NCBI RefSeq assembly: GCF_020889685.1
Contig: NZ_JACMYO010000002.1
Location: 1-64,000, forward strand
DNA: 64,000 bases
Origin: Bradyrhizobium oropedii
GTDB taxonomy: Bacteria > Pseudomonadota > Alphaproteobacteria > Rhizobiales > Xanthobacteraceae
Direction: 5' to 3'
Under the pieces are notes generated by a model. That model did no database searches. It saw nothing but the letters and a program-made list of their open reading frames with translations, and was not told the origin of the DNA. Below, one piece after another: positions 1 to 64,000 of the stretch (position 1 is the stretch's first letter; every line of letters starts with the position of its first letter). The position numbers and the translations under genes are program-made.

Positions 1-403
1 CGAAACTGTCGGAGCGGGCGGCTTCGCTCTCGTTCCAGGCGGCATCCGGAAGCGGTGCCACGCGCGGCGGCGCGGCGTCGGTCGCGACCGCGGGACGGGC
101 CGACATCTGATCGCGTCCGGGCATCGCCCGCACGATGTTCGGCTCGACGACGATGTCGGTCGGGCCACCGATCATCAGGAGATGCTCGACGTTGTCGCGG
201 CGGACCAGCACCAGGCGGCGGCGGCCGTCGACGGCAGCTGCGTCGATCACCGCCAGTCGCGGCATGCGTCCGCGGTTGGCGTTGGCCCCGAGGCGGTTCC
301 CAGCGAAGCGGCGGACGAGCCATGCGGTGACGCCGATCAGCGCCAGCACGACGGCGAACGCCAAGACGAATGTAACGACCTGCATATTGGAATCCCCGGC
401 CAT
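1..403 (-). CDS. fliO: FliO-like flagellar biosynthesis protein (3' end outside window)
   Basis: The reverse strand is open from an ATG at 403 to the window edge, giving at least 134 residues with no stop. The product begins MAGDSNMQVV, then has one hydrophobic helix (about residues 8-29), an RRF basic stop-transfer patch and a short cytoplasmic domain with the pattern RLAVIDAAAVDGRRRLVLVR, followed by a Pro/Ala-rich tail. This one-helix plus small beta-domain architecture is that of FliO, a helper of the flagellar type III export gate. A GAGGAAGG ribosome binding site sits 5 bases before the ATG. It is divergent from flgB, and the rest of the export genes lie just to the right, which supports the call. 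The family is poorly conserved in sequence, so the name rests on topology plus context. Confidence 0.72.
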   Translation of the reverse strand, partial: MAGDSNMQVVTFVLAFAVVLALIGVTAWLVRRFAGNRLGANANRGRMPRLAVIDAAAVDGRRRLVLVRRDNVEHLLMIGGPTDIVVEPNIVRAMPGRDQMSARPAVATDAAPPRVAPLPDAAWNESEAARSDSF

Positions 404-756
404 CGTGGCCTTCCTCAGCTTCCGCCATCAACGAGCGCGGATTGATAAGTGTGGTTTGCTTTAGCGAATCGCGCCCGAGATTCGCCTTATTTCTTAATTC
501 CCAGCGGCTTGCAGCCGACTGTTCTATTAATAAACCAAGAATCGCTTGTCCCAAAACGACTTCTCAGCGCCCCACGCTGTCTTGGTCTGTGCTGGTTAAC
601 GCAGCATTCGTGGCGAAAATGCGCTCGCCGGCCGCAGTTGCGGCGTTCTCCACGGCTCCGTCGGATATTTTAACCACCCGTTAACCATACACCGGGCAAA
701 TTCTGCCTACCTCGGAAGGCCCAAGGGGCGTCCAAGAGGTTAACGGAGCCGCGGCG
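404..756. other. Divergent fliO/flgB intergenic region
   Basis: These 353 bases separate two divergent flagellar genes. No convincing reading frame is present. The part nearest flgB holds a CtrA-type box at 670-685, and the region is rich in TTAA/GTTAAC words compared with the flanking genes. No sigma-54 (GG-N10-GC with TTGC) promoter was recognised. Confidence 0.5.
670..685 (+). promoter_or_regulatory. CtrA-type binding site upstream of flgB
   Basis: The sequence TTAACCACCCGTTAAC matches the alphaproteobacterial CtrA consensus TTAA-N7-TTAAC exactly. It lies 72 bases upstream of the flgB ATG, a usual position for a CtrA-activated class II flagellar promoter. The CckA kinase that phosphorylates the CtrA pathway is encoded at the other end of this same gene block. 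The match is seen directly; function is inferred from Caulobacter and rhizobial knowledge. Confidence 0.7.
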
Positions 757-1164
757 ATGTCCATGAACGATCTCCCGATCCTGTCGGCGTTGCGCAGCAA
801 GATGCAATGGCACCAGGAGCGCCAGCGGGTGCTCGCCGAGAACATTTCCAATTCCGACACGCCGAACTTCCGGCCGCGCGACCTGGTCGAGCCGAAGTTC
901 GACCGGGGCGGCGCCACGGTCGGCGGCATCGGGACGCTGCCGATGATGCAGACCAGCGCCACCCACATGGCGGCGTCCGGCGCGCCCGACAACTTTGACA
1001 ACGATCGTGGCAAGAGCGGGTTCCAGACCCGTCCGGCCGGCAATGCGGTCAATCTCGAGGACCAGATGCTGAAAGTGTCGGCCAACCAGATGGACTTCGC
1101 GGCCGTCACCTCGCTCTACAGCAAAAGCCTGCATCTCCTGAAAACCGCGATCGGCAAGGGCTAG
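757..1164 (+). CDS. flgB: Flagellar basal-body rod protein FlgB
   Basis: This 135-residue protein builds the proximal rod of the flagellar basal body. The N-terminus has the rod-family helix and the conserved block RVLAENISNSDTPNFRPRD, and the C-terminus ends in the helical segment that packs in the rod (LYSKSLHLLKTAIGKG). Length is normal for FlgB. It opens a rightward operon whose members (flgC, fliE, fliQ, fliR, flhB) follow with short gaps. The first ATG after the CtrA-type box is used; an alternative Met two codons downstream cannot be excluded. Confidence 0.95.
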   Translation: MSMNDLPILSALRSKMQWHQERQRVLAENISNSDTPNFRPRDLVEPKFDRGGATVGGIGTLPMMQTSATHMAASGAPDNFDNDRGKSGFQTRPAGNAVNLEDQMLKVSANQMDFAAVTSLYSKSLHLLKTAIGKG

Positions 1165-1191
1165 GCCGCCTGACGGCGGCAGGAGGATCCC

Positions 1192-1617
1192 ATGGCAGAT
1201 GGAACAAGCGATTTCGCCCGCTCGATGAGCATCGCGACCTCGGGCCTGCGCGCGCAGGCGGGGCGGATGCGGGTGATCTCGGAGAATATCGCCAACGCCG
1301 ATTCGACGGCGCAGACCGCCGGCGGCGATCCCTACCGCCGCAAGGTGCCGACGTTTTCCTCGGCGCTCGATCGCTCGCTCGACGCCCAGGTCGTCACGCT
1401 CGGCCGGATACGCCCCGATCAGTCGTCGTTCCGCATCAAGCACGAGCCGGGCAATCCGGCGGCCGACGCCTCCGGCAACGTCAAATATCCGAACGTCAAT
1501 TCGATGGTCGAAATGACCGACATGCGCGACGCCCAGCGCTCCTACGAGGCGAACCTCAACATCATCAGCGCGACGCGGCGGATGATCCAGCGCACGCTCG
1601 ACATCCTCAAGTCCTGA
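1192..1617 (+). CDS. flgC: Flagellar basal-body rod protein FlgC
   Basis: This is a 141-residue rod protein. It carries the family N-terminal signature around residues 11-34 (SIATSGLRAQAGRMRVISEN then IANADST) and the C-terminal FlgC motif YPNVNSMVEMTDMRDAQRSY. An AGGAGG site lies just before the ATG, and the gap from flgB is 27 bases. It assembles with FlgB, FlgF and FliE in the periplasmic rod after export by the flagellar type III apparatus encoded downstream. Confidence 0.96.
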   Translation: MADGTSDFARSMSIATSGLRAQAGRMRVISENIANADSTAQTAGGDPYRRKVPTFSSALDRSLDAQVVTLGRIRPDQSSFRIKHEPGNPAADASGNVKYPNVNSMVEMTDMRDAQRSYEANLNIISATRRMIQRTLDILKS

Positions 1618-1643
1618 CGCAACAAGTACAGGGAATGTAACTC

Positions 1644-1955
1644 ATGGCTACACCGACAGTCGCAGCCAACGCCTACGCCAATCTTGCCAAGATGATGGAG
1701 CGCGGCGGCGCCGAAAAGGCCGGGCAGGCAGTCGCCGGTCCGTCCTTCAGCGCGCTGTTGAAGGACTCCGTCGGCAGCGTGCTGGAGGCGGGCAAGAAAT
1801 CCGACATGCAGACCATGGCGATGGCCTCGGGCAAGGCGAACGTGATGGACGTGGTGACGGCGGTCGCCGACACCGACGTTGCGGTGTCGACACTGGTCTC
1901 GGTCCGCGACCGCGTGATCCAGGCCTATGAAGACATCATGAAGATGCCGATCTGA
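1644..1955 (+). CDS. fliE: Flagellar hook-basal body complex protein FliE
   Basis: This 103-residue protein is the MS-ring/rod junction component. The typical FliE elements are present: the FSALLKDSVGSVLEAGKKSD segment in the middle and the C-terminal helix STLVSVRDRVIQAYEDIMKM. The gene sits 26 bases after flgC and is followed at once by a palindromic intergenic repeat (1958-2053), after which fliQ starts, so the operon may be partly interrupted there. Confidence 0.95.
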   Translation: MATPTVAANAYANLAKMMERGGAEKAGQAVAGPSFSALLKDSVGSVLEAGKKSDMQTMAMASGKANVMDVVTAVADTDVAVSTLVSVRDRVIQAYEDIMKMPI

Positions 1956-1957
1956 TT

Positions 1958-2053
1958 GTCATTCCGGGATGCGCCGAAGGCGCAGGCCCGGAATCCATAA
2001 CCACGATCGGGAGTATGGATTCCGGGCTCTCGCTTCGCGAGCCCCGGAATGAC
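1958..2053. repeat. Palindromic intergenic repeat, GTCATTCCGGG family
   Basis: The element starts GTCATTCCGGG and ends CCCCGGAATGAC, with inner arms GGAATCCATA/TATGGATTCC, so the whole unit folds into a long hairpin. A second copy with the same ends lies at 10545-10635. It begins three bases after the fliE stop. Repeats of this type are scattered through Bradyrhizobium intergenic regions. Confidence 0.85.
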
Positions 2054-2085
2054 TAGAGCAAACAACCAGCAAGCGAGAATCCAAA

Positions 2086-2349
2086 ATGACCGGTCCTGAA
2101 ACTCTCGACGTGGCGCGCGATGCGATCTGGACCATTGTGTTGGTGTCGTCGCCCCTGATGGTGGTCGGCCTCGTGGTCGGCGTTGTGGTGTCGCTGTTCC
2201 AGGCGCTCACCCAGATCCAGGAACAGACGCTGGTCTTCGTGCCGAAGATTCTCGCGATCTTCGTCACATTGCTGCTGGCGCTGCCGTTCATGGCCGACGC
2301 GCTTTCCAGCCACATGATGCGGATTTCGTCGCGAATCATCGGCGGTTGA
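2086..2349 (+). CDS. fliQ: Flagellar export gate protein FliQ
   Basis: This 87-residue protein has two transmembrane helices separated by a short loop, the standard FliQ size and topology. The helix 1 region reads AIWTIVLVSSPLMVVGLVVG and the connector holds the family motif LFQALTQIQEQTLVFVPKIL. It forms the FliP-FliQ-FliR core of the flagellar secretion channel in the inner membrane. fliR follows 18 bases downstream, consistent with one transcript. fliP is not in the window. Confidence 0.96.
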   Translation: MTGPETLDVARDAIWTIVLVSSPLMVVGLVVGVVVSLFQALTQIQEQTLVFVPKILAIFVTLLLALPFMADALSSHMMRISSRIIGG

Positions 2350-2367
2350 TGCACTAATGCCGCGGTC

Positions 2368-3138
2368 ATGCGCATCGACGTTTCCCTGCTGCCGGCGCTG
2401 GCCGCAATCTTCGTGCTGGTCTTTGCGCGCGTGGGCGCGATGGTGATGCTGCTGCCCGGTTTCGGAGAGAGCAACATCCCGGCACGGGTCAAGCTGTCGA
2501 TCGCGCTGCTGCTGACGCTGATCATCCTCCCCCTGCATCGCAACGCCTATCACGTCGACCTGACGTCGATCTCCGCGCTCGGCGTGCTCATGGTGCATGA
2601 GCTCATCATCGGCATCGTGCTCGGTGCGACCGCGCGGGTGACGCTGTCGGCGCTCAATGTCGCGGGCTCGGTGATCGCGCAGCAGCTCGGCCTCGGCTTC
2701 GTCACCGCGGTTGATCCGACCCAGGGCCAGCAGGGCCAGATCGTCGGCAACTTCCTCACCATCCTCGGCCTGACGCTGCTGTTTGCGACCGACAGCCACT
2801 ATCTCGTCATCGCGGCGCTGAGCGAAAGCTACCGGATCTTCTCGCCGGGCGAGATCATGCCGACCGGCGACGTCGCCGCACTGGCGACCTCCGCGTTCTC
2901 CGCGGCCTTCAAGATCGGCCTGCAACTGTCCGCACCGTTCCTGGTGTTCGGCCTCGTCTTCAACATCGGGCTCGGCGTGCTGGCGCGGCTGATGCCGCAG
3001 ATGCAGGTCTACTTCGTCGGCGTGCCGCTCTCGATCATGGTCGGCTTCCTGATCTTCGGCATCGTGCTCGCCGCGATGATGAACACCTATCTCGACTACT
3101 TCCTCGGCGTCATGCGCCAACTCGCCCCAATGAACTAG
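2368..3138 (+). CDS. fliR: Flagellar export gate protein FliR
   Basis: This 256-residue integral membrane protein belongs to the FliR/SpaR/YscT export-gate family. It starts with a hydrophobic helix, has the family blocks ARVGAMVMLLPGFGESNIPA near residue 20-40 and EIMPTGDV near 166, and ends with a helix LIFGIVLAAMMNTYLDYF. The short basic start MRIDVSLLPAL follows fliQ by 18 bases. A dispersed repeat begins on its stop codon. It works with FliP, FliQ and FlhB in the export channel. Confidence 0.95.
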   Translation: MRIDVSLLPALAAIFVLVFARVGAMVMLLPGFGESNIPARVKLSIALLLTLIILPLHRNAYHVDLTSISALGVLMVHELIIGIVLGATARVTLSALNVAGSVIAQQLGLGFVTAVDPTQGQQGQIVGNFLTILGLTLLFATDSHYLVIAALSESYRIFSPGEIMPTGDVAALATSAFSAAFKIGLQLSAPFLVFGLVFNIGLGVLARLMPQMQVYFVGVPLSIMVGFLIFGIVLAAMMNTYLDYFLGVMRQLAPMN

Positions 3139-3190
3139 AGCGTTTTCGAGCGAAGTGGGAACCGGTTCGCGTGAAGAAAACGCGTCAAAA
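3138..3190. repeat. Dispersed intergenic repeat, GAGCGTTTTCGAGCGAAG family
   Basis: The unit has ends GAGCGTTTTC and GAAGAAAACGCGTC flanking GGAACCGGTTCGCG, so it can form a hairpin. A related copy lies at 16057-16109, where it overlaps the end of a gene. This copy begins inside the fliR stop codon region and fills part of the 107-base gap before flhB. Confidence 0.8.
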
Positions 3191-3245
3191 ATAGGATCTC
3201 AGAACATGATGCGATCAAGTCGCATCAAGTTCCAGGGGAGCAGAG

Positions 3246-4319
3246 ATGGCCGACGATACCGAAGACAAAACAGAAGATCCTACGCAAAAACGTCTCGACG
3301 ATGCCCTTGAGAAAGGCGACGTCGTCAAAAGCCAGGAGGTCAACACCTGGTTCATCATCGCCGGCGCCACGCTGGTGCTGTCGACCTTCTCCGGCTCGAT
3401 CGGCGGCGGCATCTTGATGCCGTTGCGCAACCTGATCGCCAATTCATGGATGATCCGCACCGACGGCGCCGGCCTGCTGGCGCTGACGCAATCGCTCGGC
3501 TACGCCGTGGTTGCCGCGATCGGCGTGCCGTTCCTGATGCTGGCGCTGGCCGCGGTCGCGGGCAACATGATCCAGCATCAGCTGGTGTGGTCGGGCGAGC
3601 AGCTCAAGCCGAAATTCTCCAAGATATCGCCGGCTGCCGGCTTCAAGCGGCTGTTCGGCAAGCAGGCGGTGGCGAACTTCCTGAAGGGCCTGTTCAAGCT
3701 GATCGCGCTCGGCGCCGTGATGGTGGCGGTGCTGTGGCCCGACCGGATGCGCATGGAATCGTTCCTGCGGGTCGATCCGGCCGAGCTTCTGCCCGCCGTC
3801 ACCGGCATGACGGTGCATCTGTTGGCGGCGGTGGTTGCCATCCTCGCCGTGGTTGCGATCGCCGACTACTTCTTCCAGTACCGGACCTGGTACGAGCGTC
3901 ACAAGATGTCGCTGCAAGAGATGAAAGAGGAGTTCAAGCAGTCGGAAGGCGACCCGCACGTCAAGGGCAGGATCAAGCAGTTGCGGGTCCAGCGCGCCAA
4001 GAAGCGCATGATGGCCCAGGTTCCGAAGGCCTCGGTGATCATCACCAACCCGACCCACTATTCGGTGGCGCTGGCCTACGACCGCAGCATGTCGGCGCCG
4101 GTCTGCGTCGCCAAGGGCGTCGACAACCTCGCCTTCAAGATCAGGGAGGTCGCCAAGGAGCACGACATTCCGATCGTGGAGAACGTGCCGCTGGCCCGGG
4201 CGCTCTATGCGACCGTCGAAATCGACAAGGAAATCCCGGTCGAGCACTATCATGCGGTTGCCGAAATCATCGGCTACGTGATGCGGCTGAGGCGCGGCCT
4301 GTCCGGCCTGCGCCAGTAA
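3246..4319 (+). CDS. flhB: Flagellar export switch protein FlhB
   Basis: This 357-residue protein has an N-terminal membrane half with four helices and a cytoplasmic half that switches export specificity from rod/hook to filament substrates. The autocleavage motif NPTH is at residues 268-271 (context VIITNPTHYSVAL), where the chain splits between Asn and Pro. The start MADDTEDKTEDPTQKRL is typical of the family, and a GGGGAGCAGAG ribosome binding site precedes the ATG. It completes the FliQRFlhB gate set. Confidence 0.96.
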   Translation: MADDTEDKTEDPTQKRLDDALEKGDVVKSQEVNTWFIIAGATLVLSTFSGSIGGGILMPLRNLIANSWMIRTDGAGLLALTQSLGYAVVAAIGVPFLMLALAAVAGNMIQHQLVWSGEQLKPKFSKISPAAGFKRLFGKQAVANFLKGLFKLIALGAVMVAVLWPDRMRMESFLRVDPAELLPAVTGMTVHLLAAVVAILAVVAIADYFFQYRTWYERHKMSLQEMKEEFKQSEGDPHVKGRIKQLRVQRAKKRMMAQVPKASVIITNPTHYSVALAYDRSMSAPVCVAKGVDNLAFKIREVAKEHDIPIVENVPLARALYATVEIDKEIPVEHYHAVAEIIGYVMRLRRGLSGLRQ

Positions 4320-4448
4320 GGGGCGGAAAACCGCTTGAAATGCGTGTAACTTGCGAAATCGCCGCCTGATGGACTTGCGTTTTCGGGTCCGATTCAGGCA
4401 CTCAGGGGCAAGGTGGCCGGCCGGTCGCCTTCGTGATGCAGACGAGCC

Positions 4449-7040
4449 ATGTCTCTCCAGATGACCGCCGATAGCAACGATCCTCCCGCGACTGAGCCGT
4501 TCGTGGCCCGCGGGCCAGCGCGGCGCAGCGGCAGCATCCTGCTGGTGGTCCTGATCGCCATCGGCATCGTCGCTCTGGCAGTCTGGCTGATGGCCATCGG
4601 TCGTACCCAGGCGCAGCCCTATATCCTCGGCGTGCTGGCGCTGCTCGCCACCGCCGGCCTGTTCAACCTGTTTGCGCTGGCCGCCGGCATCATCCGCTTC
4701 TCCGACCGCACCACCGACGACCCGGTGATGGCACGGATTGCCGACCACGCCCAGGAAGGGCTCGTCGTCACCGACTCCCGCAGCCACGTGGTCTATTCCA
4801 ACGCCGCCTATCTCGCGCTGACCGGCGCGGCCGGGCCGCAGGACGTCCGGCCGGTCGAACGCGTCTTCATCGGTAACCCCGACGTCTCCGAGGCGGTGTT
4901 CCGCCTCCTGAAGGCGGCGCGCGAGGGCAAGCGGCAGCAGGAGGAGGTCCGTGTCGCCGGCCATGAGGCCGGGCCAGGCGGTGCACAAGGCCGTTGGCTG
5001 CGCCTGCGGGTCCGCCCGCTCGGCGAGGGCAAGCGCGACGCGAAATACGCGGTGTGGTCGATCGCCGACATCACCCGCGACCGCGAGCGCCAGGAAGACG
5101 TGTTCCAGGAGCTGCGGCATGCGATCGAGTATCTCGACCACGCGCCATGCGGCTTCTTCTCGGTCAATCCGGCCGGCGAGATCGCCTATGTCAACGCGAC
5201 GCTCGCCAACTGGCTGGATTACGATCTGGCCGAGATCGGTTCGGGCGGCCTGAAGCTGACCGACATCGTCTCGGGTGACGGCGCGGCGCTGCTGACCTCG
5301 ATTGCGGCGGTGCCGGGCGAGGTCAAGACCGAGGTGTTCGATATCGACCTGCGCATGCGCGGCGGCAAGACCGTGCCGGTGCGGCTCTATCACAAGCTTG
5401 CCTTCGGCGCCGACGGCGCGGCAGGCGCCTCGCGCACGCTGGTGATCAGCCGTGCCCGCGACGAGCGTTCCGATCCGGAGCGCGCCGCCGAAGTGCGCTT
5501 CATGCGCTTCTTCGACCATACGCCGATGGCGATCGCGACCGTCGATCGCGGCGGCAATGTGGTCGGCGCCAATGCGCGCTACGCCAAGCTGGCGCAGGGG
5601 CTGAACGGCGACGGCGGCGCCGCCAAGTCGATCTTCCGCGCGGTCAATCCGCGCGACCGCGGCCTCCTGATCGCTGCGATCAACCAGGCTGCGGAAGGAC
5701 AGGGCGATATCGCGCCGGTCGAGGTGATGCTCGACGGGCCCAAGGAGCGCTTCGCCCAGTTCTTCGTCACGACCGTCGAGAAGGACGAGCGCGACGCCGA
5801 GACCGCGATCGTCTACATCCTCGAGATCACCGAGCGGCGCGCGCTGGAAAACCAGATCAACCAGTCGCAGAAGATGGAGATGGTCGGCCAGCTCGCCGGC
5901 GGCATCGCGCACGACTTCAACAACGTGCTGTCGGCCATCATGATGGCGAACGACTTCCTGTTGAACGCGCACAAGCCGACCGACCCGTCATTCCAGGACA
6001 TCATGCAGATCAAGCAGAACGCCACCCGCGCCGCGACGCTGGTGCGGCAGCTGCTTGCGTTCTCGCGCCGCCAGACGCTGCGGCCGCAGGTGCTCGATCT
6101 CGGCGATGCGTTGAGCGACCTCACCATGCTGCTGCGCCGGCTGATCGGCGAGAAGGTCAAGCTCGACCTCGTGCATGGCCGCGATCTGTGGCCGGTGAAG
6201 GTCGACGTCTCGCAGTTCGAGCAGGTGGTGGTCAATCTCGCGGTCAACGCGCGCGACGCGATGCCCGACGGCGGCAAGCTGATCATCCGCACCGCCAATG
6301 TGTCGACCGAGGAAGCCGCCCAGCTCGCCAACAAGGGCATGCCGGCGGCCGACTATGTGAAGATCGAGATTTCGGACACCGGCACCGGCATTCCGCACGA
6401 GATCATCGACAAGATCTTCGAGCCGTTCTTCTCGACCAAGGAAGTCGGCAAGGGCACCGGTCTCGGCCTGTCCACGGTCTACGGCATCGTCAAGCAGACC
6501 GGCGGCTTCGTCTATGTCGATTCCGTGCCGGGCGGGGGAACCACGTTCCGGATCTATCTGCCGCGGCATCGCCAGGAGCAGGAGGTCGCGCCGGAGGCGC
6601 ATGCCGGCAACGGCGCGGCAAAGGAGACTGCTACCGCTGAAGCCGCCAAGCCGAAACCGGATCTCACCGGGCAGGGCACCATCCTGCTGGTCGAGGACGA
6701 GGATGGCCTGCGCTCACTCAATGCACGCGGTCTGCGTTCGCGCGGTTACAGCGTGATCGAGGCGGCCAACGGCGTCGAGGCGCTGGAGGCGTTCGAGGAG
6801 AACAACGGCAAGGTCGATCTCGTCGTGTCCGACGTCGTGATGCCGGAGATGGACGGGCCGACGCTGCTGAAGGAAATGCGCAGCCGCAATGCCGAGCTGA
6901 AGATCATCTTCGTCTCCGGCTATGCCGAGGACGCATTCGAGAAGAGCCTGCCGGAGAACCAGCAATTCGCTTTCCTGCCGAAACCGTTCACCTTGACGCA
7001 GCTGGTCGCCGCGGTGAAGGAAACCATGACGGCGAACTAG
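4449..7040 (+). CDS. cckA: CckA hybrid sensor histidine kinase
   Basis: This 863-residue membrane kinase feeds the CtrA cell-cycle phosphorelay. Two helices (about 29-50 and 58-80) are followed by PAS-like domains (about 95-210, 225-335 and 350-460), a dimerisation/phosphoacceptor helix with H488 in [13 protein letters not shown], an ATPase domain with [21 protein letters not shown] and [14 protein letters not shown] boxes, and a C-terminal receiver domain with phosphoacceptor D795 ([12 protein letters not shown]) and the PKPF lysine near the end. The domain order and the GGIAHDFNN box are those of CckA rather than generic hybrids. It lies 129 bases after flhB, and a CtrA-type box is upstream of flgB in the same block. 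Confidence 0.9.
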
Positions 7041-7284
7041 CCCTGCGACGCTGCGATGCGCTCTTGATTTCTCGCAGGTGCGAGGTGAAATTCCGGTGCG
7101 GCTGCGGTTGAAACCCGGCCTCATCTCGCGCTAGGACGCAGTGTCGCGCCCACAAGCACCATAGTGTCACATCTCCGCGACCGAGGGCCGCAGCCGCGGT
7201 TCCCGTTTCCGGCTTCACTTTTATCAGGCCCTGCCCATGTTAGGGGCGTTTCCCCATGCCGGGGAATCCTTTGAGGAAACCAAC

Positions 7285-8244
7285 ATGAATTTCTCGCAAC
7301 GCACGCGTGGAATTGTTCGGGCGATCGCCGTCACAATGGCGCTGGCGCTGCCCGTCATGATGACCGTTTCGGCAGCCGACGCCCGCGTCGGCGGCGGCGG
7401 CTCGCGCGGCTCGCGGACATTCTCCGCGCCGCCCAGCACCAACACTGCGCCGGGCTCGGTTGCGCCGATGAACCGTACCTTCAGCCAGCCCGGCAGCCCG
7501 GGCATGAGCTCGCCGGCGGCGGCGAATTCCGGCGGTCTGTTCGGCCGCGGCGGAATGGGTCGAGGCCTGCTCGGCGGCCTCGCCGCGGGGTTCCTTGGCG
7601 CCGGCCTGTTCGGCATGCTGTTCGGCGGTGGCCTGTTCTCGGGTCTCGGCGGCCTGTCGTCGATGCTCGGCCTGCTGCTGCAGATCGGTCTGATCGTACT
7701 CGTGGTCCGGCTCGCGATGTCGTGGTGGCAGCGCCGCAATGCGCCGGCCGCCGCTTACGCCGGTGGGCCCGACGTCGGTCCTGGCCCGCAGGCGAACGCC
7801 CGTTCGGGCTTCGGCTTCGGCATCGGTGGCGGATCGAACGCGCCGGTCGAGATCGCGCCTCGCGACTACGAGACGTTCGAGCGTCTGCTCGGCGACATCC
7901 AGACCGCGTGGTCGAACGAGGACATCGCGAAGCTGCACACGCTCGCGACGCCCGAAATGGTGTCGTACTTCTCGAAGGATCTCGAGGAGAACAAGGCACG
8001 CAACGTCACCAACAAGGTGACCAATGTGAAGCTGCTGCAGGGCGATCTCGCGGAAGCCTGGCGCGAAGGCGACAGCGAATATGCGACCGTCGCAATGCGC
8101 TACTCGCTGGTCGACACTGTGCTCGAGCGCGGCAACGGCCGTCAGGTCAGCGGCGGGCAGCCGGAGGAGGTCACCGAGGTCTGGACCTTCGTCCGCCAGC
8201 GCGGCGGCAATTGGGAGCTTTCGGCGATCCAGCAGACCAACTGA
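7285..8244 (+). CDS. Tim44-like domain protein, membrane anchored
   Basis: This 319-residue protein has an N-terminal signal/anchor (VRAIAVTMALALPVMMTVS), a Gly/Ser-rich stretch, a second hydrophobic Gly-rich segment (about 95-150) and a C-terminal Tim44-like fold from about 190 with ERLLGDIQTAWSNEDIAKL and a final EVTEVWTFVRQRGGNWELSAIQQ. Bacterial Tim44-domain proteins are membrane associated and of unclear role. A GAGGAAACC site precedes the ATG at 7285; a GTG/ATG 48 bases upstream would lengthen it but spoils the signal sequence. A strong terminator follows at 8272. Confidence 0.78.
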   Translation: MNFSQRTRGIVRAIAVTMALALPVMMTVSAADARVGGGGSRGSRTFSAPPSTNTAPGSVAPMNRTFSQPGSPGMSSPAAANSGGLFGRGGMGRGLLGGLAAGFLGAGLFGMLFGGGLFSGLGGLSSMLGLLLQIGLIVLVVRLAMSWWQRRNAPAAAYAGGPDVGPGPQANARSGFGFGIGGGSNAPVEIAPRDYETFERLLGDIQTAWSNEDIAKLHTLATPEMVSYFSKDLEENKARNVTNKVTNVKLLQGDLAEAWREGDSEYATVAMRYSLVDTVLERGNGRQVSGGQPEEVTEVWTFVRQRGGNWELSAIQQTN

Positions 8245-8271
8245 TCGCTTGCCCGAGACGACAGATAGAAG

Positions 8272-8300
8272 GCGCCGCGGCTTGGTCCGCGGCGCTTTTG
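8272..8300 (+). terminator. Rho-independent terminator after the Tim44-like gene
   Basis: A perfect 9-bp stem GCGCCGCGG/CCGCGGCGC with loop CTTGGT is followed by TTTTGTTTG. It lies 28 bases after the stop codon. Confidence 0.85.
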
Positions 8301-8396
8301 TTTGTGGGCTTCATTCGCGTGTCGCGGTGCCGGAATATCCGGACAGGCCGCGGGTTCATGTCAGCGGACCATAACAACCATCGGGAGGATCATAGG

Positions 8397-9074
8397 ATGA
8401 AGATCGTTGCGCAGATCGCGGTTCCGGCCTGTCTTGCGTTCGTCGTCATGTCTGCGCCGCCGGCAGCGGCGCAGACCGCCGACACCAGCTTCTTCGTGAC
8501 CAGCAACGGCATCGGCAATGGCGGCAATCTCGGCGGCCTCGCGGGCGCCGACAATCACTGCCAGACCCTGGCGCAGGCCGCGGGCTTCGGTGCGCCGAAG
8601 ACCTGGCGCGCCTATCTTTCGACCCAGGCGGCCGATGGCAAGCCCGCGGTGAATGCGCGCGACCGCATCGGCAAGGGGCCGTGGAAGAATGTGAAGGGCG
8701 TCGTGGTCGCCAAGGATGTCGCCGACCTGCACAGCGCCGGCAACAATCTCACCAAGCAGAGCGCCCTGTCCGAGAAGGGGGAAGTCGTCAACGGTGCCGG
8801 CGACACGCCGAACCGCCACGACGTGCTGACGGGATCGCAGGCGGACGGCACGGCGTTTGCGGCCGGTGAGGACCGCACCTGCAAGAACTGGACAAGCAGC
8901 ACGCAAGGCGCTGCCATGGTCGGGCATTTCGACCGCAAGGGCCTGCGCGACGACGAGCCGTCAAAATCCTGGAACATGTCGCATCCCTCGCGCGGTCCGG
9001 ACGGCGGCTGCTCGCAGGCCGATCTGAAGAGCACTGGCGGCGACGGCCTGCTGTACTGCTTCGCGGCGAATTGA
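8397..9074 (+). CDS. Secreted lectin-like protein
   Basis: This 225-residue protein has a clear signal peptide (IVAQIAVPACLAFVVMS, cleavage near AAAQ-TAD). The mature part contains repeated small-residue motifs (GNGGNLGGLAGADNHCQTLA, WRAYLSTQAADG) and four well-spaced cysteines (NHCQ, RTCKNW, GGCSQ, LYCFAAN), a pattern that resembles the C-type-lectin/endostatin-like fold of proteins often annotated as lectins in Bradyrhizobium. A GGGAGGATC ribosome binding site precedes the ATG at 8397; the frame is open much further upstream, but that part is antisense-like Arg/Ala-rich noise. Ligand and role are unknown. Confidence 0.7.
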   Translation: MKIVAQIAVPACLAFVVMSAPPAAAQTADTSFFVTSNGIGNGGNLGGLAGADNHCQTLAQAAGFGAPKTWRAYLSTQAADGKPAVNARDRIGKGPWKNVKGVVVAKDVADLHSAGNNLTKQSALSEKGEVVNGAGDTPNRHDVLTGSQADGTAFAAGEDRTCKNWTSSTQGAAMVGHFDRKGLRDDEPSKSWNMSHPSRGPDGGCSQADLKSTGGDGLLYCFAAN

Positions 9075-9098
9075 GGGAACGGCGCATGAAAGTTCGTC

Positions 9099-9213
9099 GT
9101 CATTGCGAGGAACTCGCGACAAAATTGCAAGGCAATTTTGCGCTGAAGCGACGAAGCAATCCATCTGTCCGCATATGCGGCGCGATGGATTGCTTCGCTT
9201 CGCTCGCAATGAC
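9099..9213. repeat. Palindromic intergenic repeat, GTCATTGCGAGG family
   Basis: The unit begins GTCATTGCGAGG and ends CTCGCAATGAC with inner arms GCAATCCATC/GATGGATTGC. A second copy is at 22731-22814. This copy has an extra internal segment around ACAAAATTGCAAGGCAATTTTG, which is itself an inverted repeat. Confidence 0.85.
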
Positions 9214-9258
9214 GGTGATAGCACGGCAGGATACTAACAACCGCCGCCGCCCACGCGC

Positions 9259-9678
9259 TTAGCTCTTCTTGCGCTTGGTGGTCTTCTTTGCGGCTTTCCT
9301 GACGGTCTTCTTGGCAGCTTTCTTTTTCTTCGCGGCTTTCTTCTTGGTCGCGAAATAGGCCTCGACCTTCTTCGAGGAATGTCCGACCTCGGCCACCGCG
9401 GCCTTGAGCCGGGCAGGGGTCACCTTGAATTTCTTCGACCAGTAGCGGACCTCGTAGGGCTCGCTGATCGCGATCCGTGCGCGGTCCGCGGCCATGTGGC
9501 GCTGTTCTTTGAAAAAGGCCTCCACCTTCTTGGCAGAGTGCCCGACCTTCTTGACGGCGGCCTTGAGCTTCGCCGGCGTGACCTTGAACTTCTTGGACCA
9601 GTACGCAACTTCGTACGACTCGCTCAGCGCAATCAGCGCGCGATCCTGTGCGCCCCGCTTCTTCTTGTTGTCCGCCAT
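9259..9678 (-). CDS. Double DUF3606 domain protein
   Basis: This 139-residue basic protein contains two tandem copies of a DUF3606-like helical unit: ALIALSESYEVAYWSKKFKV then RIAISEPYEVRYWSKKFKV, each followed by TPA(K/R)LKAAV..VGHS(A/S)KKVEA. The C-terminus is a Lys/Ala-rich tail like those of histone-like proteins (KKAAKKKKAAKKTVRKAAKK). The start at 9678 (MADNKKKRG) is chosen because AAGGA lies 7 bases upstream; other in-frame starts at 9693 and 9705 lack a site. The duplicated core plus H1-like tail suggests a nucleic-acid or stress role, which is inference. Confidence 0.82.
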   Translation of the reverse strand: MADNKKKRGAQDRALIALSESYEVAYWSKKFKVTPAKLKAAVKKVGHSAKKVEAFFKEQRHMAADRARIAISEPYEVRYWSKKFKVTPARLKAAVAEVGHSSKKVEAYFATKKKAAKKKKAAKKTVRKAAKKTTKRKKS

Positions 9679-9831
9679 CAGATGATCCTTCATCGAAGAT
9701 TCCACGTTGGAACCTTAGCAGTCCCCGCGCGGTTCGCACAGGCAGCCTGTGCGCGATGGACGATCTGACCGTATCGCGGCTACGATCTAGACGACGGGCA
9801 GCGATGCGGCGAAGTTTTTGGAGATAAGTCC

Positions 9832-10539
9832 ATGCACTATCAGCTCTACTACTGGCCGATGATCCAGGGGCGCGGCGAATATGTCCGCCTCGCGCTCGAG
9901 GATGCGGGCGCAGATTATACCGATGTCGCACGCGGCAAGGGCGGCACAGGCGCCATGATGAAGATGATGGACGCGCACAAGGGCACGCCGCCCTTTGCGC
10001 CGCCGTTCCTCAAGGCCGGCAGTCTCGTGATCGGGCAGACCGCCAACATTCTGCTCTATCTCGGCGCGCGCCACGGCCTGGCACCGAAGGCGGAGGCGGG
10101 AAAGCTCTGGGTGCACCAATTGCAGCTGACCATCGCGGACTTCGTGCTGGAGATCCACGACACCCATCATCCGCTCGGTCCGTCGCTGTACTACGAAGAC
10201 CAGAAGGCGCCGGCGAAGAAGCGCACGGAAGAGTTCTGGAAATCGCGGGTGCCGAAATATCTCGGCTACTTCGAGGACCTGGTCGCGGCGAACGGCGGTT
10301 CGTTCGTCACCGGGCGTCGGCTGACCTACGTCGACCTGTCGCTGTTCCAGATCGTGGAAGGCCTGCGCTACGCATTTCCGAAGCGGATGGCGAGGTACGA
10401 GAAGAAGGTGCCGCGGCTGCTCGCGCTGCGCGATCGTGTTGCCGAGCGGCCGAACATCAAGGCGTATCTGGCGAGCGAACGGCGGATTCCGTTCAACGAG
10501 GAGGGGATCTTCCGGCGCTACAAGGCGCTGGATTTGTAG
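9832..10539 (+). CDS. Glutathione S-transferase family protein
   Basis: This 235-residue protein has a thioredoxin-like N-terminal domain (YQLYYWPMIQGRGEYVRLAL, a sigma-class-like start with the catalytic Tyr region) and a helical C-terminal domain with the family motif FVTGRRLTYVDLSLFQ. The expected cis-Pro/gamma-Glu binding area is LVIGQTANILLYLG. It probably conjugates glutathione to electrophiles, but the substrate cannot be told. The ribosome binding site GGAGATAAG precedes the ATG. It is a single gene followed by a palindromic repeat. Confidence 0.88.
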   Translation: MHYQLYYWPMIQGRGEYVRLALEDAGADYTDVARGKGGTGAMMKMMDAHKGTPPFAPPFLKAGSLVIGQTANILLYLGARHGLAPKAEAGKLWVHQLQLTIADFVLEIHDTHHPLGPSLYYEDQKAPAKKRTEEFWKSRVPKYLGYFEDLVAANGGSFVTGRRLTYVDLSLFQIVEGLRYAFPKRMARYEKKVPRLLALRDRVAERPNIKAYLASERRIPFNEEGIFRRYKALDL

Positions 10540-10544
10540 GTCTC

Positions 10545-10635
10545 GTCATTCCGGGGCGGTCCGCAGGACCGAACCCGGAATCTCGAGGTTACGGCGCGAG
10601 ATTCCGGGTTCACGCTTCGCGTGCCCCGGAATGAC
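10545..10635. repeat. Palindromic intergenic repeat, GTCATTCCGGG family
   Basis: This is the second copy of the family at 1958-2053, with ends GTCATTCCGGGG and CCCCGGAATGAC and inner arms GAATCTCG/CGAGATTC. It lies just behind the glutathione S-transferase gene and ends 11 bases before the stop of the convergent GFA gene. Confidence 0.85.
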
Positions 10636-10645
10636 TGCTCTGCAG

Positions 10646-11005
10646 TCACCGGCTCCGTCCATCCACCGGCGTCATCGCGATCTTCGACAGATCGATGCCG
10701 TCGATGCAACTGACATTGAGCGCCACGATGTCGGCGCCATCGGGCTTGTTGCCGAGCGCGAACACGTCGACGCCGCAATCGACGCAGAGCTGGTGACGGA
10801 TCGCATGGCGGTTGAAGAGATATTCCTTCAGGTTCTCGGCGCCGGCGCGGAGCTGGAAGCTCGACGGCGGCATGAACACGAAGTGCAGGCCCTTCTTGGT
10901 GCAGATCGAGCAGTTGCAGGCGGTCACCATCGCCATGTCGGTGGTGCATTCGAAGCGCACCTGGCCGCAATGGCAGCCGCCCGTGTAGGTCTTGTTCTCT
11001 GCCAT
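10646..11005 (-). CDS. GFA family zinc protein (glutathione-dependent formaldehyde-activating-like)
   Basis: This 119-residue protein shows the GFA/CENP-V zinc ligands: CHCGQVRFE near residue 11, then CNCSICTKKG near 30 and a single Cys/Gly pair later (CVDCGVD). Members bind zinc; a few act on glutathione-formaldehyde adducts, but most are unassigned. It is the second gene of a leftward pair, 9 bases after the methyltransferase-like gene, so the two are probably cotranscribed. Confidence 0.87.
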   Translation of the reverse strand: MAENKTYTGGCHCGQVRFECTTDMAMVTACNCSICTKKGLHFVFMPPSSFQLRAGAENLKEYLFNRHAIRHQLCVDCGVDVFALGNKPDGADIVALNVSCIDGIDLSKIAMTPVDGRSR

Positions 11006-11014
11006 GATGGTTCC

Positions 11015-11689
11015 TCACCACAGTCCGGGCACGAGGCGATAGCGCACCCGTGCCGCATAGTCGGCATAGCCTGACAACCCCGCCACCAGCGTTCGCTCCT
11101 CGATCCGGGTGCGGAACGCGAACATCGCGAAGAACACCGGCGCGAAGGCCAGGCCCCACCAGGAGCCGAGCGTCAGCGGCACGCCGATGAAGAACAGCAT
11201 CACGCTCGCATACATTGGGTGGCGGACCAGCGCGTAGGGCCCGGTTGAGATCACGTGATGGTCGCGCTCGGTCTGCACCTTCACGACCGGCGCGGCGAAC
11301 GAATTGGTGCGGAACACCCACAGGATCAGCGCGGTCGAGGCCAGATATAGCACCAGGCCGAGCACGATCAGCAGCACGCCGGCATTGGCGCCGCCAAACC
11401 GGCGATCGAGCCCCATCGCGACGAACCACAGCACCGCGATGACGAGGAACACCAGCATGAAGCGCTTGTCTTCGGTCGGCTGGCCCTCACGCGCGGTGAG
11501 ACGCATGCGCTCGGCCAAGAGGCCAGGATCGACCTTGGCAAGCCACAGCCCGCAGGCCGGGCCGATCAGCGCCGAGGCGATCAGATAAGCCCAAGCGCCA
11601 GGCCAGTGCAGCGTGCCGGCGAAGGCAAACAGCAGCGCGGCCATGGCGATGACGAAGAAGGCGTTCTGCAGGAGGAGCTTTGCGATCAT
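11015..11689 (-). CDS. Isoprenylcysteine carboxyl methyltransferase-like membrane methyltransferase
   Basis: This 224-residue protein has about five hydrophobic helices and the ICMT/PEMT C-terminal cofactor motif: STGPYALVRHPMYASVMLFF, then the ending RIEERTLVAGLSGYADYAARVRYRLVPGLW. This signature marks SAM-dependent membrane methyltransferases acting on prenylated or lipid substrates; the bacterial substrate is unknown. A CCTCCC (ribosome binding site on the minus strand) precedes the start. It is divergent from the ArsR/AHSA1 pair. Confidence 0.85.
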   Translation of the reverse strand: MIAKLLLQNAFFVIAMAALLFAFAGTLHWPGAWAYLIASALIGPACGLWLAKVDPGLLAERMRLTAREGQPTEDKRFMLVFLVIAVLWFVAMGLDRRFGGANAGVLLIVLGLVLYLASTALILWVFRTNSFAAPVVKVQTERDHHVISTGPYALVRHPMYASVMLFFIGVPLTLGSWWGLAFAPVFFAMFAFRTRIEERTLVAGLSGYADYAARVRYRLVPGLW

Positions 11690-11809
11690 GGGAGGCTCCG
11701 CGATTCCGACAGCGATTATCGCACTGTTTTCCCGGCGAGCATGCGGCCGCGATCATCAACTTTCGGAGCGGGCGAGGTGTTCCTGCGTCGCTGTTGCATT
11801 GCCTCGGTA

Positions 11810-11845
11810 TTGACAGTCATATAAGCAATTGCTTATATATCGGCA
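11810..11845 (+). promoter_or_regulatory. Promoter with leaderless geometry for the ArsR gene
   Basis: TTGACA at 11810-11815 is followed after 17 bases by TTATAT at 11833-11838, or after 18 by TATATA. The expected transcription start 6-7 bases later coincides with the ATG at 11845. No purine-rich ribosome binding site lies before the ATG, which fits a leaderless transcript. Confidence 0.65.
11819..11838. promoter_or_regulatory. Perfect 20-bp palindromic operator for the ArsR regulator
   Basis: ATATAAGCAATTGCTTATAT is a perfect palindrome that fills the spacer and -10 of the promoter of the adjacent ArsR gene. Small winged-helix ArsR repressors typically bind AT-rich dyads like this and repress themselves, so autoregulation is the simple reading. 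Confidence 0.75.
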
Positions 11846-12171
11846 TGACCGCCACCGTGCAGCTGACCAACGTGCTCAAGACCCTCGCGGACCCGACGCG
11901 GCGGGCGGTGTTCGAGCGGATCATCCGGGAAGGCGAGATCGCCGCGACCGGGTTGGTGCAGGGCTCAAAGGTGTCGCAGCCGGCGGTGTCGCAACATCTG
12001 CGCGCGCTGCGCGACGCCGGGCTCGTCGCCGAGCGGCGTGAGGGCCGGCATATCCATTATCGCGTCGCGCCGAAGGGGCTCGGCCCACTGATCGACTGGC
12101 TTGGCCATTACGAGACGTTCTGGGCCGAGCGCTTCGCAAATCTGGAACGGCTGTTGAAGGAGAGTGAGTGA
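11845..12171 (+). CDS. ArsR-family winged-helix repressor
   Basis: This 108-residue regulator contains the ArsR helix-turn-helix: LKTLADPTRRAVFERIIREG, SQPAVSQHLRALRDAGLVAE and the wing RREGRHIHYRV. No metal-binding ELCVCDL-like motif is visible, so it belongs with the non-metal ArsR group that is often paired with AHSA1-domain proteins. The ATG at 11845 lies directly at the predicted transcription start. Its stop overlaps the start of the next gene by one base (TGATG), so translation is coupled. Confidence 0.9.
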   Translation: MTATVQLTNVLKTLADPTRRAVFERIIREGEIAATGLVQGSKVSQPAVSQHLRALRDAGLVAERREGRHIHYRVAPKGLGPLIDWLGHYETFWAERFANLERLLKESE

Positions 12172-12611
12172 TGGGTGAGACGCACGCGATCACGGTGGAG
12201 AAGGTGCTGCCTTATGCTGCCGACAGGATCTGGCGGACGCTGACCACGAGCGACTTGCTGATGAAATGGCTGATGCCGAACGATTTTCAGCCGCGCGTCG
12301 GTCGCCGCTTCAATTTCCGCACCAAGCCGATCGGCGATTGGGACGGCGTCGTGCATTGCGAAGTGCTGGATTGCGATCCGCCGCGGCTGCTGCGCTATTC
12401 CTGGAAGGGCGGCGCCGACACCAATCCGCAATTCGGCTCGAAGCTCGACTCCGTCGTCACCTGGACGCTAACGGCGGTCGAGGGCGGCACGCATGTCCGC
12501 ATGGTGCATGACGGCTTCGTGTTCCCCGGCAACCGCTACGCGTTCGACATGATGAGCCCGGGCTGGGGCAAGATCGTCGATGCGATCGGGCGGGTCGCCG
12601 CGGAAGCCTAA
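12171..12611 (+). CDS. SRPBCC/AHSA1-type ligand-binding protein
   Basis: This 146-residue protein has the Aha1/START-like fold pattern: ITVEKVLPYAADRIWRTLTT, MKWLMPNDFQP, and the C-terminal helix GWGKIVDAIGRVAAE. AHSA1-domain proteins bind hydrophobic ligands and are commonly cotranscribed with an ArsR repressor, as here. AAGGAG lies 8 bases before the ATG at 12171; a GTG directly upstream is less well spaced. The ligand is unknown. Confidence 0.85.
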   Translation: MGETHAITVEKVLPYAADRIWRTLTTSDLLMKWLMPNDFQPRVGRRFNFRTKPIGDWDGVVHCEVLDCDPPRLLRYSWKGGADTNPQFGSKLDSVVTWTLTAVEGGTHVRMVHDGFVFPGNRYAFDMMSPGWGKIVDAIGRVAAEA

Positions 12612-12615
12612 TGGA

Positions 12616-13104
12616 TCACTCGTTGTTGCCGCGGCGAACCGTGATCGAGGCGTCGGTCCTGTTGCGCGTGCATTCGAGATTCAGGCGGCGATAGCGCATC
12701 GTGATGGTGTTGCCGCGCAGGATGCCCATTCGCTTCAAGCAGCGCGAGGTGCCGGTGGTGGCGTCGTCCTTCGGCACGGTGAAGATCAGCGCGGTGGCCG
12801 AGCCGACCAGGTTGAAGAACTCCGGCTTCATCCTGCGATCGGTCTTGGCATAGAGCTCGATCGAATAGTCCTTGCCGCGGCAGCCGAGCGACAATTCCTT
12901 GGCAGCCGGGTGTGTGAGGTATGTGATGTTGGCGGCGCTGAAATTGACCTTCAGCCCGTCGATCTGGCCGGCGAGCTGCTTGGCGATGTCCACGCAGGGA
13001 TCGGCATGCGCGGGCGAGGCGGCGAAGGCGCTCGCCAGCGCGATCAGTGCGGCAGGCAGGGTGGAGCGGATGCTGAAAGAGCGTCGGCGCAACGGTGCTG
13101 TCAC
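12616..13104 (-). CDS. Secreted protein of unknown function
   Basis: This 162-residue protein has a signal peptide (SIRSTLPAALIALASAFAAS, cleavage near AHA-DPC). The mature domain has four cysteines (DPCVD, LGCRGKD, SRCLKRM, LECTRN), suggesting two disulfides. No family was recognised. It converges with the AHSA1 gene with a 4-base gap, and lies upstream of another small leftward secreted gene. Confidence 0.6.
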   Translation of the reverse strand: MTAPLRRRSFSIRSTLPAALIALASAFAASPAHADPCVDIAKQLAGQIDGLKVNFSAANITYLTHPAAKELSLGCRGKDYSIELYAKTDRRMKPEFFNLVGSATALIFTVPKDDATTGTSRCLKRMGILRGNTITMRYRRLNLECTRNRTDASITVRRGNNE

Positions 13105-13179
13105 GAAATACCCCCGCGGTATGGAAATACGCGAAGCTACATGCAGGCTCCCGCGAAGCGCGTCAATATCGCCGCTCCG

Positions 13180-13497
13180 TCAGGACGGGCACTTTCCGTC
13201 CTGCGCCTTGGAGGCCCCGGCGGCCCGACGCTCGCAATCATTGCCATAGGTCTTGCCGTCACAGCCGCACACCGGCTTGAAGATCTTGTTGCAGATCGTC
13301 GGCCGGAACGCGCAGGTGCCGGACTGGTCGGCACGGCCGCAGCTACCGGATTTGAACTGGCAGAATTGGCCGCGACTGCTGCATTGGAGGCCGGCGAGGC
13401 CGCCGCACGGCCTGCCGAGGCGGGCCGCATCGACGCCGCTCGGGAGCGCGATCAACAAGGCCAGCGCCGCAAACCGGATGAAAAGCGCTGTCTTCAT
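13180..13497 (-). CDS. Secreted Kazal-type serine protease inhibitor domain protein
   Basis: This 105-residue protein starts with a signal peptide (ALFIRFAALALLIALPSG, cleavage near VDA-ARL). The C-terminal half carries the Kazal core PVCGCDGKTYGNDCERRAAG with ten cysteines in the mature protein. Kazal domains block serine proteases; in bacteria they are found in a scattered set of proteobacteria. The N-terminal cysteine-rich part (CGGLAGLQCSSRGQFCQF) resembles a second small disulfide domain. Target protease is unknown. Confidence 0.85.
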   Translation of the reverse strand: MKTALFIRFAALALLIALPSGVDAARLGRPCGGLAGLQCSSRGQFCQFKSGSCGRADQSGTCAFRPTICNKIFKPVCGCDGKTYGNDCERRAAGASKAQDGKCPS

Positions 13498-13730
13498 GAA
13501 GGCCTCCTGATGGCTTCCCCGGCCGGTTGGCGGTGTGCTGCGCGTTGTGGCAACCCGAGATTACCGCGGCATGAAACCTAGCACGTGGATTGCCGGTCCC
13601 GCGCATGGCTGGAAGGCAGCCGGCTTCCCTTTCCTTTGCCCGAAAAAGGCTTAGAACGGCTCTACATTGCCGACGGCCCTGCGGCCGGACCGGCCTTTCG
13701 AACCCGACCTGCAAGCCCAAAGAGCAGCTC

Positions 13731-15386
13731 ATGAACGCCCCCTCCGCCTTCCCCGACCAGCAGAAGCCCGTTCCGCCCTACAAGCATACGCCCTTGTTCC
13801 CGCTTGGTGCCGACACCACGCCCTACAAGAAGGTGACGAGCGAGGGCGTCCGGGTCGAGAAGGTCTTGGGCAAGGACATGCTGGTGGTGTCGCGGGAGGC
13901 GCTGCGGGCGCTCTCCGAGGCCGCCTTCGGCGACATCAACCACTACCTGCGGCCGGGCCATCTGAAGCAGCTGCGCTCGATCCTTGAGGACAAGGAAGCC
14001 AGCGACAACGACAAGTTCGTCGCCTTCGACTTCCTGAAGAACGCCAACATTGCGGCCGGCGGCGTGCTGCCGATGTGCCAGGACACCGGCACCGCGATCA
14101 TCATGGGGAAGAAGGGCTGCAACGTCATCACCGATGGCGAGGACGAGGCCGCGCTGTCCGAAGGCGCGCGCGACGCCTATCTGCGCCGCAACCTGCGCTA
14201 CTCGCAGGTCGCTCCGCTGTCGATGTACGAGGAGAAGAACACCGCCAACAACATGCCGGCGCAGTGCGAGATCTACGCCGAGGGCGACGACGCCTACAAG
14301 TTCATGTTCATGGCCAAAGGCGGCGGAAGCGCCAACAAGAGCTTCCTGTTCCAGGCAACGCCCTCGGTGCTGACCAGGGACCGGCTGCTGGCGTTCCTGA
14401 AGGAGAAGGTGCTGACGCTCGGCACCGCGGCGTGCCCGCCGTATCACCTTGCGATCGTGATCGGCGGCACCTCCGCCGAGCTCTGCATGAAGACCGTGAA
14501 ACTTGCCTCGGCGCGCTATCTCGATGCGCTGCCGACCCACGGTTCGCCTGACGGCAATGCGTTCCGCGATCTCGAGATGGAGCAGGAAATCCTCAAGATG
14601 ACGCAGTCGCTCGGCGTCGGCGCGCAGTTCGGCGGCAAGTATTTCTGCCACGACGTGCGCGTGATCCGCATGCCGCGCCATGGCGCCTCGCTGCCGATCG
14701 GGCTCGGCGTCTCCTGCTCGGCTGACCGCCAGGTACTCGGCAAGATCACCAAGGACGGCGTCTATCTCGAGGAGCTCGAGCACAATCCGGCGCAGTATCT
14801 GCCCGCGGTCGAACAGTCGCTCGGCGGCGAGGTCGTCAAGATCGACCTCAACAAGCCGATGAAGGAAATCTTGGCGACGCTGTCGCAATATCCGATCAAG
14901 ACCCGCGTCTCGATGACCGGCACCATGATCGTGGCGCGCGATTCCGCGCATGCCAAGCTGCGCGAGCGGCTGGAGAAGGGCGAACCGCTGCCGGATTATT
15001 TCAAGAACCACCCGGTCTACTACGCCGGTCCCGCCAAGACGCCCGACGGCTACGCCTCCGGCGCATTCGGCCCGACCACCGCGGGACGCATGGATTCCTT
15101 CGTCGACCAGTTCCAGGCCGCCGGCGGCTCGATGGTGATGGTCGCCAAGGGCAATCGCGCGGTCGCGGTGCGCGAAGCCTGCAAGAAGCACGGCGGCTTC
15201 TATCTCGGCTCGATCGGCGGCGCGGCGGCGAACCTCGCCGAGCACTGCATCAAGAAGGTCGAGGTGGTCGAGTATCCCGAGCTCGGCATGGAAGCGATCT
15301 GGCGCATCGAAGTGGTGGACTTTCCGGCCTTCATCATCATCGATGACAAGGGCAACGACTTCTTCAAGGAATTGAATCTGGGTTGA
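13731..15386 (+). CDS. Fumarate hydratase, class I (iron-sulfur)
   Basis: This 551-residue enzyme interconverts fumarate and malate in the TCA cycle. It is the single-chain FumA/FumB type: an alpha part with the cluster cysteine in [13 protein letters not shown] and with [20 protein letters not shown], and a beta part with [24 protein letters not shown] and [31 protein letters not shown] precedes the ATG at 13731; the open frame further upstream is not family-like. The next gene starts on its stop codon. Confidence 0.95.
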
Positions 15387-16081
15387 GGGCGACTGGCCTC
15401 GACGGATTCTCCAAAGGCTGGGTCGCCGTCACCATCGACGGCGACCAGCGTACGATCTCCTTTCACAGCGATATTGCGGATGCGCTGGCGGGTCCGTTCG
15501 ACCGCGCCGGGATCGATATCCCGATCGGCATGACCGATGACGGCGAGCGCGGCTGTGACCGTCTCGCCCGTGAGCGCCTGCGCCCGCACACCTCGCGCGT
15601 CTTCACCGGCGCGCGGCGCTGGCTGTGGCAGGAGTTTGACGATCCCGATCGGGCGAATGAAGAAGCGCTGCGCCGCGGCCAGACCCGCGTCTCGCGCCAG
15701 CTCTGGCATCTCGGGCGGAAGATCATGGAGGTCGACGCGTTCGTGCGTGCGAACACCGCACGCGACATCCGCGAGGTGCATCCCGAACTGGTGTTCCTGC
15801 GGCTGAACGGCGCCACGCCATTGCCGCCAAAGAAGTCGGAGGAGGGCGATGCGCTCCGTCGCGGGTTGCTGAAGCGATCAGGCTTTCGCGAGATTGATCG
15901 TTGGCTCACCGAGGTGCGGATCGGCACCGGCGCGAAACGCGATGACGTGCTGGACGCCTGCGCGGTGGCACTCGCGGCCCATGAACCAAGCGGCTGCGTT
16001 CCCGGAGGACCGCGGCCGCTGGATGCGCATGATCTGCCGATGCAGATCTGGTTCTCGAGCGTTTTCAAGCGAAGCGGATAG
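15383..16081 (+). CDS. DUF429 domain protein
   Basis: This 232-residue protein has the DUF429 pattern: an acidic nuclease-like start ([18 protein letters not shown]), [43 protein letters not shown] and a late [16 protein letters not shown]. The fold is RNase H-like, but activity is not established. Translation would start at a TTG that overlaps the fumarase stop by four bases, implying coupling. The last residues (SSVFKRSG and the stop) are supplied by a dispersed intergenic repeat. Confidence 0.75.
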
Positions 16082-16109
16082 CGGTTCGCGCGAAGAAAAC
16101 GCGTCAAGA
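16057..16109. repeat. Dispersed repeat overlapping a gene end
   Basis: This copy of the family seen at 3138-3190 (GAGCGTTTTCAAGCGAAGCG, then GGTTCGCGCGAAGAAAACGCG) begins 25 bases inside the DUF429 gene and provides its final codons and TAG stop at 16079-16081. Confidence 0.85.
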
Positions 16110-16121
16110 GAAGTGGAGGGG

Positions 16122-16421
16122 TTACGCGCGCGTGCCGGTGAAGGGGAAGCTGCCCATCGGGCCGATGCCCATCTCGCCGGAGATGCTGCCGTCGCCTGCG
16201 ACCTTGCCGCTGAATTCGAGCGTCAGCGGCATCGGGTTGGTGATGGAAACCTTCCAGGCGACGTCGTCGCCGTTCACGGTGCCGTCGAAGATTTCGGTGG
16301 AGTTGCCGTCGGCGCCCTGCGTGCCGGTGAGCGTGCCGCCCGAGCTCGAAAGCGACAGCGTCGCCTGGCGATCGCCCATCGGCGTCGTCATCGTGAGATT
16401 CCAGTTTCCGTCCACCGCCAT
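16122..16421 (-). CDS. Small protein with Gly-rich beta-strand repeats, unknown function
   Basis: This 99-residue protein (MAVDGNWNLTMTTPMGDRQA start) looks all-beta, with motifs such as GGTLTGTQGADGNSTEIFDG and GDGSISGEMGIGPMGSFPF at the end. It has no signal sequence. AGGGGAGA precedes the ATG at 16421; longer in-frame starts are Pro/Arg-rich and unlikely. Similar small proteins occur widely in Bradyrhizobium, but no function is known to me. Confidence 0.7.
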   Translation of the reverse strand: MAVDGNWNLTMTTPMGDRQATLSLSSSGGTLTGTQGADGNSTEIFDGTVNGDDVAWKVSITNPMPLTLEFSGKVAGDGSISGEMGIGPMGSFPFTGTRA

Positions 16422-16497
16422 TGATGTCTCCCCTGAAATAAAGCGTGCGCGGGTATAGCCCATCTTGCCGCGCGCGCCTAGTTCGCGGCTGCGGCGA

Positions 16498-17052
16498 TCA
16501 GGCGCGGGCGGCGGCGCGCAGCCGGTTTCCGACCAGGAAGCGGAAGGCGGCATACTGGATCGCAAAGGCGGCGATCTTGGCACCGAGCAGAACCACCGAC
16601 ACGTAGAACGCCCACAGCTTCATGTCGCCGGTCGCTGCGACCGCGATGGTGCCGGCGGCGAGGATGAACATCAGCCCGGCCCAGGCATAGCCGGCGAGGG
16701 TGGCGTATTCCGGAATGGTCTCGGTCACGATCGGCGGCAGATAGCGCAGCATCCAGCCGCGCTTCAGCATGATGGCGCCGATCGCGATGTGGCCGATCGC
16801 GGGCTTCGCCAGCACGAAACGCGGATCGTTGGTGACGAGCGTCGCGCCGCCCAGCACGATCACCAGCCCAAGGCTCGCCCAGGTCATGTAGCCGAGCGCC
16901 TGTCCCTTGACGCGGGCATAGGCCACTTGGGCAATGGCGCCCGCGATCGCAACGCCGGTGGCGATCAGCACGTTGTCGGTGGCGAGATAGACCACCAGGA
17001 ACACGATGGTGGAGAGGAAGTCGCTCGCGAGCCTGGCAAATACACTCTTCAT
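16498..17052 (-). CDS. YciB/IspZ-family inner-membrane protein (septation protein A-like)
   Basis: This 184-residue protein has five to six hydrophobic helices with the family motifs FLSTIVFLVVYLATDN, GHIAIGAIMLKRGWMLRYLPP and FRFLVGNRL. YciB (IspZ) contributes to cell-envelope and division integrity in enterobacteria. Here it is the second gene of a leftward pair, 58 bases after another membrane gene that carries TetR-type operators, so it may not be the housekeeping copy but a regulated paralogue. Confidence 0.85.
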   Translation of the reverse strand: MKSVFARLASDFLSTIVFLVVYLATDNVLIATGVAIAGAIAQVAYARVKGQALGYMTWASLGLVIVLGGATLVTNDPRFVLAKPAIGHIAIGAIMLKRGWMLRYLPPIVTETIPEYATLAGYAWAGLMFILAAGTIAVAATGDMKLWAFYVSVVLLGAKIAAFAIQYAAFRFLVGNRLRAAARA

Positions 17053-17110
17053 CGTCGTGGTTTCCGTTGCCTCGGGTGCGGTGATCGTTCTTGTATTGTG
17101 TCGGCAGCGT

Positions 17111-17698
17111 TCAGTGCGTGGGCAGCGCGCTCGCCGGCGGCACGCTGTCCTTGGCCATGCGATATTGCGGATACCAGCGGGTGAAGCCCACCGCGGCGTT
17201 GCGCGCGGCGAAAGCGATCAGGAGGCCCGTCCACAGCGGCAGGGCCGGCACGTAGAGCACCGCGAGGTTGCCGATCAACATCAATAGCGTCGCGGCGGTC
17301 CACGCGCCGGTGATCAAATAGTTGGCGGTGATGAAGCCGGGCAGCTTCGCGGTCTCGGCATCGACCTGTTCGAGCGCATATTGCCGCGCGAACGGTTGGC
17401 CGATCAGGATCGAGGTGAGCGATACAAGGAGGATGCCGGCATCGACCGCGATCTTCACCGCGATGCCGCTCGCCGTCGCATCGACGAAGGTGAGATAGAA
17501 ACCGACCGCGGTAAACACGATCACCGAGCCGACGCCGAGGATCTTGATGCTGCGGCCGCGCGCGATATCGAATGCAATGACGGCGAGGCAGATCAACGTG
17601 GCGCAGAGCAGGCTTACGGTAGCCGAGGTCACCAGCATCAGCGTAGCGAAGACACCGTAGGGAGCGAGGATCAGGAAGATCGTCATTGGGAGTCTCAT
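17111..17698 (-). CDS. Multi-helix membrane protein cotranscribed with the YciB-like gene
   Basis: This 195-residue protein has about six hydrophobic helices (for example TIFLILAPYGVFATLMLV, AVIAFDIA, VGSVIVFTAVGFYLTFVDA, LWTGLLIAFAARNAAVGF). I do not recognise the family; similar proteins often sit next to YciB/IspZ homologues. The start at 17698 follows the operator at 17705-17723; an in-frame ATG at 17686 is an alternative. The two TetR-type operators upstream suggest it heads a regulated operon with the YciB-like gene. Confidence 0.65.
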   Translation of the reverse strand: MRLPMTIFLILAPYGVFATLMLVTSATVSLLCATLICLAVIAFDIARGRSIKILGVGSVIVFTAVGFYLTFVDATASGIAVKIAVDAGILLVSLTSILIGQPFARQYALEQVDAETAKLPGFITANYLITGAWTAATLLMLIGNLAVLYVPALPLWTGLLIAFAARNAAVGFTRWYPQYRMAKDSVPPASALPTH

Positions 17699-17704
17699 CG
17701 GCTG

Positions 17705-17723
17705 ATCTTTACATCGTAAAGAT
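17705..17723. promoter_or_regulatory. TetR-type operator A
   Basis: ATCTTTACATCGTAAAGAT has 8-bp arms ATCTTTAC/GTAAAGAT around a 3-base centre. It lies immediately upstream of the 17111-17698 gene and is identical over 19 bases to site C at 19408. Confidence 0.85.
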
Positions 17724-17757
17724 AGCCTAGGGGTGGGCAAGGAAAGCGTCAAGCGAA

Positions 17758-17776
17758 ATCTTTACAGTGTCAAAAT
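17758..17776. promoter_or_regulatory. TetR-type operator B (imperfect)
   Basis: ATCTTTACAGTGTCAAAAT keeps the left arm of operator A but has two mismatches in the right arm. Its distance from A (53 bases) matches that between C and D (54 bases) upstream of the carotenoid oxygenase, so the pairs look like copies of one module. Confidence 0.7.
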
Positions 17777-17854
17777 CGTGATGTGGTGGAGAAAAATAGA
17801 GATGAGGCAATGACATAGAGCGTTAGCGGTACTCGGTATTCACCGTCCCGGACC

Positions 17855-17940
17855 GTCATGGCCGGGCTTGTCCGACCATCCACGTCTTTCCCGCAAGTGG
17901 TGACAAAGACGTGGATGCCCGGGACAAGCCCGGGCATGAC
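17855..17940. repeat. Palindromic intergenic repeat, GTCATGGCCGGG family
   Basis: The unit begins GTCATGGCCGGGCTTGTCC and ends GGACAAGCCCGGGCATGAC, with inner arms CCACGTCTTT/AAAGACGTGG. It is a long near-perfect hairpin between two leftward genes and may end the upstream transcript. Confidence 0.85.
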
Positions 17941-17982
17941 GCGTGGAGTGGTTGGTGCCCTGACGCCTCGGACGATCGGCAG

Positions 17983-19386
17983 CTACTCCGCCCCGACCCA
18001 ATTGCCGTGGAAGCCATCCGGCACGCGGTGGCCGAGATGGACCAGTGCGGTCGGACCAGCCTCGACATCTTGCGCGTTGAAGACCGCGAGGTCGCTGCGG
18101 TTTTCGCGGGCGCGCCAGACCACCGCGACCAGCCAGCCGTCGCCCTCCGCCGCGTCAGCACCGCGTTCGACGAACACGGGCTCGGAGATCGTATCGCCGG
18201 CGGGCAAGAGATAATGGCCGAGCCGCTTGCCACGGCCGTCGACATGCACGATGCCCGACAGCGCGCCGAACATCGGCAGATCGGGGTTGGCGCAGGCATA
18301 CCAGCCGTGATTGCTCGCAAACCCCGCGCGGCGATCGTCGACGCGGGGGAATTCGCCAGTGAGGTCGTCGAGATAGGTTTGCGTGAAGCGGTCGGTGTTG
18401 CCGGAGAGGTCGAAAGTCCAGCGGCAATAGCGCGCGCGGTTCTTCTTCGGGTCGGTCTGCGAGCCGTCCGGATGGTTGAACAACGGCGCTTCCTCGAACT
18501 GCATCACGTCGGCGATGATGCGGTTGCCTTCTTCCCACGCGTTCATGACATGGAAGACGTAGCAGGTCTCGGCGCGGAACCAGACGATGTCGTTTGACGA
18601 ACCGCTGCGCTTCATCACGCCGACATAGGCGCCTTTCTCCGGCTCCCAGGCGTAGGGCGCCTGTCCGCGCATCGCGCGCTGCATGCTGCCGGTGATCGGC
18701 AGGATCGGAAACAGCACGTGATTCTCGGTAACGATGAAGTCGTGCACCATGCTGGCATACGGCGCCTCGAAGCGTTCGAACCGGCTCACCACGCCGGACG
18801 CGCTCACCGCGCCGAACGACAGCGCCGGCGTCAGCGGACCCGCGGCGTTGTAGCCGAAGAACACCATCTCGCCGGTGACCGGATCGATCTTGGGATGCGC
18901 GGTGAAGGGACCTGATATCGCGCCCTTGTAGTCGCAATAGCCGAGACGATTGAGCGTGCCGGGCTCGATCTCGGTCGGCAAATGGCCTTCCTCGAGCGCA
19001 AGCAGGCGGCCGCCATGGAAGATGATGTTGGTGTTGGCGACGCCGCCGTCGGTGGTTGTCGTTGCCGGCGTATCCGGCATCTTGCGGCCGAAGCCGCCGA
19101 ACAGCGCGCGGCCGGCGTCGTGCTCGGCCTGCCACTTCGGCGTGCGGACCCAGCGGTTGCGGTAGCTGGCGCGGCCGTTCTCGAGGTGGAAGGCATGCAG
19201 CATGCCGTCGCCGACGAACCAGTGCGCGCCCGGCGCCTCGAACTGCGGGTTGGGGCCGTTGCGGTAGAGCGTGCCGTTCAGCTCGCGCGGCAGTTCGCCG
19301 GACACCTTCAGGAACGGCGCATCGGCTTCGAACGGGATCGGCGCCAGATTGGTGCGCGCCGCGTTGGATGTGACCTGGTCGAGCAT
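17983..19386 (-). CDS. Carotenoid oxygenase family (carotenoid/stilbene cleavage dioxygenase)
   Basis: This 467-residue enzyme cleaves double bonds in carotenoid, apocarotenoid or stilbene-type substrates with a non-haem iron held by four histidines. All four are visible in family context: FTAHPKIDP, MVHDFIVTENH, YVFHVMNAWEEG and the C-terminal PDGFHGNWV. The start motif PRELNGTLYRNGPNPQFE is also typical. The ATG at 19386 (MLDQVTSNAAR) is chosen because the open frame upstream translates the operator. It is divergent from a TetR gene and has operator sites C and D between them. Confidence 0.92.
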   Translation of the reverse strand: MLDQVTSNAARTNLAPIPFEADAPFLKVSGELPRELNGTLYRNGPNPQFEAPGAHWFVGDGMLHAFHLENGRASYRNRWVRTPKWQAEHDAGRALFGGFGRKMPDTPATTTTDGGVANTNIIFHGGRLLALEEGHLPTEIEPGTLNRLGYCDYKGAISGPFTAHPKIDPVTGEMVFFGYNAAGPLTPALSFGAVSASGVVSRFERFEAPYASMVHDFIVTENHVLFPILPITGSMQRAMRGQAPYAWEPEKGAYVGVMKRSGSSNDIVWFRAETCYVFHVMNAWEEGNRIIADVMQFEEAPLFNHPDGSQTDPKKNRARYCRWTFDLSGNTDRFTQTYLDDLTGEFPRVDDRRAGFASNHGWYACANPDLPMFGALSGIVHVDGRGKRLGHYLLPAGDTISEPVFVERGADAAEGDGWLVAVVWRARENRSDLAVFNAQDVEAGPTALVHLGHRVPDGFHGNWVGAE

Positions 19387-19407
19387 TCCGGATCTCCCTG
19401 CATCATA

Positions 19408-19426
19408 ATCTTTACATCGTAAAGAT
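19408..19426. promoter_or_regulatory. TetR-type operator C
   Basis: ATCTTTACATCGTAAAGAT is identical to operator A. On the minus strand it lies just upstream of the carotenoid oxygenase start and downstream of a possible TTGACG -35, so repressor bound here would block that transcript. Confidence 0.87.
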
Positions 19427-19461
19427 ATCAGTAGGGATGACACCGAAGATCGTCAAGCAAA

Positions 19462-19480
19462 ATCTTTACAGTGTAAAAAT
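19462..19480. promoter_or_regulatory. TetR-type operator D
   Basis: ATCTTTACAGTGTAAAAAT differs from a perfect dyad by one base in the right arm. It covers the -35 element of the TetR gene promoter, so it should give autorepression. Confidence 0.83.
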
Positions 19481-19500
19481 TGCAACCTATAACGGCCGCA
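19465..19500 (+). promoter_or_regulatory. Promoter of the TetR gene with leaderless geometry
   Basis: TTTACA (19465-19470), a 17-base spacer and TATAAC (19488-19493) place the predicted transcription start on the ATG at 19500. There is no ribosome binding site before this ATG. Confidence 0.6.
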
Positions 19501-20225
19501 TGGCAAGATTATCCAAGGAAAACAAGGCGACTCGCCCCGCACAGGCCCCGAAGCGCCGGGTTACGCGAGCCGCTACCGTTCGCTCGGCACCGCGGCGCCG
19601 GACCAACGACACGCCGTATCATCATGGCGATCTGCACGAGGCGCTGTTGAAGGCCGCCGAGCGCGTGCTTGAACGTGATGGATTGGCGGGACTGACGTTG
19701 CGTGCGGTGGCGCGCGAGGCCGGCGTCTCGCACGCGGCGCCCACACATCATTTCGGCGATCTGACCGGTTTGCTCAGTGAACTCGCGGCGATTGGTTTCC
19801 GGCAATTCGGCCAAGCGATGGCGGCGGCGGACGCTTCCGCGGCGACGCCACCCGAAAAGGGCGTGGCGAGCGCCAAGGCCTATGTCGCTTATGCGCAGGC
19901 GCATCCCGGCATGTACGGGCTGATGTTCCGCAGCGAGCGGCTCGATCATGCGCGGCCGTCGCTGCACGAGGCGTCGGAGGCATCGTTCGCGGGGCTGACC
20001 CGCGGCGTCGGTGCCAGCCGGCACGAAGAGATTTCCAAGGAGCAGCTTACGCTGGACCAAGCCGCCGCGATCGCGTCCGCCTGGTCGCTGGTGCACGGCT
20101 TCACCATGCTCCTGCTCGACGGGCGCCTCAAGACGATCCTGGATCGGGCACCCGAAGGCACGTCCGCGGAAACGGTGTTGACCGCGATGCTGGGGCGGTC
20201 GGCGAGCAAACAACCGCGGCCGTAA
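19500..20225 (+). CDS. TetR-family repressor of the carotenoid oxygenase / YciB operons
   Basis: This 241-residue regulator has a basic N-terminal extension (about 40 residues), then the TetR helix-turn-helix (HHGDLHEALLKAAERVLERD, LTLRAVAREAGVSHAAPTHH FGD), then a helical ligand-binding domain ending LILDRAPEGTSAE-like helices. It is divergent from the carotenoid oxygenase and bordered by two matching dyads; the same dyads recur 1.7 kb away before the YciB operon. An apocarotenoid or similar hydrophobic molecule is a plausible inducer, but that is inference. Confidence 0.9.
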   Translation: MARLSKENKATRPAQAPKRRVTRAATVRSAPRRRTNDTPYHHGDLHEALLKAAERVLERDGLAGLTLRAVAREAGVSHAAPTHHFGDLTGLLSELAAIGFRQFGQAMAAADASAATPPEKGVASAKAYVAYAQAHPGMYGLMFRSERLDHARPSLHEASEASFAGLTRGVGASRHEEISKEQLTLDQAAAIASAWSLVHGFTMLLLDGRLKTILDRAPEGTSAETVLTAMLGRSASKQPRP

Positions 20226-20242
20226 TCGAGGCTGTCGCGCGA

Positions 20243-20845
20243 TCAGCGCTTGGTGAGCGCTGTGGTCCGGCCGCTCTGGCCGACCGTCTTGACCTGGTCT
20301 GCGCCGCATTTGAAATCGCGGGCGAAGTTGTCAGCGGCTTGCCGCGCCAACTCGTTGGCGCCGGGATTGGCCGCGGCGTCGATATAGGCGACATGGCAAA
20401 CCTCGCCCGGCGGCAGCCGCGTCACAGCGAGCATCGCGCGCGAGACCGGGCCGCCGCGGTTGTCCTGCTCGCTGTTGTCGGCGATCTGCCAGCGCTGGAT
20501 GATCGCGTACGGCTTGCTGCCGGCGGCGCGCCATTCGACCGTGTTGCCGGTCGAGCTGAACGGACCAAACCAGGCCTGCGCCGCCGGTTCCCTGGCTGCT
20601 GCTTGGTGGCTTCGGCCGACCGAGACCACTTCACGCAGGTCGCCCTCGTTGATCAGCACCACAAGGCCGGACTTTCCCGGGCAAACCCGCGTCGTGCTGC
20701 CGTCCTCCTCGTTGGGCTTGCCGATCATGCGGCAGGCCTTCGGCGCCGTCGATGTGTAGCTGCTGCTGATCGTTTCAGCGCCAGCCTGACCAGCATTTGC
20801 GCCGTCGAGCGCCATAATGATTGTTGCAAAAGCAAGGTATTTCAT
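20243..20845 (-). CDS. Secreted protein of unknown function
   Basis: This 200-residue protein has an N-terminal signal sequence (YLAFATIIMALDGANA, cleavage near AGQAGAE). Mature cysteines are KACRMI, RVCPGKSG, GEVCHVAYI and DFKCGAD. The central part (NEGDLREVVSVGR, WFGPFSSTGNTVEWR) suggests a beta-rich fold. No family is recognised. It converges with the TetR gene and stands alone. Confidence 0.65.
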   Translation of the reverse strand: MKYLAFATIIMALDGANAGQAGAETISSSYTSTAPKACRMIGKPNEEDGSTTRVCPGKSGLVVLINEGDLREVVSVGRSHQAAAREPAAQAWFGPFSSTGNTVEWRAAGSKPYAIIQRWQIADNSEQDNRGGPVSRAMLAVTRLPPGEVCHVAYIDAAANPGANELARQAADNFARDFKCGADQVKTVGQSGRTTALTKR

Positions 20846-21010
20846 CGGGGGAAACCTCCGATCCGGACGTTACTTTGTGTCTGACATATACAATCTGGGG
20901 AAGGTTCAACAGACACGCGGGAAACACCTGACAGGCGCGCGGAATCGTCCTAGAAGGGCGGCTTCGCAACTTCTGTCGCGTGCACCTTGCGTGCCGTAGC
21001 CTCGATCGTC

Positions 21011-21703
21011 ATGACCACATCATTATCGCACAAGCCCTATCGCGTCGGCCGTTCCCGCACTGGCCTCGGCCTCTTCGCCACCAAGCCGATCAAGAAAGGC
21101 ACCAAGATCATCCGCTATTTCGGGCCGCTGCTCGACTCGAAGAAGAAGGATGAGGACGCGATCGAGAACAAGTACCTGTTCGAGCTCACCAACCGCTGGA
21201 CCATCGACGGCTCGATCCGCGAGAACGTCGCCCGCTACATCAACCACGCCTGCCGGCCGAACGCGGAATCCGACGTCAAGCCGCGCAAGCGCAAGGTGTT
21301 CATCCGCGCCATCAAGGACATCGAGCCGGGCGACGAGATCAACTACGACTACGGAACCGACTATTTCAAAGCCTATCTGAAGCCGATCGGCTGCAAGTGC
21401 GATGCCTGCGAGAAGAAGCGCAAGAAGCAGCGCGCGGAGGCGCGGGCGGAGCGGGTGCGGCTGAAGGAAAAGGCCGAGCGGAAAGCCAAGCGTGAGGCTG
21501 AGAAGCTCGCTGAGAAGCGGTCCAAGGAGCGGAAGGCCAAGGCGAAGAAGGCTGCCAAAGCCAATGGCAAGGTCGCCAACGGCAACGCCCTGAATGGCAA
21601 GGCCTTAAACGGGAAGCACCTCAACGGCCACAGCCTGACCGCCGCGGCTGGCAAGCGGGTGGCGCCCTCAAAGCGCGCTGCTGCGCGCGTGCTGCAGGCC
21701 TGA
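21011..21703 (+). CDS. SET-domain protein lysine methyltransferase-like, with Lys-rich tail
   Basis: This 230-residue protein has a complete SET domain (about 8-120): GLGLFATKPIKKGTKIIRYF, the SAM/catalytic knot RYINHACRPNAE and GDEINYDYGTDYF. A short post-SET-like CKCDACE follows. The C-terminal ~95 residues are Lys/Ala/Glu-rich and then repeat NGK(V/A)xNG five times, likely a disordered, nucleic-acid-binding tail. SET proteins methylate lysines in eukaryotes; bacterial versions can modify histone-like proteins or host targets. The ATG at 21011 is preferred over a TTG at 20987, though no good ribosome binding site is seen. Confidence 0.85.
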   Translation: MTTSLSHKPYRVGRSRTGLGLFATKPIKKGTKIIRYFGPLLDSKKKDEDAIENKYLFELTNRWTIDGSIRENVARYINHACRPNAESDVKPRKRKVFIRAIKDIEPGDEINYDYGTDYFKAYLKPIGCKCDACEKKRKKQRAEARAERVRLKEKAERKAKREAEKLAEKRSKERKAKAKKAAKANGKVANGNALNGKALNGKHLNGHSLTAAAGKRVAPSKRAAARVLQA

Positions 21704-21732
21704 GTTACGAAACCGATCCTGTTCGACGATTG

Positions 21733-22167
21733 TCATGACGCGCGCGCCGGATGGCGCGCTGGACGCGGCAGGTAGGCGCATTCGGCGAGCGTGGTTCCGT
21801 CGAGTTCGCGCATGAAGGCTTCGCGGGCCGCCGCGAGCCTGGCTTTCAGCCGGCAGCGCGGCAGCAGCACGCATTCTCCGCCATCATCCCTGAAACATTC
21901 GACCAGCGGGCTGCCGCCTTCAAGCGCGCGCACCACCTCGCCAAGCGTGATCGCCTGCGGGGCGCGCGCCAGCGAAAATCCGCCGCCCGCGCCGCGCTGG
22001 GTCGCGATGAAGCCGGCCTCGGCGAGGTCGCGCACCACCTTGGCGAGGTGGTTGCGGGAAATGCCGAATTCGGCCGCGATCTCACCGGTGGCAAACGAAC
22101 GGTCCGGCTCGCCGGCCAGCCGCATCAGGGCGCGCAGCGCAAAATCCGTGAACGATGTGAGGCGCAT
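21733..22167 (-). CDS. Rrf2-family regulator (NsrR-like)
   Basis: This 144-residue winged-helix regulator starts MRLTSFTDFALRALMRLAG, the Rrf2 signature, with helix-turn-helix AAEFGISRNHLAKVVRDLAE and wing GAGGGFSLAR. Three cysteines (VECF, GECVLLPRC) sit where NsrR/IscR bind an iron-sulfur cluster, and the spacing fits NsrR. It is divergent from a truncated haemoglobin gene, the classic nitric-oxide pairing. Confidence 0.88.
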   Translation of the reverse strand: MRLTSFTDFALRALMRLAGEPDRSFATGEIAAEFGISRNHLAKVVRDLAEAGFIATQRGAGGGFSLARAPQAITLGEVVRALEGGSPLVECFRDDGGECVLLPRCRLKARLAAAREAFMRELDGTTLAECAYLPRPARHPARAS

Positions 22168-22212
22168 GGAAGCCCTTCGAAATCAGCACTTGGCGGATCA
22201 GCTATAGCAATC

Positions 22213-22239
22213 TAAATAGGCATTTGAAATACCTATTTA
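22213..22239. promoter_or_regulatory. NsrR-like operator between Rrf2 and truncated haemoglobin genes
   Basis: A 27-base dyad has arms TAAATAGGCATTT and AAATACCTATTTA around a single G, with one mismatch. The inner core GCATTT-N-AAATAC resembles known NsrR boxes. It lies between the two divergent genes. Confidence 0.78.
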
Positions 22240-22251
22240 TGGAGACCCGCA

Positions 22252-22713
22252 ATGGCGGAGGCAGAGCGCCGCGAGCAGATCACGGCCGGCATCATCGAGC
22301 GGACCGGCATCACCGAGGCTCTCATCGAGCAGTTGGTCCATGGCTTCTACGCAAAGGTCCGCAAGGACCCGATGATCGGGCCGGTGTTCGAGGCCAGGAT
22401 CACCGATTGGGAGCCGCATCTGGCGCGGATGTGCGCGTTCTGGTCGTCGGTCGCGCTGATGACCGGGCGTTATCACGGCACGCCGATGGTCAAGCACATG
22501 CCGCTGCCGATTGATGCCGCGCATTTCGACCGCTGGCTCGAGCTGTTCGAGGCGACCGCGCATGAACTTTGCGCACCCGTCGCTGCGGTTCATTTCGTCG
22601 AGCGCGCACGCCGCATCGCCTCCAGCCTCGAGATGGGCGTCGCCAGCGGGCAGGGCGTGATGCTGGCGGTCGGCGAACGTTACAGGCGAAGCGAAGCAGG
22701 AGCAGCGGGGTAA
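22252..22713 (+). CDS. Group III truncated haemoglobin
   Basis: This 153-residue globin has trHb3 features: ALIEQLVHGFYAKVRKDPMIGPVF near the N-terminus, FWSSVALMTGRYHGTPMVKH and the proximal histidine region IDAAHFDRWLELFEAT. Such globins are linked to nitric-oxide detoxification or oxygen binding in low oxygen. The neighbouring Rrf2 regulator and NsrR-like box support a nitric-oxide response. Confidence 0.9.
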   Translation: MAEAERREQITAGIIERTGITEALIEQLVHGFYAKVRKDPMIGPVFEARITDWEPHLARMCAFWSSVALMTGRYHGTPMVKHMPLPIDAAHFDRWLELFEATAHELCAPVAAVHFVERARRIASSLEMGVASGQGVMLAVGERYRRSEAGAAG

Positions 22714-22730
22714 GGCGGCACTCCGACCCC

Positions 22731-22814
22731 GTCATTGCGAGGAGCGAAGCGACGAGGCAATCCACGGTTCCGCACATGCGGCTCGATGGATTGCTTCGCT
22801 TCGCTCGCAATGAC
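22731..22814. repeat. Palindromic intergenic repeat, GTCATTGCGAGG family
   Basis: This copy has ends GTCATTGCGAGG and CTCGCAATGAC and inner arms GCAATCCA/TGGATTGC, as in the copy at 9099-9213. Confidence 0.85.
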
Positions 22815-22822
22815 GAACGCTG

Positions 22823-23221
22823 CTACGCCGCCACCACACCTTCACTTCTGCGCAACCCGACATATTGCAGTTCGGCGAACACGCCGGTGGCGATTGCCTG
22901 GGCGAGGATGACGATGGTCCCGAGCAGGTTCGGCGTCACCGCGCCCGAGAGCAGCAGCGCGATGCTGGCCAGCGTCCAGACCGCGTTGCCGACCACCACC
23001 AGCATCACCACCGCCTTCGGCGCGGATGTGCGGCTGCCGAGCCAACCGACCAGCGCGGTGTAGGCGACCAGGAACAACCCGGTCTCGCGCAGCAACGCTT
23101 CCGGCAGGCCGAGCAGCGATGCCAGCGCGCCGGCGTCGAGCACCATGGCTATGGCGGATACGCCGCTGAAGACGGCGTCGGCGAGCAAGGCGCGGCGCAG
23201 CAGCTGGGACGAATGGATCAT
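22823..23221 (-). CDS. Four-helix membrane protein of unknown function
   Basis: This 132-residue protein has four hydrophobic segments (AVFSGVSAIAMVLDAGALASL, GLFLVAYTALVGWLG, AVVMLVVVGNAVWTLASIALLL, GTIVILAQAIATGVFAEL). An AGGAG site precedes the ATG. It is probably the second gene of a leftward pair with the small membrane gene at 23258, divergent from an MmyB-type regulator. I do not recognise the family beyond a general integral membrane protein. Confidence 0.75.
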   Translation of the reverse strand: MIHSSQLLRRALLADAVFSGVSAIAMVLDAGALASLLGLPEALLRETGLFLVAYTALVGWLGSRTSAPKAVVMLVVVGNAVWTLASIALLLSGAVTPNLLGTIVILAQAIATGVFAELQYVGLRRSEGVVAA

Positions 23222-23257
23222 GGCAGTCTCTCCTCTGGTTGGTTGGGATGGCGTTGG

Positions 23258-23476
23258 TCAGCGGAACAGGGATTGCAGCTGACGCCACAGCCGGAACGGG
23301 CAGAGCGCCTTGCCGACCTTGATCTCGACCGCATAGACCTGCGCGAACACGAACACGCCCGTGTCGTGCACGAGCGGCTGGGGCATGTTGAGCGAACGTG
23401 CGACCAGCCAGGTGCCCAGATGGAGCAGCCACGGGATCAGGACGGCGAGGGCGCGGATAAGGGACAGCATCAGCAT
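23258..23476 (-). CDS. Small membrane protein, unknown function
   Basis: This 72-residue protein has an N-terminal hydrophobic helix (LIRALAVLIPWLLHLGTWLVA) and a short tail with VFVFAQVYAVEIKVGKALCP. The ATG at 23476 is chosen because AGGAG lies six bases upstream; the ATG two codons before abuts the site. It heads a leftward pair with the four-helix protein and is divergent from the MmyB-like regulator. Confidence 0.6.
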   Translation of the reverse strand: MLMLSLIRALAVLIPWLLHLGTWLVARSLNMPQPLVHDTGVFVFAQVYAVEIKVGKALCPFRLWRQLQSLFR

Positions 23477-23524
23477 GGTCATCTCCTGTGCCGTGGAAGA
23501 TGAGCCGCCCGGCGCGCCAATTCG

Positions 23525-23541
23525 ATTACCTCAGGCGTAAT
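23525..23541. promoter_or_regulatory. Putative operator of the MmyB-like regulator
   Basis: ATTACCTCAGGCGTAAT is a partial dyad (arms ATTAC/GTAAT) between divergent genes. It resembles the ATTACCTC-type palindromes that often accompany this regulator class. Confidence 0.45.
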
Positions 23542-23576
23542 GGAACGGGCGAATTTCGCATGGTAGGTTTTGCAGC

Positions 23577-24401
23577 ATGAACGCACATGCATCCACAGCG
23601 CGGGCCGAGCCCGCAAAACCCCTCCTTGTCGGCGAGCACCTGCGCGAGTGGCGGCAGCGCCGGCATCTCAGCCAGCTCGACCTTGCCGTCGACGCCGAAA
23701 TCTCGGCGCGGCATTTGAGCTTCGTCGAGACCGGCCGCTCGGCGCCGTCGCGCGACATGGTCCTCAAACTGGCGGAGCGCCTCGACGTGCCCCTACGCGA
23801 ACGCAACGTGCTGCTGGTCGCCGCGGGCTTCGCACCCGCTTTCCCGCAACGCTCGCTGGAGGATCCCGCGCTGAAATCGGCGCGCGAGGCGATCAATCTG
23901 GTGCTGAAGGCTCACGAGCCCAATCCGGCGCTGGCCTATGACCGGCACTGGAATCTGGTCTCCGCCAACCGCATGGTGGCGCCGCTGCTCGAGGGCGTGC
24001 CGCAGCGGCTGCTCGGCCAGCCCTTCAACATCCTGCGGCTGGCCTTTCACCCGGAGGGCTTGGCGCCGCGCACCGTGAATCTGGCGGAATGGGCCGCGCA
24101 TCTTTTGGAGCGGCTGCACCGGCAATGCGAGGCGACAGCTGATCCGGAGCTGCTCAAGCTCTATCAAGATCTGAAGTCCTATCCGATCCCGGCGCGGTCG
24201 GCCCCAATCACGGCGGACAACAACGTCGCGCTTCCGTTCAAGCTCCGCCTCAACGGCGAGATCCTGAGCTTCATCTCGACGACCATGGTGTTCGGCACGC
24301 CGGTCGATATCACGTTGCAGGAACTGGCGCTGGAGACCTTCTTTCCGGCCGACGAGCTGACCGCCGAGCGGACGCGGCAGATGGCAGCCAGTATGAAATA
24401 G
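23577..24401 (+). CDS. MmyB-type helix-turn-helix transcriptional regulator
   Basis: This 274-residue protein has an N-terminal XRE-like helix-turn-helix (LREWRQRRHLSQLDLAVDAE, ISARHLSFVETGRSAPSRDM) and a C-terminal PAS-like ligand-binding domain of the MmyB family (ALAYDRHWNLVSANRMVAPLL, PFNILRLAFHPEGLAPRTVN). These regulators are usually local repressors or activators of a divergent gene; here that is the small membrane pair on the left. Ligand is unknown. Confidence 0.88.
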   Translation: MNAHASTARAEPAKPLLVGEHLREWRQRRHLSQLDLAVDAEISARHLSFVETGRSAPSRDMVLKLAERLDVPLRERNVLLVAAGFAPAFPQRSLEDPALKSAREAINLVLKAHEPNPALAYDRHWNLVSANRMVAPLLEGVPQRLLGQPFNILRLAFHPEGLAPRTVNLAEWAAHLLERLHRQCEATADPELLKLYQDLKSYPIPARSAPITADNNVALPFKLRLNGEILSFISTTMVFGTPVDITLQELALETFFPADELTAERTRQMAASMK

Positions 24402-24464
24402 CGGCTTGTCTCGGGGCGCTTTCGGCTTACCTTCCGGGTTCCATTTCCGCCGGGAGCCCCCGCC

Positions 24465-25130
24465 ATGAGCGATCTGAAGCCGCTTCGCCTCGACATCGTC
24501 TCCGACGTCGTTTGTCCCTGGTGCTACATCGGCAAGCATCGCATCGAGGACGCGCTCAAGCTGGTGCCTGACGTGCCGGTCGAGGTGCACTGGCGGCCGT
24601 TCTTCCTCAACAATTGGGTGCCGCGCGAGGGCATCAGCCGCGACGAATATCTCACCGCCAAGTTCGGCTCGGTCGAGGCCTACAAGGGTATTGCCAGCCG
24701 CGTGGTCGCAGCCGCCAACGAGGAGGGGCTCACCTACCATCCCGAGCTCGTCAAGCGGCAGCCCAACACGATCGACTGCCACCGGCTGATCCACTGGGCC
24801 GAGGCCAAGGGCAAGGCGGCCGAGATGAAGCAGCGGCTGATGGAGCTGTATTTCCGCGACGGCGGCGATCTCACCGACACCGACATGCTGGTGCAGGCAG
24901 CCGCCGATGTCGGGCTCGATGCCGACGACGTACGCAAGCGCCTTGCCACCGATGAGGATGTCGCGCTGGTCTCGGCGCAGGCCCAGGAGGCCGCCGAGAA
25001 GGGCATCTCCGGCGTGCCGACCTTCGTGTTCGCGCAGAAATACGCAGTGTCCGGCGCGCAGCCGGCCGAGCAGCTCGCCCGCGCCATCCGCCAGGTCTCG
25101 GCCGAGATCAACGCGCAGGCGGCGGAGTAG
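24465..25130 (+). CDS. DsbA-family oxidoreductase (FrnE-like)
   Basis: This 221-residue protein has the FrnE/2-hydroxychromene isomerase-like thioredoxin fold: IVSDVVCPWCYIGKHR with a CPWC active site, QPNTIDCHRLIHWA and the cis-Pro region GISGVPTFVFAQKYAVSGAQ. No signal peptide, so it acts in the cytoplasm. FrnE-like proteins are tied to thiol oxidoreduction and stress. A terminator follows at 25147. Confidence 0.9.
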   Translation: MSDLKPLRLDIVSDVVCPWCYIGKHRIEDALKLVPDVPVEVHWRPFFLNNWVPREGISRDEYLTAKFGSVEAYKGIASRVVAAANEEGLTYHPELVKRQPNTIDCHRLIHWAEAKGKAAEMKQRLMELYFRDGGDLTDTDMLVQAAADVGLDADDVRKRLATDEDVALVSAQAQEAAEKGISGVPTFVFAQKYAVSGAQPAEQLARAIRQVSAEINAQAAE

Positions 25131-25146
25131 TCCGCAATCCCTTTCC

Positions 25147-25173
25147 AAAGCCCGGCTCACGCCGGGCTTTTTC
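25147..25173 (+). terminator. Rho-independent terminator after the DsbA-like gene
   Basis: A perfect 10-bp stem AAAGCCCGGC/GCCGGGCTTT with loop TCAC is followed by TTCG. It lies 16 bases after the stop codon. Confidence 0.87.
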
Positions 25174-25216
25174 GTTTGCCCACACCATCCATCGGAAAAC
25201 AATCTGGGAGACAACC

Positions 25217-25855
25217 ATGATCTACGAGCTGCGCACCTACACGGTACGTCCAGGCACCGTCGGCGAGATGGTGAAGGCCGCGAGCACGATCTCGCGCGAC
25301 ATCCGCGCCGACAATTTCGGCAAGCTGGAAGGTTACTGGATCACCGAGATCGGTCCGCTCAATCAGGTCATGCACATGTGGAGCTACGCCGACCTCAATG
25401 AGCGGACCCGACTGCGCGCAGAGCTTTCCAAAAATCCGCGCTGGACCGGCGAGTACATTCCGGCGATCCGTCCGCTCTTGGTGCGCCAGGAGGTCCGGCT
25501 GCTCAATGCGATCATTGCGCCGGTGGCCCCGGCCACCAAAGGCAACATCTACGAATTCCGCAACTATCGCGCCAAGCCGCTCGGCGGCGTCAAGCAATGG
25601 CTCGATCTGTTCACCGGCGTGATGCCGGAGCGCGAGAAATACTCCAAGATCGTCGGCCTGTGGCAAACCGATGCGGGGCAGCCCAACGAGGTCTGTCACA
25701 TCTGGGCCTATCCCGATCTCAACGCCCGTGCCGCGGCGCGCGGCGGCGCGATGAAGGATCCGGCCTGGCTGGAATTCCTCGGCAAGGGCACGCAGCTGCT
25801 CGAGGAAATGCACTCGACCATCATGCTGCCGGCACCGCATTCGCCGTTGCAGTAG
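25217..25855 (+). CDS. NIPSNAP family protein
   Basis: This 212-residue protein has two tandem NIPSNAP domains: MIYELRTYTVRPGTVGEM with LNQVMHMWSYADLNERTRLR, then NIYEFRNYRAKPLGGVKQWL with PNEVCHIWAYPDLNARAAAR. The fold is a ferredoxin-like dimeric barrel; in bacteria the role is unknown, though many lie in catabolic gene clusters. A GGGAGACAACC ribosome binding site precedes the ATG. Confidence 0.9.
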   Translation: MIYELRTYTVRPGTVGEMVKAASTISRDIRADNFGKLEGYWITEIGPLNQVMHMWSYADLNERTRLRAELSKNPRWTGEYIPAIRPLLVRQEVRLLNAIIAPVAPATKGNIYEFRNYRAKPLGGVKQWLDLFTGVMPEREKYSKIVGLWQTDAGQPNEVCHIWAYPDLNARAAARGGAMKDPAWLEFLGKGTQLLEEMHSTIMLPAPHSPLQ

Positions 25856-26186
25856 GGACCAAGGTCGCGCCTCGGGGAGCCTTGTTTCTGGTCGAACGAA
25901 CGCACAGGCGGCCGCCGGCCATGGCCTTGCGGAGCGCGCCTGCAGAAAGCCTCACCCGATGCTTCCATCGGATGAGGCTTTCCAGGCAAGGGCATGCGCC
26001 GTCTGAGAAACAACGCGCCGCAACGCTATTGAGCCTAGCTGACACCAACCTGACGGTGGAGGCTGTTTGTTTCTTGATGTGTCTGCATGGCTACGAAAGG
26101 GTAAACCGTCGGCCGCGGCGAACTCGGCCGTCTCGAATCCGCTCGGGAGTCCGCGCACGCGGCGCACGTCGCATCCGCTCGGTCGG
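25856..26186. other. Intergenic stretch without a recognised gene
   Basis: These 331 bases separate the NIPSNAP gene from the transglutaminase-like pseudogene. A hairpin TGCAGAAAGCCTCACCCGAT...ATCGGATGAGGCTTTCCA lies at about 25940-25985 and could serve as a terminator for either side. I see no supported gene. Confidence 0.5.
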
Positions 26187-27038
26187 TTACGAAAGCCAGG
26201 GCGGCATCAGGTTGCGCGATGCCGCCGCATCCAGCACGGCAAATTGGTCAGCACGGCAAATTGGTTCGAGCCATTCTCGAACGTCGTGACCAGGTCTGCC
26301 AGCCGGTCGAGCTCGGCGAGGACGTCGAGCTTCAACACCTTGCTCGCCGGCGCAGCGTCACGCCAGCTGTCCCAGGCCGATATTTGCCGGTTCGCGAGCG
26401 ACAGCAGGTCACGGTAGACGTTGACGTGAAGAAACCACAGACCGGCGGTTGCGCCATGCCCGAAGGCTCCGGCAGCTACCGCGTTGCTTCTCGCCAGCCG
26501 CCAGGCCTGCGAAGCCGTCAGAAACGCTTCGCGCGGCAGGTTCGCGCTGTCGAACGGGATCCGCAGCTGATCGATCTGCATCGCGTCGAGCTGTGCGTCT
26601 GCCTGCAGCCAGCGCTTGTCGCCCGGTGACCAATATTCGCAGATCCAATGGTCGTGATAGATGTCGTCGCCGATGTAGGTAGCGAAGCCGCAGCGGACCC
26701 GCGCCGGGATCGATCGTGCTTCGGAGTATGCTGCACAGCAGGAGTGCGTAGTCGCGACACGTGCCGAACGTGCGGCTGCGCGGCGCGCGTGCCGCGGTGA
26801 GCGAGCCGGCGAATGCCTCCTGGATCAGCTTCAATCGATCTGCGACCGGTTGGGTTTGCCTGACCATCGGGATATCGGGCGGGATGCCGTAACGCTCCGC
26901 CCATGCGACGTGGACGATCAGTCCCGAGACAACCTCGCACAGTCCGGAGACCGTCTCGGGCAAATCATCATATGCACCGGCCAACGCGCCGGGGTCGGTC
27001 AACGCGTCCTGCCGGAGGTAGAGTTCCTGGATCGTCAT
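26187..27038 (-). pseudogene. Transglutaminase-like domain protein, broken by two duplications
   Basis: Two reading frames together spell one bacterial transglutaminase-like protein of about 280 residues. The first frame starts MTIQELYLRQDALTDPG and reaches the catalytic-Cys motif FGTCRDYALLLCSILRSTI; the sense then continues as PARVRCGFATYIGDDIYHDH (catalytic His) in another frame. The switch is at a GATCGATC tandem (26708-26715), a 4-base duplication. Near the end a 17-base tandem copy (26235-26270) shifts the frame again; removing one copy restores FAVLDAAASRNLMPPWLS and a stop at 26187. Both lesions are visible directly. The gene was probably a cytosolic protease-like or amide hydrolase and is now inactive, unless the breaks are sequencing artefacts. 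Confidence 0.85.
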
Positions 27039-27120
27039 CTTTGCGCCGGGTCACGACATCATCGGCTCGAAGCCGTTAGGCGCAGCCTATCGTTCCGCGC
27101 GAGCTCGTGTAAGGGCCGTG

Positions 27121-28305
27121 TTATCCCCGCTTGCCGCGCCGGCTGCGGATGAAGCCGATGGCGCCGCGGGCACCTTCGTAGGCGAGATTGTTCAGGCTCA
27201 GCGCGGCGTGAATGGCAGGGACCAGCGGATCGCGGCGCCGCAGCGGCAGCAGCACGTCGCCGATCGCGAAGCGGCCGCGCCAGATCGGGTCGATCATGGG
27301 GTGGCCGGGCGCCGCGGTGGAATCGGCCGAATTGATCGCGGGATCGGCACAGAGGTGGCGCGTCAGCTCCAGCGTTAATTGCGCGCCGGGCGAATGCTTC
27401 GCAAAGCGCTCGTCGATGCCGATCTTGAAGAAGAACGCACGGTCCTGATGGCGCACCACGATGCCGCCTGCGACGGGCGTGCTGCCCGCATGCAGTGTGA
27501 CGATCTCGCAGCGCCCGGCTTCGGCCAGGGCCGATGTCGCGCGTCGGATGAAGGTTTGGTCGCCGGCATGCTGGCTGAGCGCCGTGCCGCGCTGGCGCTT
27601 CCAGCCGGCGGCTTCCAGGGCAAGGAAAGTCTCGAGCGCTGCGGCAACCGCGCGCGGCGTGCGCGCAACATCGAAGCGCACCGCACCATGGTCGGACAGG
27701 CGATGGCGCTGCCGACGCAGCTCCTTCAGCTTCTTGGGCCCGAGTGCGTCGCGCAGCAATTCATCGGCGTCGTGCGTCGCATCGAGCTGAGCGCGCTGAT
27801 AGGCACTCAGCACCCGCGGCTGCAAACCGTCTTGCGCCAGCACCGCGCGGATCGCCGCCATCGCCGGGCCATTGAGCGAGATGGTGCGCAGTATCAGCGC
27901 ATGCGCGCCCGCATCGCGCGCCTGCTGCAACATCTTCCCGGCCGCTTGCTCGGCGGCATCGCGGTCGAGCAGCGGCGTGCACAGCGTGCCATAGGGTTCG
28001 GCGCCGACCAGCGCGGGCAGGGGGATGCGATAGATCCGCCGCAGCGGAACCACCGGCAACAGCCCGATCAATTGCCCGGCATCGCCGGTGGCGCTGAGCA
28101 GCGCCGCGCCGGTGCGGTCGCGCGCGGAGGCATCGACCGCCAATTCCCATTCGGGCTGATAATAGCCATTAGCCTCGATCGCGCGCTCGGCAAGCGCACG
28201 CCACGCGCCGACCGGCGCGGCTGACAGCGGCGGCAACACGCGATCGTCCGTGGCATCGTTGCGCGATGCACGGCGGATCATTGCCTGGTCAGCAATATCG
28301 GCCAC
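27121..28305 (-). CDS. GNAT-type acyltransferase, FemAB/CelD-like
   Basis: This 394-residue protein has the layout of the BioF2-like/CelD acetyltransferase group: an N-terminal half with WELAVDASARDRTGAALLSA and a C-terminal GNAT half with LEAAGWKRQRGTALSQHAGDQ, RCEIVTLHAGSTPVAGGIVV and FFKIGIDERFAKHSPGAQLT. These enzymes acylate cell-surface polysaccharides or peptidoglycan precursors. It stands alone, leftward, between the pseudogene and a TetR gene. Confidence 0.8.
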   Translation of the reverse strand: MADIADQAMIRRASRNDATDDRVLPPLSAAPVGAWRALAERAIEANGYYQPEWELAVDASARDRTGAALLSATGDAGQLIGLLPVVPLRRIYRIPLPALVGAEPYGTLCTPLLDRDAAEQAAGKMLQQARDAGAHALILRTISLNGPAMAAIRAVLAQDGLQPRVLSAYQRAQLDATHDADELLRDALGPKKLKELRRQRHRLSDHGAVRFDVARTPRAVAAALETFLALEAAGWKRQRGTALSQHAGDQTFIRRATSALAEAGRCEIVTLHAGSTPVAGGIVVRHQDRAFFFKIGIDERFAKHSPGAQLTLELTRHLCADPAINSADSTAAPGHPMIDPIWRGRFAIGDVLLPLRRRDPLVPAIHAALSLNNLAYEGARGAIGFIRSRRGKRG

Positions 28306-28462
28306 GTCCCTGTTTCCCCGGTCCGCGAGGCAAATCAGCCTGCGCTCGTCAGGGGCGACGCTAGCGGAGAGAGATGGAAAATGCCGTTGAGGCCATCAAG
28401 CAATTTGAGCGGTAATGTTAACGGGCCGTTCAGCATATGGCCGCGCCAATCAGCGGCGCCGC

Positions 28463-29095
28463 CTATGACCGCTCCGCAGCCATCTGCCGCAACGCAGCCT
28501 GCAGCAGGAGCGTGAGACAATCCTTCGCCTCGGGAATGCTTCGGCTCGGATAGGTGCTAAGCGACTGCCACATCTCCCAATCGAGCAGGGTCGCAAGGGC
28601 AACCAGCCATTTCTGCCGCGCCTCAGCGGAGACCTGGTCGAGTTCAGCGGCGAACCAGAGAGCGACCGTCTCGCGAAACACCTTGCGTACCCGCAGGCGG
28701 TGCTTTTGCAGCAGCGTCGAGGTCTCGATCATCGCATTGGAGGCGCGACGATGAGGGGTCATCGTCTCGAGCGTTTGGGCTCTCATCTCGATGAACTTTG
28801 CGATGCGGACGTCGACGCCTGCATCCGGACCCGGCGCCGGGGGCCGCGGCTCGATCTCGTCTGGCGTCAGTTTGTCGAGCACCGCCTGTGTCAGTTGCTC
28901 CTTTTCCGGAAAGTGCAGGAAGAACGTCCGCATCGAGACGCCGGCCCGCTCGGCGACCTGTTGTATCGAGGGGCGCACCAGGCCTTCGTTCTGAAGCGCG
29001 ATGCAGGCCGCGACGATATTGCGCCGGGTGATCTGGGCCCGTTGCCGACGGCCATCGGCCGTCTCAGCGAGTGAATTGGGCGAGCGTGGAGCCAT
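28463..29095 (-). CDS. TetR-family regulator of the transport/outer-membrane cluster
   Basis: This 210-residue regulator begins MAPRSPNSLAETADGRRQRA and has the TetR helix-turn-helix RPSIQQVAERAGVSMRTFFLHF. The C-terminal domain is helical. The ATG at 29095 is used; the longer open frame upstream has no family character. It is divergent from the gene at 29358, and the dyad TGCATA-N4-TATGCA occurs between them and again before the MFS gene unit, so it likely controls both. Confidence 0.87.
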   Translation of the reverse strand: MAPRSPNSLAETADGRRQRAQITRRNIVAACIALQNEGLVRPSIQQVAERAGVSMRTFFLHFPEKEQLTQAVLDKLTPDEIEPRPPAPGPDAGVDVRIAKFIEMRAQTLETMTPHRRASNAMIETSTLLQKHRLRVRKVFRETVALWFAAELDQVSAEARQKWLVALATLLDWEMWQSLSTYPSRSIPEAKDCLTLLLQAALRQMAAERS

Positions 29096-29254
29096 GCAAT
29101 CGCGACCTTTCAGTATTCGATGCTCTCTTAGCAAAAATCGGCAGGAGGAAAATGTCCGCAGCCTTCCTGCCGATTTCCAGCAGTTGCGACAGGAGTTGTC
29201 CACCCCCAAAGGCGACCTCGGCCGTGATGGCACGCGCGGTCTCCGCCGGACGGC

Positions 29255-29290
29255 TTGACAGTAGCAAATGTAATTGCATAAAGATATGCA
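29255..29290 (+). promoter_or_regulatory. Promoter and TetR-type operator upstream of the 29358 gene
   Basis: TTGACA at 29255-29260 is followed by an AT-rich -10 region covered by the dyad TGCATAAAGATATGCA (29275-29290; arms TGCATA/TATGCA). Repressor bound here would mask the -10. Confidence 0.75.
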
Positions 29291-29357
29291 TAAATATCCC
29301 GCCCGATGACGCGGGCAAGCCGCCCTTGTGCGACGCCTTGCGTCGCAGAGGCAATGA

Positions 29358-29990
29358 ATGAGGGAGGCGCGATTGCCAGGTTCGAATTATCGCACGCTGC
29401 GATTCGACGAGCTCACGGTTCAGCGCAATTGCGGCGAGGATGTCGCAAGGACGATCAGAGCCGAAGGCGCTCCGCCTGATGCGCAGATGCTCGGGGTCTT
29501 CGTGCCGCTGATCGGCGTTTCGAGCAATGTCCTCACCGTTGCAACCAAGTGGACCGGCGAGCCGGCGGCCGCGGCCTATCGACATGCGCAGGTCGTCGGC
29601 GTCCGCAGCCGGTTGTTCGACATGCTTGCGCGCGGACAGGAGCCGTGCTCCGCCGACGGCATTTACACCCATCGCTGGTTTGTCGTTGCGCAGGATCAGG
29701 TCCAGGCGCTGACCGAAATGAGCGTCGAGGCGTGGAAATCATCGGAAGCCGATACCGGGATGCGTATCTCAGGCTTCTGGCGCTGCCGCGAGCCGAACGC
29801 CAATGGCGAGGCGGTGGTGTTGATGATCGTGAATTATCCCGGTCTCGCCGCATGGGACGAGAGCCGCTACTGGAAGCCGAAACCCGCGCACCAGGCCCAA
29901 CCGAACCGCAACGTCTGGGGCGGACTGTTCGCGCGGCGCCGCGAGATACTGCTCGACTCCTGGGTCACGGTGCATCGGTTGGTCACGTAA
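29358..29990 (+). CDS. Unrecognised protein, possibly NIPSNAP-like
   Basis: This 210-residue protein has no signal peptide. It has features of a dimeric alpha-beta barrel (LGVFVPLIGVSSNVLTVATKW and the ending ARRREILLDSWVTVHRLV), which recalls NIPSNAP-type proteins, but the match is weak. The ATG at 29358 contains the likely ribosome binding site (GGGAGG) of a TTG at 29373 (LPGSNYRTL), so the true start may be that TTG. It is the first gene right of the TetR regulator and carries the operator upstream, so it is probably induced with the transport cluster. Confidence 0.6.
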   Translation: MREARLPGSNYRTLRFDELTVQRNCGEDVARTIRAEGAPPDAQMLGVFVPLIGVSSNVLTVATKWTGEPAAAAYRHAQVVGVRSRLFDMLARGQEPCSADGIYTHRWFVVAQDQVQALTEMSVEAWKSSEADTGMRISGFWRCREPNANGEAVVLMIVNYPGLAAWDESRYWKPKPAHQAQPNRNVWGGLFARRREILLDSWVTVHRLVT

Positions 29991-30011
29991 CGCCTGAAGC
30001 GCCGCTGCGGC

Positions 30012-30057
30012 TTGACATCGCTCAAACCGCAAAATTATAAATGCATAAAAATATGCA
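30012..30057 (+). promoter_or_regulatory. Promoter and second TetR-type operator before the MFS gene
   Basis: TTGACA (30012-30017), a 17-base spacer and TTATAA (30035-30040) form a good promoter. The dyad TGCATAAAAATATGCA at 30042-30057 lies at the expected transcription start and repeats the arms of the site at 29275. Confidence 0.8.
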
Positions 30058-30202
30058 AAAATATCTTGGGAGGCTGACGTGTCGTTGAGCGACAATACGA
30101 AGGCTCGGATCGATCGCCGTGCGGCAATTCTCTATCGCGCCTGCTGCATGCGCGCGCCGATTCCGCAACCCGTGCACATCGCCTGGATCTGAAGGGGACG
30201 TC

Positions 30203-31471
30203 ATGGCGCGGCAGATCTTGGATCCCGGCTGGAAGGTCGTCATCGGTTCGGGAGTAGGCATTTCGTTCGGCGCTGCGCCGATCTTTACGGCGGGCTTCGC
30301 GCATCTGACCGGCGCAATGGCGCAGGACTATGGCTGGAGCCAGGTCGAGGTGGCCCGCGCGGCGACCATCGTGCTGTCGTCGACGATGATCGCCTATTTG
30401 TTCTGTGCGTGGCCGCTCGATCGTCTGGGGTCGCGAAGGTTCGCGCTGATCAGCATTGCCCTGTTCGCCGTGTCGCTTGCCGTTCTGAGCCAGGTCGGCA
30501 ACGCGTTGTGGCAGTTCTATCTCGCGGCCGCATTGTTCGGCTTTGTCGGCGCGGGCACCAATGTGGTGTCCTATGCCAAGGCAATCTCGCGCTGGTTCGA
30601 CGAGCGGCGCGGTCTCGCTTTGGGGCTTGCCGCGAGCGCACAGGCGGGCGGCAGCTTCGTCGTGCCGCTGGCCGCGCACTGGATCATCGCAAGCTATGGC
30701 TGGTCGGCCTGCCTGCTGGCGTTCGCCGCCTTCGAGGTGGTGGTCTGCCTGCCGCTCGTGGCGTGGCTGGTGGCGGACGGTCCGCCTGCCGGCGATCCGG
30801 CGTCGAAAAACGATGAGCCGCGGCGATCGATTGAGGCCCAGGCGCCGGAGGCCGGCATCAGCGCCGCGGACATCATCGGCACTCCGACGTTCTGGAAGCT
30901 CGCGCTGTGCTTCGCCGTCATCGGAATGTCGTTCTATGCGATTGCCCCGAACGTCATGTACATCCTCAAGCGCCGCGCGGAAGTGAGTGCCGCCGATGTC
31001 GCCTGGATCCAGGCGGCCGGCGCCGTCGCTGCGCTGTTCGGCCGAATTGTTGTCGGATATTTGCTCGACCGCTTGCACGCCCGCGTCGTCGGCATCCTGA
31101 CCGTTCTGCTGATGGCGCTCTCGGCGCTGCTCAATGCGACCGCAAACGCGGTTGCACCGATGGTGGTGGCCTCGATCCTGATGGGGTTCGCGATCAGCGG
31201 TGAGGCGGACCTGATGCCGTATCTGGCCGGGCGCTATTTCGGCACGCGATCGGTCTCGAAGGTATTCAGCTGGCTGCTGTTTGCGTTCTGCATCGGCGCT
31301 GCGATCGGCCCGGTGGCGTTCGTCTGGCTCTCGACATTGAGCGATAGCGTGGTGTTGCCATTGCTGTTGCTGTCGGCTGTGCAGATCGTCCCCGTGATGC
31401 TGTTCCTGTCGCTTGGCCGCTATCGAACGCCGCCCGAGCGCATCCAGAGCGTTGCCGTTGCGCTGACGTGA
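30203..31471 (+). CDS. MFS transporter
   Basis: This 422-residue protein has 12 hydrophobic helices in two six-helix halves with the MFS motif DRLGSRR after helix 2 and DRLHARVVG after helix 8. The central loop is about 45 residues and charged. The sequence is of the monocarboxylate/oxalate-type MFS group (SYAKAISRWFDERRGLALGL), which moves organic acids. GAAGGGGACG precedes the ATG at 30203. The next gene follows by 31 bases, so the three genes to 34971 look like one transcript. Confidence 0.9.
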   Translation: MARQILDPGWKVVIGSGVGISFGAAPIFTAGFAHLTGAMAQDYGWSQVEVARAATIVLSSTMIAYLFCAWPLDRLGSRRFALISIALFAVSLAVLSQVGNALWQFYLAAALFGFVGAGTNVVSYAKAISRWFDERRGLALGLAASAQAGGSFVVPLAAHWIIASYGWSACLLAFAAFEVVVCLPLVAWLVADGPPAGDPASKNDEPRRSIEAQAPEAGISAADIIGTPTFWKLALCFAVIGMSFYAIAPNVMYILKRRAEVSAADVAWIQAAGAVAALFGRIVVGYLLDRLHARVVGILTVLLMALSALLNATANAVAPMVVASILMGFAISGEADLMPYLAGRYFGTRSVSKVFSWLLFAFCIGAAIGPVAFVWLSTLSDSVVLPLLLLSAVQIVPVMLFLSLGRYRTPPERIQSVAVALT

Positions 31472-31502
31472 CTTGTATCGACAGCCTGCCTGGAGAAGCA
31501 AT

Positions 31503-32789
31503 ATGACGCTGAAGGATTTGCCGCAGACATCCGCCTCCGCCGGCGCACCGACACCCCAGCCGATCGCGCGGGAGGCGAGCCTCGCTGCGGCCGCAGGCGA
31601 GGCCTTTGTCTTTGCGTTGCCCATGATCGAGATGGCCGCGGTGCGCCGCAATACGCTTGGCCGCACCGGGCCGCAGAACTCGCTGTCGCATCAGCGCGGC
31701 CTGATCGATCACAGAGCGCGATGGGTCACGACGCCGAACAACGACACCCTGTATTCGATCGCATGGCTCGATCTGACGTAGGGCGCCGTCCCGCTGACGA
31801 TCCCGTCGACCGGAGACCGCTATTTCTCGGTCGCGCTGATGGACATGTTCACCAACAACAATGCGGTTCTCGGCACCCGGACGATCGGCAATGCCGGCGG
31901 CACGTTCACGATCATCGGACCGGGCCAGACCGGCTCGGGCCCGGAAGTAGTCCGCGTCGCGACCCCGCATGCATGGCTTCTGATCAGGACATTGGTCGAC
32001 GGCACCGCGGATCTCGCTGCCGCACGCCAAATTCAGGACGGTTTCAAACTCGAGGGCCCGTCCGGCAGTCCGCCCAACGACCACGCGGCGCGCAACGACG
32101 CTGCGCCGGCGCTGTTCGCCAGCATTCAGAGCTTGATGGCATCAGATCCGCCGCCGGCGACGGATACCGCGGTTCTGCGCCGGATCGCCGCCGCGCTCGA
32201 GCTGGCGACGCCGGCGGCAGCGGAGGCGATCGGCGAGGGCGTCGCCGCGGCGCGGTCGGCGTTGATGTCCGGCGGCCGACGGCTGGAATTCATCGAGGGC
32301 TGGAGCTATCCGCGCGCGAACCTCGGCAATTTCGATCAGGATTATCGCTATCGCGCCGCCGTCGCGTTGTAGGGCATCGGAGCGCTACCGGTTGCAGAAG
32401 CGATGTACATGCGCGCCGCGGGAAATCTGGAGAACGGCTTCTTCGACGGCACAGCCGACTATCAGCTTCACTTGCCCGCCAGACTGCCGCTGAACGGCTT
32501 CTGGTCGCTGACGATGTACGAAGTCGCCGACGACAATCAGTTGTTTCTCACCGAGAGCCCGCTGGGGCGCTACGCGATCGGCGACCGCATGGACGGGCTG
32601 CGGCGCAATGCGGACGGGTCGGTCACCCTGTGGATCAGCCGCGGCGATCCGGGCGGCGATCGAACCGCCAACTGGCTGCCGGCGCCAAAGCGCGGACCGT
32701 TCAGCCTGATCATGCGCTGCTACCTCCCGCGTCAGGAGATGCTGGCGGGACGCTGGCGCTTGCCTCCGGTCCGGGAGGCCGGGGCTTAG
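31503..32789 (+). pseudogene. DUF1254/DUF1214 protein gene with two in-frame amber codons
   Basis: One frame of 429 codons encodes a DUF1254 half (EAFVFALPMIEMAAVRRNTL, TPNNDTLYSIAWLDL, GDRYFSVALMDMFTNN) and a DUF1214 half (FWSLTMYEVADDNQLFLTES, DGSVTLWISRGDPGGDRTANW, RCYLPRQEMLAGRWRLPPV). Everything is in register, but TAG occurs at 31779-31781 (after WLDLT) and at 32370-32372 (after YRAAVAL). No other stop or frameshift is present, and both TAGs are followed by GGC. It is translated from an ATG with a GGAGAAG site, directly behind the MFS gene. It may be a recent pseudogene or a readthrough gene; see findings. The family's role is not defined, though members sit in transport and catabolic operons. 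Confidence 0.85.
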
Positions 32790-32844
32790 GGCAGTCCACG
32801 ATACGAAACGGATCGACGGGGCAAGTTAGTTCACGACGGGGGCA

Positions 32845-34971
32845 ATGATGACGCGGATGGGCGTATTCGCCGGCGCAATCGCCGGGCTGTTCTGCATGCA
32901 AGCTGCGGCGCAGGCCGCCGATCAAACGGCCGACGCGGCGCGCGAGATGCCGAAGAAGGCCGTGAAGCTCAAGGCGCCGCCACCAGCCGAAAAGCCGTTC
33001 TTCCTGGTCAACGACAACCGCGTCACGGTCTCGCAGTTTTCAGGAGGCGTTCCCGGCTATGCCAAGAGCTCGCAGAGCACGACGCTTGCTTATACCCACT
33101 ATGACGTCTGGGCCTATGGCAGCAACAGCTTCTCGCTGTTGACGTCGAAATACGATCACGGAGCGGCCACCGCACCGTGCCTCGGATCGGTGCTTGCGCG
33201 CACCGGACGATGCGCCGGCGGTGTGGCGGCTTCGACGTCGATCCGCAGTACATTCGGCTGGAACGAACTGTTCGGCACCAATGCATTCTCGGTCGGCCCG
33301 CTGACCAATATCTCGTTCCTCGTCGGGGCAGACGCCGCGATCTCGAACATCTTCACGGCGTCGAGCAACTATGATGTCCTTGCCGGCTTGCAGTTCGGTT
33401 TCAGCCTGCCTTACCGGGGTTATTTCAATATCAGTCCGATGTACTTCCAGCGGATGCAGCATGGCGCTCAGCTCATGCCGCCGGGTTTCGGCGGCCCCGT
33501 GTCGATGCCGCCGCCTTATCCCGGACTTCCCGACGGGGTGATGCATTTCTCTCCAACATGGGGTCTCGACTTCAACTACTACATGGACCTCGGCTTCCTG
33601 CCCGAGACCCTGCAATATTTCTCGATCAGCGGTCGCGCTGCGATCCGCGGTGCTGACGGCAATGGCGGCTACGGCATCTATCCGAGAAGCCAGCTCAGCA
33701 ACCGGACCACCGCCTACGCGCTCGAGCCGGTCCGCCTGACGCTCGATGCGGGCAAGCTGTTCTGGGGTGCAAGCTATGCCCACCTCGTCGACGTCTGGGC
33801 GGCCTGGCGATATGAAAAGAACATCAGCGGCTATGCCGAGGCCTATGACACGTCCTGCATCACGAAGGGCGTCTATAACGGCAGCTGCTCGAGCAATGGC
33901 ATCTATTACGGCATGACCGTGAAGCTGGGCGCTCCGCTGCCGGGAACGCCGGCCCTGTCACCGTTCGGCACGCCATTCTTCACCAGCGTCGACAACAGCT
34001 TCACCTATGGTGTGCTGCCGAGCGCGACCTCTCCCGGCGAAACCGCAAAGACCGTTAAGCAGGTCTACGCCTTCACCCACACCGATAGCTGGGCCTACGG
34101 CACCAACCGTCTCTACGCCGAACTGTTGAAGTCCGATCATCGGGATCCGGCCTCGCCCTGTTCGGCGGTCTACAGCCATCCGGCCTTTGGCGTCACCGCG
34201 CCGTGTTCGGGAAACATGGAGATCAACGCCTCGCTGCGCAGCACGGTCGGGTTCAACGAAGTCTTCAACACCACGGCGTTCAGGGCAGGGCCGCTGCGCA
34301 ACGTCTCCTTCGAAATCGGCGCCGACGGACGGACCACGCTGGGCTACGAGGCGCCGGCCAAGGAGGCCATCGTTGCCGGTCTGCAATTCGCGTTCGACCT
34401 GCCGTTCAAGAGCTACCTGACCATCGCTCCGCTCTACTATCAGGAGTGGAATCATTCGGCCTATGCGGTTCCGAACAACGCAGGCAACAGTCCGTATGGC
34501 ATCGGACTCTACGGCGTTCCGCCCTACAAGGGCCTGATGCCGGCCGGTTTCACCGGAACGGTCGACGGCAATCTGCACTACGATCCGACCTGGGCGCTCG
34601 AGATCGACTACGGCAGCGCGCTCGATTTCCTGCCGGAGAACCTACGCTACTTCTCCTTGAGCGGACATGTCGGCATCTACGGGCCCAAGGGCAACGGCGC
34701 CTATGGCGGCTATACGCTTCCGTCGAACTGGAACACCAGGACGGAGATCAATGCCGAGCCGGTCCGCGTGAGCTTTGACGCCAGCAAGGCGCTGTGGGGC
34801 GAAAAATACGCGCACTTCGTGGAGGCGTTCGTGGCGTACCGCTACTGGCACAACAAGTTCGGCCTCGATGGCAGCAATAGCGCCAACGGCATCTGCTTGT
34901 TTGCCAACGGCACCAGCAACAAGAGCTGCACCGAACAGACGGTCTACACCGGGGTGACGATGAAGTTCTGA
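32845..34971 (+). CDS. Outer-membrane protein with two tandem barrel-like repeats
   Basis: This 708-residue protein has a signal peptide (GVFAGAIAGLFCMQAAAQA) and a Lys/Pro-rich linker, then two homologous halves: about 51-362 and 377-708. Matching pairs include TLAYTHYDVWAYGSN / VYAFTHTDSWAYGTN, RSTFGWNELFGTNAFSVGPL / RSTVGFNEVFNTTAFRAGPL, and FLPETLQYFSISGRAAI / FLPENLRYFSLSGHVGI. Each half is rich in alternating aromatic strands, and the chain ends in Phe, as outer-membrane barrels do. It is the last gene of the TetR-controlled unit and may form a double channel for the transported compound. The family was not named; Tsx-like channels are one loose comparison. Confidence 0.75.
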   Translation: MMTRMGVFAGAIAGLFCMQAAAQAADQTADAAREMPKKAVKLKAPPPAEKPFFLVNDNRVTVSQFSGGVPGYAKSSQSTTLAYTHYDVWAYGSNSFSLLTSKYDHGAATAPCLGSVLARTGRCAGGVAASTSIRSTFGWNELFGTNAFSVGPLTNISFLVGADAAISNIFTASSNYDVLAGLQFGFSLPYRGYFNISPMYFQRMQHGAQLMPPGFGGPVSMPPPYPGLPDGVMHFSPTWGLDFNYYMDLGFLPETLQYFSISGRAAIRGADGNGGYGIYPRSQLSNRTTAYALEPVRLTLDAGKLFWGASYAHLVDVWAAWRYEKNISGYAEAYDTSCITKGVYNGSCSSNGIYYGMTVKLGAPLPGTPALSPFGTPFFTSVDNSFTYGVLPSATSPGETAKTVKQVYAFTHTDSWAYGTNRLYAELLKSDHRDPASPCSAVYSHPAFGVTAPCSGNMEINASLRSTVGFNEVFNTTAFRAGPLRNVSFEIGADGRTTLGYEAPAKEAIVAGLQFAFDLPFKSYLTIAPLYYQEWNHSAYAVPNNAGNSPYGIGLYGVPPYKGLMPAGFTGTVDGNLHYDPTWALEIDYGSALDFLPENLRYFSLSGHVGIYGPKGNGAYGGYTLPSNWNTRTEINAEPVRVSFDASKALWGEKYAHFVEAFVAYRYWHNKFGLDGSNSANGICLFANGTSNKSCTEQTVYTGVTMKF

Positions 34972-34992
34972 TGAGCTCGTCTGCGCGTCCGC

Positions 34993-36576
34993 CTATGGCC
35001 ACCAGGGCGGACCGACGCTGAAGCTGACGTCGTCGGTCCAGAGCGTCTTGGTGTCCCAGGGATTCCCGCCGTCGCCGTCGCCCGCGACATAGAGCTTGCC
35101 GTAGAAGTGGCGGATGTATTTCGCCGGATAGTTCAGCGCGTGGAGTGAATTTCCTTTGCCGTTCTTCCCCGGCTGCGCACAAAATGTTGCGTCGGACCGA
35201 TTGAGCGCAGTGCCGTCGAACGGCTGGGCATGCAGCGCGGAGTTCTGGTGCCGCAGGAAGTCGCCCGGATTGGCCTTCGATTCGAAGGAGACGCAGGAGC
35301 TGCCGGCAAGCCCCCGCCGAACGATCCACGTCGCGTCGCGCCGGTCCTGGGCGGCGCTGCGCGATGTGATCGGCGCGATGCCAACGGCGCCGTTCTGGTT
35401 GCGGATATAATCTGCCGTGCAGCATGCCGTGGTCGCCTGCAGCGAGATCTCTGATCCCGGCGCCAGCGTTCCGGACAGGCCCGTCGGCGCGCCATAGCCC
35501 GCGGCGACGATGTTGGACTGGACCGCGTTATCGGCGCTGTCGGTTGGAAATCCCGATGTCATCACGCCTTCGAAGAACGAACCTGCGGAGGCATGGCTGT
35601 TGTCGCCTCCGATGCCGAGGATGATCGCGCCTTCCTGGCGCATCGGGGCGTATCCGTGCGGCAGGGCGCCGGCATGGATCGTGGCGAGCCCGCCCGATTG
35701 GGCGTCGCCCCACTTCAGCGCAAACTGCGTCTGGCCGTTGTTCTTCAACCAGGCTGAGATGAACGGACGTGGTTCGCCGCTGATGATTGCAGCAGGATTG
35801 CAGCTTCGCTTGTCCCAGTGAAATAGTCCGTTCTCCAGGTCCGCGTGCACCCCAGGCCTTGGGGGGTCGTTGCGGCAGTTCGGCCATTCCAGGTCCCGGC
35901 TGACGTTGAGCGTATCCATGTGACCGGCGCCGGTGTCGTTGCCGCTCACCTCGGCATTGCCATAGTCGAAGCAGCACCCCGAATTGAAATGGGTGCCGGA
36001 GGAAACCATGTACATTCCTTCCGGCTCGCCCTTCACCGCAACGCCCGTCGTCCTGTTGTTGCGATAACCCATTCCCGGCGAAATCGAGACGCCATAGACC
36101 TGATGACCGCCGGCCGTGACCGGGAGCGCGTCTGCTGCAGCGCCGAGGTCGGAGCCGCCGGGGCCCGGGCCCTTGTAATGACCACCGCTGGCGATGGTGA
36201 GGTCGTTATGCCGTGGCGACTGATCGTAGATCTTGGTGATGATGCAACTGGTGTTGACGCAGAATGCATCCTGCGCGGCAGCATTGGCGTAGCCGTCCGG
36301 AAGCAGGCCGATATTCTCAGCCGCATTGTCCGAACTTCTCGTCACCTGATAGAGGGCGCCGGCATATTTGGCGTAGAGCGCTCTCACCGTGCTGTGCGCG
36401 GCAACGCATGGCGTATTCGCGGCTGCGTAGATGTCGCAGGGCCTCTGCTTGATCGCCTCGCCATGCGCGGTGCCGGGGCCGATCAGTCCGCCGGCTATCA
36501 GCCCGATGATGACCGCCAAAGCAGCGCGGACTCGCCGTGGGCTCAATGAGGATAGCAACACGTTCATGACCGTCAT
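34993..36576 (-). CDS. GH54 alpha-L-arabinofuranosidase with C-terminal CBM42-like domain
   Basis: This 527-residue secreted enzyme has a signal peptide (ALAVIIGLIAGGLIGPGTAHG). The mature start PCDIYAAANTPCVAAHSTVR and the vicinal disulfide segment GCCFDYGNAE (C201-C202) match fungal AbfB-type GH54 enzymes. The expected nucleophile is E248 (ADLENGLF) and the acid/base D325 (GIGGDNSH), in the spacing known for Aspergillus AbfB. Residues from about 378 form a beta-trefoil CBM42-like arabinose-binding domain (FVSFESKANPGDFLRHQN). It would release arabinose from plant arabinan or arabinoxylan. It is convergent with the outer-membrane gene and has its own leader. Confidence 0.9.
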   Translation of the reverse strand: MTVMNVLLSSLSPRRVRAALAVIIGLIAGGLIGPGTAHGEAIKQRPCDIYAAANTPCVAAHSTVRALYAKYAGALYQVTRSSDNAAENIGLLPDGYANAAAQDAFCVNTSCIITKIYDQSPRHNDLTIASGGHYKGPGPGGSDLGAAADALPVTAGGHQVYGVSISPGMGYRNNRTTGVAVKGEPEGMYMVSSGTHFNSGCCFDYGNAEVSGNDTGAGHMDTLNVSRDLEWPNCRNDPPRPGVHADLENGLFHWDKRSCNPAAIISGEPRPFISAWLKNNGQTQFALKWGDAQSGGLATIHAGALPHGYAPMRQEGAIILGIGGDNSHASAGSFFEGVMTSGFPTDSADNAVQSNIVAAGYGAPTGLSGTLAPGSEISLQATTACCTADYIRNQNGAVGIAPITSRSAAQDRRDATWIVRRGLAGSSCVSFESKANPGDFLRHQNSALHAQPFDGTALNRSDATFCAQPGKNGKGNSLHALNYPAKYIRHFYGKLYVAGDGDGGNPWDTKTLWTDDVSFSVGPPWWP

Positions 36577-36690
36577 GATCCTCTCATCGCCACGACAAGG
36601 TAGCTGCGGAGATCGCGAGGGCTCATAACAAATCGGTGACGGTGCTGCGGTCCGCGTTGCCGACGCCGGCCCGGGACGGCGCTTCGAACG

Positions 36691-37143
36691 CTAAGGTTTG
36701 GCGCTTCGCTGCGCTTCGATTTGAATAGCGCCTTCGACCGGCTCGTAAGTTTCGGTCACGCAATTGTCGTCGGTCTCCACCTGCCGGCGATCGAAGATCG
36801 CGCCTTCATGGATGAAGATGCGATAGGTCTGCGTCCCGAGCGGCTTGCCGATGACCGATGTCAGTTCGGCGCGCACACAGGCCGTCCAGCCGGTGCCGCG
36901 TGGGTCGTGCAGCGGGGTGGACACCCGAACATGGGCCGGCTGCGAGCCGGCGGTGAACACCGAGTCCAATTTGCTCGCGACCAGCCGTTTGACATCCGGA
37001 GGCGTCTCGAGCGGCGCCGGCTCGGTGGCCTTGACCTTCAACGCCTCCGGCCATACCGCGTGGCTGTCCGCCAGCCCGCAGCCACTCAACACGAAGGCGG
37101 CGCCGGCCAGCAGCGCCGCCACTTGTACTTGTCCCTGTCCCAT
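36691..37143 (-). CDS. Small lipoprotein, unknown function
   Basis: This 150-residue protein has a lipobox (LAGAAFVLSGC, lipid Cys at about residue 22) after a short hydrophobic leader. The mature part is a small domain with WTACVRAELTSVIGKPLGTQ and TYRIFIHEGAIFDRRQVE. No family was recognised. It is divergent from the small gene at 37304. Confidence 0.7.
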   Translation of the reverse strand: MGQGQVQVAALLAGAAFVLSGCGLADSHAVWPEALKVKATEPAPLETPPDVKRLVASKLDSVFTAGSQPAHVRVSTPLHDPRGTGWTACVRAELTSVIGKPLGTQTYRIFIHEGAIFDRRQVETDDNCVTETYEPVEGAIQIEAQRSAKP

Positions 37144-37303
37144 TCAGCGCATTTAATGTGCCGCCGCCAAGATTGCGCCCCCCTCGTAGGGCTGAATTTG
37201 CGTCACGCGCCGCTTTGTCGATCAACAAATGTCGAGCGACAAGTTATCTATGGGGTAGAGGTATTGCAGGATGTTTCCACGGCTGCGGGGGAGAAAGACT
37301 GAC

Positions 37304-37531
37304 ATGAAAAGCTTCACGGTTGCTGCCGTCATCATGGCGCTGATCGCGACACCGACCCTGGCCCAGGGCCGGCGAGGGGGCGGCGGGGGCGATACGAAGA
37401 CGGAGCAGAAGCCCAAGGTCGACGAAAAGGCCTACAAGGCCGCGCTCGATCGTATCCCCGAGCCCAAGGAGAAATACGATCCCTGGGGCGTCACCAAGCC
37501 GGCCGCCGATCCGGCCAAAAAACCGAAATAG
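37304..37531 (+). CDS. Small secreted protein with DPWG motif
   Basis: This 75-residue protein has a signal peptide (FTVAAVIMALIATPTLA, cleavage near QGR) and then a short Gly-rich and charged part ending with AYKAALDRIPEPKEKYDPWG. The AYKxxL-IP-K-DPWGV block recurs in the gene at 51063, so the two are paralogues of one small family. GGGGAGAAAG precedes the ATG at 37304. Function is unknown. Confidence 0.78.
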   Translation: MKSFTVAAVIMALIATPTLAQGRRGGGGGDTKTEQKPKVDEKAYKAALDRIPEPKEKYDPWGVTKPAADPAKKPK

Positions 37532-37672
37532 TAGCTGAAATAGTCCGGCTCAGCGGACCTCTGCGACAATTCGACAGCAGAACCGGCGTCGGTCGGCCGC
37601 AGATTGCCGCTCGGCATGAACCTTCGCCTGACGGCCTCCGACCCATCTCCGATGCCATTGTCGGAGGCCGCC

Positions 37673-39103
37673 ATGCTTCGCCGTTCGCTCCTCAGCCTGA
37701 TCGTTCCGGTTGCGATCCTGTTCGGTGTCGCGCCGGCATTGGCGGAAAACCGCCTGGCGCTGGTGATCGGCCAATCGGCCTACAAATCGGTGCCGGCGCT
37801 GCCCAATCCGGCCAACGATGCCAAGGCGATGTCACAAATGCTGACCGATGCCGGATTTGCGGTGACGTCGGCATCGGATCTGTCCCAGGATGAGATGCGG
37901 GCAGGGATCAGTGAGTTCGCGGGGCAGGTGGCGGCCAAGGGCGCCGACACCGTCGCGCTGGTGTTCTATGCCGGCCACGGCCTGCAGATCGACGGCGAGA
38001 ACTATCTGGTGCCGGTCGATGTCGATCCGAAGCGTGAGGCCGATATCCCGATCCAGGCGGTTCGGCTCAACGACATCCTGAACACGCTGACCTCGGTGCC
38101 GAGCCGGATGCGCATCGTGCTGCTCGACGCCTGCCGCAACAATCCTTTCCCGGAGCTCAGGAAGACCGCCGGGCACGGGCTTGCCATCATCGATGCCAAG
38201 GTCGGCGCGCCCGGCACCTTTGTGTCGTTCTCGACTTCACCGGGCGCGGAGGCCGAGGACGGCAGCGGCGCCAACAGCCCTTATACGACCGCGTTGCTGG
38301 CATCGGCCAGGGAGCCTGGAATCCCGATCGAGGACACCTTCAAGCGCGTTCGCCTCGCCGTGAACAAGGCGACCGAGGGCCGCCAGACGCCGTGGGACTC
38401 CTCGTCGCTCACCGACGATTTCCGCTTCATGGCGGGTGCGGCGGCCTCGCCCGAGGCGACGCCGAAGCCGGCGGCGGCCAAGCGCACCGTCGATGAATGG
38501 AAGCGCGAATTGCAGGGGAAGCCGATCGAGGCGGCCAACGAGTTGATCGTGGTCGACGGCACCGACGAAGCCTATGAAGCCTTCGCCGCGGTCTTCGCCG
38601 GCACGCCGCGCGGCCTGCAGGCGCGCGACTGGCTCGACCGTCATCGCCGCATGGTGGCGTGGAGCGACGCCATCCTCGTCAACACGGCGGCGGCCTATCG
38701 CAGCTTCCTCGTGCAACATCCCGACAGCGACCTGACGGCGACCGCGCGCAAGATGATCGAGCGGCTGCGCTACCGCCCCGATCTGACGCCGGCCGCCGCG
38801 CTCAGCGTGCCCGCGACCAACGTCGCGCTGGCGGCACCGACCTGTCCCTGCAACGCGGCGCCGCCGGCGCAGCAGAAGGCCGCAGCGCCCGTGAAGAAAC
38901 GTGCCGATCCCGATCCGCCGCGGCGCGCCGGCAAGCGCCCGCCGCGCGTCGTGGTCGAGGACGACGTGGTGGTGGTGCGTCGTCCGCCTCCGGCCGTGGT
39001 CTACGAGCCTGTCGGACCGCCGATCGGAATCGGGATTGGCATCGGCGGCGGCGGTGGTTATCGCGGCCATTATGGCGGCGGTTATCGCAGGGGTGGATAC
39101 TGA
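37673..39103 (+). CDS. Secreted caspase-like (peptidase C14) protein
   Basis: This 476-residue protein has a signal peptide (LRRSLLSLIVPVAILFGVAPA), then a caspase-like domain: RLALVIGQSAYKSVPALPNP, catalytic His H102 in FYAGHGLQ and Cys C154 in LLDACRNNPF. The middle holds repeated helical segments, and the end is Pro/Arg-rich then a Gly/Tyr/Arg-rich tail (GIGIGIGGGGGYRGHYGGGY). Bacterial caspase homologues act in proteolysis or stress; the substrate is unknown. The ATG at 37673 is chosen for the signal peptide. Confidence 0.88.
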   Translation: MLRRSLLSLIVPVAILFGVAPALAENRLALVIGQSAYKSVPALPNPANDAKAMSQMLTDAGFAVTSASDLSQDEMRAGISEFAGQVAAKGADTVALVFYAGHGLQIDGENYLVPVDVDPKREADIPIQAVRLNDILNTLTSVPSRMRIVLLDACRNNPFPELRKTAGHGLAIIDAKVGAPGTFVSFSTSPGAEAEDGSGANSPYTTALLASAREPGIPIEDTFKRVRLAVNKATEGRQTPWDSSSLTDDFRFMAGAAASPEATPKPAAAKRTVDEWKRELQGKPIEAANELIVVDGTDEAYEAFAAVFAGTPRGLQARDWLDRHRRMVAWSDAILVNTAAAYRSFLVQHPDSDLTATARKMIERLRYRPDLTPAAALSVPATNVALAAPTCPCNAAPPAQQKAAAPVKKRADPDPPRRAGKRPPRVVVEDDVVVVRRPPPAVVYEPVGPPIGIGIGIGGGGGYRGHYGGGYRRGGY

Positions 39104-39175
39104 CGCGCCAATCGCGTAAAGGGTTTCCCCGCATGAGATGCGGCGCTTGATGATCGCATCTCGCGGGAGGACGCA

Positions 39176-41200
39176 ATGCGGTCGCTGTTTCGCCTGCTTG
39201 CCGCGCTGGTGCTGTGCGTACAGCCGGCGCTCGCCTGGGAGTATTGGGGCGGCGACCGCGGCGGCACACGCTTCTCACCATTGACGCAGATCACATCGGA
39301 CAATGTCGCCACGCTGGTGCGCGGCTGGGAATTCCGCACCGGCGATCTCGACGCCCGTCCGCCCGAGGTCATGAAGCGCACCAAGTTCGAGGTGACGCCG
39401 CTGTTCGTCGAGGACAGCCTGATCTTCTGCACGCCGTTCAACGAGGTGATCGCGCTCGATCCCGGCACCGGCGCGCAGAAATGGCGGTTCGATCCGAAGA
39501 TCAGCATGGCGCAGCGGCCGGCCAATCGCTTTGTCTGCCGCGGCGTCGCGCACTGGACCGATGATCGTGCGGCCGAAGGCGCGGCCTGCAAGTCGCGCAT
39601 CTTCACCGGCACCAATGACACGCGCCTGATCGCGCTCGACGCCAGGACCGGCAAGCCCTGCGCCGATTTCGGCAATGGCGGCGAGATCAAGATCGATGCC
39701 GGAATGAAGCTGGAATGGCCGGGCGAGTTTCAGATCACGTCGGCGCCGGTGACCGGACGCGGCGTGGTCGTGGTCGGATCGGCGATCGGCGACAACCGGC
39801 GGGTCGATGCGCCGCTCGGCGCGGTGCGCGCCTTCGATGCCCGGACCGGCCAGCCGCGCTGGACTTTCGATCCGCTCGTGCATGACGCTGTCGAGGCCGG
39901 CCACAGCAACGTCTGGGCGCCGATGTCGGTGGACGAGGAGCGGGGCCTGGTGTTCCTGCCGACGACATCGCCCAGTCCCGACTTCTGGGGCGGCAAGCGT
40001 CCCGGCAATGACGAGCACGCCAATTCCGTCGTCGCGCTGCGCATCGAGACCGGCGAGCTCGGATGGGCCTTCCAGACCGTGCATCACGACGTCTGGGATT
40101 ACGATCTGCCGGCGCAGCCGACGCTGGCACGGATCGACACCGGTAATGGCCTGCGCGATGTCGTGATCCAGCCGACCAAGCAGGGCTTTGTGTTCGTGCT
40201 CGATCGCGATACCGGCAAGCCGGTGTGGCCGGTCGAGGAACGCGCGGTGCCGCAGAATGGCGCCGAGGGCGAGAAGCTGTCGCCGACCCAGCCGTTTCCC
40301 ACCCACGTGCCGCCGTTGCTGACGCAGCGCATGACGGCCGATGATGTCGGCAGCATGCTGCCGGGCGTCGGGAGCTCGGCTTGCGAGAAGCTGCTCGCGC
40401 AATCCCGCAACGAGGGCCTCTACACGCCGCCGTCGACGCAGGGCACGATCGTCTATCCGATGACCGGCGGCGGCGTGAACTGGGGCAGCGCGGCGTTCGA
40501 TCCGGTCAACCAGATACTGTTCGCCAATGTCAGCCATGCCGCGCATGTCATCACGCTGATTCCGCGCGACCAGGCCAAGGGCTTCAACCCACCGCCCGGC
40601 CATGAATTCGGCCAGCAGGCAGGGGCGCCGTTCGCGATGTCGCGAGCGCTGGCGAACTCGGAGGTGGGATCGCCCTGCAACAAGCCGCCATGGGGCGAGA
40701 CGGTGGCGGTCGACCTGAAGGCCGGCAAGATCCTCTGGCATTCGACGGTCGGCACCAGCGAGGATGTCGCGCCGCTCGGCATCGCGCTCAACACCGGCAC
40801 GCCGCTGCTCAGCGGCGTTGCGATCACCGCGGGAGGGCTGGTGTTCACCGGTGCGATGGACGCCTATCTGCGCGCGTTCGATGTCAAGTCGGGACAACAA
40901 TTGTGGCTCGGCCGGCTTCCGGTGCCGGGCGTCGCCAATCCGATGACTTATCTCTGGAAGGGCGAGCAGTATGTCGTGATCGGCGCCGGTGGCCATTCCG
41001 AGGCCGGGACAACGATCGGGGACAGCGTGGTGGCGTTTCGCCTGCCGCGTCAGGGCGAGAGCGTTTCGCTTCTCGCGCGCCTGATCGATCGTCCCGGCGG
41101 ACGGTTGACCGTCAAGGCGGTCGCTGGCGGTCTCATGCTCGTCGCCCTCGTTGCGTTGTTGTGGCGCTGGCGGCGAAGCCGCCGCTCGCGATCCGCTTAG
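39176..41200 (+). CDS. Membrane-anchored PQQ-dependent dehydrogenase
   Basis: This 674-residue protein has a signal peptide (LFRLLAALVLCVQPALA), an eight-bladed propeller with tryptophan-docking repeats (WEYWGGDRGGTRFSPLTQI, ALDPGTGAQKWRFDPK, AFDARTGQPRWTFDP, ALRIETGELGWAFQTVHHDVWDYDLP, VDLKAGKILWHSTVG) and a C-terminal membrane helix (AVAGGLMLVALVALLWRWRR). The layout fits a membrane-bound quinoprotein of the glucose-dehydrogenase group oriented to the periplasm. GGGAGGACGC precedes the ATG. Substrate (sugar, alcohol or polyol) is not determined. Confidence 0.88.
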   Translation: MRSLFRLLAALVLCVQPALAWEYWGGDRGGTRFSPLTQITSDNVATLVRGWEFRTGDLDARPPEVMKRTKFEVTPLFVEDSLIFCTPFNEVIALDPGTGAQKWRFDPKISMAQRPANRFVCRGVAHWTDDRAAEGAACKSRIFTGTNDTRLIALDARTGKPCADFGNGGEIKIDAGMKLEWPGEFQITSAPVTGRGVVVVGSAIGDNRRVDAPLGAVRAFDARTGQPRWTFDPLVHDAVEAGHSNVWAPMSVDEERGLVFLPTTSPSPDFWGGKRPGNDEHANSVVALRIETGELGWAFQTVHHDVWDYDLPAQPTLARIDTGNGLRDVVIQPTKQGFVFVLDRDTGKPVWPVEERAVPQNGAEGEKLSPTQPFPTHVPPLLTQRMTADDVGSMLPGVGSSACEKLLAQSRNEGLYTPPSTQGTIVYPMTGGGVNWGSAAFDPVNQILFANVSHAAHVITLIPRDQAKGFNPPPGHEFGQQAGAPFAMSRALANSEVGSPCNKPPWGETVAVDLKAGKILWHSTVGTSEDVAPLGIALNTGTPLLSGVAITAGGLVFTGAMDAYLRAFDVKSGQQLWLGRLPVPGVANPMTYLWKGEQYVVIGAGGHSEAGTTIGDSVVAFRLPRQGESVSLLARLIDRPGGRLTVKAVAGGLMLVALVALLWRWRRSRRSRSA

Positions 41201-41461
41201 GTGCTCCCTGCCGCAGGTGCGCGCCGCCAAAATATCGAAAACAACCCCATGCAAAGTAGCCGGCGGCTGCCGGCGTTCGAAAGGCAACTTGACACGTCGG
41301 GCAAATCAGGGGCATATTTCCATTATTCCGAAATTGTGCAAGCGTCGGCCTCGCTCCGCTAAAGAGCGATGAAGTCAGGTTGAATCGGCCTGGCGGCATT
41401 CGATGCATCCTTCCGCACTCGGGGCAATCGCATATGGACCTTCAGCGGCCGCGCAGGCACT

Positions 41462-41513
41462 CGGCCTCGTGGTTCGAGACGCGCCGCAAGCGGCGCTCCT
41501 CACCATGAGGGTC
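41462..41513. repeat. Palindromic repeat, CTCATGGTGAGGAGCGCC family
   Basis: Arms CCTCGTGGTTCGAGACGCGCC and its mate GGCGCTCCTCACCATGAGG surround GCAAG. It is a typical small intergenic hairpin of these genomes. Confidence 0.7.
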
Positions 41514-41537
41514 TACTATTGTGACGCAAAACAAGAC

Positions 41538-41612
41538 GTCATCCCCGCGCAAAGGCTTTGCCTTTGTCGCTGGAGGAGCCCGCCAAAGGCGGGCATCTCG
41601 AAGGATGGCCGC
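41538..41612 (+). repeat. Dispersed repeat, GTCATCCCCGCGCAAAGGC family
   Basis: This unit (GTCATCCCCGCGCAAAGGC...CTCGAAGGATGG) has an inverted counterpart at 48285-48397 sharing the segments CCCGCGCAAAGGC, CTTTGTCGCTGGAGGAG and CATCTCGAAGGAT. Confidence 0.75.
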
Positions 41613-41886
41613 GAGGACGGTGCCCGCCAAATCTTTCCGAATGCGATTGCCCTGCCCCGCAACCGGAGAGGGAGCGCAGGTTTTTCGCGGATGCAATTAA
41701 CCTGGGGCGTGGACTCATAAATCTGGGATATCGCTTCCGAGAGGAAATGCGGACACGCGGCGCAGACCGCGGGGATGTCACCTTGTGGACCAACTTCGCC
41801 GCTTCCGACTGGTCCGGTATTGGGTGCAGTCCGGACTTCTCATCAACGATCCTCGACCGTGGCATTTGACCCGAATCGGACATCCT

Positions 41887-41900
41887 TTGATCTAGATCAA
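41887..41900. promoter_or_regulatory. FNR/FixK-type box
   Basis: TTGATCTAGATCAA is a perfect 14-bp dyad and matches the FNR/FixK consensus TTGAT-N4-ATCAA. The nearest gene downstream on the same strand is the cyclase at 42334, about 430 bases away; the nearest downstream on the other strand has none. The distance is longer than usual, so the link is tentative. Confidence 0.6.
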
Positions 41901-42333
41901 CCCGAAATTGAGCCCTCCCGTTTCTGTATGCCTCACCATTCGTCAAGGGACCCCACTATCGAAAACGCATTCGAGCGAAACAGCTCTTCGAGCAGTGTCA
42001 CGAACGAAGCAACGCACGCCGCTGTTGCACCGACCTGGAGGTTTGGTCTTCGTATTCTGCCGCAATTCGAGCCCAATGCGAAGGCGAGGCTACGGCTGCT
42101 GGAGACGCCAGCTATGTTGATCTGCTGACGTGTCTTCAGATGACGGATGGTACAAATCCGAATTCTAGTACCAGTCTTAAGGGCGCTAGCAGAAGGAAAT
42201 CTCCGAAGTGATTGAAACGCGCATTTAGCAAAGCTTTCACTCCAAGGCGCAGCCTGTGGTGAGTTGATCTAAGCGGAGTGCGATTCGCTGTTTTCCCTTG
42301 AGTATGACAGGACGTCCTGAAAGGCGCGGCAAG

Positions 42334-44229
42334 ATGTTCACATTCCGAACATCGATAACCTTCGCTGTGATGGCATTCGTTGCCGCGCTGGCTGGACTCT
42401 TGATCTTCATTCAGTTCTGGACCCTACGTCTGGCCGCCGAGGAGGCGGCGTCCGCCCGCATGGATGCGGCCAGCGCAGAGACGCTGGGGCGCCTTCAGAA
42501 TGAAATCTCCAAAATCACGTCACTTGTTCACGTGCTGTCGAGCAGTTCAAGCGTCGCCGATTCAGAGGAAAGATCGGAAGTCGGCCCCGCAATTCCACTG
42601 TTCAAGACCGCTCTCCTCGAAGTGCCCAAAATGGACTCAATCTATGTCGGCTACGACAATGGAGCCTGGTTGCAGGTGCGGCCTTTGGACCAACTGAATG
42701 AGGAGGAACAGGCGAAGCTAAGGGCGCCGCTGGGCGCTTCCGTTAGCGTCAGCTTGATCCGTCCTACCCCATCCGGCGCCTTGCCCATGCGACGGATCTT
42801 CGAAGACCCGCAAGGCAACCAGCTCGAGCAGCTCGATCTGTGGAAATACGGTTACGACCCACGTAAGCGGTTCTGGTATATTGACGCGATCAAGGCCGAC
42901 CGGGTCGTCATATCGTCGCCCTACGTTGCATTCAGCATCGGCGCACCCGTGATCACCGTGAGCGCGCCGTTGCGGGGGAAAGTGCGCGGCGTCATCGCGG
43001 CCGATCTCAAGCTCGACGATTTCAGCGATTTCGTCTATGCGCAGCGGCCAGGGGAGCACGGAACAGCCCTGATTTTCGATCAGGCCGGGATGCTTGTTGC
43101 CCACCCGGATTTTGCGCAATTCGTCGCAAATGCGATGACGCATCCCTCGCACCCGCAGCATTTCAACCTCAAGGAAATGGGCGGCGGACTGGCCGCGTCG
43201 ATCCTGAAAGCGTGGAATGGTGGCGGCCAGTACGATGGAAGTATTCGCGAGCGAGGGCTAGATTTTCTTTTCCGGCTGAGGAAATTCAAACTGGGTGAGC
43301 AGTTTAGCCTCAACGTTCTGATGATCGCGCAGCAAGATGATTTCGTAAAGGATATCCAGAAGCTGCAGCGCGTCGGGCTAATCATCGCGGTGACTGCTTG
43401 CGCTGCCTTTGTGCCAGCTGTTTGGCTTTTCGGGAGCAAGATATCACGTTCTTTGAAAACCATAACGGTCCAAGCCGGCAAGCTCCAGACGCTGCGTGCC
43501 CCCGACAGCTCACCGGTCGGTTCATACATCAAGGAGGTTCAAGAGCTCGGCCTCACCGTGAGCCTCGCGCAGCGCGCAATCTGGTCGTTCTCGCGATTTG
43601 TCCCCAAGGAGCTCGTCAGGCGAGTCGTCGACAATTCAATCTCCAGTGAACTTGGCGGCGTCAGGCAAGAAATCACCGCCCTCTTCACCGACGTTCGCGG
43701 CTTCACGACCATTGCTGAATCATCGGACCCCGATGCTCTCATGCACCAGACATCCCGCTATTTCACTGTGTTAACGGAGGCCTTTCTCGCCGAGGCCGGG
43801 ACGGTTGACAAGTTCATCGGCGATGCGGTGATGGTTTTCTGGAACGCCCCAAATTCACAGCCCGATCACGTCGAGCGCGCTTGTCGGGCAGCTCTTGCAG
43901 GCAAGATTGCCAGCGAACAGCTTAACGCCCAATTCGAATCCGAAGGCCTACAGCCGTTTTTCACGCGGTTCGGCATTCATGTCGGCGAGGCCGTGGTCGG
44001 CAACCTCGGTTCGGCCGAACGGATGAACTACACGGCCCTTGGAAGCACAGTGAATCTGGCCGCCCGCCTCGAAGGCCTGAACAAGGAACATGGAACCGCT
44101 ATCCTCGCCAGTGAGGACGTTTACTCTCGAGCCCGGCATTGCTTCCGGTTCAAGGAGATCGGTTCGGTCATTGCCAAAGGCATGACCAAGGCAACCCTCA
44201 TTTTCGAACTCATTGAGGCAGGGGGATGA
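42334..44229 (+). CDS. Membrane adenylyl cyclase (class III) with periplasmic Cache-type sensor
   Basis: This 631-residue protein has a first membrane helix (about 7-28), a large periplasmic double-Cache-like domain (about 45-330), a second helix (about 346-367), a HAMP-like linker and a class III cyclase domain (about 440-630). Metal-binding residues are D453 (LFTDVRGFTT) and D497 (DKFIGDAVMVFW); K493 and T567 (NYTALGSTVN) select adenine, and N574/R578 complete the site. The Lys-Thr pair is typical of class IIIb bacterial adenylyl cyclases. AAAGG lies 9 bases before the ATG at 42334; TTG/ATG at 42298-42304 have no site. Its stop overlaps the next gene by four bases. Confidence 0.88.
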   Translation: MFTFRTSITFAVMAFVAALAGLLIFIQFWTLRLAAEEAASARMDAASAETLGRLQNEISKITSLVHVLSSSSSVADSEERSEVGPAIPLFKTALLEVPKMDSIYVGYDNGAWLQVRPLDQLNEEEQAKLRAPLGASVSVSLIRPTPSGALPMRRIFEDPQGNQLEQLDLWKYGYDPRKRFWYIDAIKADRVVISSPYVAFSIGAPVITVSAPLRGKVRGVIAADLKLDDFSDFVYAQRPGEHGTALIFDQAGMLVAHPDFAQFVANAMTHPSHPQHFNLKEMGGGLAASILKAWNGGGQYDGSIRERGLDFLFRLRKFKLGEQFSLNVLMIAQQDDFVKDIQKLQRVGLIIAVTACAAFVPAVWLFGSKISRSLKTITVQAGKLQTLRAPDSSPVGSYIKEVQELGLTVSLAQRAIWSFSRFVPKELVRRVVDNSISSELGGVRQEITALFTDVRGFTTIAESSDPDALMHQTSRYFTVLTEAFLAEAGTVDKFIGDAVMVFWNAPNSQPDHVERACRAALAGKIASEQLNAQFESEGLQPFFTRFGIHVGEAVVGNLGSAERMNYTALGSTVNLAARLEGLNKEHGTAILASEDVYSRARHCFRFKEIGSVIAKGMTKATLIFELIEAGG

Positions 44230-45527
44230 AGACCTCGTCGTCGACAGCGCCCCGTCGCCGGTTCGGATGGGGATTGCTTCTGTTGCACCTGCTGTTTGCC
44301 GCTCCTGTAGCTGGCGCAGACGACAACACCATTCGGGTCGGCATTCTTCATTCGCTTACCGGCACCATGGCCATCAGCGAGTCGGTGCTCAAGGACACGG
44401 TACTCATGCTGATTGACGACCAGAACCGGAAGGGTGGTCTGCTCGGGCGGAAACTCGTGCCGATTGTTGTCGATCCCGCCTCCGACTGGGATCTCTTCGC
44501 CGAAAAGGCCCGGGATCTGCTCACGAAAGAAAAGGTCGCAGTCGTGTTCGGCTGTTGGACCTCGGTATCACGCAAGTCCGTCCTTCCGGTCTTCGAGCAA
44601 ATGAACGGCCTGCTCTATTATCCCGTCCAGTACGAGGGTGAGGAAAGCTCCCGCAACATCTTCTACACGGGAGCTGCGCCCAATCAGCAAGCGATCCCGG
44701 CCGCTCGATACCTGATGAGCAGGGAGGGCGGCGAGGTTCGCAGGTGGGTTCTTCTCGGCACCGACTATGTCTATCCGCGCACGACCAACCGGATATTAGA
44801 AGCCTATCTCGCCTCAGAGGGCGTTTCGCAGGAAGACATCATGACGATCTACACGCCATTCGGCTACGCCGACTGGCGTGAGATCATCGAGCGCATCAAG
44901 AAGTTCGGAACCGAGGGGAAAAAGATCGCGGTCATTTCAACCATCAATGGCGATGCCAACACATATTTCTACAAGGAGCTCGCAGCGCAAAAGGTGGACG
45001 CCAATTCCATTCCGGTCATGGCATTCTCTGTCGGCGAGCGCGAGCTACTGGGCATGGACGCGAAGTCTTTGGCCGGCCACCTGGCGGCCTGGAATTACTT
45101 CCATTCAGTCAAGTCACCCGAAAATGACGCATTCATCAAAATGTGGAAGGAGTTCACCGGAGGCAAGGATGAAACCACCAATGACCCGATGGAGGCCACC
45201 TTCGTCGGCTTCAGGATGTGGGCGCAGGCTGTGGCGCAAGCGGGCGCGACAGAGGTCGATTCGGTTCGTCAGGCCATGTACGGGCAAAGGGTAAAGGCGC
45301 CAAGCGGCTTTGAAGAGGTTATGAACGCCAACCACCACCTTTCGAAACCGATCATGATTGGCAAGATCGACGCCGCCGGGAAGTTTGAGGTCATTTGGCG
45401 ATCGATCAATCCGATCAGGGCCGACGCCTGGAGCAAGCACATTCCCGACAGCGCCAAGCGTACCGCCGATTGGACTTTTCCTTGGGTGTGCGGAGGGTGC
45501 ATCGAACCGACCTTCAAAGAGTGGTGA
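44226..45527 (+). CDS. UrtA-like periplasmic binding protein, orphan of its ABC transporter
   Basis: This 433-residue protein has a signal sequence with a possible twin-arginine motif (RRRFGWGLLLLHLLFAAP) and a mature UrtA/FmdD-type domain: TIRVGILHSLTGTMAISES, VFGCWTSVSRKSVLPVFEQM, YPVQYEGEESSRNIFYTGAA, AWNYFHSVKSPENDAFIKMW and a final TADWTFPWVCGGCIEPTFKE. UrtA binds urea or short amides. No permease or ATPase gene is near. It starts ATGA inside the cyclase stop, so it is translationally coupled to the sensor cyclase and may serve as its periplasmic ligand sensor. Confidence 0.9.
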   Translation: MKTSSSTAPRRRFGWGLLLLHLLFAAPVAGADDNTIRVGILHSLTGTMAISESVLKDTVLMLIDDQNRKGGLLGRKLVPIVVDPASDWDLFAEKARDLLTKEKVAVVFGCWTSVSRKSVLPVFEQMNGLLYYPVQYEGEESSRNIFYTGAAPNQQAIPAARYLMSREGGEVRRWVLLGTDYVYPRTTNRILEAYLASEGVSQEDIMTIYTPFGYADWREIIERIKKFGTEGKKIAVISTINGDANTYFYKELAAQKVDANSIPVMAFSVGERELLGMDAKSLAGHLAAWNYFHSVKSPENDAFIKMWKEFTGGKDETTNDPMEATFVGFRMWAQAVAQAGATEVDSVRQAMYGQRVKAPSGFEEVMNANHHLSKPIMIGKIDAAGKFEVIWRSINPIRADAWSKHIPDSAKRTADWTFPWVCGGCIEPTFKEW

Positions 45528-45720
45528 GGGTTCGTTGCTCCGGTCGATTGATCGGACTGTATGCGAGCGCTACCCACAACCGATGTCTCCAGTTGGCCCG
45601 TTTGCGACATGCCGATAGGCGCCGACCAGTCTGCTCGTTGGGCAAGATCGGAAGTCGCGGTCGCGGTGTCAGAACGACGCGATTGACCCACAGCGGCCAT
45701 TTGCTTGCGCGCAGCGCATC

Positions 45721-46212
45721 CTACGGAACCAAAATAGGGAAGATGCTGGCCAATCTCCAACCAGCGTCTGTCTTTACGTAGATATGGCTCAGCAGAAATA
45801 GGCTTGGTTGAGCGGCTTGTCCGGCAGGCGCAATGCTGATCAATGTGGGCGCAACCAACTGTGCGACGCCCGGCGACAACTCGGTGATCTTAATCTCGTC
45901 GGGCTTTGGCTCAAGCTTCCAAGTGCCTTGGTAATATTGTTCGAAACGCTTTAGCGCTGCGTCATGGCCCCAAAACGGCGAAGGCCGTCCGCTTTGCGGG
46001 TCCCGCGTAATCCAAAGAAACTGCGGTGAATCTAGAAGGATTTCACCGACTGCTTTCAGATCGTGGGCATTCTGGGCGGTAACGAATTTGCTGAATAGCA
46101 CCTTCACTTCGTCTATCGTTCCTGCCCTCGCCCAGCCGGAAACAGTGAGCATCATCAATGAAGCAAGCGCTAGGCCACTAAGGATTCTTCTGGTCGGAGT
46201 CCTCCTTGACAT
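45721..46212 (-). CDS. Secreted SnoaL/NTF2-like protein
   Basis: This 163-residue protein has a signal peptide (ILSGLALASLMMLTVSGWARA) and a SnoaL-like cone: IDEVKVLFSKFVTAQNAHDL, FLWITRDPQSGRPSPFWGHD and HIYVKTDAGWRLASIFPI. The role is unknown; some relatives bind small ligands. GGAGGGAAG precedes the ATG at 46212. Its 3' end converges on the UrtA-like gene. Confidence 0.8.
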   Translation of the reverse strand: MSRRTPTRRILSGLALASLMMLTVSGWARAGTIDEVKVLFSKFVTAQNAHDLKAVGEILLDSPQFLWITRDPQSGRPSPFWGHDAALKRFEQYYQGTWKLEPKPDEIKITELSPGVAQLVAPTLISIAPAGQAAQPSLFLLSHIYVKTDAGWRLASIFPILVP

Positions 46213-46515
46213 ACTTCCCTCCATCGTTGGCTCAATCAACGCCATTACGTCCGGTGCCATCGCCGGGCCCGCTCGCTTGAATGCTACTGCAGAGTCCACG
46301 GATCCGGAATGGAAACTGGGGCCGCAATTGGCCCGAACGCGAAAATGCCAACGGCACTAAGCATGTCGGGTCATCGGGGAGAACCGGAAATGACGGACCG
46401 ACTGTCCAACCGACGCTCATGACCCGAAGCGGAATTCGATGCCAACGGCGCCAATTCCATTTTCTGGGCGTCACCCATAAGATGCGCAAGCTTCTGAGTG
46501 AAAGGATCGGCTCGA
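46213..46515. other. Intergenic region between divergent small genes
   Basis: These 303 bases separate the SnoaL-like gene from the lipocalin-like gene. No gene or repeat was recognised; promoters for both directions are expected here but no strong element stands out. Confidence 0.45.
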
Positions 46516-46992
46516 ATGGTCAGCAGGGTTGTCGCGTTGCTGTCTGCCTTCGCCATTGTCATCGGTGCTGCTCAAGCTGGGAATGACGACTTGAAGCCAT
46601 TGGAGAAGATTGTTGGAACTTGGCGGCTAGTCGCCGCATCGCCAACCAGCCCGCTCCAAGCAGGTTTTATCACGTACACCGGCGACGGCAGGATGTCGGC
46701 AATTCTAAGACACGGCGGTCGGAAGCCGCTTACAACTGGTGACCGGATATCAGCCTCGGTTGAAGAGCGTGCCGAAGCGTTCGCCACCCTCTTCGCGTAC
46801 GCCGGCAGCTATGATGTTGTGGGTGACAAGATCGTGCACCATGTGGAAATCGCCTCCGTCGAGAACTGGGTCAATACAGACTTGATCCGTCTCGTTCGAT
46901 TTGACGGCGATAGAATTACCCTTACGACGCCACCGCTTTCTGTCGGAGGAAAGATTCAAACCACCGAATTGGTGTGGGAACGCGTTCGGTAA
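46516..46992 (+). CDS. Secreted lipocalin-like domain protein
   Basis: This 158-residue protein has a signal peptide (VVALLSAFAIVIGAAQAG) and the lipocalin-like pattern PLEKIVGTWRLVAASPTSPL, FITYTGDGRMSAILRHGGRK and LVRFDGDRITLTTPP. Such domains bind hydrophobic ligands; partner is unknown. AAGGATCGG precedes the ATG at 46516; a GTG six codons earlier is possible. Confidence 0.82.
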   Translation: MVSRVVALLSAFAIVIGAAQAGNDDLKPLEKIVGTWRLVAASPTSPLQAGFITYTGDGRMSAILRHGGRKPLTTGDRISASVEERAEAFATLFAYAGSYDVVGDKIVHHVEIASVENWVNTDLIRLVRFDGDRITLTTPPLSVGGKIQTTELVWERVR

Positions 46993-47194
46993 GCGTCTGC
47001 TCATGACGCCTTTGAGACCCGCCGACCATCAGCTGTCCGTTAGGGTAGACCAGAAGTGAAAGCCGGGCAGCCAAATCGACGCGAAAGACCCGGAGCGGAC
47101 CCGAGCAAGCGTGTGGACCAGATGATTGCGGCGTATTGGAAACAGTGGTTTCATCGCGCTGGCCACAGCCAAACGTTCAGCACGGAGGCATGTC

Positions 47195-47626
47195 GTGCCA
47201 AAATATAATTGGAGCGTCTCTCTCGCAATTTTGCTGTTTGCCTCAACTTCTCTTTCTGCTCAGTCGGAGGAGCGATGCTCCGTAGGCGCCCTGAAGGGCA
47301 GCTACATCTTTGTCGGAAGGGGTTTTATTGAAGCCATCGAGCCGACCATACAGCGCGTTCACTACGGGATTTTCGTCTTCGACGGTGCCGGGAAGCTGTC
47401 TGGCAAACAATCATCGAGCCGTGGTGGCAAGATAGGCCGCGAAAAACTGGAGGGGACATACACGTTGGATGCGGATTGCACCGGCACGCTCGCACTCGCC
47501 ACAGTCGGTTATGGCAAGCCCGGCTTCGAGACCCACTGGGACCTCTATGTTGCTGAGGACCATAAGCGCGGGCACATCGTTCGGATGGACGAGGGCAATA
47601 TGGCCGTCCGCAGCTTTGAGAAATAG
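47195..47626 (+). CDS. Secreted small protein of unknown function
   Basis: This 143-residue protein has a signal peptide (WSVSLAILLFASTSLSAQ) and a beta-rich mature part: CSVGALKGSYIFVGRGFIEA, YGIFVFDGAGKLSGKQSS, LEGTYTLDADCTGTLALA. GGAGG lies six bases before a GTG at 47195, which is preferred over an upstream start that adds an unlikely Arg-rich leader. No family was recognised with certainty. Confidence 0.7.
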   Translation: MPKYNWSVSLAILLFASTSLSAQSEERCSVGALKGSYIFVGRGFIEAIEPTIQRVHYGIFVFDGAGKLSGKQSSSRGGKIGREKLEGTYTLDADCTGTLALATVGYGKPGFETHWDLYVAEDHKRGHIVRMDEGNMAVRSFEK

Positions 47627-47967
47627 CCGCAACGGCGCTGGGCCGAGGCCGAGTTGATGGCAGCTTTTGGCCCTGGCGGACATTCACCAAAGCATCGCCG
47701 ATGTCGGCTTTTGAGAGCGACACGGACCTCGCGATCCGCTCGCACACACTGGATTTTGGTACACGCCCTGGTCTCATCACGTTTGAGCGCGGCGCCGTCA
47801 CAAATCAGAAACACGAATTCTCAATGCGTGCACCGAAACGACGTGCAGACACACGCGCGCGATGTCATGCTTGCGTTCGCCGCGACGCTTCGCTTACGAG
47901 GTCGCGAGCGGACTCGCTGGGCTCCCAGCGAGCTGTTCATTTCAGATCATTGCCCATGGAGATTTCG
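47627..47967. other. Intergenic region upstream of the HdeA-like gene
   Basis: These 341 bases hold a long open frame running into the HdeA-like gene, but its Arg/His-rich product and lack of a good start argue against coding. No repeats were recognised. Confidence 0.45.
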
Positions 47968-48261
47968 ATGAAGATCACTGCCTCGATCCTGCTTGCCGCC
48001 GCGGTCGCATTGTCGTCCGCGCCGGCCAACGCCACCGTCCTCGATCTCTCGACCATGACCTGCAAGCAGTTCGTCGAAGGCGGCGACGACACCATCAAGA
48101 TGGTGCTGGTCTGGATGGATGGCTGGTACAAGGGCGATTCCGACGAGGCCATCATCGACACCGACGTGTTCGCCGAGAACGCCAGGAAGTTCGGCACCTA
48201 TTGCGGAAAGAATCCGACCATCAGCATCGTCAACGCCGCAGAGGCCGTGCTTGGCAAGTAA
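47968..48261 (+). CDS. HdeA/HdeB-like periplasmic acid-stress chaperone
   Basis: This 97-residue protein has a signal peptide (MKITASILLAAAVALSSAPANA) and the HdeA fold with two cysteines (MTCKQFVEGGDDTIKMVLVW and FGTYCGKNPTI) and the acidic helix GWYKGDSDEAIIDTDVFAEN. HdeA-type proteins bind unfolding proteins at low pH. GGAG lies six bases before the ATG at 47968. It is a single gene. Confidence 0.88.
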   Translation: MKITASILLAAAVALSSAPANATVLDLSTMTCKQFVEGGDDTIKMVLVWMDGWYKGDSDEAIIDTDVFAENARKFGTYCGKNPTISIVNAAEAVLGK

Positions 48262-48284
48262 ACTTGCTACGCAAACTCCTCGTG

Positions 48285-48397
48285 GAGCGTGAGCCTCGAA
48301 GGATCGACGGCCACCAGCCGGGCCGATTCATCCTTCGAGATGCGCGCGAGAGCGCGCTCCTCCAGCGACAAAGGCTTCGCCTTTGCGCGGGGATGAC
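48285..48397 (-). repeat. Dispersed repeat, inverted copy of the 41538 family
   Basis: Read on the minus strand it begins GTCATCCCCGCGCAAAGGC, like the copy at 41538-41612, and is longer, with a second CTCGAAGGAT-type end. Confidence 0.75.
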
Positions 48398-48427
48398 GGG
48401 TCTGAAGGCGGGACAACATTTTCCGAC

Positions 48428-48586
48428 GTCGTCCCTGCCTAGTGCGCAATTGCGCACGGGAGCAGGGACCCATAACCACAGGGTCTTATTGTTGAGGAAG
48501 GCTGTGGCCCCAGCCCTGCGCAACGATGGCCTTCGGTGGTTATGGGTCCCGGCTCCGTGCGCAACCGCGCACTCGGCCGGGACGAC
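48428..48586. repeat. Long hairpin repeat, GTCGTCCCTGCC family
   Basis: Ends GTCGTCCCTGCC and GGCCGGGACGAC enclose inner arms GGGACCCATAACCACAGGG...GGTTATGGGTCCC. The two GTGCGCAA-N-GCGCAC palindromes inside are also repeated. Confidence 0.75.
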
Positions 48587-48667
48587 ACTGATGTTTGGTG
48601 CAGCTCCTACGCCATACATTCACATCCTCCCTGGATGAGGAGATAAGCCGGCTATGATGCAAGGGGC

Positions 48668-49129
48668 CTATCCCGGCAGCATCGCGAACGCGCTCGACAC
48701 CATCGCCACCGGCTTGTTGTCGGTGGCGGAGGATAGCGTGACGCGGCCGAAGCTCATGGTGCGGCCGAGCCGGACCACGCGGGCGTCGGCCAGCACATCG
48801 GAGGCGGTCACCGCGCGCATGAAGTGCGTGGTCTGGTCGACCGTCGTCATCGGCCGATAGCCCTTGTTGGCCGCGAGATTGGCCAGCACCATCGCGGTGT
48901 CGGCGAACGCCATCAGCGCCTGGCCGCAGACGATGCCGCCATTGCGGCACAGCCGCTCGGAAAACGGCATGCGCAGGATCGCGCCGGGTTGCCAGTCGGG
49001 ATCGCCGCCGGCGGGGGCTGCGATGTCGAACTGCTCGACCGACAGATTGAGGTCCTGCACCCATGGCGCAAAGACGTCGCCGAGCACGCGTTTCGCATCG
49101 TCGATCCCGAATTCACCGGCCTGCTGCAT
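48668..49129 (-). CDS. PaaI-type hotdog thioesterase
   Basis: This 153-residue protein has the PaaI hotdog pattern NGGIVCGQALMAFADTAMVL, MTTVDQTTHFMRAVTAS and FGRVTLSSATDNKPVAMVSS. It likely hydrolyses aromatic or acyl-CoA thioesters. It is followed leftward-upstream by an amidase gene 47 bases away on the same strand, so the two may be cotranscribed. Confidence 0.85.
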   Translation of the reverse strand: MQQAGEFGIDDAKRVLGDVFAPWVQDLNLSVEQFDIAAPAGGDPDWQPGAILRMPFSERLCRNGGIVCGQALMAFADTAMVLANLAANKGYRPMTTVDQTTHFMRAVTASDVLADARVVRLGRTMSFGRVTLSSATDNKPVAMVSSAFAMLPG

Positions 49130-49176
49130 GACGTTCCGTTCCCTCCGCTGATGTTCTTGCTTGGGTTACCTATCGC

Positions 49177-50652
49177 TTATTTGGCCGTGACATGCACGCC
49201 GGGCCTCTTGCCGTCATTCCACTTGCCGTCGATGGCGCGTTCGATCTGGGCGGCGAGTTGCAGCAACAGCCCGTCATCGGCCTGTTTGCCGATCGCCTGA
49301 ATGCCGAGCGGCAGGCCGTGCTCATTGGTCGCCAGCGGCAGCGAGATGGCCGGGATGCCGCAGAGATTGGCGAGCGGCGTGAAGGCGAAGTTGCGCCAGA
49401 GATTGCCGAACCAGTCCAGCACCAACGGATTGTCGCTGATGGTGAGATATTCCGTGGTGCCGACCTTCGGCGTCGGCAGCGCCGTGATCGGCGTTAGGAT
49501 GATGTCCCAATCCTCGAAGAAGGAGCCGAAGCCGCGAGACGTCGTGTTGAAGACAGCCTGCATGCGCGCGCGATCGGCGAAGCTGGTGTCGCGGCCATGC
49601 TCCCAGATGCGGATATTGATCGGTTCGATCAGATCCGCCGGCGGTCGCTCCAGTCCGCGTGCTGCGAGCATGTTGCCGATCACGACGGCGAAATTGCTGA
49701 TGTAGCAGGTGGTCTGTGCCGCGAAGGCGTCCGCGTAGTCGATCGCCGGCAATGCGTAATCGACCTGATGGCCGAGGCCTTCAAGGAAGCGTCCGACCCG
49801 CTCGAGCTCGGCTGTGATATGCGGCGTCGCGCGATAGTCGCCCCAGCTGTGCGACAGCGCGATTCTGAGCCGGCCGGGGTCGCGCGCGACCATCGCGGTA
49901 TATGGCTCAGCCGGAGTCCAGAACGGCATGAATTCGCCGGGCGCGGGGCCGCGGCAAGTGTCGACGAAGGCGGCGGTGTCGCGCACCGTGCGCGACTGGC
50001 AGCCCTGGATCGAGACCAGCCCGGAGAGATCCGACAGATGCGGCGCGAGCGAGAACACGCCGCGTGACACTTTCAGTCCGATATTGCCGTTGACGCCGGC
50101 GGGAATCCGGATCGAGCCGCCGCCGTCGGTCGCATGCGCGATCGGCACCGCGCCGGCGGCGACCATCGCCGCGCTGCCGGCCGACGAGCCGCAGGTGGTG
50201 TAATCGGTGTTCCAGGGATTGCGCGTGACATAGACCGCGGGGTTCTCGGCCGAGCTGCACACCCCGAACTCCGGCGTGGTGGTGCGGCCGATCAAATTGA
50301 GACCGGCCTTGCGCAGCTTCGTGGTCAGGAAGGTGTCGTCCGCGGCGCGATTGCCGCGCATCATCAGCGAGCCCATTTCCTGCAACCGGCCCTTCAGCGT
50401 CGGGCCGAGATCCTTCATCAGGAAGGGCAGGCCGGCGAACGGGCCGTTGAGATCGGCGCCGTCGCGCGCGGGATCGGCGATCACGTCGTCGAACAGCTCG
50501 ACCACGCCGGAGAGCGCGGGATCGACCTTGGCGACCGCGGCGGCGGCCTGGGACGCAAGCTCCCGCGGCGTCAGCTCGCCGCTCCGGACGCGCTCGGCGA
50601 GCGCCGTTCCGTCATGCTGCGTCCACTCGTCCCAGCTCATCGCCAAAGTCAT
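49177..50652 (-). CDS. Amidase signature family enzyme
   Basis: This 491-residue enzyme has the Ser-cisSer-Lys triad in context: catalytic Lys in GPFAGLPFLMKDLGPT and the Gly/Ser stretch NTDYTTCGSSAGSAAMVAAG followed by IAHATDGGGSIRIPAGVNG. It hydrolyses a carboxamide of unknown identity. Starts at 50652 (MTLAMSW) or 50640 (MSWDEW) are both possible. It heads a leftward pair with the thioesterase. Confidence 0.92.
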   Translation of the reverse strand: MTLAMSWDEWTQHDGTALAERVRSGELTPRELASQAAAAVAKVDPALSGVVELFDDVIADPARDGADLNGPFAGLPFLMKDLGPTLKGRLQEMGSLMMRGNRAADDTFLTTKLRKAGLNLIGRTTTPEFGVCSSAENPAVYVTRNPWNTDYTTCGSSAGSAAMVAAGAVPIAHATDGGGSIRIPAGVNGNIGLKVSRGVFSLAPHLSDLSGLVSIQGCQSRTVRDTAAFVDTCRGPAPGEFMPFWTPAEPYTAMVARDPGRLRIALSHSWGDYRATPHITAELERVGRFLEGLGHQVDYALPAIDYADAFAAQTTCYISNFAVVIGNMLAARGLERPPADLIEPINIRIWEHGRDTSFADRARMQAVFNTTSRGFGSFFEDWDIILTPITALPTPKVGTTEYLTISDNPLVLDWFGNLWRNFAFTPLANLCGIPAISLPLATNEHGLPLGIQAIGKQADDGLLLQLAAQIERAIDGKWNDGKRPGVHVTAK

Positions 50653-50828
50653 TTGATCGATTCCTTTTCTGCTTTGTTGCGCACTGTAATTTGCGCCGCC
50701 GCCCGGTCAAATCGTCGCGCGGACGCTGCGCTCCGGCGCGCCGGCGCGACGTTGCAAGGGCCGTGCCCGGCTTGAAAATGCCCCAGTTTTGGCGCCCAAT
50801 CGCCCGTTCGTCATGTGGGGGCGCGTAC

Positions 50829-50960
50829 ATGTTCCGCAGGTTGATGTTGCTGGGCGGCGTGATTGCGATCGGGCTGGTGCTCAGTGGTTGCACGCGATGC
50901 GGTCCGATCTGGGACGACTGGGTCCAGTCGCCGAAATCCTGCAAGTCAGACCACCTCTAG
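50829..50960 (+). CDS. Very small lipoprotein
   Basis: This 43-residue protein has a lipobox (GGVIAIGLVLSGC) and a short Trp/Cys tail (TRCGPIWDDWVQSPKSCKS). GGGGGCGCG precedes the ATG at 50829; the longer open frame upstream is Arg-rich and unlikely. Such mini-lipoproteins are common in Bradyrhizobium. Confidence 0.75.
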   Translation: MFRRLMLLGGVIAIGLVLSGCTRCGPIWDDWVQSPKSCKSDHL

Positions 50961-51062
50961 GGCAGGGACCGGCACGCTTGGCCGGATGCGCTTGGCCAGA
51001 CACGCTTGGCGGCGGCTTTCTTGCGGTGATATACCGCGGACGAAAATGCAAGGAGCGTTCTC

Positions 51063-51365
51063 ATGAGAGTTTTGTGCGCAATCGCGGTCGCGGTGCTGCT
51101 GTCGGCGCCGGCCTATGCGCAAATGCCGAACATCAACCTGATGCCTGACGTCAAGACCAAGACCCAGGAGGAGAAGGATCAGGACGCGGTCAATCAGAGG
51201 GCCTACAAGGACTCGCTCAGCAAGATTCCCGATGCCAAGGGATCGTCCGATCCCTGGGGCGTGGTTCGCAGCGACCCGCCGAAGGCGGCAGCCCATCCGG
51301 CCAAGCCGAAGACCAGGACCGGCAGCTCCACGCAACCCGGCAGCTCGACGCAGCGCAGCCAGTAA
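51063..51365 (+). CDS. Small secreted protein with DPWG motif, paralogue of the 37304 gene
   Basis: This 100-residue protein has a signal peptide (VLCAIAVAVLLSAPAYA, cleavage near QMP) and the block AYKDSLSKIPDAKGSSDPWG shared with the protein at 37304. A Thr/Ser-rich tail follows (KTRTGSSTQPGSSTQRSQ). Function is unknown; the shared motif marks a small family. Confidence 0.8.
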   Translation: MRVLCAIAVAVLLSAPAYAQMPNINLMPDVKTKTQEEKDQDAVNQRAYKDSLSKIPDAKGSSDPWGVVRSDPPKAAAHPAKPKTRTGSSTQPGSSTQRSQ

Positions 51366-51453
51366 GGGCCGTTCGCCCGGCTCCTGCAGACTCGGATTCT
51401 CCCGGCGCCGCCCCTATATTGAGGGCGTCGTCAGTTGGTCCGGAGTTGCGGCA

Positions 51454-51684
51454 ATGGTGTTTCGTCCGCGCGATCTCGCCAGCCGGATGGCCGAGCGGCG
51501 GAAGCCGGATGACGGCTATCTGCGCGAGACCTTCAGCCTGCCACGAGATCAAGCCCGCTTGCGGGCGCGTGACTTTCTCGAGCGCTACCCGAAGGCCGCT
51601 TATATGAGCGCCGTCGAGAGCTGGCGCGAGCTTCCCGGCGGCGACATCGAGTTCACGATGCGGCGGCTGGCCAGCGCCGACTGA
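51454..51684 (+). CDS. Small conserved-looking cytosolic protein, unknown function
   Basis: This 76-residue protein (MVFRPRDLASRMAERRKPDD start) ends with AAYMSAVESWRELPGGDIEF, a charged helical protein with no signal or membrane segment. GGAG precedes the ATG at 51454. The frame is open upstream, but that part is low-complexity Arg/Pro. Confidence 0.65.
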   Translation: MVFRPRDLASRMAERRKPDDGYLRETFSLPRDQARLRARDFLERYPKAAYMSAVESWRELPGGDIEFTMRRLASAD

Positions 51685-51810
51685 AGCGTTTTCCCGCAGC
51701 GGATGCCGGCGCGCGTGGAGCTCTTCATGACAGGGGTCCCGAGCGTCGGCGCTGATTCAATCCGGAGACCGGGCTGTCATCCCGGCGGAGCGAGCCGGAC
51801 GCACTGCGCC

Positions 51811-52017
51811 TCATTCCCCATCGCCGCGGTCACGGGTCTGTCCCCGCCCGAGATTGTTCAACTCACGGTCGATCCGCAGCTGCACGCGGCGGATCGCCAG
51901 GAGATCGAGCTTCGCCTCGGTCTTGCCTGTGAAGACCCGATCGCCGATCTGGAAACGCCATTTCCAGACGCCGGCCACGAGCTGCGTGACGCTGAATTCG
52001 ACGCCCTTGTGAATCAT
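51811..52017 (-). CDS. Small protein of unknown function
   Basis: This 68-residue protein starts MIHKGVEFSVTQLVAGVWKW and continues RFQIGDRVFTGKTEAKLDLL with a helical end. It resembles a beta-hairpin plus helix fold. A GGAACC site precedes the ATG at 52017; the upstream extension is unlikely. No name can be given. Confidence 0.6.
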   Translation of the reverse strand: MIHKGVEFSVTQLVAGVWKWRFQIGDRVFTGKTEAKLDLLAIRRVQLRIDRELNNLGRGQTRDRGDGE

Positions 52018-52783
52018 CTGGAATGGTTCCGCGAATGAATGGCGGTCGTCGACAATTAAACTAAAGGTTGCAACAATAGACAACACTCGCAAAGCGCTAG
52101 AGTAAAGGCTGCGCCCGTTCGGGCGTCGTTGGGGGACTCCCGGACGGGATCCATTGGCCAGCGGCACCGCTCGTCACGCGAGGCGCAATTCGTATGGATT
52201 GGGCCGGGCCAAAGCTATGAACACTGCTGGAATCCGAGTCTTCCCTTGAACGCTACGGAGTTTTCTTAGGCGTCAGGAGGGGTACCAAGGTAGTATGCAG
52301 ATTGTGCCAGCCGCTATCGGGACGTCGCCAATCCTGCGGATAACCTTTTGATTGTCCGAGCAGTTTCCGATGGCGGTTGCACCTCGTGCTTCCGGAACTT
52401 TGTTCTTGCCCGGAGAACTACGGTCCGGGGCCGGCGATCGCCGGAAGCAGATGTTTGAGCGCGGTGTCCGGTGGCTTGCTCGATTCGGAGCGCAACTCGG
52501 GGCGCAGGGTGGCGATGCTCGTCGGCATGATCGGGATACCGCTTATGCCTCCCGCAGGTTTTGATCACCCTATAATGGCCGACGAACCCAAGGGGCTTCA
52601 TTGCCAATCCGTTCGCGGAGAACATCGTGCGAGCGAACTCGGTAGTCCTACTGAGAACGCACTAAGGCACGGTTACGACTAGCTTAATTTGATTACACGC
52701 GGGTTGGAATTCGGCTTCCGGCGTCGCCGCTTACGCGGCCTCTATCGTGAACAAGTTTATACCTGCTGGTACTTGCCGAAATA

Positions 52784-52812
52784 GGCCACTCGCCAGAACA
52801 AAACAGGCCACT
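52784..52812 (+). repeat. First 22-base-period AGGCCACT pair
   Basis: GGCCACT occurs at 52784-52790 and 52806-52812, 22 bases apart, in ATAGGCCACTCG...ACAGGCCACTGA. A matching pair lies at 53352-53380. Confidence 0.75.
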
Positions 52813-52856
52813 GATCCCTTCCGTAGTTTTACGAGCTGGAAGATGACGACGAGGAA

Positions 52857-52884
52857 GAGGCCGCCAACTGAGGCGGCCTCTGTT
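52857..52884 (+). terminator. Perfect-stem terminator behind an acidic ORF tail
   Basis: GAGGCCGCC/GGCGGCCTC with loop AACTGA is followed by TGTTT. The upstream bases read as FYELEDDDEEEAAN then TGA, so it probably ended a gene now lost. Confidence 0.6.
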
Positions 52885-52975
52885 TAAGCGGCCCCAGCAA
52901 CCTTGGGGGGCCTGTGATGGCTTTGGGATGCTGGGACCATCTACCAGCCCCTTGCGAGTGGGAGGGGCGGGTCCC

Positions 52976-53065
52976 TCAATTCATTCCAAACACAGCAAGT
53001 GCTGCGATGGCGATGGGGCAAAGCCCCAATACGACGATGCCTGCGCGGAAAATGTTTTCAGCCAT
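52976..53065 (-). CDS. 29-residue single-helix membrane microprotein candidate
   Basis: The reverse strand encodes MAENIFRAGIVVLGLCPIAI followed by AALAVFGMN and a stop. It is almost entirely one hydrophobic helix. AGAGGA lies 9 bases before the ATG at 53065. It is too short for the usual gene finders. It sits in the gene-poor region upstream of recA; coding status is inferred only from the site and the helix. Confidence 0.45.
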   Translation of the reverse strand: MAENIFRAGIVVLGLCPIAIAALAVFGMN

Positions 53066-53351
53066 GGCACGATGTCCTCTGATCGAGGAAGCGCCCCTAG
53101 TGTACGCCCGTAACTTTTCCCGTTCAAAGTGCAGTTAGTGCCAATCATTCGCCACCCGTAATCCTACGGGCACTGCGAAATCAGGAACTCCGTTCACCCA
53201 CGGAGAACCCCGGTAACACTTCTCCTCTGTGGATGGAGGACAGTTGGCGCACCATCACTATTGCTATGGGCAGAACATCCGATGGGCGACTCAGTAGTCC
53301 TACCGAGAACACCGGCTAACCCTTGGTTGCTGCTTCGTTAAAACCAAAACA

Positions 53352-53380
53352 GGCCACTCGAAATTTCAAAGCAGGCCACT
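53352..53380 (+). repeat. Second 22-base-period AGGCCACT pair
   Basis: GGCCACT at 53352-53358 and 53374-53380 has the same spacing and orientation as the pair at 52784-52812, 568 bases away. This suggests the two ends or binding arrays of a lost insertion element. Confidence 0.75.
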
Positions 53381-53416
53381 GAGGATGGAAACAAGCCAGT
53401 ACCTACCTTCTCGAAA

Positions 53417-53431
53417 GAACATATTGCGAAC
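53417..53431. promoter_or_regulatory. LexA (SOS) box upstream of recA
   Basis: GAACATATTGCGAAC is GAAC-N7-GAAC, the reverse complement of the alphaproteobacterial SOS box GTTC-N7-GTTC. It lies 118 bases before the recA start, so LexA repression of recA is expected. Confidence 0.82.
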
Positions 53432-53548
53432 ATAGAACAAACGTGGTACGAGGTTCCTATCAACAACGCATTCCACCTGATCACCGCCTGATCTCTCATC
53501 GCCCGTTTGTCCCGCTAGCGAATCCCCGCCATAAGGAGCACATCCCAA

Positions 53549-54637
<1,089 letters not shown>

Positions 54638-54643
54638 GTCTCA

Positions 54644-54690
54644 AGCATGATCCGGAAAAGTGCGAAGCGGTTTTCCGAAAAGATCATGCT
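54644..54690. repeat. Dispersed AGCATGATC...GATCATGCT repeat
   Basis: AGCATGATCCGGAAAA and TTTTCCGAAAAGATCATGCT form a near-perfect hairpin just after recA, a very common rhizobial intergenic element. Confidence 0.88.
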
Positions 54691-54839
54691 CAAACGATCA
54701 CATCATTTCGCTGCAAGCGGGCGCTGAGGACGTTGAGTTGCCGACGTCTTTGGCGCCCGTTTGGTTTTGTGCGGCGTTCGTAAGGTTGTTGGTCCTCATC
54801 TTGCGGTGCTGACGCCGTTGCGCGTAGCCGGAGAGTATC

Positions 54840-55823
54840 GTGACAAGTCTGATCCTTGCGACCAGCGATCTCGCGAGCTATCGCCTGAGGCAGGCGGGCA
54901 GGGCGGATATCGTCGTCGGGTTGAGGCCGCGCTTCGTTTGGGGGCCAATGCCCTCATCAGCTGAGCTTACGCGCTTGCTGGCCGCACGCTCCGCAAGCCA
55001 TGCCGATTTCGACACCCACTGGCTCGACTTCGCGAGTGCAAGATGGCTGGGCTCGATCGGCAATGACGTCGGTCTCGTCGAGCTGTGCGAGCGTTGCGAC
55101 GGCATCGAGGTATGGGCTGATCCGCAGCCGAATGATCAGTTGGTCCTGTTCTGGTTGCTCGATGTGCTCCGGCCGCACCGGCACATCGTCTCGAAGCTCA
55201 GTCTGGTCCAGACCGATGTCGAGATCGCCAGGTACCCAGGCAAGAACTCGGCGAAATGGCGGTTGCCTGCACTTGCGGTGACCGATGACCGGTTGGAATT
55301 GGCCGCTCGCGCCTGGAACGCCTATCGCGCACGGACTCCCGAGCCTTGCTTCGACCTTCTCATGCACGATCTGTCCGCCATACCGCAGCTCCGTGCGGCG
55401 CTCATCGCGCTGCTCGAAGAGCTTCCCGGGCGGGAAAGCGGCCTCGGCGCGACCGAGCTGCGGATGCTGGAGCTCGTCGCCGAAGGCGAGACCAAGCCGG
55501 GGGTCCTTTCGAGTGAGTTGAACAGAGAACGCGGCGTGTTCGATTTTCAGGAAGCAGACCTGATGCTGGATGGTCTCGCCTATTGTCGATCGCCGGTCCT
55601 TGCTGGTTTGCCTACAGCGCGCGCTGGGGCGGATGATTGGAAGGCGCATCAAGAACGAATGTTCAGTCGGCTGTCGGTCACCGATTTTGGCCAGGAGGTG
55701 CTGGATGGCGAACTTGACTTCAGCCAGTACAACCCGATCCACCGCTGGTGGGGTGGCACGGAACTGACCAACGAGCGGCTGTGGCGCTGGGACGCTGAGA
55801 GCCGCACGCTGATCGTTCCATAG
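54840..55823 (+). CDS. DUF1835-like protein, first of a tandem pair
   Basis: This 327-residue protein has blocks FVWGPMPSSAELTRLLAARS, EVWADPQPNDQLVLFWLLDV, ALIALLEELPGRESGLGATE and the ending FSQYNPIHRWWGGTELTNER. The gene at 55907 is a clear paralogue with the same layout. The DUF1835 comparison rests on overall pattern. It starts with a GTG. Function is unknown. Confidence 0.75.
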   Translation: MTSLILATSDLASYRLRQAGRADIVVGLRPRFVWGPMPSSAELTRLLAARSASHADFDTHWLDFASARWLGSIGNDVGLVELCERCDGIEVWADPQPNDQLVLFWLLDVLRPHRHIVSKLSLVQTDVEIARYPGKNSAKWRLPALAVTDDRLELAARAWNAYRARTPEPCFDLLMHDLSAIPQLRAALIALLEELPGRESGLGATELRMLELVAEGETKPGVLSSELNRERGVFDFQEADLMLDGLAYCRSPVLAGLPTARAGADDWKAHQERMFSRLSVTDFGQEVLDGELDFSQYNPIHRWWGGTELTNERLWRWDAESRTLIVP

Positions 55824-55906
55824 GTTGGATCGACGCGCAGGGCGCGCAAAATTGTCGTCCAGCGAGAGTCTGAGACTTGAATAGACGCGACCCGAGATGA
55901 ACCGTC

Positions 55907-56905
55907 ATGAGCCGACTTATTCTCACATTCACGGATAGCGGGGCAGGAGGCTTGAAGGCTGCGCGGCTTGCCGATTGCGTTGTTGGCATCGAGCAGCAGT
56001 TCGTCTGCGGACGATTGCCGACATCAAGCGAGCTCGACGCCTTGTACGCGCCGCGCGCGGCTTCGCATGGTGCCGAGCCTCACTGGCTGGATAATCTCAC
56101 CGGAGGATTGGTTGAGGATGCACGCGGCCGGGGCCTTGGACTAATCGAATTTTGTGAACGTTTCGACGCCGTCGATCTGTGGGTCGATCCCGATCCGAAC
56201 TCGCAACTGCAATTGGCCTGGCTGCTGGACTACCTGCGTCCGCATGTAGGCGTTACATCCAGGCTTGCGATACTCCAGACGGATCACATCATCGGCGCGC
56301 AGCAACCGACCGGGTTGACCGCCTGGCAGCCGCGCCTCGCTCCCATCCGTGGTGATCATCTCGAAGCCGCCAGCGCTGCATGGACAGCCTGGCGCGCATT
56401 GACCCCGGAGCTCTGGTTCAATTTGCTGGATCAGGGTCTAGGTGCGCTTCCGCGATTACGGAATTCAGTCGTCGCGCTGCTGGAAGAGCTTCCATCGCTT
56501 GGCTCCGGGCTTGGCGCGTCGGAAATGCGGATGCTGGAGTTGCTGTCGGCTGGGCATGACCATCCGTACGACTTGTTCCCGGGACAAGAGAAACCCAACG
56601 AGCGGCAGACGTTCGGCTATTGGGAGATCGGAGCCTTGCTGGATGGACTGGCTCGTTGCCCGGTACCGGCCATCGGAGGCCTCGATGAGGGGCCATTCGA
56701 TCTCGACATGCATGAAGACCCTGACCGCCACCAACGCTACAAGCGAAGCCGGCTTGCGCTGACCGGCCTCGGCCAGGCGATCGTCGATGGCGCCGCCGAC
56801 TTCAGCCAGTACAATCCGGTCCATCGCTGGTGGGGCGGCACGGAGCTGACCAATGACCGGCTATGGCGCTGGGACGTCGAGAGTCGCAGCTTGGTCGCTC
56901 CGTAA
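55907..56905 (+). CDS. DUF1835-like protein, second of a tandem pair
   Basis: This 332-residue protein parallels the previous gene: FVCGRLPTSSELDALYAPRA, DLWVDPDPNSQLQLAWLLDY, SVVALLEELPSLGSGLGASE and the nearly identical end FSQYNPVHRWWGGTELTNDR. Identity is clearly higher at the C-terminus. The pair arose by duplication. Function is unknown; the conserved NPxHRWWGGTELT ending may be the most informative signature. Confidence 0.78.
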   Translation: MSRLILTFTDSGAGGLKAARLADCVVGIEQQFVCGRLPTSSELDALYAPRAASHGAEPHWLDNLTGGLVEDARGRGLGLIEFCERFDAVDLWVDPDPNSQLQLAWLLDYLRPHVGVTSRLAILQTDHIIGAQQPTGLTAWQPRLAPIRGDHLEAASAAWTAWRALTPELWFNLLDQGLGALPRLRNSVVALLEELPSLGSGLGASEMRMLELLSAGHDHPYDLFPGQEKPNERQTFGYWEIGALLDGLARCPVPAIGGLDEGPFDLDMHEDPDRHQRYKRSRLALTGLGQAIVDGAADFSQYNPVHRWWGGTELTNDRLWRWDVESRSLVAP

Positions 56906-56914
56906 GGCGTATCA

Positions 56915-57346
56915 CTACGCCAGCGCCTTTTCCCGGCTCGCGATCAGCGCACGCAAGTCTTCCGTCACCGCGACCGACTGATGCGTCTTCTGGTCGGTGG
57001 CGACCCAGATGATCTCGCCGGTCGCGCGCAAACCGTCGGAGCCCTTGGCGAAGATCGCAAGCGCGAGGTTGATAGAGGAACGGCCGATCCGCGCGACACG
57101 CACGCAAACCTCGATGTCCTCGTCGAACCGGATCGGCGCCTTGTATTCGACGACCGATTTCACCGTGTGAAAGTCGACGCCGGTCCGCGCCACCTCGCCG
57201 AGATAGTCGTAGCCGAGCGCGCGGAAATACTCGGTGATCGCCGTATCGAAGTAAGTCAAATAGTGAGCGTTGAACACAACGGCCTGCGCGTCGACTTCGG
57301 AGTAGCGGACGCGGAACGGGAAATGAAACCAGAATTCCTCGCGCAT
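56915..57346 (-). CDS. Hotdog thioesterase, YbgC/4HBT type
   Basis: This 143-residue protein has the 4-hydroxybenzoyl-CoA thioesterase-like start FPFRVRYSEVDAQAVVFNAH and YLTYFDTAITEYFRALGYDY with the catalytic Asp in the EVDAQAVVFN loop. It hydrolyses acyl-CoA thioesters. AGGAGG precedes the ATG at 57346. It converges with the DUF1835-like pair. Confidence 0.9.
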   Translation of the reverse strand: MREEFWFHFPFRVRYSEVDAQAVVFNAHYLTYFDTAITEYFRALGYDYLGEVARTGVDFHTVKSVVEYKAPIRFDEDIEVCVRVARIGRSSINLALAIFAKGSDGLRATGEIIWVATDQKTHQSVAVTEDLRALIASREKALA

Positions 57347-57546
57347 GTTTCCTCCTGCCGCGGGCGGCGCTGTTTGTTCTCGTTCGTTCCGCGATCCACT
57401 TTTTGCGATCGCGGCGTGCGAGCCGCGGTTTCGGCGGATCGGCGGAGACGACGAATTCTTTTCGTCGCGGCTGACGGGGTGAGCCACGGGGCTCACCCCA
57501 GATTTGGGCATCCCGGACGGTGCATGCGTCGGGGAGTTTGCGGCCG

Positions 57547-60420
<2,874 letters not shown>

Positions 60421-60442
60421 GGGCTGATCCTCGGGTGATCCT

Positions 60443-60808
60443 TTAGGCGGTGTGCGCGGCGTAGGCGGCTTCATCCATCAGGCCGCCGAGCTCGCCCTTG
60501 TCTGATATCTTCAGCTTGAAGAACCAGGCCTTGCCGCCGGCATCCGAATTCACCAGCGCCGGCTCGGCCGCAAGCGCCTCGTTGACCTCGATCACCTCGC
60601 CGGTGATCGGCGCGTAGACGTCGGAAGCGGCCTTGACGGATTCGACGACGGCAGCGGCCTCGGCCTTCTTCAGGCTGCGGCCGACCTTGGGCAGTTCGAC
60701 GAACACGACGTCGCCGAGCTGCGATTGCGCGTAGTCGGTGATCCCGATCGTGGCGACGTCGCCCTCGATGCGGAGCCATTCGTGGTCGGACGTGTACAGC
60801 GTCGTCAT
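60443..60808 (-). CDS. gcvH: Glycine cleavage system H protein
   Basis: This 121-residue protein carries the lipoyl group on K59 in [19 protein letters not shown]. It shuttles the aminomethyl intermediate between P and T proteins. Short gaps (22 bases to gcvP, 19 from gcvT) place it in the operon. Confidence 0.97.
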
Positions 60809-60827
60809 GGGGTCGATCCTTCAGCGT

Positions 60828-61973
60828 TTAGCGTTTGTAGGTGTTGGGAACGAAGGGCGTGGCGGCGACTTTCAGAGGCAGCCGCTGACCGCGCACTTCG
60901 GCGAAAACGGTGGTACCGACCGCGGAGAGCGCAGTCGGCAGATAGCCCATCGCAACCGGCGCATTGAGGCTCGGGCCGAAGCCGCCCGAGGTCACCTTGC
61001 CGATTGGCTCGGCCGAGGTGGCGTCAGCAAACAGCGAGGCGCCTTCGCGCACCGGCGCACGGCCGTCGGGCTTCAGGCCGACGCGGCGGCGGGCGGCGCC
61101 ATCAGTGAATTGCGCGAGGATCTTGTCGGCGCCCGGAAAGCCGCCGGCGCGGGCGCCGCCGCTGCGGCGGACTTTCTGCACCGACCATTCCAGCGCGCCT
61201 TCGACCGGTGTGGTGGTCGTATCGATGTCATGTCCATAAAGACAAAGCCCGGCTTCGAGCCGCAGGCTGTCGCGCGCGCCGAGCCCGATCGGCAGCACGT
61301 CGGGATTGTCCAGCAGCGCCGTGACCAGGACTTCCGCCTTGTCCGCGGGCACGGAAATCTCAAAGCCGTCCTCGCCGGTATAGCCGGAGCGCGAGACGAA
61401 GCAGTCGATGTCGGCGACACGGCGCGGGCCGGCGTCCATAAATTTCATCGAACTGACATCTGCACAAAGTTTGGCCAGCGCCGATTCGGCCTTCGGTCCC
61501 TGCAGCGCGATCAGCGCGCGGTCGGCCAGCGACACGATTTCGCAGGCATCGGAGAGATGCGCGCGCAGATGCGCCTCGTCCTCTTCCTTGCAGGCAGCGT
61601 TGACCACCAGGAAAAGGTGATCGCCGAAATTCGCCACCATCAGGTCGTCGAGCAGGCCGCCGTCATTGTTGCTGAATTGCGCGTAGCGCTGCCGTCCCGG
61701 CGCGATGCCGACGATGTCCTGCGGCACCAGCTTCTCCAGCGCGAGCGCGGCATCAGCGACCTTGCCGGATTTGGCCTTCAATACGAGCTGGCCCATGTGG
61801 GACACGTCGAACAGGCCGGCGTCCTTGCGGGTGTGCAGATGCTCTTTCAGCACGCCGGCCGTGTACTGCACCGGCATGTCGTAGCCGGCGAACGGCACCA
61901 TCTTGGCGCCGCGCGCCAGATGCAGCGCGTGCAGCGGGGTCTGTTTCAGAGGGGAGTTTTCGTGCGCACGCAT
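60828..61973 (-). CDS. gcvT: Aminomethyltransferase, T protein
   Basis: This 381-residue protein transfers the aminomethyl group to tetrahydrofolate. Family blocks include MVPFAGYDMPVQYTAGVLKE, FDVSHMGQLVLKAK and the folate-site region SGYTGEDGFEISVPADKAEV. The ATG at 61973 has GAGGG upstream; a GTG three bases before is an alternative. It is the first gene after the riboswitch. Confidence 0.96.
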   Translation of the reverse strand: MRAHENSPLKQTPLHALHLARGAKMVPFAGYDMPVQYTAGVLKEHLHTRKDAGLFDVSHMGQLVLKAKSGKVADAALALEKLVPQDIVGIAPGRQRYAQFSNNDGGLLDDLMVANFGDHLFLVVNAACKEEDEAHLRAHLSDACEIVSLADRALIALQGPKAESALAKLCADVSSMKFMDAGPRRVADIDCFVSRSGYTGEDGFEISVPADKAEVLVTALLDNPDVLPIGLGARDSLRLEAGLCLYGHDIDTTTTPVEGALEWSVQKVRRSGGARAGGFPGADKILAQFTDGAARRRVGLKPDGRAPVREGASLFADATSAEPIGKVTSGGFGPSLNAPVAMGYLPTALSAVGTTVFAEVRGQRLPLKVAATPFVPNTYKR

Positions 61974-62039
61974 CACAGGGCCCTCGCGGTTCCCGCCGGG
62001 GACCTATTTCCCCTTGAGAAACCTGCAGAAAGCCCCATC

Positions 62040-62203
62040 TGTCGCTGTGCCTGAGAGTATTATCCCGTCGGCGGACGCAATCGGGGAGAACCCCAGCGCC
62101 TCTTTCCAGATGTCAGACGTCACGCGGTCCTTTTGCCTGAGAGTTTCCGGGGCGGTTGCTCCTTCGGCGCCGGCCCAGGACAGGGCCAGTCTCTCCCGAC
62201 GTG
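62040..62203 (-). ncRNA. Tandem glycine riboswitch
   Basis: On the minus strand two glycine aptamers are arranged head to tail. The first holds GGGAGAGACTGG, GCCGAAGGAGCAACCGCCCC and GGAAACTCTCAGGCAAAAGGACC; the second has GTCCGCCGACGGGATAATA and ACTCTCAGGCACAGCGACAG. The repeated ACTCTCAGGCA core is diagnostic. It lies just upstream of gcvT and should turn the operon on when glycine is abundant. Confidence 0.93.
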
Positions 62204-62409
62204 ACTACTTACAGGTAGGACCAAAACACGGCCCCGCCAAGGCTGTCAACGCAGCAGGGGCGACTATCAACGGGCTTTGTGCTGTTGCGGCAAGCCCATG
62301 ATCCGCCTGCACAGTTTCTGGACACCGCAGCTGGCAATGTCTAAAAGCGTTCGGCCGGAAAATGACGCCTTTTTGCGGCTGGCCGGCCCCTTTTTCCGAT
62401 TGGATGAAC

Positions 62410-64000
62410 ATGAGCAGCGTCAACGACATCAGGTCGACATTTCTGAACTTCTTCAAGGAGAACGGCCACGAGATCGTGGCCTCGTCGCCGCTGGTCCCGC
62501 GCAACGACCCGACCCTGATGTTCACCAATGCCGGCATGGTGCAGTTCAAGAACGTCTTCACCGGCGTCGAGAAGCGCAGCTATCAGCGCGCCACGACGTC
62601 GCAGAAGTGCGTCCGCGCCGGCGGCAAGCATAACGACCTCGACAATGTCGGCTACACCGCGCGCCATCTCACCTTCTTCGAGATGCTCGGCAACTTCTCG
62701 TTCGGCGACTACTTCAAGGAGCGCGCGATCGAGCTCGCCTGGAATCTGATCACCAAGGATTTCGGGCTGAAGAAGGACAAGCTGCTCGTCACCGTCTATC
62801 ACACCGACGACGAGGCGGCGGGCTACTGGAAGAAGATCGCGGGCTTCTCGGATGACCGCATCATCCGCATCCCGACCTCGGACAACTTCTGGGCGATGGG
62901 CGACACCGGCCCGTGCGGTCCGTGCTCCGAGATCTTCATCGATCGCGGCGAGCACATCTGGGGCGGACCTCCTGGTAGCCCCGAGGAGGACGGCGACCGC
63001 TTCCTCGAGTTCTGGAACCTGGTGTTCATGCAGTACGAGCAGGTGACGAAGGAGGAGCGCGTGGCGCTGCCGCGTCCCTCGATCGACACCGGCATGGGGC
63101 TGGAGCGCATGGCCTGCATCCTGCAAGGCGTCGAGAGCGTGTTCGAGACCGATCTGTTCCGTCATCTGATCGATGCGGCCGCATCAGCGCTCGGCCACGG
63201 GCCGAACGCGCAGAACGTCGCGTCGTACCGGGTGATCGCCGACCACCTGCGCTCGTCGGCGTTCCTGATCGCCGACGGCGTGCTGCCGTCGAACGAGGGC
63301 CGCGGCTATGTGCTGCGCCGGATCATGCGCCGCGCGATGCGCCATGCGCAGCTCTTGGGCGCGAGCGAGCCGCTGATGCATCGCCTGGTCTGGGCGCTGG
63401 TCCGCGAGATGGGCCAGGCCTATCCGGACCTGGTGCGTGCGGAGAAGCTGATCGAGGAGACGCTGCAGCTGGAAGAGACCCGCTTCCGCAAGACGCTGGT
63501 GCGGGGACTATCGATTCTCGACGAGAAGAGCGCCGGCCTCAAGAAGGGCGACATGTTCGACGGCGATACCGCATTCACGCTGTACGACACCTATGGTTTC
63601 CCGCTGGATCTGACGCAGGACGCGCTGAAGTCGCGCGGCATCAGCGTCGACCAGGCCTCGTTCACCGACGCGATGAACCGTCAGCGCGAGAAGGCGCGCG
63701 CCTCCTGGGCCGGATCGGGCGAGGCGGCGACCGAGACCATCTGGTTTCCGCTGCGCGAGAAGCTCGGTGCAACCGAATTCCTCGGCTATGAGACCGAGAG
63801 CGCGGAAGGCGTGGTCACGGCATTGCTCAAGGATGGCGCCGAGGTCGAGGGCCTCAAGGCCGGCGAGAGCGGCGCGATCGTGCTGAACCAGACTCCCTTC
63901 TATGCGGAGTCCGGTGGCCAGGTCGGCGACATCGGCATCCTCACCGGCGAGGGCGTCAAATTCCGCGTCACCGACATGCAGAAGAAGGCGGGCGATCTGT
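62410..64000 (+). CDS. alaS: Alanyl-tRNA synthetase (3' end outside window)
   Basis: At least 530 residues are visible without a stop to the window edge. Family blocks include [41 protein letters not shown] and [20 protein letters not shown]. It charges tRNA-Ala, with editing and C-Ala parts beyond the edge. The start at 62410 ([15 protein letters not shown]) fits the family; an ATG two codons earlier is possible. Confidence 0.97.

Follow-up and report, generated by a model that had tools for sequence, protein, structure and literature searches.

The window analysed here, a 64,000 nucleotide stretch of the Bradyrhizobium oropedii genome, contains on its forward strand a gene for a receptor adenylate cyclase of 631 amino acids (positions 42334 to 44229), followed directly by a gene for an orphan periplasmic binding protein (SBP) of the UrtA family with 433 amino acids (44226 to 45527). 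The start codon of the second gene overlaps the stop codon of the first within an ATGA (44226 to 44229, forward strand). A first-pass annotation, made from the letters of the sequence, had described a cyclase with a Cache-type domain overlapping by ATGA with an UrtA-like SBP, and both the overlap and the identity of the two reading frames were confirmed, the latter using Pfam and TIGR03407.

The cyclase is identified by Pfam matches to Guanylate_cyc (PF00211) and dCache_1 (PF02743), by alignment with orthologues and by the fold matches of a predicted model. It comprises a first transmembrane segment (TM1, approximately residues 6–28, 42349 to 42417), a periplasmic dCache domain (approximately residues 31–343, 42424 to 43362, from PF02743 and the predicted model), a second transmembrane segment (TM2, approximately residues 346–368, 43369 to 43437), a helical linker and a class IIIb catalytic domain (43672 to 44226, from PF00211), all on the forward strand and with both transmembrane segments placed by hydropathy windows. 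Orthologues align from the ATG at 42334, which is the likely start in place of a TTG at 42298. The catalytic domain contains D453, K493, D497, T567, N574 and R578, which we take to be the two metal aspartates (D453 and D497), the Lys/Thr adenine pair (K493 and T567) and the Asn/Arg residues (N574 and R578). The Lys-Thr pair noted in the first pass, together with the other four residues, is found in all 36 aligned cyclases of the pair, that of the window included, and in 18 of 18 other cyclases, and the predicted protein has the residues expected of a class IIIb adenylate cyclase.

Upstream lies the FNR/FixK-type palindrome TTGATCTAGATCAA (41887 to 41900), the single strict TTGATN4ATCAA match in the window, from which a link to low oxygen had been suggested. 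The box was confirmed, though at a distance of 447 nt from the cyclase ATG; FNR/FixK-like boxes occur in only 6 of 34 upstream regions, so the pair does not generally carry one. The sister species B. uaiense (L058) has the same box at −73, and blastn of the upstream stretch indicates that approximately 375 bp of DNA between box and gene (41935 to 42309) is absent there. From 42042 onward the sequence has a match ahead of the B. altum cyclase gene (L057), and there, judged by eye, it forms the last part of a gene for a small secreted protein.

Conservation of the gene pair

We defined a cyclase locus by a sensor at least 55% identical to that of the window, which gave 39 loci from 265 genomes of the genus. 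An intact SBP gene lies directly downstream in 33 of these and four have no SBP; two are degraded pairs, one with a frameshifted SBP (G182) and one with both genes broken (G093:C118), so that 35 of the 39 hold an SBP or its remains. All 33 SBP matches of at least 69% lie 696–714 nt behind the cyclase sensor match on the same strand. The 4-nt overlap, as ATGA or GTGA, occurs in the window and in all 35 aligned junctions (33 distinct loci), in one of them (L061) a few bases further on, and is retained down to 63% cyclase identity. The pairing exceeds chance, because every one of the 33 SBP matches is linked and the overlap is kept in every junction. The pair, noted at first in a single strain, is thus a conserved unit well beyond it.

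The reported absence of transporter genes nearby also holds, neither urtB nor urtC having a homologue at any of 32 aligned pair loci (30 distinct). ABC ATPases occur in two of the 32, with identities to UrtD of only 22% and 26%. The genes on either side vary between these loci, the exceptions being an amidase shared by two of them and a single 41% match. The SBP and sensor distances correlate with each other (r = 0.90, 55 comparisons of 11 pairs) and neither correlates with those of the UrtA from the same genomes (r = 0.10); the first value reflects joint inheritance rather than contact, because any co-inherited operon would produce it. In a phylogenetic tree the pair SBPs form one clade with support of 100/99. 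The pairs descend from one coupling event, confined to a single genus in the genomes sampled, and the pair loci are not independent because of this.

A putative two-piece receptor

LuxP/LuxQ, the AI-2 receptor, consists of a periplasmic type I SBP and a membrane sensor with a tandem PAS/Cache domain, encoded by neighbouring genes. The pair described here is similarly made of a separate SBP and a membrane receptor with a tandem periplasmic Cache domain, with adjoining genes and no transporter at the locus. It differs in that the output domain is a class III adenylate cyclase (Guanylate_cyc) and not a histidine kinase, in that the SBP belongs to the UrtA family, and in the gene order, which is receptor then SBP. 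On balance we favour a LuxP/LuxQ-like interpretation, in which the products of the two genes form a single two-piece receptor that signals through cAMP and probably detects urea.

In such a receptor the UrtA-like SBP would be exported to the periplasm and would bind urea there, or perhaps, in certain lineages, a similar small molecule. The ligand-loaded SBP would close and dock onto the cyclase at its dCache domain in the periplasm, and docking would shift the arrangement of the dCache domain and transmembrane segments and so reach the dimeric class IIIb catalytic domain. The resulting change would set the cAMP output, and a CRP-family target may lie downstream of cAMP. Translational coupling, as the first-pass annotation supposed, might also hold the two proteins at a fixed ratio. 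The comparative genomics strongly supports the partnership it proposed, which may involve direct contact. According to the available text of PMC11113362, an SBP-activated histidine kinase and its own SBP gene show genomic association in 10 of 11 characterised cases; the same text also describes neighbouring SBP and kinase genes whose products do not interact, which counts against an argument from proximity.

The urea site of the binding protein

The assignment of the SBP to the UrtA family is based on TIGR03407, which it matches with 529.2 bits (cut-off 492.75), on a Pfam match to Peripla_BP_5 (PF13433), on site mapping and on the tree. By eye, approximately residues 1–30 form a Sec-type signal peptide. 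The predicted structure was poor (mean pLDDT 47.1) and was therefore left out of the fold searches. All eight conserved urea-contact residues of the Prochlorococcus marinus UrtA–urea complex are present in the window SBP, as W111, S113, Y132, Q135, E137, Y181, N241 and S268, and F192 of the urea site is replaced by tyrosine. Across 35 aligned SBPs five of the eight are invariant, Y190 is kept in 33, N246 in 28 and S274 in 34; the seven with altered N246 have T, S or I, two of them being altered also at Y190 and one also at S274.

The amide or urea ligand suggested in the first pass thus stands in part. Urea is favoured for the window SBP because all eight residues are kept, while the ligand may differ in the seven variants because one or two site residues change there. 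A signalling unit that is real but responds to another ligand, such as an amide, carbamate or guanidine-like compound, is on the whole unlikely, though it would accommodate these seven variants and the relationship to AmiC (E 1e-50), which binds amides. The complete site in the window SBP argues against it, as does the finding that the F192Y change is shared by all 15 Bradyrhizobium transporter UrtAs.

The periplasmic domain of the cyclase

As the linker and much of the catalytic half of the cyclase model are weak, its interpretation was restricted to the periplasmic part. PscC matches residues 30–339 of the model through its tandem Cache domain (Z 21.7, rmsd 2.5 over 241), and the best fold matches among those listed are mostly amino-acid and amine chemoreceptors (PscC, Mlp24, PctA-C and PctD). 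No LuxQ chain is among the 50 fold-search matches listed, which leaves room for a similarity to LuxQ; in the available text of PMC8694187, LuxQ is tabulated as a Cache domain that has neither cofactor nor ligand.

The amino-acid motif of dCache domains is given in the accessible part of PMC10104139 as Y121, R126, W128, Y129, Y144 and D173. The window domain keeps Y174, R179, W181, Y182, Y197 and the Asp of an AADL stretch, and among 36 pair cyclases the four aromatic residues (Y, W, Y, Y) are invariant, with R in 33 and D in 32. Because these residues are kept in most rows, the dCache domain may bind a ligand of its own. It could even be that the domain itself binds an amino acid or amine and that the SBP, rather than being the activator, buffers the ligand or supplies a second, co-regulated input, a reading that the motif and the fold matches favour but that we consider improbable. 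All 36 pair cyclases have A or S in place of a further Asp that we take to be part of the motif, PctA D146, R and D are both replaced in L066 (=L144) and L146 with the SBP urea site intact, and the invariant coupling to the SBP would be left unexplained. An apparent mutual exclusion between loss of urea residues in the SBP (seven rows) and loss of the dCache motif (four rows) was discarded as involving too few rows to be told from chance.

Relation to the urea transporter

A complete urtABCDE cluster, adjoining a urease gene, is encoded elsewhere in the same genome, and urtABCDE is found in 14 of 15 other genomes examined, the contig of the fifteenth ending after urtA. A transporter that could be a better partner for the SBP does therefore exist, but it has its own UrtA. 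The pair SBP, 62–63% identical to this UrtA and with the urea site kept, could in principle be an alternative binding protein for UrtBCDE with the cyclase a mere neighbour, and two SBPs sharing one permease are known elsewhere. We regard this as quite improbable, since all 33 intact copies found are coupled to a cyclase and none of the 32 aligned pair loci has urtB beside the SBP or encodes it with urtBCDE; the 14 best homologues without cyclase linkage in a 398-genome sample all adjoin urtB. In the tree, the transporter UrtAs of the genus fall in a clade (100/99) to which the pair SBPs do not belong. There are also 45 near-fixed differences, some at ends or gaps, between 35 pair SBPs and 15 transporter UrtAs, including the acidic-to-basic changes D161R and E272R; in net charge there is no difference between the SBP core and UrtA. 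The pair SBP therefore resembles the UrtA of UrtABCDE in its TIGR03407 score and its urea contacts and differs from it in genetic context and clade.

A vestigial or selfish gene pair without joint function, hitch-hiking as an operon, would fit the patchy distribution (cyclase of at least 55% identity in 34 of 265 genomes), the locus with both genes broken and one sensor fused to an acyltransferase, but is very improbable given purifying selection on both genes (dN/dS 0.08–0.32, eight comparisons), intact catalytic residues throughout and flanks that change while the pair does not.

Related cyclases

Order-wide and phylum-wide samples of 397 and 398 genomes, some of them from this genus, contained no close sensor orthologue outside the genus, the best such match being 25% identical. 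A pattern scan of GTDB contigs returned 27 loci, namely 19 with an SBP behind the cyclase, five matching in the catalytic domain only and three from Rhizobiaceae. The Rhizobiaceae cyclases (L075, L076 and L077, 43–44% identical) are convergent to a gene for a Peripla_BP_6 protein, called by Pfam on L075 and 95–99% identical in the other two; in L076 two BPD_transp_2 permease genes then follow on the other strand. With permeases beside their SBP, these loci were discounted as support for the pairing, and a distant dCache cyclase adjoining urtA (G304, L195) was discarded because urtBCDE follow.

Three cyclases approximately 60% identical to that of the window lack the UrtA-like SBP and are convergent with an SBP_bac_8/SBP_bac_1 gene, with no ABC permease among the nine flanking open reading frames scanned. 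Eight further Bradyrhizobium cyclases (46–50% identical) also lack it; three (L120, L123 and L124) have an SBP_bac_3-transglycosylase (SBP_bac_3-SLT) gene upstream on the same strand, and by eye no SBP was seen at the other five. W170 and K171 of the cyclase, conserved in 33 or more of the 34 pair rows, are missing from the three SBP_bac_8-side cyclases and from these eight relatives. The cyclase family can evidently work without a coupled SBP, as the eight relatives have no UrtA-like one. In the B. oropedii genome there are 30 PF00211 matches, and among the 21 with enough sequence past the stop an SBP was seen by eye behind the window cyclase only, so such coupling is not the rule among cyclases. 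No single-chain SBP–cyclase fusion was noticed among the listed open frames. As a lead only, to a possible type I binding protein in front of a dCache domain on one chain, PDB entry 5ere, titled extracellular ligand binding receptor, is given a dCache domain at residues 353–593 in the available text of PMC8694187.

A broader scheme, which we put forward tentatively, is that of a split cyclase receptor whose separate SBP half is exchangeable, which would make it a two-chain counterpart of the natriuretic peptide receptor cyclases of animals. UrtA may have been recruited once for urea, with one set of lineages shifting ligand through changes at the urea contacts, and sister cyclases might use SBP_bac_8 (three), SBP_bac_3-transglycosylase (three) or Peripla_BP_6 proteins (three Rhizobiaceae). 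In that scheme the cAMP level would be governed by urea outside the cell, and the dCache domain might add a second, direct input.

Comparison with known systems and significance

AmiC regulates rather than transports, being a cytoplasmic protein that acts on the antiterminator AmiR. Both systems would place an UrtA-related binding protein in regulation, whereas here the SBP is exported and the partner is a membrane cyclase. Animal natriuretic peptide receptor guanylyl cyclases have a type I SBP fold outside and a class III cyclase inside on one polypeptide without a Cache domain, and the cyclase profile matches one structure, 9bcv, at 4e-5; here there are two polypeptides and a Cache domain is present.

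Known SBP-activated receptors include chemoreceptors, histidine kinases, c-di-GMP enzymes and Ser/Thr kinases, and the proposed receptor would be like them in reading out a loaded SBP and in genomic association; adenylate cyclases are not among the classes named in the available texts of PMC9602780 and PMC11113362. CyaD1, CyaD2 and CyaK of Sinorhizobium meliloti are likewise rhizobial receptor-like adenylate cyclases, responding to an unknown plant signal, and no SBP partner is mentioned for them in the accessible part of PMC5498481. Our literature search found no SBP-regulated adenylate cyclase, most subscription journals lying outside its coverage so that absence is unproven.

To our knowledge few signals are known for rhizobial class III cyclases. 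Rhizobia carry approximately thirty of these enzymes, with 31 listed for S. meliloti in the available text of PMC5498481 and 29 PF00211 matches scoring above the cut-off in the B. oropedii genome, and the cyclase–SBP pair gives one of them a concrete candidate ligand, a partner and residues to mutate. The analysis suggests that many Bradyrhizobium soil and root-nodule bacteria have in this pair a two-part sensor for urea, or a urea-like compound, that feeds cAMP signalling. If this is correct, adenylate cyclases would join the receptor classes that are read through binding proteins, and urea would gain a signalling role apart from its uptake in a genus of legume symbionts.

A coupled cyclase and UrtA-like gene

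The region 41887-45527 reads as two overlapping genes. The first encodes a receptor adenylate cyclase of 631 residues and runs from the ATG at 42334, which ortholog alignment favours over a possible in-frame TTG at 42298, to a stop at 44229. The protein comprises a membrane helix (residues ~6-28), a periplasmic dCache_1 domain (the sensor) and a second helix (~346-368), then a helical linker leading to a class III cyclase domain. In a fold comparison the predicted model of the periplasmic part resembles chemoreceptor tandem Cache domains, with PscC giving Z 21.7 over 241 residues. D453, D497, K493/T567, N574 and R578, which we take to be the catalytic residues of class IIIb adenylate cyclases, are present in the window and kept in 36/36 pair-cyclase rows; K493/T567 is the Lys-Thr adenine pair that the first-pass annotation had named.

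The second gene (44226-45527) starts inside the cyclase stop codon (ATGA) and encodes a periplasmic binding protein (SBP) of 433 residues with a signal peptide recognised by eye. Its score with the UrtA model TIGR03407 is 529.2 bits, above the cut-off of 492.75. Open reading frames, domains and overlap agree with the pair first described. The 4-nt overlap was read in the window and in all 35 junction rows (33 distinct loci, since L144 repeats L066 and L150 repeats L073), as GTGA in two and displaced by a few bases in L061. There are 30 PF00211 matches in the genome of the window, of which 29 exceed the cut-off; among the 21 with enough downstream sequence, only the window's cyclase has an SBP gene behind its stop, as judged by eye.

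Two other genes lie upstream, encoding a caspase-domain (Peptidase_C14) protein with a signal-like N-terminus and glycine-rich tail (37604-39103) and a PQQ-dependent dehydrogenase (PF01011; 39176-41200).

Conservation and origin

Across 265 genomes of the genus, sensor halves of at least 55% identity occur at 39 loci in 34 genomes (G093:C118, in two pieces, counted once) and SBPs of at least 69% at 33 loci in 29 genomes. Each of the 33 SBPs follows a sensor match on the same strand at a distance of 696-714 nt, so the pair is conserved beyond this strain, and judging from these positions the coupling is not due to chance. Six cyclase loci have no intact SBP directly downstream: in G182 (L061) it is frameshifted, in G093:C118 (L214) both genes are broken, in G054, G109 and G196 the UrtA-like SBP is missing, and in G015 (L117:3901-6363) a pair-type sensor carries an Acyl_transf_3 domain where the cyclase would be, with no SBP within the 10 kb read around it.

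SBP and sensor distances are correlated (r = 0.90, 55 comparisons) whereas neither tracks the genomes' own UrtA (r = 0.10), indicating that the pair is inherited together and out of step with UrtA. Purifying selection acts on both genes (dN/dS 0.08-0.32, eight comparisons). The genes flanking the window's pair were not found at 32 other rows that hold the pair (30 distinct loci), barring one 41% match and the amidase-family gene at 49177-50652, which has an 85% homologue ~1.7 kb downstream of the pair in L067 and ~4.1 kb downstream in L074, with none found in the other 30 rows.

The absence of transporter genes noted at the outset holds at these loci: urtB and urtC are near none of the 32 rows, and ABC ATPases at two have just 22% and 26% identity to UrtD. 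Elsewhere in the window's genome a full urtABCDE set adjoins the gene for a urease alpha subunit, and the UrtA of this set shares 62% identity with the SBP; urtBCDE likewise stands beside UrtA in 14 of 15 other pair-bearing genomes read, the contig ending in the fifteenth. A transporter is the usual context, as urtB adjoins all 14 best unlinked SBP homologues in a 398-genome phylum sample.

In a 54-row tree the 12 pair SBPs included form a single clade (100/99), outside that holding the transporter UrtAs of the genus (100/99) and sister (100/96) to a second orphan group beside GntR-aminotransferase-MOSC proteins. The pairs stem from one coupling event, within one genus as far as sampled. The second group (L126-L131) spans six genomes of the genus; in L130:2119-6456 and L126:2261-6605, the two run against Pfam, the SBP gene is divergent to one for a GntR-aminotransferase-MOSC-rubredoxin protein. 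Glu replaces the urea contact Q144 in 5/5 aligned rows, and urtB is absent from the five loci searched.

Related cyclases

Three cyclases of ~60% identity, in three genomes (L114:4533-7904, L115:3368-6751, L116:3631-7000), lack the UrtA-like SBP and are convergent with an SBP_bac_8/SBP_bac_1 gene whose products are 78-81% identical; among nine flanking ORFs scanned none is an ABC permease and one is an MFS protein. Among eight cyclases at 46-50%, three have an SBP_bac_3-SLT (transglycosylase) gene upstream on the same strand (L120:7234-8670, L123:2723-4198, L124:2776-4251), and by eye no SBP was seen at the other five. Three Rhizobiaceae cyclases at 43-44% face a Peripla_BP_6 protein gene, with permease genes beside it in L076. 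Several periplasmic binding families thus recur beside this cyclase family, and only the UrtA-like SBP is translationally coupled. Tree topology does not place the SBP_bac_8-neighbour branching before or after the UrtA coupling. At L195/L245 a complete urtABCDE is divergent from a distantly related dCache cyclase that is accompanied by an alpha/beta hydrolase gene.

Twelve cyclase positions, kept in at least 33/34 pair rows and absent from the 60% and 46-50% groups, are candidate contact sites; they include W170 and K171, which closely precede the Cache motif.

Upstream DNA

The first-pass annotation had suggested that an FNR/FixK box could link the pair to low oxygen. Such a box, TTGATCTAGATCAA, does occur at 41887 and is the sole strict match within the window, but it lies 447 nt before the cyclase ATG, against 73 nt in the sister species B. 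uaiense, and at this spacing oxygen control in this strain is doubtful. The spacing arises because ~375 bp (41935-42309), missing in the sister species, lie between box and gene; their 3' portion matches sequence preceding the cyclase gene in B. altum, where by eye it forms the last part of a small gene that is complete there. FNR/FixK-like sites occur in 6/34 upstream regions (33 fetched rows and the window; two rows had no upstream region), with ~0.035 per region expected from base-shuffled window sequence, and oxygen may control the pair in some lineages.

Ligand and mechanism

Nine residues surround urea in Prochlorococcus UrtA, eight of them conserved, and mutation of Phe192 has little effect, according to PMC10392092. 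All eight are kept in the window SBP, and the Phe192 position is Tyr, as in 15/15 Bradyrhizobium transporter UrtAs. Among the 35 pair SBP rows five residues never vary, while Tyr190 is kept in 33, Asn246 in 28 and Ser274 in 34; seven rows are changed (L067, L068, L069, L071, L072, L074, L148). Urea is therefore the ligand we favour for the window SBP, and some pair lineages may have shifted to another.

The dCache domain could instead bind a direct ligand of its own, as it keeps in most rows the amino-acid motif positions named in PMC10104139. In L066 (=L144) and L146, however, the motif Arg and Asp are both replaced while the SBP urea site is intact, so a direct ligand is probably not needed in every lineage.

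With the SBP as receptor component, it would close on urea, dock onto the dCache domain and so alter cyclase output. Bicarbonate can act on class IIIb cyclases, and as a product of urea cleavage by urease it could conceivably serve as a second, cytoplasmic input. The parts of PMC9602780 and PMC11113362 consulted list SBP-activated chemoreceptors, histidine kinases, c-di-GMP enzymes and Ser/Thr kinases and omit adenylate cyclases; no SBP-regulated adenylate cyclase was found in the portions of the literature searched. PMC11113362 also reports adjoining SBP and kinase genes without interaction. From sequence and context we infer that the pair is a two-piece receptor with a cAMP output, and likewise infer its contact, ligand, direction of cAMP change and target.
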